A DNA stretch of 48,770 nucleotides from Clostridia bacterium (GTDB lineage Bacteria > Bacillota > Clostridia > Christensenellales > CAG-314), in contig JAFTHP010000047.1 in NCBI GenBank assembly GCA_017457305.1, positions 1 to 48,770 of the forward strand. Direction: 5' to 3'. Of the stretch, positions 1 to 48,770 are shown piece after piece (the stretch's first letter is position 1; every line of letters begins with the position of its first letter). A program made the position numbers and the translations under genes. The notes below the pieces were generated by a model. The model made no database searches and had not been told where the DNA came from. It was given only the letters and a program-made list of their open reading frames with translations.

Positions 1-284
1 AGCACTGTGTTTCCATGCTTGCAGCTGTGCCGCTTTCGGATGTAGTTGGATTGATGGGAAAAGGGAAAGCATCCTGGTCAAAGATATTGGAAGCATTGGA
101 CTATTACGGAATATCCTACGCATCCAAGGCGGTTTATACCAAGGACAATGCTTGCCCGCTGCCTGTGTGCTGTATCGTGAATAATGATAATAGATTTGTA
201 CTCTGGTATAAGGGTTCCTTCTGCGGTGTGCAGGAGGTTGACCCAAAGAAAACCAAAAGTTATATTGAGATTTTCACGGAATAA
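1..284 (+). CDS. 3' end of an unidentified protein, possibly cysteine-peptidase-like
   Basis: The reading frame is open to the left edge of the window, so this is the C-terminal part (about 94 residues visible) of a longer gene; the ATG at 15 is internal and has no ribosome site. The visible part begins with a His-Cys-Val-Ser stretch followed by a helix-like segment, then an SWSKILEALDYYGI block, and ends in beta-strand-like sequence containing FVLWYKG and a VDP motif. This order (Cys near the start of a helix, a later VLW strand, then a DP turn) loosely resembles C39 or papain-like peptidase folds, but the catalytic His expected before VLW is not seen. Function is unassigned. A hairpin terminator follows at 362. 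Confidence 0.55.
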   Translation, partial: HCVSMLAAVPLSDVVGLMGKGKASWSKILEALDYYGISYASKAVYTKDNACPLPVCCIVNNDNRFVLWYKGSFCGVQEVDPKKTKSYIEIFTE

Positions 285-361
285 TAGTTAGACAAATTTC
301 AATTTATCGAGTAGTTATAAGGGTATGCAATTGTATTAAAATTGTGTAACGTTGCCAAGAT

Positions 362-391
362 AGTCGCATCAAATTGATGCGACTTTTTTTA
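362..391 (+). terminator. intrinsic terminator after the first gene
   Basis: A perfect stem GTCGCATCA/TGATGCGAC with a 3-base loop is followed by seven T. Confidence 0.85.
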
Positions 392-433
392 TTTATCCAT
401 TGAAATGTTCTTTGATGTATGGTATATTTATAG

Positions 434-613
434 AGCAACATCTACGTTCAGTTGCTTACAATAGCTGCTGCACACGAAATGAGTATGGAACAGGTTTACC
501 ACGCGGCAATGATGGATCCGCACACCGGTAGTCAACTATCCACCGATGAAATTGTGTCATTGTGTGATGAGCTGAAAAAAGCGCACGAAGATGCTGGCTA
601 TCCAATTTTCTAG
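434..613 (+). pseudogene. C-terminal remnant of a GH4 glycosidase (alpha-galactosidase/alpha-glucosidase type)
   Basis: After an in-frame TAG at 431-433 the frame reads about 59 residues to a stop at 611-613. It contains a VQLLTIAAAH segment, then MEQVYHAAMMDPHTG, LSTDEIVSLCDEL and KKAH. From memory this order matches the C-terminal tail of NAD-dependent glycoside hydrolase family 4 enzymes (typically 430-470 residues): an NI.VQ.LT..AA block, a YHA.MMDP.T block and an L..DEI..L.DEL block. There is no start codon with a ribosome site and none of the Rossmann or metal-binding parts is present upstream in any frame. I read it as a decayed or recombined gene end. A 63-codon frame on the other strand at 456-647 is a shadow. 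Confidence 0.6.
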
Positions 614-847
614 CAAGATAGCGTCGTAAACAAAATGTCCTAAACAAAGACTTTTCCGTTTACAAAAAGGTGCTATCGAGCAGTTGCAAAACTAACATAA
701 AAATGCAATAATAGTACAAGAATTTCTGTTTCAAGAACTTTCATTATTTGTAGTAAATATTCCGCCAATTAACTGTATTTTTTACAATGCTAGTAGTATT
801 GGTTGGATAATTACTGCAACAGCAAAATAAACACAAAAGGTACACCG

Positions 848-1372
848 ATGACAATTAGACAATGCACAACACAAGATATACAAATGCTCGCTGACTTCTA
901 CGACCAAGTTGTTTTGCACCTAACACAAACGACAAATTGGCCCAAGTGGAGATACAAACAATACCCCAATGTTGACAGTGTAACGGAGGATATTACCCAA
1001 GGTGCACAATATGTTTGCTTGGATAGCGATGGTGTTGTTCTTGGCGCTTTTGTTATCAATCAGGATACTCGTGGAGCTTACGAAAAGGGCGATTGGTCTG
1101 TAAAACTGTCTGATACAGAGTACTATGTTATACATAGTTTCGCTGTAAACCCCAGTTTTTACAAAAAAGGCATAGCAAACTGCATGATTGACTACTGCAA
1201 ACTGTTGTGTATTGCTCGTGGTGCAAAGGCTATTCGCATCGACGTTGTGCCAACAAATGCCCCAGCCATTGCCCTGTACACAAGGAACGGATTTACCTTT
1301 GCTGGCGAAAAGGACCTTGATCGTGGCTTTGACGATATCCCAACTTTTTGTTTGTACGAGTTCAATTTTTAG
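848..1372 (+). CDS. GNAT-family N-acetyltransferase
   Basis: A 174-residue protein with the GNAT fold order: N-terminal TIRQCTTQDIQMLADFYDQV, central strands with VLGAFVI, the acetyl-CoA-binding beta4-alpha3 region (IHSFAVNPSFYKKGIANCMI, a variant of the V.P.Y..KGIG..L loop), then RIDVVPTNAPAIALYTRNGF, the typical C-terminal N..A..LY...GF motif. Substrate cannot be predicted; the family acetylates amines of small molecules or proteins in the cytoplasm. I chose ATG 848 because AAAGG lies 7-8 bases before it; an in-frame TTG at 803 would add 15 unlikely residues. It appears to be a single-gene unit ended by a terminator at 1394. Confidence 0.88.
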   Translation: MTIRQCTTQDIQMLADFYDQVVLHLTQTTNWPKWRYKQYPNVDSVTEDITQGAQYVCLDSDGVVLGAFVINQDTRGAYEKGDWSVKLSDTEYYVIHSFAVNPSFYKKGIANCMIDYCKLLCIARGAKAIRIDVVPTNAPAIALYTRNGFTFAGEKDLDRGFDDIPTFCLYEFNF

Positions 1373-1393
1373 TTCACTTTATCCACACACTAT

Positions 1394-1427
1394 AACCAAG
1401 TTTACATCTTTGTAGACTTGGTTTTTT
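1394..1427 (+). terminator. intrinsic terminator after the GNAT gene
   Basis: The stem AACCAAGT...ACTTGGTT is extended internally by TAC/GTA pairing and is followed by a run of T. Confidence 0.75.
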
Positions 1428-1665
1428 GTTGCCCTTTTCCTAGCTTACAAGGGGAGCTTTTTTAAAATTGTTATTAGTACGTAGGTGTGTTCATTAGCTT
1501 CCCACCGAATATTGTTATTCTAATATTTAGCAGTGTTTTGCCTTGTTACTATTTGAGTTTATTTGGCGACATTTTTACTATATGAAGTTTTGTATCTATC
1601 CTATTTTTATCGTTGTTACCTTTCTAATTTCCAATTATTTTTTTGTTGTAATTAACAAAATAGTA
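1428..1665. other. intergenic region with no gene seen
   Basis: This AT-rich stretch lies between the GNAT terminator and the copper promoter. There is a weak AGCT...AGCTTTTTT hairpin near 1452-1466, but no open frame with a ribosome site and no recognisable RNA. Confidence 0.5.
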
Positions 1666-1694
1666 TTGACGGGTGCAGCCATTTGGTATATAAT
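1666..1694 (+). promoter_or_regulatory. SigA-type promoter of the copper operon
   Basis: TTGACG at 1666-1671, a 17-base spacer and a perfect TATAAT at 1689-1694. Transcription should start near 1701, inside the CsoR operator. Confidence 0.88.
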
Positions 1695-1700
1695 TTAAGT

Positions 1701-1719
1701 AACACCCCTAGGGGGTGTT
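1701..1719. promoter_or_regulatory. CsoR operator
   Basis: A perfect 8-base inverted repeat around TAG: AACACCCC-TAG-GGGGTGTT. CsoR-family operators are G/C-tract palindromes of this form. It covers the predicted transcription start of copA, and csoR is the last gene of the same unit, so copper-relieved autorepression is inferred. Confidence 0.85.
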
Positions 1720-1730
1720 GAGAGGTGTAT

Positions 1731-4259
1731 ATGAAACAAAAGTTTTCCGTTACCGGTATGACTTGTGCCGCTTGTAGTGCACACGTGGAAAACTCGGTAA
1801 AAAAACTAAATGGTGTACAGTCGGTTGCTGTCAGTTTACTTACCAACAGTATGACTGTGCAATACGATGAGCAACTACTTTCCGCACAACAAATTATACA
1901 GGCTGTGCAAAGCGGTGGGTATGGTGCATCAACTACCGACAGTCAACAACCAAAGGTTAACAATCAACCTAGTGGAGTAACTTTGTCTAGGCTAATTTCT
2001 TCGTTAGCTTTGTGCCTTGTTTTGATGTACGTATCAATGGGGCATATGATAGGTTTGCCACTGCCAGCCTTTTTGTCTGGGGTGCAAAATGCTGTATCGT
2101 TTGCATTGATTCAGCTTTTATTGTGTTTGCCTGTGTGGTACATCAACCGCAATTACTATATTGTGGGATTTAAGCGCTTGTTCAAAGGTTCTCCAAATAT
2201 GGACAGTTTGATAGCTGTGGGATCCTCCGCAGGAGCAATCTATGCTGTTATTATCATCTTTGTTATGAGTAACGCTTTGGGGCTTGGCGATATAGCAACA
2301 GTACAAAAGTACCATCATCAGTTGTACTTTGAGTCATCCGCTATGATTTTGGCATTGGTGGATCTAGGCAAGTATTTCGAAGGAAAGTCCAAGCAAAAAA
2401 CAGGTAATGCGCTGGCAAAACTCAAAAACCTTGCTCCAAAGAAGGCTCTTTTGCTACAAGATGGTATCGAAGTGGAGGTAGATAGCTCCACAATTGTTGT
2501 TGGTAACGTTGTTGTTGTAAAGGCTGGCATGGTATTTCCTGCCGATGGTGTCGTAACTAGTGGCAGTTGTTTTGCCGACGAAAGTGCTATCAGCGGCGAA
2601 AGTATGGCTGTGGAAAAACTAACAGACAGCAAGGTTATTGGTGGAACTTTGTGTGTGGGCGGTTACGTTCAAGTTGCCGTGACCACCGTGGGGGAAGATA
2701 GCGTTTTATCCAAGATTATTACACTTGTGGAAGAAGCCAGCGGTTCCAAGGCTCCCATTCAGCGTTTGGCTGACAAAATCTCTTCTGTATTTGTACCTAT
2801 TGTGTTGTCAATTTCTTTGGTAACGTTGATTATTTGGCTAATTGTTAGCCGTTCTTGGTTTTTGTCACTAGATTTTGCCATTTCGGTGCTTGTTATTTCC
2901 TGTCCTTGTGCATTGGGGTTAGCAACGCCAGTTGCGTTGATGGTTGCCACAGGCAAAGGTGCAGAACACGGTATTCTTATCAAAAATGGCGAAGTGTTGG
3001 AGCACCTTGCTCAACTTCAATGCGTAGTTTTAGATAAAACTGGTACTCTTACCGAAGGCAAACCACAAGTAAAGGATTTTTATTCCACAATGGATAGCAA
3101 CACTTTCTTTGCAATTATCGGCGGAATTGAACAACAAAGCGAGCACCCACTAGGAAATGCAGTTGTAGCCCACGCACAACAAATGGGCATTTCTTTGGTA
3201 AAACCAACAGATTTCACAACAATAGCAGGTCAAGGTGTAGTTGCAACTGTCGATGGCAAAAGCTATGCAATTGGCAACAAACTACTTATGCAACAACAAG
3301 GGGTTGAGAACTCCACCTACCAAAAGGTACTAGACCAATATTTGCAAAAGGCGTACACCTGCTTGTTAGTAAGTTGCAACGGCGCATTTGTTGGAATAGT
3401 TGGTGTAGGCGACCAAGTAAAACAAACTTCCAAGCAGGCAATAGAGTGTTTGGACAAGTTAAATATAAAAACAGTACTTCTAACTGGCGACAACCAAGGT
3501 GCAGCGCAATCCGTTTGCAATGAAGTAGGCATAACAGAGTGTATTAGCGAAGTTTTGCCCCATCAAAAGCAACAACACATTGCCACTCTCAAGCAAAGCT
3601 ACTACACAGCAATGGTAGGGGATGGCATCAACGATGCTCCAGCACTAGCTACGGCGGATATTGGTTTTTCCGTTGCTAGCGGTAGCGATATTGCCATTGA
3701 TAGCGCAAGCGTCGTTCTAGTAAAAAATGATATTCGTGATGTTGCCACAGCGGTAGAACTATCCAAAAAGACGGTAAAAAACATCAAACAAAACCTATTT
3801 TGGGCCTTTTTCTACAATACTTTGGGTATCCCCATTGCTGCTGGCGTGCTGTACAACACTCCGCTTAATTTGCAACTTAGCCCAATGTTAGCGGCACTTG
3901 CAATGAGTATGTCGAGTTTGTTTGTAGTAACAAACGCACTAAGATTACGCTTTTTCAAGCCAAGTCACGCACAAAACAAGCAATGCAACCAAGGTTGCAC
4001 GTTACCCACAAATCCCACACAAATAAAAACGCAGGAGGAAAATACAATGACTTATCAACTATCAATCACAGGCATGATGTGTCCACATTGCACAGGACGC
4101 GTACAAAAAACTTTGGAACAAATCCCCGGTGTAACACAAGTGGAAGTTAGCCTAGAAAAGGGCACAGCAACCGTTCAATGTGCAAACGTTGAACAAAGCA
4201 CACTTGTCAACGCAGTAACAGAACAAGGCTACCCAGTAACGGAGATTGTTGCTCTATGA
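1731..4259 (+). CDS. copA: copper-exporting P1B-type ATPase CopA with a C-terminal CopZ-like domain
   Basis: An 842-residue Cu(I) efflux ATPase. It has an N-terminal HMA domain with MTCAAC (Cys12/Cys15), an eight-helix membrane part with the metal-site CPC (about 391-393), the phosphorylation motif DKTGTLTEG (Asp435), SEHPLG and the GDGINDAPAL hinge. After the last helices a polar Q/N/T-rich linker leads to a second HMA domain with MMCPHC (from Met773). Just before Met773 the mRNA has a strong AGGAGG at 4033-4038 with ATG at 4047, so a free 70-residue CopZ-like chaperone may also be made from this frame. ATG 1731 is preferred over an in-frame GTG at 1725 because GAGAGG (1720-1725) is correctly spaced to the ATG. 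The stop overlaps csoR. Confidence 0.95.
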   Translation: MKQKFSVTGMTCAACSAHVENSVKKLNGVQSVAVSLLTNSMTVQYDEQLLSAQQIIQAVQSGGYGASTTDSQQPKVNNQPSGVTLSRLISSLALCLVLMYVSMGHMIGLPLPAFLSGVQNAVSFALIQLLLCLPVWYINRNYYIVGFKRLFKGSPNMDSLIAVGSSAGAIYAVIIIFVMSNALGLGDIATVQKYHHQLYFESSAMILALVDLGKYFEGKSKQKTGNALAKLKNLAPKKALLLQDGIEVEVDSSTIVVGNVVVVKAGMVFPADGVVTSGSCFADESAISGESMAVEKLTDSKVIGGTLCVGGYVQVAVTTVGEDSVLSKIITLVEEASGSKAPIQRLADKISSVFVPIVLSISLVTLIIWLIVSRSWFLSLDFAISVLVISCPCALGLATPVALMVATGKGAEHGILIKNGEVLEHLAQLQCVVLDKTGTLTEGKPQVKDFYSTMDSNTFFAIIGGIEQQSEHPLGNAVVAHAQQMGISLVKPTDFTTIAGQGVVATVDGKSYAIGNKLLMQQQGVENSTYQKVLDQYLQKAYTCLLVSCNGAFVGIVGVGDQVKQTSKQAIECLDKLNIKTVLLTGDNQGAAQSVCNEVGITECISEVLPHQKQQHIATLKQSYYTAMVGDGINDAPALATADIGFSVASGSDIAIDSASVVLVKNDIRDVATAVELSKKTVKNIKQNLFWAFFYNTLGIPIAAGVLYNTPLNLQLSPMLAALAMSMSSLFVVTNALRLRFFKPSHAQNKQCNQGCTLPTNPTQIKTQEENTMTYQLSITGMMCPHCTGRVQKTLEQIPGVTQVEVSLEKGTATVQCANVEQSTLVNAVTEQGYPVTEIVAL
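4047..4259 (+). CDS. possible internal translation product: CopZ-like copper chaperone
   Basis: This lies in frame inside copA. AGGAGG at 4033-4038 stands 8 bases before ATG 4047, and the 70 residues from there form a complete HMA domain with the metal motif MMCPHC, the usual size of a free CopZ chaperone that delivers Cu(I) to CopA. No stop separates it from the ATPase, so a fusion is certain at DNA level; a separate product by internal initiation is inferred from the ribosome site, which is stronger than that of copA itself. Confidence 0.5.
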   Translation: MTYQLSITGMMCPHCTGRVQKTLEQIPGVTQVEVSLEKGTATVQCANVEQSTLVNAVTEQGYPVTEIVAL

Positions 4260-4510
4260 TGGCGGACAAACAAAAGATTTTTCGCCTACTCAAAACTGCT
4301 CGCGGACAAATTGATGGCATAATTCGCATGGCGGAAGAAAATCGTTATTGTATTGATATATCCACTCAGCTATTAGCTTGCCAAGCGTTACTTGGCACCA
4401 TCAACAAGGAAGTACTCAAAGCACACCTAAACAGTTGCGTTATGAACGCGCAGGAGGATAAGGAAGAAAAACTGCGCGAAATAGCTTCCGTACTAGATAA
4501 ATTGCTGTAA
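4256..4510 (+). CDS. csoR: CsoR-family copper-sensing repressor
   Basis: An 84-residue all-helical DUF156/CsoR protein. The N-terminal arginine-rich helix RLLKTARGQIDGIIRM contains the family signature, and the copper ligands Cys...His-x3-Cys are present (YCIDIS, then LKAHLNSC). The C-H-C set fits Cu(I)-sensing CsoR rather than the Ni sensor RcnR, which has extra His ligands. ATG 4256 overlaps the copA stop (ATGATGG; a second ATG follows at 4259), so the genes are translationally coupled. It is inferred to bind the palindrome at 1701-1719 and to release it when Cu(I) binds. Confidence 0.93.
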   Translation: MMADKQKIFRLLKTARGQIDGIIRMAEENRYCIDISTQLLACQALLGTINKEVLKAHLNSCVMNAQEDKEEKLREIASVLDKLL

Positions 4511-4544
4511 AAAACATTTGCAAGAATTGCAAAAGGCGCACTTT

Positions 4545-4552
4545 CATATACT
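4545..4552 (+). promoter_or_regulatory. SigE-like -10 element directly before yqfC
   Basis: CATATACT differs at one place from the SigE -10 consensus CATACAMT and ends 5 bases before the yqfC ATG. A partial -35 (GAATTGC, 4 of 7 to KMATATT) sits 14 bases upstream. Start of transcription would fall on the ATG. Confidence 0.4.
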
Positions 4553-4557
4553 AAAAT

Positions 4558-4827
4558 ATGAAAGCTTTTAATCAGTATTTACAAGACCTTTGCGGTTTGG
4601 AACTAACCACGCTTGCAAAGGGTTACAAGTACACCGTTTTTGGTGGATCAACAGTAGTAATAGAAGGGCACAAAGGACTTTGTGCCTTTTTGCCAACACA
4701 AATATCATTTTTTGTGGGTGGTGGACTATTGAAGGTGGAAGGTAGTAACCTTACCATAAAATGTGTCCAACGGCAAAGCGCCGTTGTGGTAGGAAAAATT
4801 GACAACGTGGCGGTATCAAATGGCTAG
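4558..4827 (+). CDS. yqfC: sporulation protein YqfC (YabP/YqfC family)
   Basis: 89 residues of the YabP/YqfC family, recognised from its central IEGHKGLCAFLPTQISFFVGGGLLKVEG pattern of beta strands (positions about 36-64) and from its place directly before yqfD and phoH, the conserved order in endospore formers. In B. subtilis the yqfCD genes are transcribed by the mother-cell factor SigE; the molecular role is not known. There is no ribosome binding site before the ATG, while a SigE-like -10 lies 5 bases upstream, so a leaderless message is possible. The stop overlaps the start of yqfD. Confidence 0.85.
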   Translation: MKAFNQYLQDLCGLELTTLAKGYKYTVFGGSTVVIEGHKGLCAFLPTQISFFVGGGLLKVEGSNLTIKCVQRQSAVVVGKIDNVAVSNG

Positions 4828-5902
4828 CAAATGTTCAATAACCTTCACAGGACTCAACATAAACCACCTATTAAACACTCTTGCAGCGCAAAACATAGCA
4901 GTTTTTGGCGTCAAACGCAACAAAAATAGCTGTACGATTTGTGTTTTGTCAATATCTGTTAGCAAGACTATTGATTTATTAAATAAAAAGTGTTATAATA
5001 TACAGAAGGTTTCCTATGGAGGCCTATTTGGTGCTGTAATTTTTGCTAAAAAGCATATTGCGCTGATGATTGCATTGTCAATTTTTGTGTTGGCGCTGTG
5101 CTTTACATCCAATATATGCCTAAAAGTGGAAGTTTGCGGCGACTTTTCGCTACAGCAAGTCAACGCCGTTTTGACGGAACTTGGCGTAGGTGTAGGAACA
5201 AAACTTTCCGCCATCAACAAGGATAGTGTAGAAAACTATCTTTGCAACAAATTGGGCGCATTGTATGCAACTGTCAACAACAAGTCTAGTGTGTTGTATG
5301 TTAGCGTATATCTGCCAAAAACTGTCGATACTCCCATTGACCTAAACAAAAAACGCAACATTGTTGCTCCTAGCCAAGGAATTGTACTTTCGGTAAGTTG
5401 TCAGCAGGGCACTCCGCTAGTAAAGGCTGGCGACAGTGTTGTCAAAGGCCAAGTACTAATTGAAGGCAGTAGGGTATTTGTAGACGGAACAAGTCAGCAT
5501 GTTTATGCCATTGGACAGGTTGTTTTGCAGTTATCCAGCACGGCATTTGCCCCATACACAGGCACAATGACAGTTACTCAACCAACCGGCAAGGTATACC
5601 ACAATACGGGTGTGTACTTGTTTGGCAAGCAGTACCAGCAACAACCGCCCTTTGATAATTACACAGTAAATAGCACAGTTACTGCGCTAAAACCGCTAAA
5701 TTTACTAATTAGCCACAACACCTACTATCAGTTGGCAACTGTAACGCAAAAGGCCACGTTAGAGCAATGCTTGCCACAACTCAAGCAACAAGCGGTACAG
5801 CAAGCCACACAAAAGTGCAGTTTTGTTGTGGAAGAAATTTTATACGAAATAACCAATCAGGGTGTAAAAGCCACTGTTTTGGGAACTATAACAATCAACT
5901 AA
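4820..5902 (+). CDS. yqfD: sporulation protein YqfD
   Basis: A 360-residue membrane-anchored sporulation protein, slightly shorter than the roughly 400 residues usual for the family. One N-terminal transmembrane helix (ALMIALSIFVLALCF, about residues 75-95) separates a small cytoplasmic region from a large outer domain rich in beta strands; NIVAPSQGIVLSV and AGDSVVKGQVLIEG resemble lipoyl/biotinyl-like hairpins of efflux adaptors, a known feature of the family. The start is ATG 4820 in ATGGCTAG overlapping the yqfC stop; an in-frame TTG at 4799 is less likely. It probably acts in the mother cell membrane during engulfment; the exact function is unknown. Confidence 0.87.
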   Translation: MASKCSITFTGLNINHLLNTLAAQNIAVFGVKRNKNSCTICVLSISVSKTIDLLNKKCYNIQKVSYGGLFGAVIFAKKHIALMIALSIFVLALCFTSNICLKVEVCGDFSLQQVNAVLTELGVGVGTKLSAINKDSVENYLCNKLGALYATVNNKSSVLYVSVYLPKTVDTPIDLNKKRNIVAPSQGIVLSVSCQQGTPLVKAGDSVVKGQVLIEGSRVFVDGTSQHVYAIGQVVLQLSSTAFAPYTGTMTVTQPTGKVYHNTGVYLFGKQYQQQPPFDNYTVNSTVTALKPLNLLISHNTYYQLATVTQKATLEQCLPQLKQQAVQQATQKCSFVVEEILYEITNQGVKATVLGTITIN

Positions 5903-5915
5903 CGGAGGAAACAAT

Positions 5916-6866
5916 TTGATTTCAAAAAAAATCCAAGTAGAAACAATGGATGAACTAATCAAAATATTTGGACCATTTGATGAAAATATCAAGTGCATTT
6001 GTACTGCTTTCGACGTTAAGGTGGTTGTGCAAGATGGACAAAGTAGCCTAATGGGGGAAGAATCCAACGTCGATTTGGCTATGAGAGTTGTAGATAAACT
6101 CAAAAACTTCATCTACAATGGCGACAACATTGATATTGGCAGAGTAAATTACCTTTGCGATTGTGCCAAGGCAGACAAACTGGAAGAAATTGACCAACTA
6201 CTAAACGACGTGGTTGCAATAACCAGCCGCGGCAAGCCTATCAAGAGTAAGACCGTCGGTCAAAAAAAGTACGTTGACCTAATGAAGAAAAACACCATAA
6301 CTTTTGGTGTTGGTCCAGCCGGTACAGGTAAAACTTACCTAGCAGTAGCCTTGGCGGTAAACGCTTTCAAAGCTAAGCAGGTAGAAAAGATAATTCTCAC
6401 TCGTCCAGCAGTAGAAGCTGGCGAAAAACTGGGCTTTTTGCCTGGCGACTTGCAAGAAAAGGTAAACCCTTATCTTCGTCCATTATACGATGCTCTGCAA
6501 GAAATGCTTGGCATAGAAACCTACAGCAAAATGATGGAAAGGGGCACAATAGAAATTGCTCCATTGGCGTATATGCGTGGTCGTACACTAAACAATGCCT
6601 ACGTCATTTTGGACGAAGCACAAAATACCACCAAGGAACAAATCAAAATGTTCCTAACCCGTCTTGGCGAAGGCAGCAGGATGGTAATCACAGGCGACTT
6701 GACGCAAGTGGACCTTCCAAGGGGACACACTTCTGGGTTAAGACACGCCATCAAAATTCTCAAAGATATCGAAGATATAGGCATAATCAAACTCAGCGAG
6801 CGCGACGTTGTTCGCCATCCATTGGTACAAAAGATTGTAAAAGCTTACCAATCGGAAGATAAATAA
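5916..6866 (+). CDS. phoH: PhoH-family P-loop ATPase
   Basis: 316 residues. The N-terminal third is a KH-like region (MDELIKIFGPFDENIKCI, then VVVQDGQSSLMG). The ATPase core has Walker A GPAGTGKT and a Walker B-type YVILDEAQNTT, followed by MVITGDLTQVDLP, all typical of PhoH/YbeZ. The family associates with ybeY and is thought to act in RNA metabolism; ybeY is two genes downstream here. TTG 5916 is the preferred start because GGAGG (5904-5908) is 7 bases before it; the first ATG (5946) has no site and would shorten the conserved N-terminus. Confidence 0.95.
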   Translation: MISKKIQVETMDELIKIFGPFDENIKCICTAFDVKVVVQDGQSSLMGEESNVDLAMRVVDKLKNFIYNGDNIDIGRVNYLCDCAKADKLEEIDQLLNDVVAITSRGKPIKSKTVGQKKYVDLMKKNTITFGVGPAGTGKTYLAVALAVNAFKAKQVEKIILTRPAVEAGEKLGFLPGDLQEKVNPYLRPLYDALQEMLGIETYSKMMERGTIEIAPLAYMRGRTLNNAYVILDEAQNTTKEQIKMFLTRLGEGSRMVITGDLTQVDLPRGHTSGLRHAIKILKDIEDIGIIKLSERDVVRHPLVQKIVKAYQSEDK

Positions 6867-6878
6867 CAGAGGATAACA

Positions 6879-8309
6879 ATGAAAAAGAAAAGAATCAACA
6901 ACATCAATTGGAAGCGCATTTATGTGTTGTACATTGCAGCAATAATTGTGTTTTCTGTGTTAGCAATTATTTCCAATAGGGATATGCTAACAGGTCCAAG
7001 GGTAGCGGTGCAATTTGCAACAACCGCAATGCTAATGCTATCACTTGGGTTGTACACCTACGTTACCGACCGCGAAGTGCTAGAACGCACACGTAATACA
7101 ATGGCAATGTTCACAACAATGATCGTTTCCTACTTGGTAATTCAGTTGTACAGCGTATGGGACTACGCAATTTATCTAGTACCATTTTCTATGTGTGCGC
7201 TAATTTTGTCGCTGATTGTATCGGGCAAAAGCGGTTTCTTTGCAAACTTTGTAGTAATCACATTGTGCTTTATGGAAAGTATCAACTGGCAAACAAACGC
7301 AAGTTTGGCTTCGGAATACATTTTCTACCTTTTGTTTGGTGGAATTGTCGAGGCTGTTTACGTTTCCTTTGTGCTTGGTAAGCACTATCGCCGTATTAGA
7401 TACCTTTCCGTTGGTCTTCTGGTAGGCTTTATTTCCGCAATTTGCGCAAGCATAAGCTACCTTATGTTCCAAGAAGTAGAAGCTTTGCAGTGGAACGAAT
7501 ACTTTATTCGTATTGGCTGTGCTTTTGCAAGCGGTACCATTGGCGTAATGCTTATGTTCATGCTTGTGCCATTGTTCGAAAAGATTTTCAACGTGGTATC
7601 TGTTTTCCGTTTTGCCGAAATTGCATCTTCGGATAACAGCCTAATGCGCAAGTTGTACGAGAAAGCTCCAGGAACATACAACCACAGCTTGACCGTTGCA
7701 ACCTACGTAGAAGCGTGTGCAATGGCTATTGGCGAAAGCGCAATCATGGCTAGAGCGGCCGCTTACTACCACGATATCGGCAAGATGAAGAATCCTTCCT
7801 ACTTTACCGAAAACCAGTTTAGTGGTGTAAACCCACACGACAGTATGACTCCCGAAGCAAGTGTCAGCATGATCAAATCCCACGTAACACAAGGTTTGCT
7901 CATTGCCAAGGACTATCGTCTGCCACACGAAGTACAAAGTGCCATTGCCGAACACCAAGGTTCAATGCCAATCAAGTATTTCTACCTAAAGGCACAAAAG
8001 TACACCGATGGTAAGTTGCCATACGATGGCTATTGCTACGATGGACCTAAACCAAAGGGTAAAATTTCTGCAATTTTGATGATTTGCGACGCTTCTGAAG
8101 CCGCTTTGAGAGCTATTGGAACTCGCGAAAATGCCGAAAAGATTGTAAACGACATCATCATGGAACGCTTGATGTTTGACCAATTTTCCGAGTGCGATAT
8201 CACTATGAAGGAAATTGACATTATCAAGAGTACCATTATCACAACATTCTCTGGTATCAAGCACAAACGTGTTAAGTATCCAAATGTAGACCTAGTAGGA
8301 GACAAATGA
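6879..8309 (+). CDS. PgpH-like 7TM-HD domain protein (probable c-di-AMP phosphodiesterase) without the extracellular sensor
   Basis: 476 residues: one N-terminal helix (about 13-32), then directly the 7TM bundle (about 43-245), then a cytoplasmic HD domain with YNHSLTV, AAYYHDIGKMKNPSYF, H in IAEHQG and late Asp in MICDASEAALRA. This is the architecture of B. subtilis YqfF/PgpH, which hydrolyses cyclic di-AMP, and the gene lies in the YqfF position between phoH and ybeY. Family members have about 700 residues because a large extracellular 7TMR-HDED domain is inserted after helix 1; here helix 1 is joined to the bundle by only about ten residues. Catalytic residues look intact. The stop overlaps ybeY (ATGA). 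Confidence 0.9.
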   Translation: MKKKRINNINWKRIYVLYIAAIIVFSVLAIISNRDMLTGPRVAVQFATTAMLMLSLGLYTYVTDREVLERTRNTMAMFTTMIVSYLVIQLYSVWDYAIYLVPFSMCALILSLIVSGKSGFFANFVVITLCFMESINWQTNASLASEYIFYLLFGGIVEAVYVSFVLGKHYRRIRYLSVGLLVGFISAICASISYLMFQEVEALQWNEYFIRIGCAFASGTIGVMLMFMLVPLFEKIFNVVSVFRFAEIASSDNSLMRKLYEKAPGTYNHSLTVATYVEACAMAIGESAIMARAAAYYHDIGKMKNPSYFTENQFSGVNPHDSMTPEASVSMIKSHVTQGLLIAKDYRLPHEVQSAIAEHQGSMPIKYFYLKAQKYTDGKLPYDGYCYDGPKPKGKISAILMICDASEAALRAIGTRENAEKIVNDIIMERLMFDQFSECDITMKEIDIIKSTIITTFSGIKHKRVKYPNVDLVGDK

Positions 8310-8791
8310 AAATCTACTTCACAAATGCAGGGCTAAAAAGTTTGTATATCAAGCGCTTGCTAAATATTGCCCTAACACACCTAAAGCAACCATCCAAACA
8401 ATTGGAAATGAGCCTTTCCATTGTTTCTCCGCAAGAAATTCAACAACTCAACAAGGAATACCGCCAAGTGGATAGCGTAACGGACGTTTTGTCCTTCCCT
8501 ACTGTGGACAACCCTTCTCGTGGGGTGTTGGACTTGGATCAGCTGGAAGGGGACATTAACCCACAAACTGGCCGTTTGAACATTGGCGACGTTATCATAT
8601 GTTTGGATCGTGCCAAGGAACAAGCTGTAAGCTACAATCACAGCCTAAAAAGGGAAATTGCCTTTTTGTCCTTGCACGGCTTGTTGCACCTTCTTGGATA
8701 CGATCATATGAATCAGGAAGATGAGCAACAAATGTTTACTTTCCAAAATGAAATTCTTGCATTGGCAAATATTACGAGGGATGTAAAATGA
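8306..8791 (+). CDS. ybeY: endoribonuclease YbeY (rRNA maturation)
   Basis: 161 residues with the defining zinc-site motif LHGLLHLLGYDH (three His) near the C-terminus, plus the upstream VTDVLSFP motif. YbeY is a metal-dependent single-strand RNase involved in 16S rRNA 3'-end maturation and 70S quality control. AGGAG precedes the ATG, which overlaps the previous stop (ATGA), and its own stop overlaps era, so the three genes are coupled. No oddities. Confidence 0.97.
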   Translation: MKIYFTNAGLKSLYIKRLLNIALTHLKQPSKQLEMSLSIVSPQEIQQLNKEYRQVDSVTDVLSFPTVDNPSRGVLDLDQLEGDINPQTGRLNIGDVIICLDRAKEQAVSYNHSLKREIAFLSLHGLLHLLGYDHMNQEDEQQMFTFQNEILALANITRDVK

Positions 8792-9675
8792 GAAAAACCG
8801 GTTTTATTGCAATAGTTGGATTGGCAAATGCAGGCAAAAGCACCCTGCTCAATGCGCTAATCAAGCAAAAAGTATCCATTGTTTCCCCAAAGCCCCAAAC
8901 CACACGTGATAGTATTATGGGTATTTGGACGGACGACGACAGTCAAATTGTTTTTGTGGATACTCCTGGATACCTAAAGAGTAAAAATGCGTTGGGCGAC
9001 TATATGCTCAACAGTATCGATACAGCAGTACAGGACGTGGATTGCATCCTTGTAGTAGTGGATGGTCACGATGGCATTGACGACAAGGAAATTGCACAAA
9101 TCAACAAGTACGCCAAGTACAACTGTCCTATTGTAGTTGCCGTAACCAAAACAGATATTTCTCAACCAGAAAAGTTGATGCCCAACCTTGCCAAGCTCAA
9201 CGAAATTGCTCACATCAAGGAAGTTTTCTGCGTATCAGCAAAGCGTAACCGTGGTGTAGAAGAGCTAAAGCAAGCACTCAAAAAGTACCTCACTGGCGAC
9301 GTTATGTACTTTGAAGAAGACGATATCACCGACAAAAGTCAAAGATATTTGGTGTGCGAAATCATCCGCGAAAAGGTGCTATTAAGTTGCGAAAAGGAAA
9401 TTCCACACGGCATAGGCGTTGCTATCAACAAGATGGCATACGAAGGCTCCGCTTGGGATATTGACGCAACCATTATCATCGAAAAAGCTAGCCACAAACC
9501 CATCATTTTGGGCAAGCACGGCGCAATGATCAAGGCTATTGGTATTCACGCAAGGGAATCCATCGAAAAAATGCTAGATCAAAAAGTTTTTCTTACTCTT
9601 TGGGTAAAGGTCAAGGAAGACTGGCGCAACAGCCAATATATCCTTAACGAACTAGGATACACCAACCGCAAGTAG
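8788..9675 (+). CDS. era: GTPase Era
   Basis: 295 residues. GTPase motifs in order: G1 GLANAGKST, G2 region with PQTTRDS, G3 DTPGY and G4 TKTD. The C-terminal KH domain contains GKHGAMIKAIG. Era binds the 3' end of 16S rRNA and helps 30S assembly; its neighbours ybeY and recO are its usual partners in Firmicutes. ATG overlaps the ybeY stop and has GAGGG before it. Confidence 0.97.
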   Translation: MRKTGFIAIVGLANAGKSTLLNALIKQKVSIVSPKPQTTRDSIMGIWTDDDSQIVFVDTPGYLKSKNALGDYMLNSIDTAVQDVDCILVVVDGHDGIDDKEIAQINKYAKYNCPIVVAVTKTDISQPEKLMPNLAKLNEIAHIKEVFCVSAKRNRGVEELKQALKKYLTGDVMYFEEDDITDKSQRYLVCEIIREKVLLSCEKEIPHGIGVAINKMAYEGSAWDIDATIIIEKASHKPIILGKHGAMIKAIGIHARESIEKMLDQKVFLTLWVKVKEDWRNSQYILNELGYTNRK

Positions 9676-9735
9676 GTGTATATTTGGTGCAACAATTATC
9701 CACACTACACAGTAGAAGATGCGTGGAGGTTAGTT

Positions 9736-9858
9736 GTGCTAAAGGATACTGCTTGGAAACTATTTGAAAAAACAGGAAATCCCTGTTACTATCTATTGTA
9801 CAAGGAACTAACAAACGATGGACATCACGACAAAGGCAATAGCACTAAGGGCCACTGA
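9736..9858 (+). CDS. yqzL: YqzL-family small protein
   Basis: A 40-residue protein beginning at GTG 9736, with GGAGG at 9725-9729 six bases upstream. Its core LKDTAWKLFEKTGN...YYLLYKEL is the signature of YqzL, a tiny protein found between era and recO in many Firmicutes. A longer frame starting at 9676 (directly after the era stop) would add 20 unconserved residues and has no ribosome site. Function unknown. The 3' end overlaps recO by 41 bases. Confidence 0.85.
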   Translation: MLKDTAWKLFEKTGNPCYYLLYKELTNDGHHDKGNSTKGH

Positions 9859-10543
9859 CATCAAGGAACACGACAAGTACATTTTGTTGTACTCCCTTGA
9901 GCATGGCAAAATATCCGTGCATGCACGTGGCATACGCAAGCCAAGTGCTAAGTTGCGTTTTTGTGCCGATCAGTTTTGCTTTGGAAATTATCAAATATCC
10001 AAAAGTGCCGACCACAACGTGCTAAAAACTTGCGAGCAGTTGCAAAGCTTTTACAGTCTGCGGGAAGATATCGTGGTGTACTATTCTGCCTGTGCCATTG
10101 CCGAAAGTTTGATACTTTGCACGCAGGAAGAACAAAGCGAACCAGCTGTATTTTTGGAAACACTAAAAGCCTTTAGTAGCCTTACTGATGGGGTTAACCC
10201 CTATTTAGTTGTACTTCGCTTTTGTTTATCTTTGTTGCAGGTGGAAGGCTTTGCTCTAACACTTGGCCGCTGTACAATGTGTGGGCAAAAGGCGCAACCA
10301 TCCTACTTGGATTTGCAACGCGGTGGTTGTTTGTGTATGGATTGTCGCAACGTGGATAGTATTCCCGTTTCTCCAGCAATTGTAACAATGTTTGGACTAC
10401 TGGATGGTATCGCATACGAAAAACTAAACAATTTGAAGTTTTCCAGCGAAATGATCAAGGAAGCTTTGCATCTACTGGACAAGTACATATCTCACACCTT
10501 TGGTGCAACAAATACCTTTGGTGAACTGTTGAAATTAGACTAA
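9818..10543 (+). CDS. recO: DNA repair protein RecO
   Basis: 241 residues. The N-terminal OB-fold includes KAIALRATDIKEHDKYILLYS and GKISVHARGIRK; the C-terminal helical part carries a four-cysteine zinc site (CTMCGQ, then CLCMDCRN). RecO loads RecA with RecR at gaps. AAGGA precedes ATG 9818, inside the end of yqzL. It is the last gene of the yqfC-recO unit; a terminator follows at 10567. Confidence 0.95.
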   Translation: MDITTKAIALRATDIKEHDKYILLYSLEHGKISVHARGIRKPSAKLRFCADQFCFGNYQISKSADHNVLKTCEQLQSFYSLREDIVVYYSACAIAESLILCTQEEQSEPAVFLETLKAFSSLTDGVNPYLVVLRFCLSLLQVEGFALTLGRCTMCGQKAQPSYLDLQRGGCLCMDCRNVDSIPVSPAIVTMFGLLDGIAYEKLNNLKFSSEMIKEALHLLDKYISHTFGATNTFGELLKLD

Positions 10544-10566
10544 AAAATTAGCTATAAAAATAAAAC

Positions 10567-10594
10567 GGAACTTGCAACTGCAGGTTCTTTTTTT
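10567..10594 (+). terminator. intrinsic terminator after recO
   Basis: The stem GGAACTTGC/GCAGGTTC (one G-T pair) has a 4-5 base loop and is followed by eight T. Confidence 0.85.
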
Positions 10595-10694
10595 ATTGCT
10601 TCAAATAGGTAGCTAATAATATTAAAAATATTATTAAAATTTTTCAGATTTGCGCTGATTTACCCCTTAAAAATAGTTGCATTGAAATGTGCGT

Positions 10695-10726
10695 AGTGCT
10701 AAAATTATAGCACTTGTATTTTTTTT
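10695..10726 (+). terminator. terminator-like hairpin just before the ABC exporter (possible attenuator)
   Basis: A perfect 7-base stem AGTGCTA/TAGCACT with a 6-base loop is followed by a T-rich tract, ending right before the GAGG ribosome site (10727-10730). A possible TTGCAT-17-TAAAAT promoter (10677-10705) overlaps the hairpin, so both cannot be used together. Confidence 0.5.
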
Positions 10727-10736
10727 GAGGTAAAAA

Positions 10737-12515
10737 ATGGTATTTGGCAAACACATAAATAAATATTACGTCAAGTACGGTCTTGTACTGTTGCTTGGTG
10801 TTATTGCGCTTATTGCCGTGGACTATTTCCAACTCAAAATTCCCGAGTTTTATCGTATGATAATCAATGGTATCAACGATGGAGTGGTAGATTACGAAGG
10901 TCAGCTTTTGACGTTTGATATGGATTTTGTTATCAACAAGATTTGTCTACCCATGTTCGTCGTTGCCGCTTGCATGATTGTTGGCAGATTTTTGTGGCGT
11001 ATTTGCTTCTTTGGTAGTGGTATCAAGGTAGAACGCGAGCTTCGTCGCAGTATGTTCAACCATTGCAAGGATTTGTCATTGCAGTTTTATTCCAATGAAA
11101 AAATCGGTAACTTGATGAGCTACTTCACCAACGATATCGAAACTGTACAAGATTGCTTTGGTAGTGGAATTTTGATGGCGGCAGATGCAATTGCCCTTGG
11201 CGGCATGGCATTGTACAAGATGTTCGCAATGAACAAGATGCTCACTTTGCTCAGTCTTATCCCAATGTTTTGTATGTTTTGGGTGGGCGTAATTGTAGGC
11301 AAGTATATGATGAGCAAATGGGAAACTCGTCAGCAAGCTTTCTCCGACCTGTCCGACTACGCACAAGAGTCTTTCAGCGGTATTTCCGTAGTAAAGGCAT
11401 TTGTCAAGGAGTTCAAGGAGTTGTGGGCTTTCCGCAGATTGAACAAACAAAACGAAAAAGCAAACGTTGCCTACACAAAGGCAAGCACCTTGCTTCACAT
11501 TTCCGTAACGTTGTTTGTAGAAAGCGTTATTTGCATTATCCTTGGCTACGGCGGATACCTTGTGTACAAAGATTCTAAGAGTTTCAACGCAGGACAACTG
11601 ATGGAGTTCATTGGCTACTTTAACTCAATCATTTGGCCAATTATGGCAATTACCGAGCTTATTGATATGGGTAGCCGTGGTAGAGCATCACTTAAGCGTA
11701 TTTCCAAGCTGTTGGATACCAAGCAGGATGTTGCCGATGATCCACACGCACAACCTATACAGGAAGTTAAAGGAACAATCACCTTCAACAACCTCACTTT
11801 CCGTTATCCACAAGCGGACTACGATAGCCTTAGCAACGTATCCTTTACAATCAATGCTGGCGAAAACGTTGGTATTGTTGGTAAAACAGGTAGCGGCAAA
11901 ACAACCATTGCCGATTTGATTTTGCGTTGCTACAACGTTGAACCGGGCAGTTTGTTTATCGACGGCAAGGACGTAAACGATATTACAATTCAATCCTTGC
12001 GTGACTACTGCGCTTACGTACCACAAGATAACTTCCTATTTTCCGATAGTATTTCCAACAATATCGCATTTGCTTCCAGCGGTGACGATATTGATGACGT
12101 AGTTAGATCAGCCAAACTTGCCGACGTACACGACAATATCAAGGATTTTGCGCTGGGATATCAAACGGTACTTGGCGAACGCGGTGTAACGGTATCTGGC
12201 GGCCAAAAGCAACGTATTTCCATTGCTCGTGCTTTGATGAAGGATGCTTCAATTCTCATCTTGGACGACTCCGTTTCCGCCGTTGATACCGACACCGAAC
12301 GTATCATTTTGAACAACCTAAAGCAAACCCGCGCTGGCAAAACAACAATTTTGATTGCCCACCGCGTTACAACCATCAAGGATTTGGACAAAATCATTTA
12401 CCTAGATAACGGTAAAGTACTTGCAGTTGGCACCCATCAAGAGTTGTTGGATAACTGCGAAGAGTACCAAAACATGGTTGAGTTGCAACGACTAGAGCAA
12501 GAGGAGGGTATGTAG
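10737..12515 (+). CDS. ABC exporter subunit, degenerate ATPase site (heterodimer partner 1)
   Basis: 592 residues: six-helix exporter domain (about 1-310) fused to an ATPase domain. Walker A GKTGSGKTT, signature VSGGQKQR, Walker B ILILDDSVSAVD and H-loop LIAHRVTTI are visible. The residue after the Walker B Asp is Asp instead of the catalytic Glu, as in one half of heterodimeric exporters such as B. subtilis YheI/YheH (BmrC/BmrD). The next gene encodes the partner with a normal Glu. Substrate unknown; drugs, lipids or peptides are all possible. ATG 10737 has GAGG six bases before it. The unit starts after a terminator-like hairpin. Confidence 0.93.
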   Translation: MVFGKHINKYYVKYGLVLLLGVIALIAVDYFQLKIPEFYRMIINGINDGVVDYEGQLLTFDMDFVINKICLPMFVVAACMIVGRFLWRICFFGSGIKVERELRRSMFNHCKDLSLQFYSNEKIGNLMSYFTNDIETVQDCFGSGILMAADAIALGGMALYKMFAMNKMLTLLSLIPMFCMFWVGVIVGKYMMSKWETRQQAFSDLSDYAQESFSGISVVKAFVKEFKELWAFRRLNKQNEKANVAYTKASTLLHISVTLFVESVICIILGYGGYLVYKDSKSFNAGQLMEFIGYFNSIIWPIMAITELIDMGSRGRASLKRISKLLDTKQDVADDPHAQPIQEVKGTITFNNLTFRYPQADYDSLSNVSFTINAGENVGIVGKTGSGKTTIADLILRCYNVEPGSLFIDGKDVNDITIQSLRDYCAYVPQDNFLFSDSISNNIAFASSGDDIDDVVRSAKLADVHDNIKDFALGYQTVLGERGVTVSGGQKQRISIARALMKDASILILDDSVSAVDTDTERIILNNLKQTRAGKTTILIAHRVTTIKDLDKIIYLDNGKVLAVGTHQELLDNCEEYQNMVELQRLEQEEGM

Positions 12516-12516
12516 T

Positions 12517-14421
12517 ATGAAAGAATATCTTCCATTGCTAATTGCTGGTGCTATCATTGGTACAGTATCGGCAATAATGATACTGGTTTACAGCCTTATC
12601 AAGGACAAGCGCGAAAGCATGGGCTTCGACCGCAAAATGAAGGATGGCGAACTGCTAAAACGCCTTTTGGTGTATGCAAAGCCATACTGGAAGAACTTTT
12701 TGTTGGTTGGCTTTGTAATGTTGCTGTCCATTTCCTACGATATAACAGCGCCCCTAATCATTTCGGATATTCAACTGCTTGTAAAGGGCAGTTTTGAAAT
12801 GAACGAGCTTTTGCTACGTGTATTGTTGTACGCAAGCATACTTATCGTTTCGTTGGCAAGCACATATACACAAGCAATAGTGTTGCAAAAAACTGGACAA
12901 AAGATTATTTCCAAATTGCGCGAAGATGCTTTTGTTCACGTAGAAAGCTTGTCCCACTCACAACTATCCAAGATTCCTGTAGGAAAACTGGTTACACGTG
13001 TTACTAACGACACAAACGCTATCAGCATGATGTTCACAGGTATGCTGGTAAACTTGGTAAAGAACTGCTTTGTTATCATTGGCGTGTTTGTAGCGATGCT
13101 ATGCCTAAACTACTTACTAACACTAATGATACTGTGCTTTGTACCATTTATTGTGTTATTTACCGTTATTTTCCGCAAGTTTAGCCGCAGGGCTTACCGC
13201 AGAGTTAAGGATGGCACAACCGATATCAACACCTTTTTGTCGGAAAACCTTTCCGGTATGAAGATTATCCAAGTTTTCAACCGCGAAGGTCGCAAATTTG
13301 ACGAATTTGATGCCAAAAACAAAAAACTTTACAATGCACAAAGAAGTCAAATTTTTGTATTTGGTATTTTCCGCCCAATTGTATATATGTTGTACATCAC
13401 TTCGGTACTTTGTTTGTTCTTCTTGGGCAGCAAGGGCTATGTGGACAACATCAACTTCTTGGGACAATCCATTGGTAGCGACACAATTGTTGCTTTCTAT
13501 ATGTTCATTTCCAAGTTCTTCAACCCAATTCAAAGCTTGGCAGAACAGTTCCACCGTTTGCAATCGGCATTTGCATCCGCCGAAAAGATTTTCACTATCA
13601 TGGATATGCAGCCAGAAGTAGTGGATGAACCCGATGCTATCGACCTAGAAGAAGTTCATGGCGAAATTGAGTTCAAAAACGTTTGGTTTGCCTATAACGA
13701 AGGGGAATGGGTACTCAAGGACGTGTCCTTCCACATCAATGCAAAGGATACAGTTGCCTTTGTTGGTGCAACAGGTAGCGGCAAAACAACAATTTTGTCA
13801 TTGCTGTGTCGTAACTACGATATCCAAAAGGGCGAAATTTTGCTTGATGGTGTAAATATCAAAAAGATCAAGATATCTTCACTGCGCAAACACTTTGGTC
13901 AAATGTTGCAGGACGTGTTTATCTTTGCAGGAACAATCCGTAGTAACATTGTTCTAAAGGAAGATAGCTTTACCGAAGAACAAATTTTGGAAGCTTGCCG
14001 CTACGTCAATGCGGATAAGTTTATCAACAAGCTAGGCAAAGGTTTGGACGAAGAAGTAAGGGAAAGGGGAAATAACTTCTCCGCTGGTCAACGTCAGTTG
14101 TTGTCCTTTGCTCGTACCATTATCCACCGCCCAGAAGTCATGATTTTGGACGAAGCTACCGCCAATATCGACACCGAAACAGAAGTGTTGATTCAAGACA
14201 GCCTAACCAAGATGATGAACATTGGCACAATGCTTATTGTTGCACACCGTTTGTCAACAATTCAACACGCCGACAACATCATTGTTTTGGACCACGGCCA
14301 AATCATTGAACAGGGCAACCATCATCAACTTCTCAAGCAAAAGGGCAGATACTACGAGTTGTATCAATTGCAATTTAGCAAGGACCAACTCCGTCAAAAA
14401 TCCGCACAGAAAGGTATCTAA
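12517..14421 (+). CDS. ABC exporter subunit, canonical ATPase site (heterodimer partner 2)
   Basis: 634 residues, starting one base after the stop of the partner gene. An extra N-terminal helix (LPLLIAGAIIGTVSAIMILVYSL) precedes the six-helix exporter domain, followed by the ATPase domain with Walker A GATGSGKTT, signature FSAGQRQL, Walker B VMILDEATANID (normal Glu) and H-loop LIVAHRLSTI. The signature SAGQ instead of SGGQ would face the partner's Asp-type Walker B, so one composite site is degenerate and the other canonical, as expected for a heterodimer. A strong terminator follows at 14451. Confidence 0.93.
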   Translation: MKEYLPLLIAGAIIGTVSAIMILVYSLIKDKRESMGFDRKMKDGELLKRLLVYAKPYWKNFLLVGFVMLLSISYDITAPLIISDIQLLVKGSFEMNELLLRVLLYASILIVSLASTYTQAIVLQKTGQKIISKLREDAFVHVESLSHSQLSKIPVGKLVTRVTNDTNAISMMFTGMLVNLVKNCFVIIGVFVAMLCLNYLLTLMILCFVPFIVLFTVIFRKFSRRAYRRVKDGTTDINTFLSENLSGMKIIQVFNREGRKFDEFDAKNKKLYNAQRSQIFVFGIFRPIVYMLYITSVLCLFFLGSKGYVDNINFLGQSIGSDTIVAFYMFISKFFNPIQSLAEQFHRLQSAFASAEKIFTIMDMQPEVVDEPDAIDLEEVHGEIEFKNVWFAYNEGEWVLKDVSFHINAKDTVAFVGATGSGKTTILSLLCRNYDIQKGEILLDGVNIKKIKISSLRKHFGQMLQDVFIFAGTIRSNIVLKEDSFTEEQILEACRYVNADKFINKLGKGLDEEVRERGNNFSAGQRQLLSFARTIIHRPEVMILDEATANIDTETEVLIQDSLTKMMNIGTMLIVAHRLSTIQHADNIIVLDHGQIIEQGNHHQLLKQKGRYYELYQLQFSKDQLRQKSAQKGI

Positions 14422-14450
14422 ACCCCTTTACTTAAACAATTAAACAAACA

Positions 14451-14486
14451 AAAAGAGCAAGAAAAACAACTTCTTGCTCTTTTATT
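14451..14486 (+). terminator. intrinsic terminator after the ABC exporter
   Basis: A 13-base perfect stem AAAAGAGCAAGAA/TTCTTGCTCTTTT with a 7-base loop, followed by T. Confidence 0.85.
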
Positions 14487-14585
14487 TTTGCCATCTTTGA
14501 TTCTAGTCACAACAGCTAGTGTATTGTTTAAAAATCATTTTTGTCTAATTGTAAAAATACTGTTGATAGTATGAGTTTTGTGTGT

Positions 14586-16427
14586 TTATTTTCTAGGTGG
14601 AAGCATTGTTCGCATGCTGTTGAGTATTGCAACAACGCACACACCAACGTCCGCCAAAATGGCAATTACCAAGCCAAACGCAATGGTGTCTAGTAGGCCA
14701 ATGGCGGAAAGGATAAGCACGGCAAACTTAATTACAAGGCTTATCACAATGTTTTGTTTTACAACCTTCAGTGTCTTTTTGGAGATATTCACAGCGGTAG
14801 ATAGTGCAGTGGGATTGTCTTGCATCAGTACGATATCCGCTGTTTGTATGGCAATATCACTACCCATCGCCCCCATAGCAATGCCAACGTCTGCCGTTGC
14901 CAAAACGGGCGCATCGTTTATGCCATCTCCAACAAATGCTACCTTGTTACCTTGTGTTTTCAAGTTTTGAACAATGGTTGCTTTTTCTTGTGGAAGTAGT
15001 TGACTATACGTTTTTCCAATGCCAAGTTGAGTGGCAATTTCCTTTGCAATGTGGTCGTTGTCACCTGTGAGCATTGCCGTGTTTGCACCCATTTTGTGCA
15101 GTTTGGCTATAGCAGTAATGCTGTCCTCTTTCAACTGGTCGGCCAGTTCAACGTATCCTACAAACTTGCCGTTCTCTGCCACGTAAACTACTGTTTTGCT
15201 GGAGCTTTGTTCAAATTCCACTTGATTTTCCGTCATCAAGCTAGCATTTCCGCACAAAATTGTGATATCTGCTGTTTTTGCCACAATACCTTTGCCAGCA
15301 ATTTCTTGAACGGTTGCCGAGCATTGTGGGGCGGTGCTAGCCAAGATACATTGAGCGATAGGGTGCGTGCTGTACTGTTCTGCAATGGCTGCCAGTTTTA
15401 GCACTTGTTGTTTGTTTTCTTGTGGGTAAACGTTGACAATATCAAACTTTCCCTTTGTTAGTGTTCCAGTTTTGTCAAAGGCAAAAAGGTTGATTTTACT
15501 GAGCATTTCCAAGTAGTTACTACCCTTTATTAGAATTCCCTTTTTGCTACAAGCGGCAATTCCGCCAAAGAATCCTAAAGGAATAGAAATAACCAATGCA
15601 CAAGGGCAGGATACAAACAAGAACATCATTGCACGTTTTATCCAAACTGCCCAATTTTGCAAAAACAATGGTGGAACAATGGCGATTAGCACAGCAAGGA
15701 TAACAACGACAGGTGTGTAGTAGCGGCTAAACTTTGTAATAAATTTTTCCGCTGGTGCCTTGTTGAAGGTGGCGTTTTCTACCATATCCAGTATTTGTGC
15801 CACGGTGCAGTTGTCGTAGTCGCTGGTGGATTGTACAGTTAACGTGCCATCTAGGCATATGCAACCGCTGATAACCTTATCCCCCTTTTGTACAAAAACA
15901 GGCACGCTTTCCCCTGTGATAGTGGAAGTATCAATGGTGCAACTACCTTCAACAACAATGCCGTCAAGGGCAATTCTTTCCCCTGGTTTAACAAGGAAGT
16001 TTTGACCAATTTCAATTTCTGCCGGATGAACTTCAACCTGTTCGCCGTCACGTACAATTGTGGCAGTTTCTGGACGAATGCTGACTAGGGCTGCAATGCT
16101 ATTTCTGCTTTTCCCAAGGGCATATCTTTGAAAAGCTTCCCCAATTTGATACAAAAGCATAACGGCAACAGCTTCGATAAACTCTTCAATGAAAAATGCG
16201 CCAACAGTGGCAATTGTCATCAGCAAATTTTCGCCAAATACCTGTCCGTGGATAATATCGTAGAAAGCATCCAACACAATATCGTAGGCTACAACGATAT
16301 ATGCCAGTACAAACAGTGTAATGGATACCCAAGGTGGCAAAACAAAAACGTGTTCACAAAGCAATGCAACGGCACAAATAAGTAGGCAAATACAAATTCG
16401 CCAAAAAACGATTTTATTCTTACTCAT
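14586..16427 (-). CDS. cadA: Zn2+/Cd2+/Pb2+-type P1B ATPase
   Basis: 613 residues. Membrane helices start at once (no N-terminal metal-binding domain), then the actuator TGES, the metal site SCPCALVIS, phosphorylation motif AFDKTGTLTKG, STHPIAQ and VGDGINDAPVLATADVGIAMG, with MGSDIAIQTADIVLM near the last helices. CPC followed by ALVISIP and the late MGSD motif are typical of the Zn/Cd/Pb class rather than the copper class. The metal-binding domain is a separate protein encoded 2 bases upstream in the operon, and a CadC-type sensor is the first gene. The ribosome site (TAGG) is weak, which suggests coupling to the previous gene. Confidence 0.92.
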   Translation of the reverse strand: MSKNKIVFWRICICLLICAVALLCEHVFVLPPWVSITLFVLAYIVVAYDIVLDAFYDIIHGQVFGENLLMTIATVGAFFIEEFIEAVAVMLLYQIGEAFQRYALGKSRNSIAALVSIRPETATIVRDGEQVEVHPAEIEIGQNFLVKPGERIALDGIVVEGSCTIDTSTITGESVPVFVQKGDKVISGCICLDGTLTVQSTSDYDNCTVAQILDMVENATFNKAPAEKFITKFSRYYTPVVVILAVLIAIVPPLFLQNWAVWIKRAMMFLFVSCPCALVISIPLGFFGGIAACSKKGILIKGSNYLEMLSKINLFAFDKTGTLTKGKFDIVNVYPQENKQQVLKLAAIAEQYSTHPIAQCILASTAPQCSATVQEIAGKGIVAKTADITILCGNASLMTENQVEFEQSSSKTVVYVAENGKFVGYVELADQLKEDSITAIAKLHKMGANTAMLTGDNDHIAKEIATQLGIGKTYSQLLPQEKATIVQNLKTQGNKVAFVGDGINDAPVLATADVGIAMGAMGSDIAIQTADIVLMQDNPTALSTAVNISKKTLKVVKQNIVISLVIKFAVLILSAIGLLDTIAFGLVIAILADVGVCVVAILNSMRTMLPPRK

Positions 16428-16429
16428 AG

Positions 16430-16651
16430 CTATTTGCCTAAAACGTATGTATCACGATGGATAATTCTGCAAATCTCGTTTATTTCCTTCAATGTTTCTT
16501 CAAAGGTTTCTTCTGGGGTTTCCAAAATCATCTTTTGCGACAAAAAACTTACACTTACTTTGTCCACTTGTGGGATCTTGCTAATAAATCTTTCCATCCT
16601 AGCTGCGCAGTTAGCACAGTCCAAGTTAACCATTTTAAGAACGTATCTCAT
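16430..16651 (-). CDS. free HMA-domain metal-binding protein
   Basis: 73 residues with one HMA fold: VNLDCANCAARMERFI holds the CxxC metal site, followed by the VDKVSVSFLSQKMILE strands. It is encoded between the ArsR-type sensor and the ATPase, whose stop and start codons are each within a few bases. The ATPase lacks the N-terminal HMA that most relatives carry, so this protein probably supplies it in trans, as chaperone or regulatory domain. The alternative is that an ancestral fused gene was split by a new stop and start. Confidence 0.85.
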   Translation of the reverse strand: MRYVLKMVNLDCANCAARMERFISKIPQVDKVSVSFLSQKMILETPEETFEETLKEINEICRIIHRDTYVLGK

Positions 16652-16657
16652 ATATTT

Positions 16658-17014
16658 CTACTCCTTTACGTGTTCAATAGCGATATTGATAATTTGCAAA
16701 ACGTGGTCGTCCGCCAAGCTGTAGTAAACTTCCTTTCCGCTGCGTCTGTTTTTGACAAGCTTGCTTTGGCGCAGTATTCTAAGTTGGTGGGATACTGCCG
16801 ATTTGTTCATATTCAAAACGGAGCAAATATCACAAACGCACAGTTCTGCTTGTGTTAGGGAAGATAAAATTCTAATCCTAGTGGAGTCGCCAAAAATTTT
16901 GAACAGTTCGGCAACGTCAAAAAGTATTTCTTCGTTTTCCAAGTGATCCAACACGTTATGTACAACATCGTTGTGAACGTGGGTTTCTTGACAGCACATA
17001 TCTTTTTGTGTCAT
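16658..17014 (-). CDS. cadC: ArsR/SmtB-family metal-sensing repressor (CadC-like)
   Basis: 118 residues: winged-helix core with LFKIFGDSTRIRILSSL, the ELCVCDIC metal motif in the alpha-3 helix (CxC as in CadC) and the recognition helix NMNKSAVSHQLRIL. An N-terminal CC pair and His residues (DMCCQETHVH) add likely ligands, as in Cd/Pb/Zn sensors. AGGAGA lies 5 bases before the ATG. It is first in the operon and its own promoter/start region contains the palindrome at 17028-17053, so metal-relieved autorepression is inferred. C-terminal HVLQIINIAIEHVKE could form the SmtB-type alpha-5 helix. Confidence 0.92.
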   Translation of the reverse strand: MTQKDMCCQETHVHNDVVHNVLDHLENEEILFDVAELFKIFGDSTRIRILSSLTQAELCVCDICSVLNMNKSAVSHQLRILRQSKLVKNRRSGKEVYYSLADDHVLQIINIAIEHVKE

Positions 17015-17027
17015 AATTTCTCCTTTG

Positions 17028-17053
17028 AACAGTTGAATAATTGTTCAACTGTT
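17028..17053. promoter_or_regulatory. operator of the cad-type operon
   Basis: Perfect 10-base inverted repeat AACAGTTGAA-6-TTCAACTGTT between the promoter and the cadC start, with the spacing and A/T-rich centre expected of SmtB/CadC operators. Confidence 0.8.
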
Positions 17054-17059
17054 ACTAAT

Positions 17060-17088
17060 ATTGTATTCCCTTTATTTCACTTTGTCAA
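17060..17088 (-). promoter_or_regulatory. SigA-type promoter of the cad-type operon
   Basis: On the minus strand TTGACA (17088-17083), a 17-base spacer and TACAAT (17065-17060). Start of transcription falls at the edge of the operator. Confidence 0.85.
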
Positions 17089-17103
17089 CTACTTTTACAA
17101 GTG

Positions 17104-17117
17104 TTTTTCGACAAATT
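17104..17117 (-). promoter_or_regulatory. candidate Spo0A box
   Basis: Minus strand reads AATTTGTCGAAAAA, containing the 0A-box core TGTCGAA with the flanking A tract. It lies between the cad promoter and the collagen-like gene. Confidence 0.45.
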
Positions 17118-17187
17118 GTAACAAAAACTGTAGCCTTTCAATAAAATAAAAGTGGGGTACATATTTGTGTAAAGGAGGAATAATTTT

Positions 17188-17745
17188 ATGTTTTGTTGTA
17201 GACCTACTTGTCCATACAAAAGGGAAGGAAATATCATCTATGTTGTAGAAACTGGTCCACGTGGTCCTATGGGACCAATTGGTCCACAAGGTCCAAGCGG
17301 CCCGCAAGGTCCAGTAGGGCCTGCTGGTGGTGGAATTAACAGCTATGGCGGATTGTATTCGGTTTTGCAAACTACACGAACAATAACGCCAACCTACAGC
17401 ACGCTAACGTTAGAAAGCACAATGCCATCCAATAACGTAACCTACGGTACAAATACAATCACCGTGGTTAACAGTGGCACCTACGAAGTAAACTATGGAC
17501 TTACCGCCGACACTTCCGAAACTACTGTAGTAACAACAGCAGTAGCGGTCAACGGAGCAACGGTAGGTGGTGGAACAACGGGTACTAGTGGTCAAGCTGG
17601 ACAAAATATCCAACAAACTGGTACAGTATTGCTTACTCTTGTCGCTGGCGACGTTTTGACGTTGCAAGCAAATAGTGTGTTGGCAACCACGCTAACTCCA
17701 CAAGGGGGAGTAGTGGGCTATTTGACCATCAAGCAACTAGGCTAA
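17188..17745 (+). CDS. collagen-like protein, probable spore surface (BclA-like)
   Basis: 185 residues in three parts: a Cys-rich N-terminus (MFCCRPTCPYKREG), eight uninterrupted Gly-Pro-X triplets (from GPRGPM to GPVGPA) and a C-terminal domain of about 130 residues full of Thr, Val and Gly that looks like the TNF/C1q-like jelly roll of exosporium glycoproteins. Such proteins trimerise and form the hair-like nap of spores. No signal peptide is seen, which fits spore assembly in the mother-cell cytoplasm. AGGAGG stands 8-9 bases before ATG. I see no clear SigA promoter, but a 0A-like box lies about 75 bases upstream. Phage tail-fibre origin is an alternative; there are no phage genes nearby. 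Confidence 0.8.
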   Translation: MFCCRPTCPYKREGNIIYVVETGPRGPMGPIGPQGPSGPQGPVGPAGGGINSYGGLYSVLQTTRTITPTYSTLTLESTMPSNNVTYGTNTITVVNSGTYEVNYGLTADTSETTVVTTAVAVNGATVGGGTTGTSGQAGQNIQQTGTVLLTLVAGDVLTLQANSVLATTLTPQGGVVGYLTIKQLG

Positions 17746-17750
17746 AAACA

Positions 17751-17790
17751 CAAAAAAAAGGACTACCACATTTGGTAGTCCTAATTTTTT
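17751..17790. terminator. bidirectional terminator between the collagen-like gene and csp
   Basis: A 10-base perfect stem AGGACTACCA/TGGTAGTCCT with a 4-base loop, A-run on the left and T-run on the right, serving both convergent genes. Confidence 0.88.
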
Positions 17791-17798
17791 ATTGCAAA

Positions 17799-18008
17799 TT
17801 ATTCAACTGGTGTAACGTTAGCTGCACGAAGTTTTCCGTTTTTGGAATCGGTCTCAATATCAAATGTAACCTTTTGACCATCTGCCAAAGTTTTGAATCC
17901 TTCTACGTTGATTGCGGAGAAGTGAACAAAAATATCTTCGCCACCCTCATCGCTGGAAATAAATCCGTAACCTTTACCTGCGTTGAACCATTTAACAGTA
18001 CCTGTCAT
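17799..18008 (-). CDS. cold-shock domain protein
   Basis: 69 residues with both RNA-binding motifs, GYGFI (RNP1 region, [10 protein letters not shown]) and DIFVHFS (RNP2), and the usual [13 protein letters not shown] start. Proteins of this family bind single-stranded RNA and DNA as chaperones. GGAGG lies before the chosen ATG; a longer frame to 18053 adds unconserved residues. A promoter at 18123-18151 predicts an untranslated leader of about 110 bases, typical of cold-shock genes regulated by leader folding. Confidence 0.95.
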
Positions 18009-18122
18009 AATCAGTACCTCCAAAAAATTATTGTAACTGACATCAAAAGGCAAGCGTTAAGGCAAATAGTAAGACTCGGTAATTCACAGTGATGCTGGTC
18101 TCTTTATTTCTGTTACAGAGTA

Positions 18123-18151
18123 ATTCTATATTTATTTGTGAAAAAAGTCAA
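18123..18151 (-). promoter_or_regulatory. SigA-type promoter of the cold-shock gene
   Basis: Minus strand TTGACT (18151-18146), 17-base spacer, TAGAAT (18128-18123). The start lies about 108 bases before the ATG. Confidence 0.75.
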
Positions 18152-18360
18152 TACAATTTTCCAAAAATGCACTTAAAAATACGATTTTTCGCGTTTGAAT
18201 ACACTTTTAGTGTGATATTTGACAAAAATACTACCAAAACGTAGCCATTTTTTGTATGATAATGTGTTTTTTAACATAAATTTCTTTGGTTGATAATCTT
18301 TATCCGTTGTTATCGGCACAAGGATAACAACAAAAAATTGTTTTGTAAACAAAATAAATG
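18152..18360. other. intergenic region with an inverted repeat at 18307-18330
   Basis: No gene is seen. TTGTTATC-8-GATAACAA (18307-18330) is a perfect inverted repeat ending 30 bases upstream of the next -35; it may be an operator. Confidence 0.4.
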
Positions 18361-18389
18361 TTGAAATGTTACAAAGTATATGATATAAT
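18361..18389 (+). promoter_or_regulatory. SigA-type promoter of the AAA+ gene
   Basis: TTGAAA, 17-base spacer, perfect TATAAT. A short palindrome (GTGCAA...TTGCAC, 18401-18420) follows close to the start site. Confidence 0.83.
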
Positions 18390-18451
18390 ATTATCTAATC
18401 GTGCAAGCAATTGTTTGCACAAGCAGTACTTGTACACAAAAAGGAGCATTT

Positions 18452-20566
18452 ATGAAAAATTTTGTTTTGATGCTAGCCGGCGAGTGGATTTTGAAGCACA
18501 GAAGTGAAGACAAAATGCCTGTAACCAAAGTGCGCGAATTTATGATGCAAAAATTTGGTCCACAAGTTTCTTTCACTCGCGAAACATATTCTGTATTGGA
18601 GTTTTCCTTCAATCAAGATATCGACAAGGAATTGATCCACAGGGAAGTTGGCGGTTTTTTGGGCAAAAACTACAACGACTACAACAACGGTTACCTAAGT
18701 GTTTACGAAGAAAAGGGCTCTCAATCCACAAGCACACCTACAGTTCCCGTTACTCCACAGCCCATTCCACAAGCGCCAACTGGTCAAATGGGCAATCCGC
18801 AGGAAATTGAACAGTTCTTGCGTTCTATTGGCATGGATACTAGCGGTGTAAGGTACGGCTCCACTCAACAAACTTCCCCAACAGTTAACCCAACAGTAGG
18901 CGGTAACGAAGCAACTCAATCGGAAATTGCCATTGACAACGTTATGAAGGAAATTGATGGGCTAATTTCTGGTGCAGAATTTAAGTCATTGTGCCGTGAA
19001 ATTCGTCAACTTGCTGGTATGGTAAAACAAAACAAGAGCTATGATGTATTTACCAACCAACGTTATTTGTTTGCCATCAACGATGGTTGTTGTTTTGACG
19101 ACTATATCAAGTTGTTCCGCAAATTGCTAACAGTTTTGGGTATCTACAATGCTGCAAAGTACGTTTTCAACGAAAAACTTATGCCAGTAAAGCCCAACCA
19201 AGAAGATCCACGTATGGTAATGCTCGACAAGGTTCGTTCCGCCCCAGAAAAAGCCATCATCTGCATTGATATTAGCGACTGGATGAACGAAGTCAAGTCT
19301 TCCGACTTCAAGGATTTCCTTCGTGTATTGGCATCGGAACGCGAAAAGTCCATCATCATTTTCCGTATCCCATTTGTAGACAAGGAAGTTATGGACAACA
19401 TTGGCCATCAACTAAATGACACAATGTTTATTCGTAGTGTATCCTTCCCACCTTTCACTAACGAAGAACTAGGCAAAATTGCCGATATCGAGATTTCCAG
19501 TTTTGGCTTTAGCATGGACGCAAAGGCCTGGAACGGTTTCTACGCACGTATGCGCCAAGAAAGTAGCGATGGACGTTTCTATGGCACCGACACAGTCAAG
19601 AAGGTAGTGCGCGAATTGTTGTACTACAAGCTTCGTGCTAGCGCACAAAACGGCGAAAACGACAAGATTATCCGTGAACAAGATGCCGAAATGCTTTGCT
19701 CATCCGATTTTGTCGACAACCTAACCGGCATGGAAATGTTGGAACGCATGGTTGGTACGGAAAACATCCGCGACAGAATTTTGGAAATCATCTCTCAAAT
19801 TGAACTTGCAAGACAAAACCCCGAAATGGGCTCACCTTGCTTGCACATGCGCTTTGTTGGTAACCCTGGTACAGGTAAAACAACCGTTGCCCGTATCATT
19901 GGTAAAATTCTCAAGGAAAAGGGCATTTTGCGTATTGGCGAATTCCACGAACATGCAGGACGTGACTTCTGTGGTAGATACATTGGTGAAACCGCACCAA
20001 AAACTCTCAACATTTGCCGTTCTGCATATGGTTCGGTGTTGTTTATCGACGAAGCTTACTCATTATATCACGGCGAAGACGACACCAAGGACTTTGGTCG
20101 TGAAGCATTGGATACACTTATTGCTGAAATGGAAAACCATCGTAGCGACTTTGTTGTTATCATGGCAGGATACACCAACGATATGGATCGTTTGATGAAG
20201 GGTAATGCTGGTTTGCTATCTCGTATGCCCTACACGTTGGAATTCCCCAACTTCACAAAGGACCAACTATTCCAAATTTTTGAAAAACTTTGCAATGGTA
20301 AGATTGAACACGATGATGAAATCTTGGTAGCTGCAAAGCAGTACATTGACAAACTTGATGATGACTACGTTGCAAGCAAGGAGTTTAGTAATGCTCGTTT
20401 TGTTCGTAACTTGTACGAACGTGTTTGTGCCAAGGCATCAATGCGTTGTCAACTTGCAGGAAGTACCAAGTTGAAGCTACTCAAGGAAGACTTCGACCGT
20501 GCTATTGCCGACAAGGAATTTGGCAATATCAAGAACAAGACCACAAAGATTAGCTTTGGTCAATAA
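18452..20566 (+). CDS. AAA+ ATPase of the CbbX/SpoVK type with a degenerate first module
   Basis: 704 residues. An N-terminal domain (about 1-85) of unknown type is followed by a Pro/Gln/Thr-rich linker (about 90-155). The next part (about 160-410) looks like an AAA module that lost its Walker A: KAIICIDISDW and KSIIIFRIPFVDKE could be the Walker B and sensor strands, followed by lid-like helices. The second module (about 440-690) is intact: Walker A GNPGTGKTT (470-478), SVLFIDEAYSL Walker B (528-538), sensor-1 region VVIMAGYTNDM and sensor-2/lid FSNARFVRNLYERV, as in CbbX and SpoVK. ATG 18452 has AAGGAG six bases upstream. It is followed 15 bases later by a DUF218 gene. Confidence 0.85.
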   Translation: MKNFVLMLAGEWILKHRSEDKMPVTKVREFMMQKFGPQVSFTRETYSVLEFSFNQDIDKELIHREVGGFLGKNYNDYNNGYLSVYEEKGSQSTSTPTVPVTPQPIPQAPTGQMGNPQEIEQFLRSIGMDTSGVRYGSTQQTSPTVNPTVGGNEATQSEIAIDNVMKEIDGLISGAEFKSLCREIRQLAGMVKQNKSYDVFTNQRYLFAINDGCCFDDYIKLFRKLLTVLGIYNAAKYVFNEKLMPVKPNQEDPRMVMLDKVRSAPEKAIICIDISDWMNEVKSSDFKDFLRVLASEREKSIIIFRIPFVDKEVMDNIGHQLNDTMFIRSVSFPPFTNEELGKIADIEISSFGFSMDAKAWNGFYARMRQESSDGRFYGTDTVKKVVRELLYYKLRASAQNGENDKIIREQDAEMLCSSDFVDNLTGMEMLERMVGTENIRDRILEIISQIELARQNPEMGSPCLHMRFVGNPGTGKTTVARIIGKILKEKGILRIGEFHEHAGRDFCGRYIGETAPKTLNICRSAYGSVLFIDEAYSLYHGEDDTKDFGREALDTLIAEMENHRSDFVVIMAGYTNDMDRLMKGNAGLLSRMPYTLEFPNFTKDQLFQIFEKLCNGKIEHDDEILVAAKQYIDKLDDDYVASKEFSNARFVRNLYERVCAKASMRCQLAGSTKLKLLKEDFDRAIADKEFGNIKNKTTKISFGQ

Positions 20567-20581
20567 TCGTTAGGAGAAGAT

Positions 20582-21001
20582 ATGCTAGTTGCTGTAATTT
20601 TGGGAAACAGACTAAATGATGACGGAAGTATGTCGCAAATTTTGCTTGGTCGTCTGCAAATGGCATTGCGCATCAATTGTGCTTTTAGCCCAGATAAAAT
20701 TATTTTGTCCGGTGGTGTAGCCAACGAAAAGGCAGGCACAAGCGAAGCACAGGTTATGTACGACTATTTGGTGCAAAATGAAATTGACGAAAACAAGCTC
20801 ATTTTGGAAGAAAATTCCCTATCCACAAAGCAAAACGCACAGTTTTCAGTACCCATTGCAGTAGCGCAGGGTGCCACGGAGATAATGGTGTGTTCATCTA
20901 ACTATCACATTTCTCGCAAGATTCTCAACCCAATAAAACTATTTGAAAAAGAATTGGCAAAGTACCCAAACATCAAATTATCTGCTTTTTGCCAAGACTA
21001 A
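20582..21001 (+). CDS. DUF218/YdcF-family protein
   Basis: 139 residues matching the ElyC/SanA/YdcF (DUF218) fold: N-terminal AVILGNRL, KIILSGGVANEKAGTSEAQVM with the conserved SGG and SEA, ILEENSLSTKQNAQFS (the E..S..T..N motif) and VCSSNYHISR. The role is unclear; relatives affect envelope properties. It lacks the membrane helix of ElyC/SanA. AGGAG precedes ATG, 15 bases after the AAA+ gene, so the two probably form one transcript ended by the terminator at 21015. Confidence 0.88.
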   Translation: MLVAVILGNRLNDDGSMSQILLGRLQMALRINCAFSPDKIILSGGVANEKAGTSEAQVMYDYLVQNEIDENKLILEENSLSTKQNAQFSVPIAVAQGATEIMVCSSNYHISRKILNPIKLFEKELAKYPNIKLSAFCQD

Positions 21002-21014
21002 TTGCTAAATTCAA

Positions 21015-21053
21015 AAAGAGAACCCTTCGGATTTTTCCGTTTGTTCTCTTTTT
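21015..21053 (+). terminator. intrinsic terminator after the DUF218 gene
   Basis: AAAGAGAAC...GTTCTCTTT stem with a 19-base partly paired loop, then T-run. Confidence 0.7.
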
Positions 21054-21075
21054 TGTTTCAATTATTAAGGATACT

Positions 21076-22578
21076 ATGAAAAAGTTTGTTATTTATTTAC
21101 TGTGCATTGTGTGCCTTTTGTCCTTGTTGCTGACTTCTTGTCAACACACCCATGAACTAGCACAAATTGAATATTTGGCACCCACAACAACCACACAAGG
21201 CAATATTGCACATTACAAGTGCCAAAGTTGTGGTGCATTGTTCCAAGATAGCGATGGCGCTAAGCCCCTAACCGATAAGGAGGTTGTGTTGCCTATTTTG
21301 GAACAAGAAATTGACATAATGCCCTACATTGACAGTTTGATAGCGGCCACAACCGACTCCGTTCCGGCGTGGAATCAGGAAGGTTACAAGGGGCGCTGGA
21401 ACTACATTGACGGCGTTTTTCTCAATTCCATTGTCAACTTATACTACCAACTAAGTTCGTCCAACAGCGACAAAGCTAACCAGTACAAAAACTTTTTGAC
21501 TAGATACGTCAACTACTATTTGGATTCTAGCGGTAACTTTGTAAACCTTAGAGATTCATCTAAGTCAGGCTATACAAGTGGGGAGTTGGATACAGTGTGT
21601 CAATCCAAGGTGTTGTTTGATATGTACCAGCTAACACAGGACGTGAGATATGTAAACGCTATCAACTACACCAAGCAACAGTTGGATGCACAACCTACTG
21701 TTAGTGGCTCCAACGGCAACTATTGGCACAAGACAAGCTACGCTAACCAAATTTGGCTTGATGGAATGTATATGTATGGACCATTTTTGGCAAGATATGC
21801 TGTTTCCAAACAGGATAGCACCTTGCTTACAAAACTGGTGGAGCAGTACAAGTATATTCGCCAAACAATGTTCAACGAACAAAAGCAACTGTATTATCAC
21901 GCCTACGACAGCACAAAAACTATCTTTTGGGCAAATGAACAAACTGGTTGCAGTCCATCATTTTGGTTGCGTTCTATGGGCTGGTACATAGTGTCACTAA
22001 CGGATGTAATCGAGTACTACCCTCAAGGGGAAGAACGCAACTATTTGGTTGCTTTGCTCAAAGAAGCTTTGGATGGTGTTTTGCTATATTTAGATACCGA
22101 AAGCAATATGTTCTATCAAGTGGTGGATGGTGTAGTTGACGGTAAACCCATTTCGCAAAAGGTATCTGCTAACTATTTAGAAAAGCTCAAGAACAAGGCG
22201 TATATGCAAAATGGCAAATACGTAGACGCAACAATAACCAACTACTTGGAGTCATCTGGCAGTTCAATGATAGCCTACAGTTTGATGAAGGCAGCTGCAA
22301 ACAACTACATTGATAGCAGCTATATGGCAATCGGTCGCAACATTTTTGAAGGCATCTACAATCACTCATTTGATAGCAGCACAAATACCCTAAACGATAT
22401 TTGTATAACTGCAGGTCTAGGACCGGATAACAAACCATATCGCGATGGAACTGTCAGCTACTACCTAGCTGAACCAGTCGGCGCCAACGATGCCAAGGGT
22501 ATTGGACCATTTATAATGGCTTATTTGCAGTACAAGTTTGGCTCAAGTGTGGTGCAAATCCCCACCCCAAGTTTGTAA
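21076..22578 (+). CDS. lipoprotein glycosyl hydrolase, family GH105/GH88 (unsaturated uronyl hydrolase)
   Basis: 500 residues. A signal peptide ends in lipobox LLTSC (Cys22), so it should be an anchored outer-surface lipoprotein. Residues about 25-75 form a small domain with CQSCGALFQDSDG, a CxxC module common in Firmicutes surface proteins. The rest is an (alpha/alpha)6 barrel of the YteR/YesR type: WNYIDGVFLNSI, ELDTVCQSKVLF, QIWLDGMYMYGPFLARYA, WLRSMGWYIVSL and SGSSMIAYSLMKAA. Family enzymes hydrate the unsaturated sugar left by pectate or rhamnogalacturonan lyases. ATG 21076 follows the terminator and has AAGGA; the longer frame from 20989 crosses the hairpin. No other pectin genes are nearby. 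Confidence 0.87.
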   Translation: MKKFVIYLLCIVCLLSLLLTSCQHTHELAQIEYLAPTTTTQGNIAHYKCQSCGALFQDSDGAKPLTDKEVVLPILEQEIDIMPYIDSLIAATTDSVPAWNQEGYKGRWNYIDGVFLNSIVNLYYQLSSSNSDKANQYKNFLTRYVNYYLDSSGNFVNLRDSSKSGYTSGELDTVCQSKVLFDMYQLTQDVRYVNAINYTKQQLDAQPTVSGSNGNYWHKTSYANQIWLDGMYMYGPFLARYAVSKQDSTLLTKLVEQYKYIRQTMFNEQKQLYYHAYDSTKTIFWANEQTGCSPSFWLRSMGWYIVSLTDVIEYYPQGEERNYLVALLKEALDGVLLYLDTESNMFYQVVDGVVDGKPISQKVSANYLEKLKNKAYMQNGKYVDATITNYLESSGSSMIAYSLMKAAANNYIDSSYMAIGRNIFEGIYNHSFDSSTNTLNDICITAGLGPDNKPYRDGTVSYYLAEPVGANDAKGIGPFIMAYLQYKFGSSVVQIPTPSL

Positions 22579-22700
22579 AATAGCACATGGCTACACAAGC
22601 GTCGTCCTTAAGCGAAAATTGCACAAAATGCTTTCAAAAATAGGCTTGTAGTTCAAAAATGACACAAAAATAAACTATTATTACACACATAGTAAGCAAA

Positions 22701-22737
22701 AACAGGGCAAAAATTTGCATTTTGCCCTGTTTTTTTG
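22701..22737. terminator. bidirectional terminator between the GH105 gene and mgtE
   Basis: A 12-base perfect stem AACAGGGCAAAA/TTTTGCCCTGTT, 7-base loop, T-run on the plus side. Confidence 0.9.
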
Positions 22738-22752
22738 TTGTTTATTTGGTTA

Positions 22753-24120
22753 TTAGTTTAGCAATCCGATAACGATATTGCAGTAAATTATCAATGACAA
22801 CACGTCAATGATGGTGGTAATAAATGGACTTGCAACAACGGCTGGGTCTAGCTTACAAATCTTAGCAAGTAGTGGCATCAAGCAGCCAACTAGCTTAGCT
22901 AGTACTATTGTTCCGAACAAAGCTAGGCTAACCGCAAAGCTTATTTGCAATGTGTAATCGTTGCCAAGGATAAGGTTATCTACAAGCATCAATTTGCCAA
23001 AGCATGCAATGGCAAGTACAGTTGCCACGCAAATGGAAACACGTATTTCCTTCCACATAACTTTCCAAATGTCTGCTATTTCAATTTCTTCAATGGCAAG
23101 GCTACGAGTTACAGTTACCGAAGCTTGACTTGCGGCATTACCGCCAGTACCCATTATCATTGGAACGCAGGCAAACAAAAGTGCGGTTAGCGTTGCTTCG
23201 TAGTTGTTTATTACAACGCTAGTAAAAGTTGCAGATAGCAGCAATATCAACAGCCAAGGTATGCGAGATAAAAATATCGACCAAATGCTTTGTTGAAGGT
23301 AGGGTGTGGTGGATGGTGTAATAGCAGCCATCTTTGCAATATCTTCGGTGGTTTCTTCTTCCAAAACGTCCAAGATATCGTCGACAGTAACAATACCTAC
23401 AATGCGTTTTTCTGCATCTACTACGGGGATAGCGGACAAGTCGTACTTGGCAATTTGTTGGGAAACGTACTCTTTGTCGTCTGTTGTTTCAACGGACAAC
23501 ACCTCTGTTTCCATTATTTCTTCTACTGTTGTGGTGTAGCTGTTTAGTAGTAGTTGCTTTACTGTAACAATACCAAGTAGCACACGTTTTTCGTCCGTTA
23601 CGTAACAGTTGTAAATGGTTTCCTTATCTACGGCAATTTTGCGTATGCGGTCAAAGCACTCCTTTACAGTCCAATGCTTGCGCAAACTAACGTATTCCAC
23701 CGTCATGATGGAGCCTGCGCTGTCCTTTGGATATTGCAGTACTTGGTTGATCATTTGGCGTGTTTCTGCATCCGTTTGCTTGATAATACGCTTTACCACG
23801 TTTGCAGGCATTTCTTCAATGATATCTACCGTATCGTCTAGGAACATTTCGTCAAACACAGCCTTCAGTTCCGCATCGGAAAATACGTTGATAAGCATCT
23901 CTTGGTTGTCAACGTCCATTTCTACAAAGGTTTCCGCTCCAAGCTCCTTGTTGAGCAATCTAAATACCGGTGGCATTTCCTTGTCCGATAGCTCTTGCAG
24001 TAGCAGTGCAGTATCTTGTGGCTTAAGGTTGTTGAGTAGTGCTTTTATTTGTCTAAAGTCTTTTTGCTCTAGTAGGGATTTGATCAGCTCAATCATAGCT
24101 TCCAATTCTTCTCTTTCCAT
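22753..24120 (-). CDS. mgtE: magnesium transporter MgtE
   Basis: 455 residues. An N-terminal helical superfamily domain (about 1-130, with ALLLQELSDKE), two CBS domains (about 135-260, DSAGSIMTVEYVSL and AIPVVDAEKRIVGIVTVDDILD) and five membrane helices with PMIMGTGGNAASQAS, the pore signature of MgtE. The protein is a Mg2+ channel gated by cytosolic Mg2+. The start is the ATG at 24120, with AAAGGGGG before it; the longer frame to 24240 runs into the riboswitch. Expression is controlled by the M-box at 24145-24353, so production should fall when Mg2+ is plentiful. Confidence 0.95.
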   Translation of the reverse strand: MEREELEAMIELIKSLLEQKDFRQIKALLNNLKPQDTALLLQELSDKEMPPVFRLLNKELGAETFVEMDVDNQEMLINVFSDAELKAVFDEMFLDDTVDIIEEMPANVVKRIIKQTDAETRQMINQVLQYPKDSAGSIMTVEYVSLRKHWTVKECFDRIRKIAVDKETIYNCYVTDEKRVLLGIVTVKQLLLNSYTTTVEEIMETEVLSVETTDDKEYVSQQIAKYDLSAIPVVDAEKRIVGIVTVDDILDVLEEETTEDIAKMAAITPSTTPYLQQSIWSIFLSRIPWLLILLLSATFTSVVINNYEATLTALLFACVPMIMGTGGNAASQASVTVTRSLAIEEIEIADIWKVMWKEIRVSICVATVLAIACFGKLMLVDNLILGNDYTLQISFAVSLALFGTIVLAKLVGCLMPLLAKICKLDPAVVASPFITTIIDVLSLIIYCNIVIGLLN

Positions 24121-24144
24121 GACGAATATACCCCCTTTGGTAGT

Positions 24145-24353
24145 AAAAAAGGCCCATGCTTGTGTGGCATGGACCTGTTTGTAGAACCAAAATTGAGCAA
24201 ACTTCACCTCACCATTACAAGCTTTAGCATCATTGGGCATGATATTGCATTAGGTTATGCCTTGTTTTCGACATAGCCTGCTAACCTGTAATTGTCTGTC
24301 TCCACACAGTTACGGCAGCAACCCTTATCCCAATGGTAGCCTCACCTACCGGA
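24145..24353 (-). promoter_or_regulatory. M-box (ykoK) magnesium riboswitch with terminator
   Basis: Read on the minus strand, the leader contains GGTAGGTGAGGCTACC, then GTTGCTGCCGTAA, ATGTCGAAAA and CCTAATG, the ordered conserved blocks of the M-box aptamer. It ends in GTCCATGC/GCATGGGC plus six T (24176-24145), 25 bases before the mgtE ATG. Mg2+ binding should favour this terminator. Confidence 0.92.
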
Positions 24354-24369
24354 AAATTAAGTTACTTTA

Positions 24370-24398
24370 ATTTTACCCTTGAAAAAGAGTTGTGTCAA
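24370..24398 (-). promoter_or_regulatory. SigA-type promoter of the M-box/mgtE unit
   Basis: Minus strand TTGACA (24398-24393), 17-base spacer, TAAAAT (24375-24370). Confidence 0.82.
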
Positions 24399-24479
24399 CT
24401 ATTTTCCAATTTTTTTATATATATTTAATTAAAATATTTGACACTTATTGTCACAAAGCAATCATCGATGCTTGCATGG

Positions 24480-24508
24480 TTGACACAAATGCTGTAAAGG
24501 TGTAAAAT
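24480..24508 (+). promoter_or_regulatory. SigA-type promoter of the small membrane protein gene
   Basis: TTGACA, 17-base spacer, TAAAAT, 33 bases before the ATG. Confidence 0.82.
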
Positions 24509-24541
24509 ATACATATAAATCACACAAGCATAGGTGGCAAA

Positions 24542-24901
24542 ATGAAACAATACTATTTGGAAAGATTCAACTGGATTTTTAAGTACACAAGCAACAATTT
24601 CTTCTATTGTTTGCTCAAGACATTGTGCATTATCATCGGGGCACCAATCTACGCCGTTACGTTTATTGGCGAAATGATTCTTACCTTTGTGTACTGTTTG
24701 TTTTCTTGGATTCCAGTACTCAACATTGTGGTTATGGTAATTTGCAAGGCAATTATTTTCTTATTGGACAAGCCTTTTTACATTTGCATCCTGCCAGATA
24801 TCAAAAAATACTTGGCGGCCGTAACCAATGAACCTATCTACGAAGTGGTGGAAGAAGAGGAATTCCAAGCAGAAACTCCTGCTCAAGATGAAGATCAATA
24901 A
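24542..24901 (+). CDS. small membrane protein of unknown function
   Basis: 119 residues, not recognised. Two or three hydrophobic segments (about 25-50, 52-75 and possibly part of 75-92 with IIFLLDKPFYICILP) are followed by an acidic, soluble tail (EPIYEVVEEEEFQAE...DEDQ). No signal peptidase site or catalytic motif is seen. AGGTGG lies 4-5 bases before the ATG and a good SigA-type promoter stands upstream, with a terminator directly after, so it is a single-gene unit that is probably expressed during growth. Confidence 0.75.
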   Translation: MKQYYLERFNWIFKYTSNNFFYCLLKTLCIIIGAPIYAVTFIGEMILTFVYCLFSWIPVLNIVVMVICKAIIFLLDKPFYICILPDIKKYLAAVTNEPIYEVVEEEEFQAETPAQDEDQ

Positions 24902-24920
24902 CACAAGCACAATTACAAAT

Positions 24921-24954
24921 GACAGCATTGCATATCATTGCTGTCGTTTTTTTT
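24921..24954 (+). terminator. intrinsic terminator after the small membrane protein gene
   Basis: GACAGCATTG/CATTGCTGTC stem with one mismatch, then a run of T. Confidence 0.8.
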
Positions 24955-25058
24955 ACCTTTTTTTTGACCAAAATAGACATTTTTAGAGCAAAATTCCCAA
25001 TTTTTCCCTGCGCTTTTTGTGCTACAATGTAGAAAAACAAAAACAGGAGGAACAATCA

Positions 25059-25784
25059 ATGACGATTGGTTTAATAGGACAACAAGGGCTAAGCGAGCGT
25101 CTAAAGGATAACAGCCAAATAACCATTTTGTTCGATGTAGATGGGGATCAGGCAAGGGAGTGTTTGGACAAATATCATCCTGATGTGGTAATAACTGAGC
25201 TACTGATGAGTGGGGAAGATGGTTTTGCTCTGTTGGAGCAGTATCCAAATCAAAAATTTATTGTGGCAACGGAGCTAAAGAGTGAAATTTTTGTTATCAA
25301 AGCGGTGGAACTTGGGGCGCAGTACTATTTGGTAAAGCCACTTGTGATGAGTGTACTTGAACAACGCATTGCCAACGTTTGCCAAGGAGAAAGGCTGGGA
25401 GGCAAGACGATGCGCAAGAAAAGTGTATCCGAAACTACCCTTGACGAACGCATCAGCAACATATTTGTCAGTGTGGGAATACCTGCTCATATCAAGGGAT
25501 ACCAGTTTTTGAGAGAAGGCATCAAGCTAGCCGTAGATAATCCACAAATTATCAATTCCATTACCAAAAGTTTGTACCCCACAATAGCGCAACACTTCAA
25601 CACAACCGCTAGCAAGGTGGAACGTGCTATTCGTCATGCAATAGAAGTGGCTTGGAACAGGGGTAAGATTGAAAATATCAACAGCATTTTCGGCGTAAGG
25701 GTATATACCTCTTCGGAAAAACCCACCAATGGTGAGTTTATTGCTCTTTTGGCGGATAAAATGCTACTGGAATGCACATACTAA
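25059..25784 (+). CDS. spo0A: Spo0A-like sporulation regulator with a degenerate receiver domain
   Basis: 241 residues. The C-terminal half (about 130-241) is nearly the classical Spo0A DNA-binding domain: VGIPAHIKGYQFLREGI, the recognition helix NTTASKVERAIRHAIEVAW, and FGVRVYTSSEKPTNGEFIALLADK. The N-terminal receiver keeps the fold and conserved Thr71 and Lys93 but lacks key residues: the Asp-Asp pocket of strand 1 is Gly-Gln (LIGQQG), and the phosphoacceptor Asp is Glu47 (VVITELLMSGEDG). A normal phosphorelay switch is therefore unlikely. It is not next to spoIVB, the usual neighbour, so a second, canonical Spo0A may exist elsewhere. ATG 25059 has AGGAGG before it; the frame from 25017 is longer but unsupported. 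Confidence 0.88.
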   Translation: MTIGLIGQQGLSERLKDNSQITILFDVDGDQARECLDKYHPDVVITELLMSGEDGFALLEQYPNQKFIVATELKSEIFVIKAVELGAQYYLVKPLVMSVLEQRIANVCQGERLGGKTMRKKSVSETTLDERISNIFVSVGIPAHIKGYQFLREGIKLAVDNPQIINSITKSLYPTIAQHFNTTASKVERAIRHAIEVAWNRGKIENINSIFGVRVYTSSEKPTNGEFIALLADKMLLECTY

Positions 25785-25841
25785 TGCTACACAATAAAAA
25801 AAATCAAAAATGAAAAATAGATAAAATTGTTAGCACAACAG

Positions 25842-25870
25842 TTGCGCAAAACAAAAATATGTGTTACAAT
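25842..25870 (+). promoter_or_regulatory. SigA-type promoter of the TetR gene
   Basis: TTGCGC, 17-base spacer, TACAAT. Confidence 0.72.
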
Positions 25871-25895
25871 ACAGCCATCTAAAGGAGATTTTGTA

Positions 25896-26501
25896 ATGCA
25901 GTACCTCAAAAAAGAAATTAGAGAAAAAATATTGGCAGCCGCAGTAGAAGAGTTCAAAGAACACGGATATTCCGATGCATCAGTTAGAAATATAGCAAAC
26001 AATGCCGAAATTTCACTTGGCAACATTTATCGTTACTACACCAACAAGGAAGCACTCTATTTTGCAGTAATCAATCCTTTTATGGAAAGTATCAAGAACT
26101 ATGTAGAACATGGTTTCAGCTTCGAAGGCAAAACTATGAAGCAAGTTTCCGAAGTATTGGTAGACTTCTTGATGGAATACAGTGATGAACTACTTATCAT
26201 CCGTAAGGGTAACACAGTTCACTACGAAACCTTTATTGCCTACATTGTAAAGGTTATCTCTAACAAGATTCACGAAATGTTGGAAAAGGTTTTCCCCGAA
26301 ATCAACGAAAAGATTCAAAACAGCGAATTCTACGATGCAGTAGCAGAAGGATTCCTAACAGCATTGTTCAAGGTTTTGAAAAATGGCGATTCAGCAGAAG
26401 TGCAAGAACGCAAAACTCGCGAAATCATCACTTTCTACTTCGGTCACATGAAGGACAGATTCTATCACTTCGATGTGGAAGACGACCAAATCCTTGCCTA
26501 A
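25896..26501 (+). CDS. TetR-family transcriptional regulator
   Basis: 201 residues with the TetR helix-turn-helix at the N-terminus: REKILAAAVEEFKEHGYSDASVRNIANNAEISLGNIYRYYTNKEALYFAV pattern, seen as EEFKEHGY, VRNIANNAEISLGNIYRYY and NKEALY. The C-terminal ligand domain is unique and its ligand unknown. The gene is alone between promoter and terminator, with no efflux or catabolic gene beside it, so its target cannot be inferred from context. AAAGGAG precedes ATG 25896. Confidence 0.92.
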   Translation: MQYLKKEIREKILAAAVEEFKEHGYSDASVRNIANNAEISLGNIYRYYTNKEALYFAVINPFMESIKNYVEHGFSFEGKTMKQVSEVLVDFLMEYSDELLIIRKGNTVHYETFIAYIVKVISNKIHEMLEKVFPEINEKIQNSEFYDAVAEGFLTALFKVLKNGDSAEVQERKTREIITFYFGHMKDRFYHFDVEDDQILA

Positions 26502-26518
26502 TCAGCTAATACATTATC

Positions 26519-26546
26519 AAGAGCCACACAAGTAGGCTCTTTTTTG
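26519..26546 (+). terminator. intrinsic terminator after the TetR gene
   Basis: AAGAGCC/GGCTCTT stem, 9-base loop, T-run. Confidence 0.85.
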
Positions 26547-26660
26547 TTGCCTTTTTGCAGTAGAGTTACAATGCATCAATTCGCACTAGAACTACAAAAC
26601 GTTAACGATATACTTCAAGTTGATTGATATTACACAAAAACAATATTTGTACCATCTGTT

Positions 26661-26689
26661 CACATTTGTGACGCATTGTTCATACTATA
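26661..26689 (+). promoter_or_regulatory. SigK-like promoter
   Basis: CATACTATA at 26681-26689 fits the late mother-cell SigK -10 consensus CATANNNTA, with CACA 16 bases upstream as -35. It also resembles the SigE -10. Confidence 0.5.
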
Positions 26690-26716
26690 TACTGACTACA
26701 AGGAGGTATAACAACA

Positions 26717-27349
26717 ATGCCAGTAAACAATTTTGATGGCAACAACTGCAGCGAAAAGGTATGCATTCAGGGTAAAAAGGTGTTCGATGCTTGTATGAAG
26801 CAGGTCACACTTCAACAAATCACACTTAACGTAACGGACGTTACACCAGATAACCCCGAAGTACCCCTTCGCTTTGTCAGCGCACGTAGCACAACAACGG
26901 TAGGGGAAGTGGAAAACCTGGTTGTAGAAAGGTTAAAGGAACGCCCCAAGTATGGTAGAGTTCAAGGAGATGTGCTAATTCCTGTACAAGTAACGTACAT
27001 AGATAACAACAACGTAGAAGGCGTTGGCACGGGCACAGTAACAGTTCCATTTGACGTTGTAATGTATTTGCCTGAACCTTCTATTATTCCATACAAGGTG
27101 GAAGCTAGCATATCCGCAGTAGCACCAGACGGAACTTACAGCACGACGCAAGTAATTGATGATACCACTTACTATGTATTTGTTATCAACTGTTGCGCAA
27201 CCATTATCTTAAAGATAACCATGGAAGTAGAGCTAATTGTTCCAACCTACGGTTATGCGGTAATTCCACCTTGCCAAGAGTATACCGAAGAAGTGTGTAG
27301 CGGATACTTCGAACTGCCACTTTACCCAGGATGTCGTACAAATAACTAG
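26717..27349 (+). CDS. conserved Cys-containing protein, probable spore-layer protein
   Basis: 210 residues, no named family recalled. The sequence is beta-rich with no signal peptide or membrane helix; Cys residues cluster near both ends (NNCSEKVC, CMKQ; NCCATI; PPCQEYTEEVC, PGC). The middle reads like a repeated Ig-like or coat-type sandwich (RVQGDVLIPVQVTYID, TVTVPFDVVMYLPEPSIIPYKVE). A SigK-like promoter element 28 bases upstream and a strong AGGAGG site suggest late mother-cell expression. Cys-rich, secretion-signal-free proteins are typical of the coat or exosporium. This assignment is inference from context. Confidence 0.55.
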   Translation: MPVNNFDGNNCSEKVCIQGKKVFDACMKQVTLQQITLNVTDVTPDNPEVPLRFVSARSTTTVGEVENLVVERLKERPKYGRVQGDVLIPVQVTYIDNNNVEGVGTGTVTVPFDVVMYLPEPSIIPYKVEASISAVAPDGTYSTTQVIDDTTYYVFVINCCATIILKITMEVELIVPTYGYAVIPPCQEYTEEVCSGYFELPLYPGCRTNN

Positions 27350-27367
27350 ATAACTACATATCTATAG

Positions 27368-27398
27368 CCAAGGCTGCAAATGCGGCCTTGTTTTTTTT
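27368..27398 (+). terminator. intrinsic terminator after 26717-27349
   Basis: CAAGGC/GCCTTG stem with a partly paired loop, then eight T. Confidence 0.85.
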
Positions 27399-27467
27399 GC
27401 TTTGAATAGTGTAACACATCTTTTAGTTTGCTCATAGGTTGAAGTAAGACAAAAAAGGAGCACTATT

Positions 27468-27692
27468 TTGAAGTATATCAAATGCCCACGTTGTGGGATA
27501 AACTATATATTACCATATCAACAGCATTGTTCGGTATGCAAGGACGAATTGGAAGGAAGAAAAAGCATTTTTGATACAGAAGACTACGACAGTTTGATAT
27601 GTCCATATTGTGAAAAGAACACAATGGATATTGATGAAGTTATGTGTAAGCAATGCGCTAAACGCAGATCAAAAAAACAAACGGACGACTAG
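27468..27692 (+). CDS. double zinc-ribbon small protein
   Basis: 74 residues with four CxxC pairs: CPRC and CSVC, then CPYC and CKQC, i.e. two zinc ribbons separated by an acidic linker (IFDTEDYDS). The tail is basic (KRRSKKQ). It may bind RNA or protein, but no specific function can be given. The start is TTG 27468 with AAGGAG nine bases upstream; there is no usable ATG before the first zinc ribbon. The next gene starts 33 bases downstream but appears to have its own promoter inside the end of this one. Confidence 0.72.
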   Translation: MKYIKCPRCGINYILPYQQHCSVCKDELEGRKSIFDTEDYDSLICPYCEKNTMDIDEVMCKQCAKRRSKKQTDD

Positions 27693-27718
27693 ACAAATAC
27701 TTGCAAATATGTTATCAT
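27690..27718 (+). promoter_or_regulatory. promoter directly before the metallophosphoesterase start
   Basis: TAGACA, 17-base spacer, TATCAT. The -10 ends 6 bases before ATG 27725, so transcription would begin at the start codon. Confidence 0.5.
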
Positions 27719-27724
27719 AAAAAT

Positions 27725-28420
27725 ATGAAAGTATTTGCAATAAGCGACTTGCACCTTTCCACCAACTGTCAAAAGCCAATGGATATATTTGGCAAGTCGT
27801 GGGTTAACTATTTTGAATTGATTTGTGCCGATTGGAAAGCGAAAGTATCCCAGGATGACGTTGTGTTGTTGCCGGGAGATTTTTCGTGGGCAATGCGCAT
27901 GGAGGATGCTTTGGCGGACTTCGAGCTTGTAGCCCAACTGCCGGGCAAAAAGGTAATTTTGCGTGGTAATCACGATTACTGGTGGAACACTTTGTCACAA
28001 GTGCGGAACGCTATCCCCAAGGACTTTTTTGCTTTGCAAAACGACTGCTTGCGTTTTGGCGATGTGCTCATTTGTGGAACGCGTGGTTGGGTTTGTCCCG
28101 ACGGGGATAATCTTAATGCCGAAGACAAAAAGATTTACCTTCGCGAAGTGGAGCGCTTGAAGCTGTCCATTGCAAGCATGCAAAAGCAACGCCAGCCAGA
28201 AGACAAGGTAATTGCAATAATGCATTATCCACCCTTCAATGGTAGGTACGAAGATTCGGACTTTGTAAAACAGTTTGTTCAAGCGGATATAAAAACGGTG
28301 GTGTACGGACACTTGCATGGCAAGGACTGTCGCTCCAATTTGTATATGAAAAAATTTGGTATAGATTTCTACCTTACCAGCTGTGATTTGGTAGGAAACG
28401 TGCTCACCGAAATTGTATAG
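27725..28420 (+). CDS. calcineurin-like metallophosphoesterase
   Basis: 231 residues with the full two-metal motif set in order: DLHLS, GDFSW, GNHDYWW, MHYPPFNG and GHLHG. The family includes phosphodiesterases and phosphatases acting on nucleotides, RNA ends or lipids; this subgroup, common in Clostridia, has no assigned substrate that I know. ATG 27725 begins exactly at the conserved MKVFAISDLH strand, and no ribosome site precedes it; an ORF extension to 27701 also lacks one. The promoter arrangement suggests a leaderless message. A terminator follows at 28476. Confidence 0.9.
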   Translation: MKVFAISDLHLSTNCQKPMDIFGKSWVNYFELICADWKAKVSQDDVVLLPGDFSWAMRMEDALADFELVAQLPGKKVILRGNHDYWWNTLSQVRNAIPKDFFALQNDCLRFGDVLICGTRGWVCPDGDNLNAEDKKIYLREVERLKLSIASMQKQRQPEDKVIAIMHYPPFNGRYEDSDFVKQFVQADIKTVVYGHLHGKDCRSNLYMKKFGIDFYLTSCDLVGNVLTEIV

Positions 28421-28475
28421 TCAATTTGTTTGATTCAAACGCGTTGACATTGTAAAACTACATAACATTGAAATC

Positions 28476-28506
28476 AGCAGATAGAAGTGTATCTATCTGC
28501 TTTTTT
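28476..28506 (+). terminator. intrinsic terminator after the metallophosphoesterase gene
   Basis: AGCAGATA/TATCTGCT stem, then six T. Confidence 0.83.
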
Positions 28507-28594
28507 ATTGGACTTTTGTGGAAAAATAAAAATATTTTTTCATTTTTAGCTGAGATTTTACAGCAGTTTGCAAAAAAATAAAAATTTTTTCAAA

Positions 28595-28624
28595 AAAGTG
28601 GTTAAAAAGGGTTGAAAATGGTTA
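28595..28624 (+). promoter_or_regulatory. three MraZ boxes
   Basis: Three contiguous 10-base direct repeats, AAAGTGGTTA, AAAAGGGTTG and AAAATGGTTA, just before mraZ. MraZ proteins are known to bind short direct repeats of this spacing at their own promoter. Confidence 0.72.
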
Positions 28625-28640
28625 AATTTTGTGCTATCAT
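28612..28640 (+). promoter_or_regulatory. SigA-type promoter of mraZ
   Basis: TTGAAA, 17-base spacer, TATCAT. The -35 lies within the MraZ boxes, so MraZ binding should block it. Confidence 0.75.
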
Positions 28641-28672
28641 AACTTCACTAGTTATGGTAGAGGTGCGAAATA

Positions 28673-29122
28673 ATGTTTTTGGTCGGTAATTATCAACATT
28701 CATTAGACGACAAAAACAGAATAAGACTTCCTTCGAAGCATCGTGATGCTATGGGCACAAAGTACATCCTTATGCCCGGTATGAACGGATGCATTTTTGT
28801 GTACCCTGCCGATGACGAATCTCGCTTGCTAAAAGCTTTCCAAGATTTGGAATCTTTTGATCCAGATCAAGCAGAGTGGTTACGCAGTATTACTGAGTTT
28901 TCTGACGTAGTAGAGCCAGATGGTCAAGGAAGATTTATGTTGTCTGCCGACCTAAGAGAAATTTGCAACATCAAAAAGGACGTTCGCATTGTTGGTTCCA
29001 TCAACAAGGTAGAAATTTGGAGTGAAGAAGCTTACCTAGCTCGCCGCAGTGCACAAGACCACTCACCAAAGGCATTTGACGAATTGTACCGTAAGTTGCA
29101 CAAGGCAATGGAGACAAAATGA
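28673..29122 (+). CDS. mraZ: MraZ, transcriptional regulator of the dcw cluster
   Basis: 149 residues with two AbrB-like swapped-hairpin units. The first has HSLDDKNRIRLPSKHRD, the second DVVEPDGQGRFMLSADLREI; the DxxGR signature is present as DDKNR and DGQGR. MraZ is a ring-forming DNA-binding protein that represses its own cluster through repeated boxes, which are seen upstream at 28595-28624. GAGGTG lies 6-7 bases before the ATG. Its stop overlaps the rsmH start (ATGA). Confidence 0.95.
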   Translation: MFLVGNYQHSLDDKNRIRLPSKHRDAMGTKYILMPGMNGCIFVYPADDESRLLKAFQDLESFDPDQAEWLRSITEFSDVVEPDGQGRFMLSADLREICNIKKDVRIVGSINKVEIWSEEAYLARRSAQDHSPKAFDELYRKLHKAMETK

Positions 29123-30048
29123 TTTTCTCTCACAAATCAGTTTTGTTGGATGAATGTATCCAAGCGCTAAATATCAAACCTAACGGAATTTACGTAGATT
29201 GCACCGCTGGTGGTGGTGGCCATTCCAGTCAAATTGTAAAGCATTTAACCGATGGCGGAATGCTAATTGACATAGACAAGGACTTGGAAGCATTGGCGGT
29301 TTGCAAGCAAAGAGTTATTGGAAACGTTCAGTTTGTTCACAGCGATTTCAAGGATATTGGCGAAGTGTTGCAAGACCTTGGTATCAACAAGGTAGATGGC
29401 ATCTTGGCAGACCTTGGTGTAAGTTCCTATCAAATTGACAACCCAGATCGTGGTTTTTCCTATATGGCTGCGGATGCTCCATTGGATATGCGTATGGATG
29501 CAACGCAAACCCTCAGCGCAAAAGAAGTGGTAAACACTTACGACGAACGTCAACTTTTTACAATAATTCGCGACTACGGCGAAGATAACTTTGCAAAAAA
29601 CATAGCAAAAAACATTGTTTTGGCAAGACAGCAACACCCCATCGAAACGTGTGGTCAGCTGGTTGAAATAATAGATAAATCAGTTCCGCACTCCGTTCGC
29701 AAAAAGGGTTCTCACCCAGCAAAAAGAACTTTCCAAGCTTTGCGAATTGAAGTTAACAAGGAACTTGATGGATTGGATAGATTCCTATCCGATTGCGTAG
29801 AAAGACTTAACAGCGGTGGAAGACTTGCAATAATAACCTTCCACTCGCTAGAAGATAGAATAGTAAAACATAGTTTTAACGATTTTGTTACCGACTGCAT
29901 TTGTCCCCCACACCTTCCAGTGTGTGCATGTAATCACAGGGCAAAGGGACGGTTGGTTAGCAAAAAACCAATTTTGCCTTCCCAACAGGAACTAAACGAA
30001 AACTCCCGTTCGCAAAGTGCAAAGTTGAGAGTTTTTGAAAAAAAGTAA
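29119..30048 (+). CDS. rsmH: 16S rRNA (cytosine-1402-N4)-methyltransferase RsmH
   Basis: 309 residues. YVDCTAGGGGHSSQI is the SAM-binding motif I; DGILADLGVSSYQID, RGFSY and LDMRMD are the family-specific stretch; SHPAKRTFQALRIEVN and LAIITFHSLEDRIVK complete the pattern. RsmH methylates N4 of C1402 in the P-site of the 30S subunit. Second gene of the dcw cluster, translationally coupled to mraZ. Confidence 0.97.
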   Translation: MIFSHKSVLLDECIQALNIKPNGIYVDCTAGGGGHSSQIVKHLTDGGMLIDIDKDLEALAVCKQRVIGNVQFVHSDFKDIGEVLQDLGINKVDGILADLGVSSYQIDNPDRGFSYMAADAPLDMRMDATQTLSAKEVVNTYDERQLFTIIRDYGEDNFAKNIAKNIVLARQQHPIETCGQLVEIIDKSVPHSVRKKGSHPAKRTFQALRIEVNKELDGLDRFLSDCVERLNSGGRLAIITFHSLEDRIVKHSFNDFVTDCICPPHLPVCACNHRAKGRLVSKKPILPSQQELNENSRSQSAKLRVFEKK

Positions 30049-30072
30049 TTATTAAAATAGGCGGTGAATATA

Positions 30073-30687
30073 ATGCAATGGAGTAATGGTCTTTTCCCAC
30101 AATCCCAAAACACATACGGAGCATCTACAGAAATGCCCCCAGTGTCTGACGCACAAATTCTTGGCGAAAACCAAGAGTTTTCTTTGGCAAGCATTCAAGA
30201 ACGCTTAGGTTCATTTACCGCTACAGAAGAAAGAGAGATCCAAGGCTCATCCGACATTATGCCATCCAGCCAAACTCTCAATATGAGCTACCAACGTGAA
30301 TATGCTAACTACAGCGAAAAGACAGTTAGCAAAACAAGCACAAAAACAAAGGTTTTGGTTGCTAGCTATGTAGTAGTTGTATTGGCACTTGTATTGGCAG
30401 TATCACTTTGTGCTGTTAACGTAAGTGGAGCATTTAGCTCTGCAATCGTATTGGATCAACAATATGCTCAAGCCGTTGAAACAGCTAACCAATTGGAAGC
30501 TCTTACACAAGTAGAAAATTATTCCGAAATGGTACAAAAGGCAACTAACCTTGGATTTGTTGACGTTTCAGCATCCAACACACAAAGTTACACAGGATTA
30601 GCTACTAGACCCGCACAAAATTTTGCAGTAGAATCTAACTGGTTCGATTCCTTGTGCGATTGGTTGTGCAATATCATAGGAGACTAA
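30073..30687 (+). CDS. ftsL: FtsL-like division protein
   Basis: 204 residues at the FtsL position between rsmH and the penicillin-binding protein. A long polar cytoplasmic part (about 1-93) precedes one transmembrane helix (VLVASYVVVVLALVLAVSL, about 95-116) and a short outer part that could be helical (QQYAQAVETANQLEALTQVENYSEMVQKATNLGFVDV pattern) ending in LGFVDV, like the A..LGM tail of FtsL. FtsL normally has a short cytoplasmic tail; the long N-terminus is unusual. FtsL recruits the FtsB/DivIC and FtsQ partners. ATG 30073 follows AGGCGG by 8 bases; GTG 30064 would be less well placed. Confidence 0.7.
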   Translation: MQWSNGLFPQSQNTYGASTEMPPVSDAQILGENQEFSLASIQERLGSFTATEEREIQGSSDIMPSSQTLNMSYQREYANYSEKTVSKTSTKTKVLVASYVVVVLALVLAVSLCAVNVSGAFSSAIVLDQQYAQAVETANQLEALTQVENYSEMVQKATNLGFVDVSASNTQSYTGLATRPAQNFAVESNWFDSLCDWLCNIIGD

Positions 30688-30688
30688 T

Positions 30689-32419
30689 TTGGTCGATTTT
30701 TATACTTCAAAAAAACGATTGCTATCACTATTTGTGGTGGCAATTTTTTTATTGTCAGTCATATTTTTGCGTTTGGGGTATATACAAATAATTTGGGGTA
30801 AACAATTGCAATCAAAGGCTAGCGAGCAATGGCAACGGGATTTGCCCGTAAAAGCATACCGCGGCGATATTGTAGATACAAACGGCGTAGTTTTGGCAAC
30901 AACAAAAACCTGCTACACCCTGTACGTTAGGCCTAAGTCGGTAGTAGATAGCGAAAAAACGGCACAAATATTGAGTGGAGTTTTGCAACTAGACTACACC
31001 AAAGTGTTGCAAAAGGTAACAAAAAGGGGAGTGTCGGAAGTAACCATTGCACGACAACTAGACAACAGTGTTGTCGAGAAAATTCGCAACGAAAACTTGC
31101 CTGGAGTGTATCTATCTGCAGAAGGTATCCGTAGCTATACGTACGGCAATTACCTGTCACAAGTACTGGGTTTTGTTTCGGTGGACGGTGTTGGGCAAAC
31201 TGGGATAGAGGCATACTACGACAAATATTTGCAGGGTATAAACGGACAAGTGCTTACCGATACCGACTTGGTTGGCAAGGAACTAGAAGAAGGTCAAATG
31301 AGCTATATCCCTGCGATAGATGGCTTAACTGTAACATTGACAATAGATAGTACAATCCAAATGATAGTGGAAAACGTGCTTAAACTTGCAATGTATCAGC
31401 AAAATCCAATATCTTGTAGGTGCATTGTTACCGATGTTACAACTGGCGAGATATTGGCTATGGCATCCAATCCGGGGGTGGACTTAAATAACTTGCCCCG
31501 TGACAATTTGCAGGAGCTAATGCAGTATTCCAAAAATACTCTTGTTACCGACATTTACGAACCAGGTTCTACCTTCAAGGTATTGACGGCGGCGGCTTGC
31601 TTGGAAGAATACAAAAATGGCAACCCCAAAGCATTTGGGCCACAGCACATATTCAATTCGGCAGGAACAAGGCTAATAGATGGTTCCAAGATAAGCTGTT
31701 GGACAAAACATGCAAACGGAAAGCACTCTAACCAAAACTTGAGTGATGCTCTCAACACAAGTTGCAACCCCATTTTTACCGATATTGCTTTGTCGCTAGG
31801 TAAGGATGTGATGTACAAGTATCTTCAAGCTTTTGGTTACGGCAAGGCAAGTGGCATTGATTTTGCTGGAGAACAAGGAGGGTTGTTGGTACCGCAAAGC
31901 GCAGTAACCAATGGCGATTTGGCACGCATTGGCTTTGGACAGACAATTGCAGTAACGGCACTACAGTTATGTATGGCAACTGGGGCGGCGGTAAACGGTG
32001 GTTTACTGATGAAACCATATCTAGTAAAGGAAATTAGCGATCCAACTACGGGCAAGGTAGTGCAAAGGTTCTCCCCTACAGTGGTCAACAGAGCAGTTAG
32101 TCCAGAAACAAGTAGTCAGATAGCGCAAATGCTCGCACGTGTGGTAAAGGAAGGTGGCGGCAAAAATGCCTACATAGAAGGGTATCAAGTAGGTGGCAAA
32201 ACAGGAACGGCACAAAAATTTGTCGATGGCAAATTGGCTCAAGGTAAATACGTGTCATCCTTTGTTGGATTCTTTCCTGCAAGTTCACCAAAATATTTAG
32301 TACTAATGATAGTAGATGAGCCACAAGGACAAAGCTATGGTTCTATTGTTGCGGCACCCTATGCCGGACTGATTTTTCAACAGATAATTGATTACAAAAA
32401 TATTGCTCCGTTGGAGTAG
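30689..32419 (+). CDS. ftsI: class B penicillin-binding protein (FtsI/SpoVD type)
   Basis: 576 residues. One N-terminal helix (about 8-28), a dimerisation domain (RGDIVDTNGVVLA, VLGFVSVDGVGQTGIE) and a transpeptidase domain with EPGSTFKV (SxxK), TSCNPIF (SxN) and GGKTGTAQK (KTG). It crosslinks septal peptidoglycan with the SEDS protein FtsW encoded downstream. No PASTA domain follows, unlike B. subtilis PbpB and SpoVD. TTG 30689 is the start: AGGAG (30678-30682) is six bases before it. A strong terminator follows and separates it from murE. Confidence 0.92.
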   Translation: MVDFYTSKKRLLSLFVVAIFLLSVIFLRLGYIQIIWGKQLQSKASEQWQRDLPVKAYRGDIVDTNGVVLATTKTCYTLYVRPKSVVDSEKTAQILSGVLQLDYTKVLQKVTKRGVSEVTIARQLDNSVVEKIRNENLPGVYLSAEGIRSYTYGNYLSQVLGFVSVDGVGQTGIEAYYDKYLQGINGQVLTDTDLVGKELEEGQMSYIPAIDGLTVTLTIDSTIQMIVENVLKLAMYQQNPISCRCIVTDVTTGEILAMASNPGVDLNNLPRDNLQELMQYSKNTLVTDIYEPGSTFKVLTAAACLEEYKNGNPKAFGPQHIFNSAGTRLIDGSKISCWTKHANGKHSNQNLSDALNTSCNPIFTDIALSLGKDVMYKYLQAFGYGKASGIDFAGEQGGLLVPQSAVTNGDLARIGFGQTIAVTALQLCMATGAAVNGGLLMKPYLVKEISDPTTGKVVQRFSPTVVNRAVSPETSSQIAQMLARVVKEGGGKNAYIEGYQVGGKTGTAQKFVDGKLAQGKYVSSFVGFFPASSPKYLVLMIVDEPQGQSYGSIVAAPYAGLIFQQIIDYKNIAPLE

Positions 32420-32453
32420 TAAGGGTATATTTGTTTACGTAAAAAAATAAAAT

Positions 32454-32488
32454 AGTCTATACAGATTTTTGCTGTGTAGACTTTTTTT
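32454..32488 (+). terminator. intrinsic terminator between ftsI and murE
   Basis: An 11-base stem AGTCTATACAG/CTGTGTAGACT with one wobble pair, 7-base loop and seven T, ending only 12 bases before the chosen murE ATG. Confidence 0.88.
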
Positions 32489-32500
32489 ATGGGGAAAACA

Positions 32501-33925
32501 ATGTATCTGCAACAAATACTAAATGGAATTGAGTGTACGGTTATTGGGGAAGGAAATCCGCAAATTGAAAACTTGTGTTGTGATACTTCCAAGGTAAAGC
32601 CCAACAGCTTGTTTTTTTGTTTGGAAGGCACCAAGCATGACGGACACAACTTTTTTAGAAAGGCAATTGGCGATGGTGCTGTTGCAATAGTGTGTCAGCA
32701 TCCATTAGATACAAAGGTACTGCAAATTGTTGTACAAGATAGTAGAGAGGCAATGAGTTTAGCAGCAAAAAACTTTTTTGATGGTTGCATAGACAAAATG
32801 CGTGTTATAGGTGTTGTGGGTACCAATGGTAAAACCACAACTAGTGTTGTGTTGGACAACATCTTGAACAAAGCTGGCATTAATACCGCATTGATAGGAA
32901 CAAATGGTGTATTTTTCAATGGAATAAAGCATCCTTCTTTACTTACAACCCCCGACCCTATTGAGTTACACGCATTGTTCAAGGAAATGTACCTAAACAA
33001 AATAAGTGTGGTAATTATGGAAGTTTCGGCGCACGCCATAGCGCTAAAAAAAGTTCAAGGAATAAACTTTGAACTGGCAATTTTTACCAACTGCACACAA
33101 GATCACTTGGACTTTTTTGGAACAATGCAACGGTATAGAGATACAAAAAGTGGTTTCTTTTGTCAAAAATATGTCAAAAATGCAATTGTAAACATAGATG
33201 ATGTGCTTGGTTTGAAGATATCTTCACAGTTACCTTGTGTCACAGTATCTTCCAAGCATCAGGCGGATTGCTATGCAAGTGACGTGCAGGTTTTATCTCA
33301 ACAAAGTAACTATGTAGTCAATGCTTTTGGTCAAAAAGCCGTTGTAAATACCAAGCTTGCAGGGGCATTTAACGTTCAAAACACATTGTGTGCGTTGGCC
33401 GCTGCCCTAACGATGGGGGTAGGTATTGATTGTGCCGTAAAAGGAATAGAAGATGTTGCTTTTGTAAATGGCAGAAATCAAACTATTATGAGAAATGACG
33501 GAGCAAGAATCGTAATTGATTTTGCTCATACTCCAGATGGTGTAAAAAACATACTAGGCTATCTAAAATCTACCACCAAAGGTCAGCTGATTGTGGTTTT
33601 CGGCTGTGGTGGTAACAGGGACAAAATAAAGCGCCCTATTATGGGGCAATCGGTATCTTTGTTTGCGGATTTTGCCATATTAACTAACGACAACCCACGG
33701 TTTGAAGATCCCAAAATTATTGCACAGGAAGTGACAGATGGGTTAACTTGCAACTACAAAATAATTCTAAACCGTAGCCAAGCCACTGAATATGCATTAT
33801 CTATTGCCAAAGCTGGCGATACTGTAGCAATTTTAGGCAAAGGAGCGGAAACTTTTCAAGAAATTCGTGGCAAAAAGATACCATATTGCGATATTGACAT
33901 TGTAAACTACTTGCTACATAACTGA
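32501..33925 (+). CDS. murE: UDP-MurNAc-tripeptide synthetase MurE, meso-diaminopimelate type
   Basis: 474 residues. N-terminal domain (DTSKVKPNSLFFCLEG), ATPase motif GVVGTNGKTTT, EVSAHAI, NCTQDHLDFFG and, near the end, NDNPRFEDP; the DNPR motif selects meso-diaminopimelate, so this organism has DAP-type peptidoglycan. It adds the third amino acid to UDP-MurNAc-L-Ala-D-Glu in the cytoplasm. ATG 32501 matches the family N-terminus (MYLQQIL); an ATG at 32489 lies against the terminator T-run. How murE is transcribed past that terminator is not clear: read-through or an unseen promoter. Confidence 0.93.
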   Translation: MYLQQILNGIECTVIGEGNPQIENLCCDTSKVKPNSLFFCLEGTKHDGHNFFRKAIGDGAVAIVCQHPLDTKVLQIVVQDSREAMSLAAKNFFDGCIDKMRVIGVVGTNGKTTTSVVLDNILNKAGINTALIGTNGVFFNGIKHPSLLTTPDPIELHALFKEMYLNKISVVIMEVSAHAIALKKVQGINFELAIFTNCTQDHLDFFGTMQRYRDTKSGFFCQKYVKNAIVNIDDVLGLKISSQLPCVTVSSKHQADCYASDVQVLSQQSNYVVNAFGQKAVVNTKLAGAFNVQNTLCALAAALTMGVGIDCAVKGIEDVAFVNGRNQTIMRNDGARIVIDFAHTPDGVKNILGYLKSTTKGQLIVVFGCGGNRDKIKRPIMGQSVSLFADFAILTNDNPRFEDPKIIAQEVTDGLTCNYKIILNRSQATEYALSIAKAGDTVAILGKGAETFQEIRGKKIPYCDIDIVNYLLHN

Positions 33926-33956
33926 TAAATAACATTTGCAAAAGTAAAGGAGCAAA

Positions 33957-34952
33957 ATGAAAAATCCACTTTCTTTTTTGGTAGCGTTTGCGCTATGTTT
34001 TGTACTAATCAAGTTGTTGTTACCTCTGCTAAAAAGGGCCAAGGCTGGGCAGGAGATTTTGCAATACGTACAAGAACACAAACAAAAAAGTGGAACGCCT
34101 ACAATGGGCGGAATTGCATTTATTGTAGCCATTGTTGTGTGCGGATGTATCTTTTGCGATTTATCTCAACGTCCCGTTGCTGTGGCATTAGCTGTATTTG
34201 TTGCATATGGTATAGTTGGATTTTTGGACGATTTTATCAAAGTGCACCTAAGGAGAAATCAAGGACTGCACGCCTATCAAAAAATACTATTTCAGTTGGC
34301 AATTGCTTTTACTGTGGCGCTTTTTGTCTACAAACAAATAGGTATAGGTGGTTTGATAAATATTCCGTTTGTTCAGTTTCAAGTGGATATTGGCTTTTGG
34401 ATTGTTCCATTGGTAATGTTCATCTATTTAGCTTGCACCAACGGGGTTAATTTAACCGACGGTATTGATGGACTAGCAACAAGCACTACAATTTGCTTTT
34501 TGTTTGGTATGATTCTGTTGTTAAAAAACGAGCTTGTTGCAGCAGATAGTGTAGGTGATATTTACGCATACAAGCAAATTCAGCAAATAATAACTCTTTG
34601 CTATTTATCTTGCGGGGCATTGCTTGCTTTTTTGCTGTTCAACAGTTACAACGCTAAGGTTTTTATGGGAGATACCGGTTCGCTAGCGCTTGGAGCATTG
34701 GTTGCTTGTGTGGCAATTTTCACTAGGATGAGTTTGTTTATTCCCATCGTTGGTGTGATGTTTGTTGTTTCTTGCTTGTCGGTGATTATTCAGGTGGCAT
34801 ACTTCAAGATTACTAAAGGTAAACGTGTGTTTTTGATGGCTCCATTTCATCATCATTTACAAAAGAAGGGGTGGAGTGAAACGCGAATATGTGTGTTGTA
34901 CTGCACAATTACTGTAATTTGTATTTTTGTACTGGCTTGCTTTGGGGAGTAG
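33957..34952 (+). CDS. mraY: phospho-MurNAc-pentapeptide transferase MraY
   Basis: 331 residues with about ten membrane helices. Conserved cytoplasmic motifs are GTPTMGG, FLDDFIK (the Asp-Asp pair), NLTDGIDGLA and the FMAPFHHHL region, seen here as FLMAPFHHHLQKKGW. MraY moves phospho-MurNAc-pentapeptide to undecaprenyl phosphate, making lipid I. AAAGGAG precedes ATG. There is no murF between murE and mraY, where many Firmicutes carry one. Confidence 0.96.
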   Translation: MKNPLSFLVAFALCFVLIKLLLPLLKRAKAGQEILQYVQEHKQKSGTPTMGGIAFIVAIVVCGCIFCDLSQRPVAVALAVFVAYGIVGFLDDFIKVHLRRNQGLHAYQKILFQLAIAFTVALFVYKQIGIGGLINIPFVQFQVDIGFWIVPLVMFIYLACTNGVNLTDGIDGLATSTTICFLFGMILLLKNELVAADSVGDIYAYKQIQQIITLCYLSCGALLAFLLFNSYNAKVFMGDTGSLALGALVACVAIFTRMSLFIPIVGVMFVVSCLSVIIQVAYFKITKGKRVFLMAPFHHHLQKKGWSETRICVLYCTITVICIFVLACFGE

Positions 34953-34953
34953 T

Positions 34954-36237
34954 ATGGCAGATGTAATTATCTATGGCAAAGGAAAAACAGGTTTGTCAAT
35001 GGCAAAACTGTTACAAAAACAAGGCAAATCTTATAATTTCTACGATGATAAAGATGGTTTTAGCAATGACGGCTCTTTTTGTAATGCAACAGTTATTGTA
35101 AGCCCCGGCGTGCATCCAAATGCAAGGGGCATGGAATTGGCAAGAGATAGTAATGCAACGGTAGTTGGAGAGCTAGAATACTGTTGGGAACTATGCCAAG
35201 GAAAGATAATTTCTGTTACAGGCACCAACGGAAAAACAACAACTTGCCAAATGATACATCATGCGCTAAAAACTACTTGCAATAGCGTACCATTGCTTGG
35301 TAATGGTGGAACTCCTTTTTGTAGTCAAGTGTTGGATGTATCTAAGGAGCAATACGTGGTGTTGGAAAGTTCCAGTTTTATGCTACGTGATGCAAATACC
35401 TTTGCTCCACATATAAGTGTTTTTACTAACTTTGCCGAAGACCACTTGGATTATCACGGCTCTTTTGCTCATTATTTACGTGCAAAATGCAACAATTTTA
35501 TTCATCAAAAGGGTAACGATTGGGCAATTTTTAACAAAGACGACAAGCATTTGGTGGAAATATCTAAATTGGCAAAAGGCAAATGTCTTTACTATTCGTT
35601 ATGTGACGAACAAAGTAACTGCTATATAAAAGGAAAAACGATACATATTTCCTTTGAAAATGAGCATTTTTGCGTTGATTTCAGTTTGTTAGACAAGTAT
35701 TCCCAACACAACCTTTCCAATGCTTTGGCAGCACTATTGTGTTGTGCCGTGGTGGGGGTGGATTTGGAAAAAGCGGTACAATCTTTGCAAGAATACACAT
35801 TGTTACCCCATCGATTACAACAAGTTGGTGCGGTAGGAAACATATCCTTTGTTGACGATAGCAAGGCCACAAATGTACACGCAACTCAAAGTGCAATACG
35901 GTGTTTTTCTTGCCCAGTAGCATTGATACTTGGTGGATCGGATAAAAATGCATATTTTGATCCTATTTTTGCGCAGTTGCCCAGCAATGTTGTACAGGTT
36001 GCTGTTTTTGGTCAAACAAAGGAAATTCTACAAAATTGTGGCAAAAAATATGGCGTAAATGTGGTTGTATTGGATAGTCTTGAACAATGTGTGTGGCATT
36101 GCTACAACCGTTTGTTGCAAACAGGTGGGGTTGTGCTAATGTCCAATGCTTGTGCTAGCTTTGATGCTTTTACAGGCTATGAGCAACGTGGTCAATATTT
36201 CTGTAAGGTGGTAAAGCAAATTGAAAACTCAGTATAA
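34954..36237 (+). CDS. murD: UDP-MurNAc-L-alanine:D-glutamate ligase MurD
   Basis: 427 residues. It starts with a Rossmann-like strand (VIIYGKGKTGLSMA), has the ATPase motif VTGTNGKTTT, NFAEDHLDYHG, NALAALL and a C-terminal LILGGSDKN. MurD adds D-glutamate to UDP-MurNAc-L-Ala. The chosen ATG lies one base after the mraY stop, with GGGGAG upstream; the longer frame from 34927 runs inside mraY. Its end overlaps ftsW by 17 bases. Confidence 0.95.
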   Translation: MADVIIYGKGKTGLSMAKLLQKQGKSYNFYDDKDGFSNDGSFCNATVIVSPGVHPNARGMELARDSNATVVGELEYCWELCQGKIISVTGTNGKTTTCQMIHHALKTTCNSVPLLGNGGTPFCSQVLDVSKEQYVVLESSSFMLRDANTFAPHISVFTNFAEDHLDYHGSFAHYLRAKCNNFIHQKGNDWAIFNKDDKHLVEISKLAKGKCLYYSLCDEQSNCYIKGKTIHISFENEHFCVDFSLLDKYSQHNLSNALAALLCCAVVGVDLEKAVQSLQEYTLLPHRLQQVGAVGNISFVDDSKATNVHATQSAIRCFSCPVALILGGSDKNAYFDPIFAQLPSNVVQVAVFGQTKEILQNCGKKYGVNVVVLDSLEQCVWHCYNRLLQTGGVVLMSNACASFDAFTGYEQRGQYFCKVVKQIENSV

Positions 36238-37339
36238 AAGTGACTACATAATTTTGATTGTTGTGTTGCTACTGGTAACTATTGGGTTGGTATTTGTTTA
36301 CAGCGCAAGCATGTACAATGCACAAGTGACATATAACAATAGGTACTTTTTTCTTTCCAAACAGGCAGTTGGTGCTCTTGTGGGCGTGGTAGCTTTGGTA
36401 TTTTGCTGGAAAATTCCGCTAGAACGAGTAAAAAAGTTGTGGGTAGTGAGCGTAGTGCTATCGGCTGTTTTGCTAGTATTGGTTTTTGTTCCAGGGATCG
36501 GCATTGAAAACTACGGTGCCAACAGATGGATAGGTTTTGGATCATTTTCCCTTCAACCATCGGAACTAGCAAAGTTCAGCTACGTATTGTTTTGTGCTGT
36601 TTTTATGTCTAGGCGTGACATGAAAAAGTTTGGTAATTGTTTGGTAGTAATTGCTGTGGGGGTGGCTTTTTGTGCTTTGATTATTGCAGAGCCAAATATG
36701 TCTATAACTATGTGCATGGCAATGATAATGATGGTTATGCTGTTTGTAGGCGGCGCTCGGTGGAAGCATCTTTTTCTTATGTTATTCCCGATAGTTTTGG
36801 CAGTTCCGTTATTGATATTGCTTGAACCATATCGTATGTTGCGATTACTGGCTTTTTTGGATCCGTGGGCAAGTCCCAAGGGGGAAGGTTACCAGCTAAT
36901 CCAGTCATTATATGCTTTGGGCGGTGGTGGCTGGTTTGGTAGGGGATTGTTCAATAGTATTCAAAAGTATCGTTTTTTGCCTTTTTCTGAAAGCGACTTT
37001 GTTTTTGCAATAATTGGGGAAGAAACAGGCCTTGTAGGTTGCTTGATAGTTTTTTCGCTGTATGCTTTGCTTGTTATTAGGGGTGTTAGAATTGCCGTTA
37101 ACTGCAACAATAGGTTTTGTTGTTTTTTATCCTGCGGGATTACCAGTGTCATAGCTGTTCAAAGTTTACTCAATTTTGCTGTAGTCACGGGTAGTATTCC
37201 GCCAACAGGGCTACCCTTGCCTTTCATAAGTTATGGTGGAACGTCTCTTGTAGTATTTATGGCGGCGGTTGGGCTACTGCTTAACATATCCAAAAATATA
37301 TCATCGACTAATATTGGAGGGTTTTTGTGGATTATATAG
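36221..37339 (+). CDS. ftsW: SEDS-family glycosyltransferase FtsW/SpoVE
   Basis: 372 residues, about ten membrane helices. Conserved signatures: GLVFVYSAS, NRWIGFGSFSLQPSELAKF, DPWASPKGEGYQLIQSLYALGGGGWFGRGL and PTGLPLPFISYGGTSLV. SEDS proteins polymerise lipid II into glycan with a class B PBP, encoded here upstream. Position in the cluster fits FtsW or SpoVE; these cannot be told apart by sequence alone. TTG 36221 is the likely start, with AAGGTGG about nine bases upstream inside the end of murD. Confidence 0.92.
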   Translation: MKTQYKSDYIILIVVLLLVTIGLVFVYSASMYNAQVTYNNRYFFLSKQAVGALVGVVALVFCWKIPLERVKKLWVVSVVLSAVLLVLVFVPGIGIENYGANRWIGFGSFSLQPSELAKFSYVLFCAVFMSRRDMKKFGNCLVVIAVGVAFCALIIAEPNMSITMCMAMIMMVMLFVGGARWKHLFLMLFPIVLAVPLLILLEPYRMLRLLAFLDPWASPKGEGYQLIQSLYALGGGGWFGRGLFNSIQKYRFLPFSESDFVFAIIGEETGLVGCLIVFSLYALLVIRGVRIAVNCNNRFCCFLSCGITSVIAVQSLLNFAVVTGSIPPTGLPLPFISYGGTSLVVFMAAVGLLLNISKNISSTNIGGFLWII

Positions 37340-38559
37340 TTGAACCAAGCAGATTGTTTGGAAAAATATCTGTTTATGGTGCCAAAAACTGTGCATTAGC
37401 ACTGCTTGGAGCTTCAGTACTAACACACGACGAAGTGATACTAACCAATTGCCCTAGCATTGTTGACGTTAACAATATGCTGTCAATTTTGAAGTTGATG
37501 GGTAAACGAGTGTTAGTGGAAGGGGATAAAGTTTCAATAAGTGGGCATTTGTTTACTACTTGTATTCCCAAGGATATAGCAAAACTATTGCGTGGATCCT
37601 CTTTGCTACTAGGCAGTATGGTTGGTAGATACGGAAGTGTCAACTTGCCCTTGCCTGGCGGTTGTGCAATTGGCAGCAGACCGTTAGATATTCACTTGGA
37701 AGGACTAAATAAACTTGGCATTGTAGTGGAACAAAGCAAAAGCACAGTAACTTGTTTTGGAACACCAAAGGGTAACGTGTATACAATGCGGTTTCCAAGT
37801 GTTGGCGCAACGGAAAATATGTTGTGTGCTTGTTGTTTAGCACAAGGACAAAGTACGCTCATCAACTGCGCAACCGAGCCAGAGATTGTAGCTTTGGAAA
37901 AAATGCTGGTGCAAATGGGCGCAAAAATTGATGGTATTGGCAAAAGTGTTGTACATATACAGGGAGTGGAAGGTCTACACGGAACACAATTTCAAATTAT
38001 TCCAGATAGAATTGTTGCAGCCACCTATTTATCTTGTGCTTTAGCTAGTGGTGGTAGCATAACAGTAAACTGCAATCCCAAAGATTTGTTTGCATTTTTG
38101 CAGACAATAGCTAGTAGTTGCAAATTGAGTATTTACAAAAATGCAGTATCTTTGCAAAGTAGGAGCTTGCAAGGGGTTGGTCAAGTTCAAACTGGTCCAT
38201 ATCCGCAGTTTGCAACAGATATGCAACCTTTGATACTGTCACTTGCAGCTTTAAGTAGCGGAAGTGTGTCAATAATCAAGGAAGATGTCTTTGAAAATCG
38301 TCTTGCAAATCAATGCAATCAACTAATCAAAATGGGCGCCGAGATTAGCTTGAAGGATAATATTGCGGTGGTTATGGGTGGCAATCTAGTTGGAGCAACG
38401 GTCAAGGCATTGGACCTTCGTGGTGGCGCAGGGTTGGTGGTAGCCGCACTAGGCGCAAAGGGAAAAACACGTATTAGTGGGATAGAAAACATAAATCGTG
38501 GCTACGTTGATTTGGCGCAAAATTTGTCAAATTTGGGAGCAAAAATTAGTTGCAGCTAA
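37327..38559 (+). CDS. murA: UDP-GlcNAc 1-carboxyvinyltransferase MurA
   Basis: 410 residues. Catalytic loop Cys is present in LPGGCAIGSRP (fosfomycin target), Lys-Asn pair in GAKNCALA and the catalytic Asp in PQFATDMQP. MurA starts UDP-MurNAc synthesis. It follows ftsW directly: GTG 37327 with GGAGGG before it overlaps the ftsW stop. In most clusters murG stands here, but no murG is found. A terminator at 38636 ends this part of the cluster. Confidence 0.94.
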   Translation: MDYIVEPSRLFGKISVYGAKNCALALLGASVLTHDEVILTNCPSIVDVNNMLSILKLMGKRVLVEGDKVSISGHLFTTCIPKDIAKLLRGSSLLLGSMVGRYGSVNLPLPGGCAIGSRPLDIHLEGLNKLGIVVEQSKSTVTCFGTPKGNVYTMRFPSVGATENMLCACCLAQGQSTLINCATEPEIVALEKMLVQMGAKIDGIGKSVVHIQGVEGLHGTQFQIIPDRIVAATYLSCALASGGSITVNCNPKDLFAFLQTIASSCKLSIYKNAVSLQSRSLQGVGQVQTGPYPQFATDMQPLILSLAALSSGSVSIIKEDVFENRLANQCNQLIKMGAEISLKDNIAVVMGGNLVGATVKALDLRGGAGLVVAALGAKGKTRISGIENINRGYVDLAQNLSNLGAKISCS

Positions 38560-38635
38560 CACGATTTTTTTGCAAAATATATCACAAATTTAGTGAAGAG
38601 CAAAAAATACAAAAAATAGGCATATTTTTAAATCT

Positions 38636-38663
38636 TTGGTAGCTTAAGCTACCAATTTTTTTT
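38636..38663 (+). terminator. intrinsic terminator after murA
   Basis: Palindrome TTGGTAGC-TTAA-GCTACCAA followed by eight T. Confidence 0.85.
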
Positions 38664-38693
38664 ATCAAATTGAACAGTATTTTGTGCAAAATA

Positions 38694-38722
38694 TTGACTG
38701 ATATATATTTTTGCTGTATAAT
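38694..38722 (+). promoter_or_regulatory. SigA-type promoter of the ftsQ-ftsA-ftsZ-asnS unit
   Basis: TTGACT, 17-base spacer, perfect TATAAT, 58 bases before the ftsQ start. Confidence 0.85.
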
Positions 38723-38779
38723 ATATTTAATTATTTACGAGTTTGAGGCACGTCTATTTGTCTTGCCTAATTGAGGTAC

Positions 38780-39592
38780 ATGGTGAAAAGTAAAAGATTA
38801 CTTATTCTATTGTCAATAGTAGCATTGGTGGTGGCTGTAATTGTTGTATTTTCGGCAGTATTTGCCATCAGGGATGACAGCGTGAATGTTGTAGTTCACA
38901 ATTTCCAAGGTGAAGAAATTGCAAACTCCACAACAACTCCAACCAAACAGCAAGTTTTGGAGTATGTAAAGGGTAGCAACATTATTTTCCTAAACAAGCA
39001 ACAGCTACTCAACAAGCTCAATAGCGACAGTAGACTTTCTGCTTGGCATGCTTTTGCGGTGGTAAAGTTCCCCGATGCAATAGACGTTCACTTTGTAGAA
39101 CGTGTTGCCTTTGCCAAGATGGATATCGGTGGCGATGCTGTTTATATTGACTTTGTTGGATACGTTATGGAAGATCCCGCCGAAGACAACGGTCAATACT
39201 TAGATATCACTTCTGCATTTGATTTTACAAGTGCAACAGTTCAAAAGGAAGTTGGTAAACCCCTTGGCTTTACAGCAAATGAAAAAAATACTCAAAGATT
39301 GGCTTGCGTTTTGGATACACTCAAACAACTTTGGGCTTGCTACGTAGAAGTAGATAACTTTGCTCAAATCCTTGGCAATCAAGATGTTTTCACCTTTGAT
39401 AGCAACGAAAACATGCATATCAAAACAAAAGTTGGTGCAGAAATCATTATTGAAGAACCTTGGAACAACACAGCTCAAAAAGCTTACAATGCTTTTTCTG
39501 TTTACTACAACAACAGCGACAACCTACAACAAGATGGTGTGGTAATCGTGGTACGCAAAGATGGTCGTATCGATGAAATTCCACAACAATAG
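38780..39592 (+). CDS. ftsQ: cell division protein FtsQ/DivIB
   Basis: About 270 residues: short cytoplasmic basic tail, one membrane helix (LLILLSIVALVVAVIVVFSAVFA, about 8-30), then a POTRA-like domain (VNVVVHNFQGEEIA..., with KGSNIIFLNKQQLLNKL) and a beta domain with VHFVERVAFAKM and VYIDFVGYVME, typical of FtsQ. It links FtsL and its partner to the divisome. The start is either ATG 38780 or GTG 38783; GAGG at 38773-38776 favours one of these two over the TTG at 38771. Confidence 0.88.
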   Translation: MVKSKRLLILLSIVALVVAVIVVFSAVFAIRDDSVNVVVHNFQGEEIANSTTTPTKQQVLEYVKGSNIIFLNKQQLLNKLNSDSRLSAWHAFAVVKFPDAIDVHFVERVAFAKMDIGGDAVYIDFVGYVMEDPAEDNGQYLDITSAFDFTSATVQKEVGKPLGFTANEKNTQRLACVLDTLKQLWACYVEVDNFAQILGNQDVFTFDSNENMHIKTKVGAEIIIEEPWNNTAQKAYNAFSVYYNNSDNLQQDGVVIVVRKDGRIDEIPQQ

Positions 39593-39619
39593 TATTTTAC
39601 AAAAACTAACGAGGACTAT

Positions 39620-40786
39620 ATGAAAAACAAGTATGTAGCAGTTTTGGATTTTGGTTCTAGCAAAATTACCTGCATGGCAGCATCAAAAGTTGCCGATAGC
39701 GGAGAGTTTTTAATAAGAGCCATTGGTCAAAGCGTATATAATGGATTTGATGATAACAATTGGTACGAACCAGATACAATTCGTGGTGCAATTAGGGATG
39801 CCATTACACAAGTAGAAAACAAGCTTAACACAGCCATTAAGGAAATCTACGTTGGTGTACCGGGAGTATTTTGTGCAGTTGCAACAGGCGAAGCTTCGCT
39901 AACCTTCCACTCCAAAAAGAAGATTGACAAAGATGACGTTGCCGAAATTATTAAAAAGGCCGATATCTTTGAAAACGTTGCAGAATTGATCCCACTTGGT
40001 GGCAAGCCAGTTTACTACGTATTGGACGGAGCAATCAAAACCTATGACCCAGTTGGCAATATTGCAAGCAAGTTGACCGGACTAGTATCTTTCTCATTTA
40101 TGAAGAGCACTTTCCGCAACAGCGTTGCTCCCATTTTGATGGAAAAGGGAATCACCAAGATTGTTTACGTTAACGGATGTGAAGCACAAGCTTCCTTTGT
40201 TACTCAATCTATGTTTGGCGCAGCAGGTCACGCAATTATACTTGATATTGGCCATATCACAACAAACGTAACACTTTGCGGTGGTAACGGCGTACTATTT
40301 GGCAAAACATTTGCTTTGGGTAGCGGATATCTTGCAAGTGACTTGTGTCAAGTTATTGGTTGCGACTTTAACTATGCGATGTCCATTTTGGAAAAAGTGA
40401 ATCTCAATTTGGAAATTCAAGAAGGGGATGCTTATTCCATCAACGGTCGTATGGTAGACGCAAAACGTACAAACGAAGTTATCAAGGCAAGAATTGGTCA
40501 AATTGCAGACTATATCATCAAGAGCTTTAACTACTGCAATATGCCTATCCCAAGCAATACTCCAATTGTATTGACTGGTGGCGGCTTGACATATTTGCGT
40601 GGTGGTGCTGATTGCCTTGCATCCTTCTTGGGCAAACAAATCAGAACTTACGAAAGCGTAAATCCACAAACAAGAAGAAACGAATATACTTCTACCTACG
40701 GTTTGTTGGCAGAAGCTGTAAAAGGAAATAAGAGCAAAGGCGGCGTGCTGTCCTTTTTTAAAAGAAGATTTAAAGGAGATAAATAA
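39620..40786 (+). CDS. ftsA: cell division protein FtsA
   Basis: 388 residues, actin-like: VLDFGSSKITCMAA (phosphate 1), HAIILDIGHITTNVTLC (phosphate 2), IVLTGGGLTYLRG (adenosine). The C-terminus GGVLSFFKRRF is a basic amphipathic helix, the membrane-targeting sequence of FtsA. It anchors FtsZ filaments to the membrane. GAGG lies before ATG; the stop TAA shares its last A with the ftsZ ATG. Confidence 0.95.
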   Translation: MKNKYVAVLDFGSSKITCMAASKVADSGEFLIRAIGQSVYNGFDDNNWYEPDTIRGAIRDAITQVENKLNTAIKEIYVGVPGVFCAVATGEASLTFHSKKKIDKDDVAEIIKKADIFENVAELIPLGGKPVYYVLDGAIKTYDPVGNIASKLTGLVSFSFMKSTFRNSVAPILMEKGITKIVYVNGCEAQASFVTQSMFGAAGHAIILDIGHITTNVTLCGGNGVLFGKTFALGSGYLASDLCQVIGCDFNYAMSILEKVNLNLEIQEGDAYSINGRMVDAKRTNEVIKARIGQIADYIIKSFNYCNMPIPSNTPIVLTGGGLTYLRGGADCLASFLGKQIRTYESVNPQTRRNEYTSTYGLLAEAVKGNKSKGGVLSFFKRRFKGDK

Positions 40787-41970
40787 TGGATTACACAAAT
40801 AACGGCAGTGTTGCCAAAATTATGATTGTAGGTGTAGGCGGTGGCGGCGGAAACGCAGTAAATGCTATGATGAAAGCTGGCGTAAACAACGTAGATTTTT
40901 TGGTTCTTAACACCGACCAACAAGCTTTGTCTAAGATTACTTGCAGAACAATGGCTATTGGCGAAAAATTGACAAAGGGTCTTGGTGCTGGTGCCAATCC
41001 AGAAGTTGGTAAAGCTGCTGCATTGGAAAGTAAAGATCAAATTCAACAAATGCTTCAAGGCGTAGACTTGTTGTTTATTGCTGCTGGTATGGGTGGCGGA
41101 ACAGGTACAGGTGCTGCTCCAGTTGTTGCACAAATCGCCAAGGAATTAGAGATTCTTACTGTTGCGGTTGTTACAAAGCCCTTCAACTTTGAAGGAACTC
41201 GTCGCATGAAAAATGCCGAAGCAGGTATTGAAAATCTCAAAGGTAACGTAGATAGTTTGGTTATTGTTCAAAATGAAAAATTGAACCGTGACAAAAACTT
41301 CTCCATTATGGATGCATTTGCAAAAGCAGACGAAATTTTGCTACAAGGTATCCGCGGTATTACCGAAATTGTTGTACAAGACGGTCGTATCAACCTTGAC
41401 CTTGCAGACGTTAAGTGCGTAATGCGCAATAGCGGTATGGCTCACATGGGTATTGGCGAAGGCAAGGGCAAAAACAAGACTATCGATGCTATCCGCAAGG
41501 CAGTTTACTCTCCACTTTTGGAAACAACAATCCAAGGTGCTTCCAGCCTTATTGTTAACTTCCGCGGTGGTGAAGATTTGACATTGGACGAAGTTACAAC
41601 TGGTGTTGACCTTGTTAGACAAGTTATTTCACCCGAAGCTAACGTATTGTTTGGTGTAGGCTTTGACGAAGCATTGAAGGACGAAGTTCAAGTTACTCTT
41701 ATTGCTACAGGCTTTAGCGGTGGCAATGACGAAAGCGCATCTTTCTTCAGTAGCGAAGCAGCAACAAGAGTTGCAGCCACAACAATTCAACGTCAAAATG
41801 TAACATCCAATCCAGTTGCTCCTCAACCACAAGGCGGATTTGGTGCCCCAGTTCAACAACCTGCACAACCTGCAGCATTTGGTCAACCAACTTCTCCAGC
41901 TCCTGTTAACGGAACTATTTCTGTAGAAGAAGACCCAAGCATTCCTCCATTTTTGAGAAGAATGAAGTAG
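40786..41970 (+). CDS. ftsZ: cell division protein FtsZ
   Basis: 394 residues. Tubulin signature GGGTGTG, N-terminal [11 protein letters not shown], the synergy-type loop NLDLADVK for GTP hydrolysis, a variable Pro/Gln/Ala linker, and the C-terminal peptide [12 protein letters not shown] that binds FtsA. AAAGGAG precedes ATG 40786. It forms the division ring. asnS starts 20 bases later without a terminator. Confidence 0.98.
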
Positions 41971-41990
41971 TTTATTATTTGGAAAAAATT

Positions 41991-43385
41991 ATGGAAAGAA
42001 TTGTACTAAAAGATTTGTTTGTAAACAGTGCTAAATATGCCGACCAACAAATTACCGTTTGTGGTTGGGCAAGAACAATTCGCGATAGCAAAGTATTTGG
42101 CTTTATCGAATTGAACGACGGCAGCTGTTTTAAAAGTGTTCAAATTGTCTTTGAACAAGATAAAATTGATAACTTTGATGAAATTGCAAAGTTGAACGTT
42201 GGTAGTGCATTGGTTGTTACCGGTGTGTTTGTTCTTACGCCCGAAAACAAGCAACCATTTGAAATTAAGGCTACCAAGATTGAAGTGGAAGGTAGATCTA
42301 CTCCAGACTATCCATTGCAAAAAAAGCGTCACTCTGTAGAATTTTTGCGCGAAATTGCACACCTCAGACCAAGAACTAACCTAATTTCTGCAACAATGCG
42401 AGTAAGAAGTGAAGCGGCTTTTGCTATTCACAGCTTCTTCAACCAAAATGGTTTTGTATATGTTCACACACCTTTGATTACTGCTAGTGACTGCGAAGGT
42501 GCTGGTGAAATGTTCAAGGTTACAACACTAGATATGAACAACCCCCCAAGAAGGGAAGATGGTAGTGTTGACTTTAGCAAGGACTTTTTTGGTAAGGGCG
42601 CTAACTTGACAGTATCTGGCCAACTCAATGCCGAAACATATGCAATGGCATTTGGCAAAGTTTACACATTTGGGCCAACTTTCCGCGCTGAAAAATCCAA
42701 TACATTGCGTCACGCAGCAGAGTTTTGGATGATTGAGCCAGAAATTGCTTTTGCCGATTTGGCGGACGATATGCAACTTGCAGAAGATATGATCAAGTAC
42801 GTTATCAATCACGTTATGGCAGTATGCAAGGACGAAATTGAGTTCTTCAATAACTTTGTAGATAAAGGTCTAAAGGAACGCCTTACAAAGCTTGCTAATG
42901 CTCGTTTTGAACGTATGACATACACCAAGGCAATTGAGCTACTAGAGCCACACAACGATATTTTTGAATTCCCAGTAAGTTGGGGTTGCGATATTGCTAC
43001 CGAGCACGAACGTTTCCTTACCGAAAAGATTGTTGGCGGACCAGTATTCGTAACAGATTATCCAAAGGAAATCAAATCCTTCTATATGCGTTTAAATGAC
43101 GATGGAAAGACTGTTGCGGCTACAGATATGCTAGTTCCAGGTGTTGGCGAGCTTATTGGTGGTAGCCAACGTGAAGAACGTATGGATGTTTTGCTTGCTC
43201 GCATGGCAGAACTAAACCTAAATCCAGAAGATTACTGGTGGTATTTGGAACTTCGCAAATATGGCGGAACTAAACACGCCGGTTTTGGTTTGGGATTTGA
43301 ACGTTTGGTAATGTACCTAACGGGTGTATCCAATATTCGTGATGTTTTGCCTTTCCCAAGAACGGTTGGCAATGCCCAATTCTAA
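41991..43385 (+). CDS. asnS: asparaginyl-tRNA synthetase
   Basis: 464 residues, class II. The N-terminal OB-fold ([23 protein letters not shown]) is followed by the catalytic core with motif 2 ([25 protein letters not shown]) pattern and motif 3 ([27 protein letters not shown]). The asparaginyl rather than aspartyl type is shown by [17 protein letters not shown]. The ribosome site is weak (GGA), and no promoter is seen after ftsZ, so it is probably expressed as the last gene of the ftsQAZ message. ATG 41991 is preferred to TTG 41979. Confidence 0.95.
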
Positions 43386-43404
43386 TAAGTTTTATACAAA
43401 ATAT

Positions 43405-43441
43405 AGTGCCACAATCTAGGTATAATTGTGGCACTTTTTTA
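43405..43441 (+). terminator. intrinsic terminator after asnS
   Basis: 11-base perfect stem AGTGCCACAAT/ATTGTGGCACT, 9-base loop, T-run. Confidence 0.9.
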
Positions 43442-43473
43442 TTGCTTATTTTTACTATTTAGCAAATACTTTT

Positions 43474-43502
43474 TTTACTTTTATTTTGATGTAAGGTATA
43501 TA
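43474..43502 (+). promoter_or_regulatory. possible promoter of the small gene at 43545
   Basis: TTTACT, 17-base spacer, TATATA. Confidence 0.5.
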
Positions 43503-43544
43503 TTTTGCAACTTTGGATCAATACTATTAGCAGGAGGTAGCAAA

Positions 43545-43724
43545 ATGAAATCTACTAAAAATTGTAACGGAACAAAATGCAAAACAACAAAGAGTAAGAG
43601 TAGCAAAAACAAGGCTAACAAGAACTCTCAAGAAAGCACAACAGACCCTGACGGGAGTTACACTGGTAACCCTGTAGGATGGGGAAAGTACGAAATGCCC
43701 GTACAAGATGCGGACGATTTGTAA
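43545..43724 (+). CDS. small basic-acidic conserved protein ending in PVQDADDL
   Basis: 59 residues. The first half is Lys/Ser/Asn/Thr-rich with two Cys (NCNGTKC) and likely disordered; the second half holds DPDGSYTGNP and ends in EMPVQDADDL. Similar endings (DPxGSYTG..., PVQDADDL) occur, from memory, in tiny proteins of many Clostridia, without a known function. AGGAGG is 7 bases before ATG 43545; the longer frame from 43428 starts in the asnS terminator. A terminator follows directly. Confidence 0.65.
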   Translation: MKSTKNCNGTKCKTTKSKSSKNKANKNSQESTTDPDGSYTGNPVGWGKYEMPVQDADDL

Positions 43725-43728
43725 AAAA

Positions 43729-43760
43729 AGAGGTAACCACAGTAGTGGCTACCTTTTTTT
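43729..43760. terminator. bidirectional terminator between two small convergent genes
   Basis: AGGTAACCAC/GTGGCTACCT with one mismatch, A-run left and T-run right; the minus-strand gene ends inside the stem. Confidence 0.78.
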
Positions 43761-43967
43761 ATGTGGTGGAATATTAAAGTCTATACTAAAGTGTGTGCCA
43801 CAACAATCTGTTCGTACTGTAAACTTAGTATTTGGGGTACACATGTCATATTGACAGTAGCAGGGCGGTTGTGGTGGCTTTTGCGGTGGGCGAGGTTTTC
43901 TCGTTTGACAAATTGTGTTTAGATAAGTTTGTTGATTGACAAACCTATCCTTGTTGCAGCAACTCAT
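43749..43967 (-). CDS. small Cys- and Pro-rich protein
   Basis: 72 residues. MSCCNKDRFVNQQTYLNTIC is followed by a proline-rich stretch (RPPQKPPQPPCYCQYDMC) and a short beta-like tail with DCCGTHFSIDF. Eight Cys in all, no signal peptide. GGGAG lies 5-6 bases before the ATG, which supports a real gene. Small Cys-rich proteins without signal are frequent in spore coats, but nothing here proves that. Function unknown. Confidence 0.55.
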   Translation of the reverse strand: MSCCNKDRFVNQQTYLNTICQTRKPRPPQKPPQPPCYCQYDMCTPNTKFTVRTDCCGTHFSIDFNIPPHKKR

Positions 43968-44083
43968 AAAATACTCCCTTATTATTGTAAGATAAATATA
44001 ACATTACTATTAACATATTTAAACGAATTGACCTTCAAAGGGTGGTGTATAGTATGCCAAAGTGACTTTTTTTGTCAAAATGC

Positions 44084-44112
44084 TTGTAAAGTTAACGGAT
44101 ATGTACTATAAT
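44084..44112 (+). promoter_or_regulatory. SigA-type promoter of acpP
   Basis: TTGTAA, 17-base spacer, perfect TATAAT, 28 bases before ATG. Confidence 0.8.
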
Positions 44113-44140
44113 ATCATTATCAAAAAGGGAGGTAAATAAA

Positions 44141-44374
44141 ATGGTATTTGAAAAGGTACAAACACTTCTTGCAGAAGCTCTTAACATTGATGATCCTAAA
44201 TCTATCACTATGGAATCTAATATTGTTCAAGATTTGGAAGCAGACAGCCTTGATATGGTAGAATTGCTTATGTCCTTGGAAGATGAATTTGGTGTATCCG
44301 TTCCAGATGATATGGCTAACGAACTAGTAACAGTTAGCGCAATTGTTAATTTTATTGAATCTCAAGGAAAATAG
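44141..44374 (+). CDS. acpP: acyl carrier protein
   Basis: 77 residues, acidic four-helix protein with the phosphopantetheine attachment Ser in ADSLDMVELLM. It carries growing acyl chains in fatty acid synthesis. GGGAGG stands 7 bases before ATG. It is a single-gene unit here (own promoter and terminator), apart from the fab genes with which acpP often travels. Confidence 0.96.
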   Translation: MVFEKVQTLLAEALNIDDPKSITMESNIVQDLEADSLDMVELLMSLEDEFGVSVPDDMANELVTVSAIVNFIESQGK

Positions 44375-44394
44375 TTTAAGTTATACATATAGAG

Positions 44395-44428
44395 AAGGAA
44401 AGCAAACTTTGCTTTCCTTTTTTTTGTT
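44395..44428 (+). terminator. intrinsic terminator after acpP
   Basis: AAGGAAAGCAAA/TTTGCTTTCCTT stem around a single C (the real loop is wider), then T-run. Confidence 0.88.
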
Positions 44429-44475
44429 GCTTTTTGCAAAAAGATGTAACTAGGCAATAATTAACTGGATTTTGG

Positions 44476-44483
44476 CATAAAAT
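44476..44483 (+). promoter_or_regulatory. SigE-like -10 element directly before ytxC
   Basis: CATAAAAT differs at one place from CATACAMT and ends 6 bases before ATG 44490. A partial -35 (CAATAAT, 5 of 7 to KMATATT) lies 14 bases upstream. Confidence 0.42.
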
Positions 44484-44489
44484 AACACT

Positions 44490-45242
44490 ATGTACGAAGC
44501 TACCATTAGCATACCCACCAAGTATAACTATTTGCTACATCACATTGAAAACCGTATTTCTCCCTTTTGCAAGCAAGTGGGAGGGTTATCTATTATGCAC
44601 GAAGACAACTATCGAAGATACTATTCTATTGCTTGTTGTGATATTTATGCTTCAATGGTAAAACGCATGGCGGTTGGTAGTGTGTCGGAAGTGCTGTGTG
44701 TGGGTTACAAAAACATTTTTTTGCGCGATTTGTTGGAAGTTAGCAATCAAGATTTCTACACCGATGTGCTCATTAACACAATGTGTCTATTTGATAGTAA
44801 GCAGGATAAGATTTTTGTTTCAAAGATGATTGATATTACTCAACCAATCTTTTTAGATGGATACTATCATTTCAAGATGCAAGACATAAAAGAAAAGTGG
44901 AAAGATATTTGCAAGCTTGTAGAAGAAAACTATTTTATCGTAGGGGATACAGAACTAACATTGGAGTTTTTGCAGTATTTGTTGCAATCCATTGATAATC
45001 GCTGCAAGCGCTTGTCGGTACTGATGGAAAAGGATGCTTTCTACTTGTTCGGAACGGATAACAAAGCTATTCGGCCAGTGCATTGTATTGCCAAAAACAA
45101 TGTGATAGAACAGGATGCAATGCAAAATATTTTGTATCTTAATCCGCAAAAGGTTGTAGTGTACTGCAAGCAAAGGCCAAGTGATGAGTTTGTGTATATG
45201 ACGGAAAAACTTTTTGACACTTCCTTTGTGGTAAAAGAATAG
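44490..45242 (+). CDS. ytxC: putative sporulation protein YtxC
   Basis: 250 residues. It resembles the YtxC family (usually about 280 residues), mainly through length, the LLE...DFYTDVLIN and DGYYHFKMQDIKEKW segments, and above all its place directly before thrS, the conserved order in Bacillus and Clostridium. YtxC is linked to sporulation by gene distribution; its biochemical role is unknown. No ribosome site precedes ATG 44490 and a SigE-like -10 sits 6 bases upstream, the same arrangement as in yqfC. No clear terminator follows before the thrS promoter. Confidence 0.7.
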   Translation: MYEATISIPTKYNYLLHHIENRISPFCKQVGGLSIMHEDNYRRYYSIACCDIYASMVKRMAVGSVSEVLCVGYKNIFLRDLLEVSNQDFYTDVLINTMCLFDSKQDKIFVSKMIDITQPIFLDGYYHFKMQDIKEKWKDICKLVEENYFIVGDTELTLEFLQYLLQSIDNRCKRLSVLMEKDAFYLFGTDNKAIRPVHCIAKNNVIEQDAMQNILYLNPQKVVVYCKQRPSDEFVYMTEKLFDTSFVVKE

Positions 45243-45281
45243 ACAAAACTGTTAGATAAATTAAAAAATGAGTAAAAACAG

Positions 45282-45310
45282 TTGACATATTTTGCAAGCG
45301 ATACTAAAAT
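45282..45310 (+). promoter_or_regulatory. SigA-type promoter of the T-box/thrS unit
   Basis: TTGACA, 17-base spacer, TAAAAT. A second possibility is TTGCAA (45292) with TATAAT (45316), spacer 18. Confidence 0.8.
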
Positions 45311-45329
45311 TGTGTTATAATAAATATGT

Positions 45330-45552
45330 CAAAAAAACAACAAAGACACGTTTTGCAAGGGTAGTTTTACAGAGAGTGACAGATGGTGTGATTGTCGCAA
45401 ATGAATTTGCAAAATACCACTATGTTGGACACGCTTTTTGTGCTTGCGAAAAAGTACATTGTAAAGTGGGCAGTTGTTAACTGTCAATTAAGGTGGAACC
45501 ACGGAATTTATTTCGTCCTTACTAGCCGTTTGTGGCAAGTAAGGACTTTTTT
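45330..45552 (+). promoter_or_regulatory. T-box leader, threonine type
   Basis: Stem I region contains AGAGAGTGACAG and GGTGTGA. ACC and ACT (45416-45421), both Thr codons, follow each other in the expected specifier position. The T-box AAGGTGGAACCACGGA is at 45490-45505; its TGGA would pair with the UCCA end of uncharged tRNA-Thr. The terminator GTCCTTAC/GTAAGGAC plus T-run lies at 45515-45552. Uncharged tRNA-Thr should allow read-through into thrS. Confidence 0.9.
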
Positions 45553-45571
45553 ATTATTACAGGAGGCTTTT

Positions 45572-45955
45572 ATGTCAATTAATGTTATTTTGCCAGATGG
45601 AAGCGTAAAACAATTTGAACAACAAGTTACAGCTCTTCAAGTAGCTGAAAGTATTTCTGCGGGACTTGCACGTAATGCAGTTTGTGCAGAAGTTGATGGT
45701 GTACAAGTAGAACTTGCACACGTTATCGACAAGGACTGCAATTTTAAGGTATTCACCCTTAAAAACGAAGAAGGTTTGGCCGTTTTGCGCCACTCAACAG
45801 CGCACTTGATGGCTCAAGCTATCTCCCATATTTGGCCAAAGGCTAAGTTTGCTATTGGTCCTTCCATCAAGAACGGTTTTTACTACGATATTGACATGGA
45901 AGGTGGTGTAATCGTTCCAGAAGATTTGGAAAAAATCGAAGCAGAATGGCAATGA
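45572..45955 (+). CDS. thrS: threonyl-tRNA synthetase, N-terminal part (TGS and first half of the editing domain)
   Basis: 127 residues from ATG 45572 (AGGAGG five bases upstream) to TGA 45953-45955. It contains the TGS domain (INVILPDGSVKQFE) and the first half of the editing domain with the His pair in RHSTAHLMAQA, then PEDLEKIEAEW. In intact enzymes the sequence continues as ...EAEMAxIVKxDLPIVR. Here that continuation is in another frame, beginning exactly at the ATG in GAATGGCAATGA. One lost A (GAAATG to GAATG) explains it. So the gene is broken by a natural mutation or a sequence error, or two chains are made. Confidence 0.88.
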   Translation: MSINVILPDGSVKQFEQQVTALQVAESISAGLARNAVCAEVDGVQVELAHVIDKDCNFKVFTLKNEEGLAVLRHSTAHLMAQAISHIWPKAKFAIGPSIKNGFYYDIDMEGGVIVPEDLEKIEAEWQ

Positions 45956-47487
45956 TTGTAAAAATGGATTTGCCAATTGTTCGTCAAGAAATGAACAGAC
46001 TAGAAGCTATTGAATTTTTCCGTCAACGCGGCGATTTGTACAAGGTGGAAATTCTTTCCGAATTGGATAATGAAACAGTTAGCTTGTACAGCCAAGGAGA
46101 TTATGTAGACCTTTGCCGTGGACCACATATGTCTAGCACAGGAAAGCTCAAGGTGTTCAAGTTGACAAGTATTGCTGGTGCTTACTGGCGCGGAGATACA
46201 AAGAACAAGATGCTCACACGTGTGTACGGAACAGCATTTGAAAAGAAGGCTGAGCTTGACGAGTACATTATGCGCATGGAAGAAGCAAAGCGCCGCGACC
46301 ACCGCAAGCTTGGTAGAGAACTAGATTTGTTCGATATCTTTGAAGAAGGTCCTGGTTTTCCATTCTTCTTCCCCAAAGGAATGATTTTGCGCAACAACTT
46401 GGAAGACTTTTGGAGAAGTGTTCACACAAAAGCTGGCTATCAAGAAGTTAAAACTCCTATCATCCTTAACCAAGCATTGTGGCATCGCAGCGGTCACTGG
46501 GATCACTACAAAGACAATATGTACATTGTAGATATCGATGACGAAGATTATGCCATCAAGCCAATGAACTGTCCAGGTGGAATGCTTGCATTTAAGCGTC
46601 AACCTCACAGCTACAGAGATTTGCCTATCCGTATGGCAGAGCTTGGACTTGTTCACCGTCACGAACTTAGTGGTGCATTGCACGGACTTATGCGTGTAAG
46701 ATGCTTTACTCAAGACGATGCTCACATCTTTATGATGCCAGAACAAATTGAAAGCGAAATCGAAGGCGTAGTTCGCTTGATTGATAGCGTTTACAGCGTA
46801 TTTGGCTTTAGCTACAAGTTGGAACTCTCTACTCGTCCAGAAAACAGCATGGGTAGCGATGAACAATGGGAAATGGCTACTGTAGCGCTCAAAAACGCAT
46901 TGGATAAGCTAGGCAAACAATACGAAATTAACGAAGGCGACGGCGCCTTCTACGGCCCCAAAATTGACTTCCACTTGGAAGACAGCATTGGTAGAACATG
47001 GCAATGCGGAACAATTCAACTTGACTTCCAAATGCCCGAACGTTTTGACTTGACATATGTTGGACAAGATGGCGAAAAACATCGTCCAGTAATGATTCAC
47101 CGTGTAGTTTTGGGAAGTATCGAACGCTTTATTGCAATCTTGACAGAGCACTACGCTGGAGCATTCCCATTGTGGCTTGCACCTGTACAAGTAAAGCTTG
47201 TTCCTATTTCCGAAAGTCAAGCTCCATATGCTCACGAAGTATGTGCTAAGCTTGTTCAAGCTGGTATCCGTGCAGAAGTGGACGATCGTAACGAAAAGAT
47301 GGGCTACCGTATTCGTGAGGCACAACTACAAAAGATTCCTTACATGCTTGTTCTTGGTGACAAGGAAAGGGAAGCTGGCGCAGTTGCTGTACGTAACCGC
47401 AAAAAGGGCGACCTAGGTGTTATGTCAACAGAAGATTTCATTGCAAAGATGTTGCAAGAAATTGCCGATAAATCAAATGATATGTAA
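45946..47487 (+). CDS. thrS: threonyl-tRNA synthetase, C-terminal part (rest of editing domain, catalytic and anticodon domains)
   Basis: 513 residues, overlapping the previous frame; starts at ATG 45946 or at ATG 45952, which forms ATGA with the upstream stop. It has the remaining editing residues (DLCRGPHMSSTG, Cys and His), class II motif 2 (RHELSGALHGLMRVRCFTQDDAH pattern), the zinc ligands (Cys in MNCPGG, His residues later), motif 3 (RVVLGSIERFIAILTEH) and the anticodon-binding domain. It is complete from the frame junction on. Together the two frames make a normal enzyme of about 640 residues. The first frame's stop overlapping an ATG would allow coupled re-initiation. Confidence 0.92.
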   Translation: MAMIVKMDLPIVRQEMNRLEAIEFFRQRGDLYKVEILSELDNETVSLYSQGDYVDLCRGPHMSSTGKLKVFKLTSIAGAYWRGDTKNKMLTRVYGTAFEKKAELDEYIMRMEEAKRRDHRKLGRELDLFDIFEEGPGFPFFFPKGMILRNNLEDFWRSVHTKAGYQEVKTPIILNQALWHRSGHWDHYKDNMYIVDIDDEDYAIKPMNCPGGMLAFKRQPHSYRDLPIRMAELGLVHRHELSGALHGLMRVRCFTQDDAHIFMMPEQIESEIEGVVRLIDSVYSVFGFSYKLELSTRPENSMGSDEQWEMATVALKNALDKLGKQYEINEGDGAFYGPKIDFHLEDSIGRTWQCGTIQLDFQMPERFDLTYVGQDGEKHRPVMIHRVVLGSIERFIAILTEHYAGAFPLWLAPVQVKLVPISESQAPYAHEVCAKLVQAGIRAEVDDRNEKMGYRIREAQLQKIPYMLVLGDKEREAGAVAVRNRKKGDLGVMSTEDFIAKMLQEIADKSNDM

Positions 47488-47492
47488 CAAAA

Positions 47493-47530
47493 AAAGACTG
47501 ACAGATTTGTTTCTGTCAGTCTTAATTTTT
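47493..47530. terminator. bidirectional terminator between thrS and the exchanger gene
   Basis: 11-base perfect stem AAGACTGACAG/CTGTCAGTCTT; the seven A on the left give the minus strand a strong T-run, while the plus side has a weaker AATTTTT. Confidence 0.83.
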
Positions 47531-47544
47531 ATTTATTGACTATA

Positions 47545-48585
47545 TTAAAGCACAAATTGAAGTGTGCAGAATGCTGCATAAATGGCTAGTAGTAAAATAC
47601 CTTGTGCGCGATGAAGTTTCTTTGTGAACAATGTTGGGATGGTTAGTATTGCCATTACTGTTAACATCAAAGGAAGATCCAAAATCAGTGAAGAATTGAT
47701 ACCGGCAATGGTGTTACCTACTGGAACTTCAAATGGTGCCAAAATTATGGATGTACCTGATACAAGTACCAAGTTGAAGATATTTGCACCAATGACATTT
47801 CCTAGGGACAACGAACCATGGCCTTTCACCAAAGAAGTGATAGCGGTAACAAGTTCAGGTAAGGATGTTCCAAGAGCTACAAAAGTTAAAGCTATTACAG
47901 TTTCTGGGACACCAAGTTGTTGTGCAATGATGGTTCCGTTGTCTACAAGCAAATCAGCGCCAACGGCGATAAGTGCAGCACCAACTACTAAAAGCAACAA
48001 TTCTTTCCAAAGTGGAGATTTCTTGATTTTTTCTGCTTCTTCTGGTGTGGATGCAAGTTCTTGTTCTTCTACATAGTCAAGACCTTGTACAGCTGGCTTT
48101 TTCAAGCCTTGTTTGATTGTAAGGAACATGTAAACAACAAAAATTGCAAGCAAAATTGCGCCAACCCACCAGTAGAAGAATCCTAGCAGATATGCTACAA
48201 CCACATAGATGATTGCAGATGCAAAGAAGAACAAAACTGGTTTCTTCATTGAGCTTGTGTCTACTGGGCCAGGTCTAATAGCAATTGTAAGCGCTGCAAT
48301 AAGTGATGTGTTGCAAATGATTGATCCAATTGCATTGCCGTATGCCATTGAACCTTGACCATTTAGTGCGCCTGTTACCGAAACCATAACCTCGGGCAAT
48401 GTTGTTCCAATAGAAACAACCGTGGCACCTATAATAATTTCGGGAATTTTAAAACGGTAAGCAAGGGATGTTGCGCCGTCAACAAACCAGTCGCCACCCT
48501 TGATTAGCAAAACTAGACCAGCTGCAAACAACAAAATTGGAACAAGTAGTCCCTGTTCTGTTGCAAAAGATAGTGAAGTTATCAT
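47545..48585 (-). CDS. Na+(K+)/Ca2+ exchanger family protein (CaCA, YrbG type)
   Basis: 346 residues in two inverted halves. Each half has the alpha-repeat signature: VVSIGTTLPEVMVSVTGAL with YGNAIGSIICNTSLI, and FVALGTSLPELVTAITSLVKGHGSLSLGNVIGANIFNLVLV. These carry the ion-binding Glu residues. A charged cytoplasmic loop (DYVEEQELASTPEEAEKIKK) joins the halves. It probably exports Ca2+ in exchange for Na+ or H+. The start ATG at 48585 has AGGAG before it; the longer frame to 48642 has no site. Single-gene unit. Confidence 0.93.
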   Translation of the reverse strand: MITSLSFATEQGLLVPILLFAAGLVLLIKGGDWFVDGATSLAYRFKIPEIIIGATVVSIGTTLPEVMVSVTGALNGQGSMAYGNAIGSIICNTSLIAALTIAIRPGPVDTSSMKKPVLFFFASAIIYVVVAYLLGFFYWWVGAILLAIFVVYMFLTIKQGLKKPAVQGLDYVEEQELASTPEEAEKIKKSPLWKELLLLVVGAALIAVGADLLVDNGTIIAQQLGVPETVIALTFVALGTSLPELVTAITSLVKGHGSLSLGNVIGANIFNLVLVSGTSIILAPFEVPVGNTIAGINSSLILDLPLMLTVMAILTIPTLFTKKLHRAQGILLLAIYAAFCTLQFVL

Positions 48586-48654
48586 AATCTTTCTCCTAAG
48601 TAGTATTATATTGAAGGTTGCATTTGAAAAAAATGCAAGCAAAATATTGTTATT

Positions 48655-48683
48655 ATTATAACATAGATTTTTGACTACTACAA
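48655..48683 (-). promoter_or_regulatory. promoter of the exchanger gene
   Basis: Minus strand TTGTAG (48683-48678), 17-base spacer, perfect TATAAT (48660-48655). Confidence 0.6.
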
Positions 48684-48699
48684 CTTTATGTGTTATAAT
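48671..48699 (+). promoter_or_regulatory. divergent promoter leading out of the window
   Basis: TTGACT, 17-base spacer, perfect TATAAT, overlapping the exchanger promoter. No gene start is reached before 48770. Confidence 0.7.
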
Positions 48700-48770
48700 T
48701 TCTACAAGTTATTATATAAGCAAACACAATCACAATTGTTGTCAAAAGTAGTGTAAAATTGTTTGACAAT

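Follow-up and report, generated by a model that had tools for sequence, protein, structure and literature searches.

A Spo0A-family protein with a conserved pseudo-receiver in a genus of the Christensenellales

The window, that is, the whole stretch of 48,770 nucleotides analysed here, carries at 25059-25784 (+ strand) a spo0A-like gene whose 241-aa product joins a near-canonical Spo0A DNA-binding domain to a receiver that, judging from its sequence, has lost the residues needed for the usual phosphorylation chemistry. Comparison of genomes indicates that this pseudo-receiver form of Spo0A, the master switch of sporulation, is fixed in a genus of uncultured gut bacteria and has been reached repeatedly in an order. 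In the explanation that we prefer, with modest confidence, a Spo0A receiver has turned into a pseudo-receiver, the protein is active without phosphorylation, and its output is set by its amount through autoregulation.

Identity of the protein and its rebuilt receiver pocket

The gene, recognised by its open reading frame, Pfam, TIGR02875 and comparison with 1lq1, has an AGGAGG ribosome-binding site (25046-25051, +) directly before its ATG start. In Pfam its product scores 137 bits for Spo0A_C (cut-off 25) and 43.5 bits for Response_reg (cut-off 30.2), the latter weak but over threshold, while the NCBI equivalog model TIGR02875 (spore_0_A) gives 210.3 bits against a cut-off of 200, which places the gene in the Spo0A sequence family. 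The description of the DNA-binding domain as almost canonical, made in the earlier note, is borne out by this Spo0A_C score and by a gapless alignment of the C-terminal half with the solved Spo0A domain 1lq1 at 57% identity; the domain itself (25452-25760, +; Pfam, 1lq1, Foldseek) matches that structure with a TMt of 0.92 in the predicted model. The AlphaFold2 model (mean pLDDT 87) keeps the (beta-alpha)5 fold with all five beta-alpha units, alpha1 being short, and its receiver matches the Spo0A receiver structure with a TMt of 0.82 (Foldseek). The window's genome is a 1.51 Mb draft of 54 contigs, 93% complete, and among named relatives Candidatus Fimimonas merdipullorum is the nearest; Fimimonas corresponds to GTDB genus CAG-1435 of family CAG-314, order Christensenellales (PMC8035907).

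Residues are numbered against a B. subtilis Spo0A sequence whose C-terminal half is consistent with PDB 1lq1. In an alignment with this sequence and more than 100 relatives, the acid pair Asp10-Asp11 is replaced by Gly7-Gln8 (25077-25082, +) and the phosphoacceptor Asp56 by Glu47 (codon GAG, 25197-25199, +), and no displaced Asp lies near either place. The earlier note had thus read these residues correctly, and the phosphoacceptor and acid pair of a phosphorylation-switched Spo0A are both missing. The switch residue Thr71, Tyr90 and the conserved pocket lysine Lys93 (25335-25337, +) are kept, and the T+1 position, where relatives with Asp56 mostly have Ala or Ser, is Glu72 (25269-25274, +, together with Thr71). 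With three of five diagnostic residues changed and the fold kept in the predicted model, the receiver falls into the pseudo-receiver class. It also shows every feature that PMC12632262 reports for such receivers: Glu occupies D, K+2 carries one of Leu/Val/Ile, Pro is missing from D+4 and T+1 is neither Ala nor Gly. As far as the alignment tells, the pocket has taken on a new, fixed pattern (Gly, Gln, Glu, Ser/Thr-Glu, Tyr, Lys) and is conserved rather than decayed.

Fixation in the genus, recurrence in the order and paralogues

The genus set comprises 25 genomes, 21 of them (the window's included) with a full-length Spo0A. Gly at the first acid position, Glu at position 56, Glu at T+1 and the pocket Lys and Tyr recur in 21/21 of these proteins; the second acid position is Gln in 20/21 and Glu in 1/21. 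The codons of the phosphoacceptor-position Glu are mixed (GAA in 11, GAG in 10). Although the window's genome is in draft form (54 contigs), a sequencing or assembly error was rejected and has a negligible chance of explaining the altered residues, because Gly and Glu recur throughout the genus, in 20 other genomes, with different and independent synonymous codons. The median dN/dS, a rough figure with synonymous sites near saturation, is about 0.08 for the receiver and about 0.02 for the DNA-binding domain, and the receiver is clearly under purifying selection. Three further genus members (G001, G003 and G008; 91-96% complete) have no full-length Spo0A match; spoIIE-like, spoIIGA, spoIVA and spoIVB are present in them.

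The genus receiver has about 102 residues versus 112, being about 10 shorter, and the shortening is mostly a loss of 6 residues from the alpha1-beta2 stretch, seen only in the genus and the closest family members. This shorter stretch, the invariant Glu72 and a pocket that has been fixed in a new state instead of decaying would also suit a switch whose default is either off or on and in which a small molecule or a protein, by binding in the pocket or on the alpha1 side, alters dimerisation; both direct and indirect regulation of pseudo-receivers are discussed in PMC12632262. We consider such a switch rather unlikely here, as no candidate ligand emerged, the only candidate conserved partner gene is the TetR-family regulator described below, and the other neighbours conserved in most genus members, a hypothetical gene at 24542-24901 and that at 26717-27349, encode proteins that match no known family.

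Beyond the genus, 121 Spo0A proteins were placed in a tree from which the state columns were left out, a quick tree with many long branches. On it, position 56 has changed at least seven times and the acid pair at least eight times. Six of the seven lineages changed at position 56 have Glu and one has Gln, whereas Glu makes up 26% of substitutions among aspartate-less receivers generally (PMC4395418); the binomial P of 0.0017 for this excess is only rough, the baseline being a count of sequences and not of events. In the family, change began with the acid pair (GQ/D, EQ/D, GN/D) and Asp became Glu afterwards, and Glu56 also occurs in a genome of another family of the order (G045, ES/E).

The same tree separates two paralogue groups (support 99), one with the spoIVB-adjacent copies (G037, G053, G057) and the other with the window gene. 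In G038, G043, G044 and G045 the spoIVB-adjacent copy consists of the DNA-binding domain only (115-133 aa), and G034 has a second Spo0A copy with a remnant receiver. The sole other Spo0A_C protein of the window's genome is encoded by a 172-aa open reading frame (G000:C1:1490-2008, - strand, locus L129; Spo0A_C match at G000:C1:1574-1879); it has no receiver, its domain is diverged (54 bits), and its like is found in most genus members. Since a similar DNA-binding-domain-only gene adjoins spoIVB in several order members, this protein may be a remnant of an ancestral spoIVB-linked spo0A.

It is also the one point in favour of the idea that the window's Spo0A competes with a normal, phosphorylatable Spo0A, as the earlier note proposed, or modulates it. 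That idea is largely refuted and we regard it as very improbable: the second protein lacks a receiver and has a diverged DNA-binding domain, neither the window's genome nor any of the other 20 genus members having one yielded a second full-length Spo0A, and the recN-spoIVB locus of the window's genome carries no spo0A, so that a second canonical copy beside spoIVB was rejected.

Kinases, promoter and neighbouring genes

Seven HATPase_c matches were found in the window's genome, of which two are histidine kinases, each adjoining an intact OmpR-type response regulator. The remaining five were not counted as histidine kinases: long frames of 659-709 aa hold three of them, and the other two are in short frames (142 and 183 aa) within a hydrogenase/Nuo-like cluster. 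The genome has three receivers in all, the third being the window's Spo0A, and hence no Spo0F-like protein. A check for orphan kinases and Spo0F, as proposed in the earlier note, thus returned only two paired kinases and neither an unpaired kinase nor a Spo0F-like receiver in this 93% complete genome, so that the orphan sporulation kinase or Spo0F of a phosphorylation-switched Spo0A is absent from it. Together with the pocket residues, this supports the view that normal phosphorylation has been lost. Most genus members likewise have 2 HisKA matches and 3 or 4 receivers, while others carry 5-6 HisKA matches and as many as 12 receivers; in G045 (1.3 Mb, 94% complete) HisKA gave no match. The median number of HisKA matches is 2 in genomes without Asp56 versus 4 in those with it, the former belonging mostly to one genus. 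A simple link between kinase number and loss of Asp56 was rejected on this ground and because DD/D persists in G027 and G035, of the same family, each with two HisKA matches and three receivers; kinase scarcity alone therefore does not explain the change.

Upstream of the gene, a putative extended -10 element (TACAAT, 25023-25028, +; TGCTACAAT) is conserved in the genus. In a de novo count over the 300 nt upstream of spo0A, GTCGAAA was the most enriched and TGTCGAA the third most enriched of all 7-mers; TGTCGAA is the known 0A-box core. It occurs in 18/21 genus spo0A promoters (1.7 expected), starting 93-106 nt before the start codon in 17/21; where a -10 was scored among these 17, the box nearly always lies 59-60 nt upstream of it. 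Order members with Asp56 have a box within 320 nt upstream of spo0A in 43/81 cases, against 2.5 expected. In the genus, no 0A-box enrichment was found upstream of spoIIE or spoIIGA, and boxes upstream of spoIIAA are only weakly enriched (6 versus 2). Because the 0A box upstream of spo0A is conserved, the DNA-binding specificity seems to be kept and the gene is probably autoregulated through the predicted box in its own promoter. Counting against this, the window's own promoter has a degenerate box only: at the place of the TTCGACA of most genus members it reads TTTGACC (24963-24969, +), 60 nt upstream of the -10.

A TetR-family regulator (25896-26501, +) lies beside spo0A and has its own putative -10 TACAAT at 25865-25870. 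Such a gene adjoins spo0A in 21/21 genus members, downstream in 20 and in the opposite direction in G017, and also in G025, G026, G031, G033 and G034, all with an altered acid pair; it is absent beside spo0A in G030 (GQ/D) and in the family's DD/D, SD/Q and QE/D members. Its family is uncertain, the best NCBIfam scores being 40-47 bits (RefZ 42), far below the cut-offs, and inspection of the spo0A and tetR promoters by eye for a shared operator gave nothing clear beyond promoter elements. Gene neighbourhood makes it a candidate input that possibly feeds a ligand signal into spo0A.

Other genes nearby have features of their own. The 210-aa protein encoded after the TetR gene (26717-27349, +) is 76-82% identical in the genus members compared, gave no Pfam or NCBIfam match and has a secreted or coat-type look. 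A short collagen-like Gly-X-Y protein (17188-17745, +; no NCBIfam match) is reminiscent of the exosporium BclA type, and a YqfD-like sporulation protein (4847-5902, +; 118 bits, below the cut-off of 256.7) is followed by a PhoH-like gene. At 18401-20566 (+) a 721-aa protein ends in a SpoVK/CbbX-type AAA ATPase domain, and predicted lipoproteins whose signal peptide is followed by short Cys-X-X-Cys modules (HYKCQSCGALF type) are encoded at 20989-22578 (+) and, at locus L129, at 12496-16736 (+).

The earlier note had offered constitutive activity, control by amount and control by a ligand as possibilities; control by amount appears the best supported of its options, because both the 0A box in the gene's own promoter and the TetR neighbour are conserved. 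In the mechanism that we prefer, Glu47 and the kept Thr/Ser, Tyr and Lys would hold the receiver in an active-like state, the protein would bind 0A boxes without phosphorylation and so be constitutively active, and its output would be set by how much of it is made, through the predicted 0A box in its own promoter. The TetR-family neighbour might be a further input and could replace a kinase as the sensor. In B. subtilis Spo0A, the Asp-to-Glu change alone gives no constitutive activity, according to a passage of PMC4395418 that cites Green 1991, and other changes in the pocket would therefore have to contribute.

Sporulation genes and relation to known systems

Genes of the sporulation programme are largely retained in the genus: spoIIE-like in 25/25 (below the curated cut-off), spoIIGA in 24/25, spoIVA in 24/25 and spoIVB in 25/25. 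A spoIIAA-like gene is present in 22/25 and was not found in the window's genome, which is not taken as a loss because that genome is a draft. Genes for alpha/beta-type SASPs were found in 0/37 family genomes by a search that was positive in B. subtilis and in seven order members with Asp56. The family thus lacks them, yet most of its members keep spoIVA and spoIVB (and spoIIGA, tested in the genus). Since SASPs can be lost (PMC3533761), their absence is no proof of non-sporulation; it does make true, classical resistant spores doubtful in this lineage. The earlier note had seen a departure from the phosphorelay that defines sporulation entry, which needs two qualifications: clostridia have no classical phosphorelay in any case, their Spo0A being phosphorylated directly (PMC6136694, PMC3533761), and whether the lineage makes true spores is doubtful.

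These observations bear on a further possibility, that sporulation is decaying and that Spo0A no longer starts it, has lost phosphorylation control and survives by regulating metabolic or vegetative genes. The missing SASP genes, the genome size of 1.5 Mb and the three genus members without a full-length Spo0A match despite 91-96% completeness would fit; SpoMAG calls most Christensenellales MAGs non-sporulating (PMC12536801), and non-sporulating bacteria with Spo0A are known (PMC3533761). The retention of spoIIE-like, spoIIGA, spoIVA and spoIVB across nearly the whole genus and a receiver conserved in its new state rather than degraded speak against it, and we give it only a small chance. Returning to a Spo0A active without phosphorylation, we tentatively suggest, as a broader picture that may well not hold, a kinase-free Spo0A circuit, convergent elsewhere in the Christensenellales, that is always competent, dosage-controlled and autoregulated and takes its input from a TetR-type ligand sensor. 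It would drive what remains of a polar-division and engulfment programme, one that stops short of a SASP-packed resistant spore.

The presence of spo0A serves as a marker of spore formers; the present case cautions that a gut MAG with spo0A need not come from a spore former under kinase control. Galperin et al. describe Spo0A phosphorylation as the key sporulation switch in bacilli and clostridia (PMC3533761). If the explanation given here is true, that switch can be decoupled from two-component signalling, and the family offers natural intermediates, with the acid pair lost first and Asp changed to Glu later, for studying how a receiver becomes a pseudo-receiver. The limited open-access literature searched held no prior report of a Spo0A D56E, a second Spo0A or a pseudo-receiver Spo0A; of two papers on pseudo-receivers, neither deals with a natural Spo0A, which is only a mutant example in PMC4395418 and is unmentioned in PMC12632262.

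The window's protein resembles canonical Spo0A of B. subtilis and clostridia (TIGR02875) in its domain order, its DNA-binding domain, the 0A box in its own promoter and its single full-length chromosomal copy. It differs in that it cannot, by its residues, use aspartyl phosphorylation, in a receiver about 10 residues shorter, in a gene that is not beside spoIVB and in the lack of an unpaired kinase or Spo0F-like receiver in the window's genome. This last trait recalls Epulopiscium, in which no homologues of the known clostridial Spo0A kinases were found and offspring formation is thought to be hard-wired; unlike the window's lineage, Epulopiscium keeps both the phosphoacceptor residues and SASP genes (PMC3416734). 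With aspartate-less or pseudo-receivers such as ChxR, HP1043, RitR, GlnR and FrzS, the protein shares a replaced phosphoacceptor (by Glu, as in ChxR), an altered acid pair, kept Thr, Tyr and Lys and changed T+1 and D+4 positions, whereas the output domain is here that of Spo0A, Spo0A_C.
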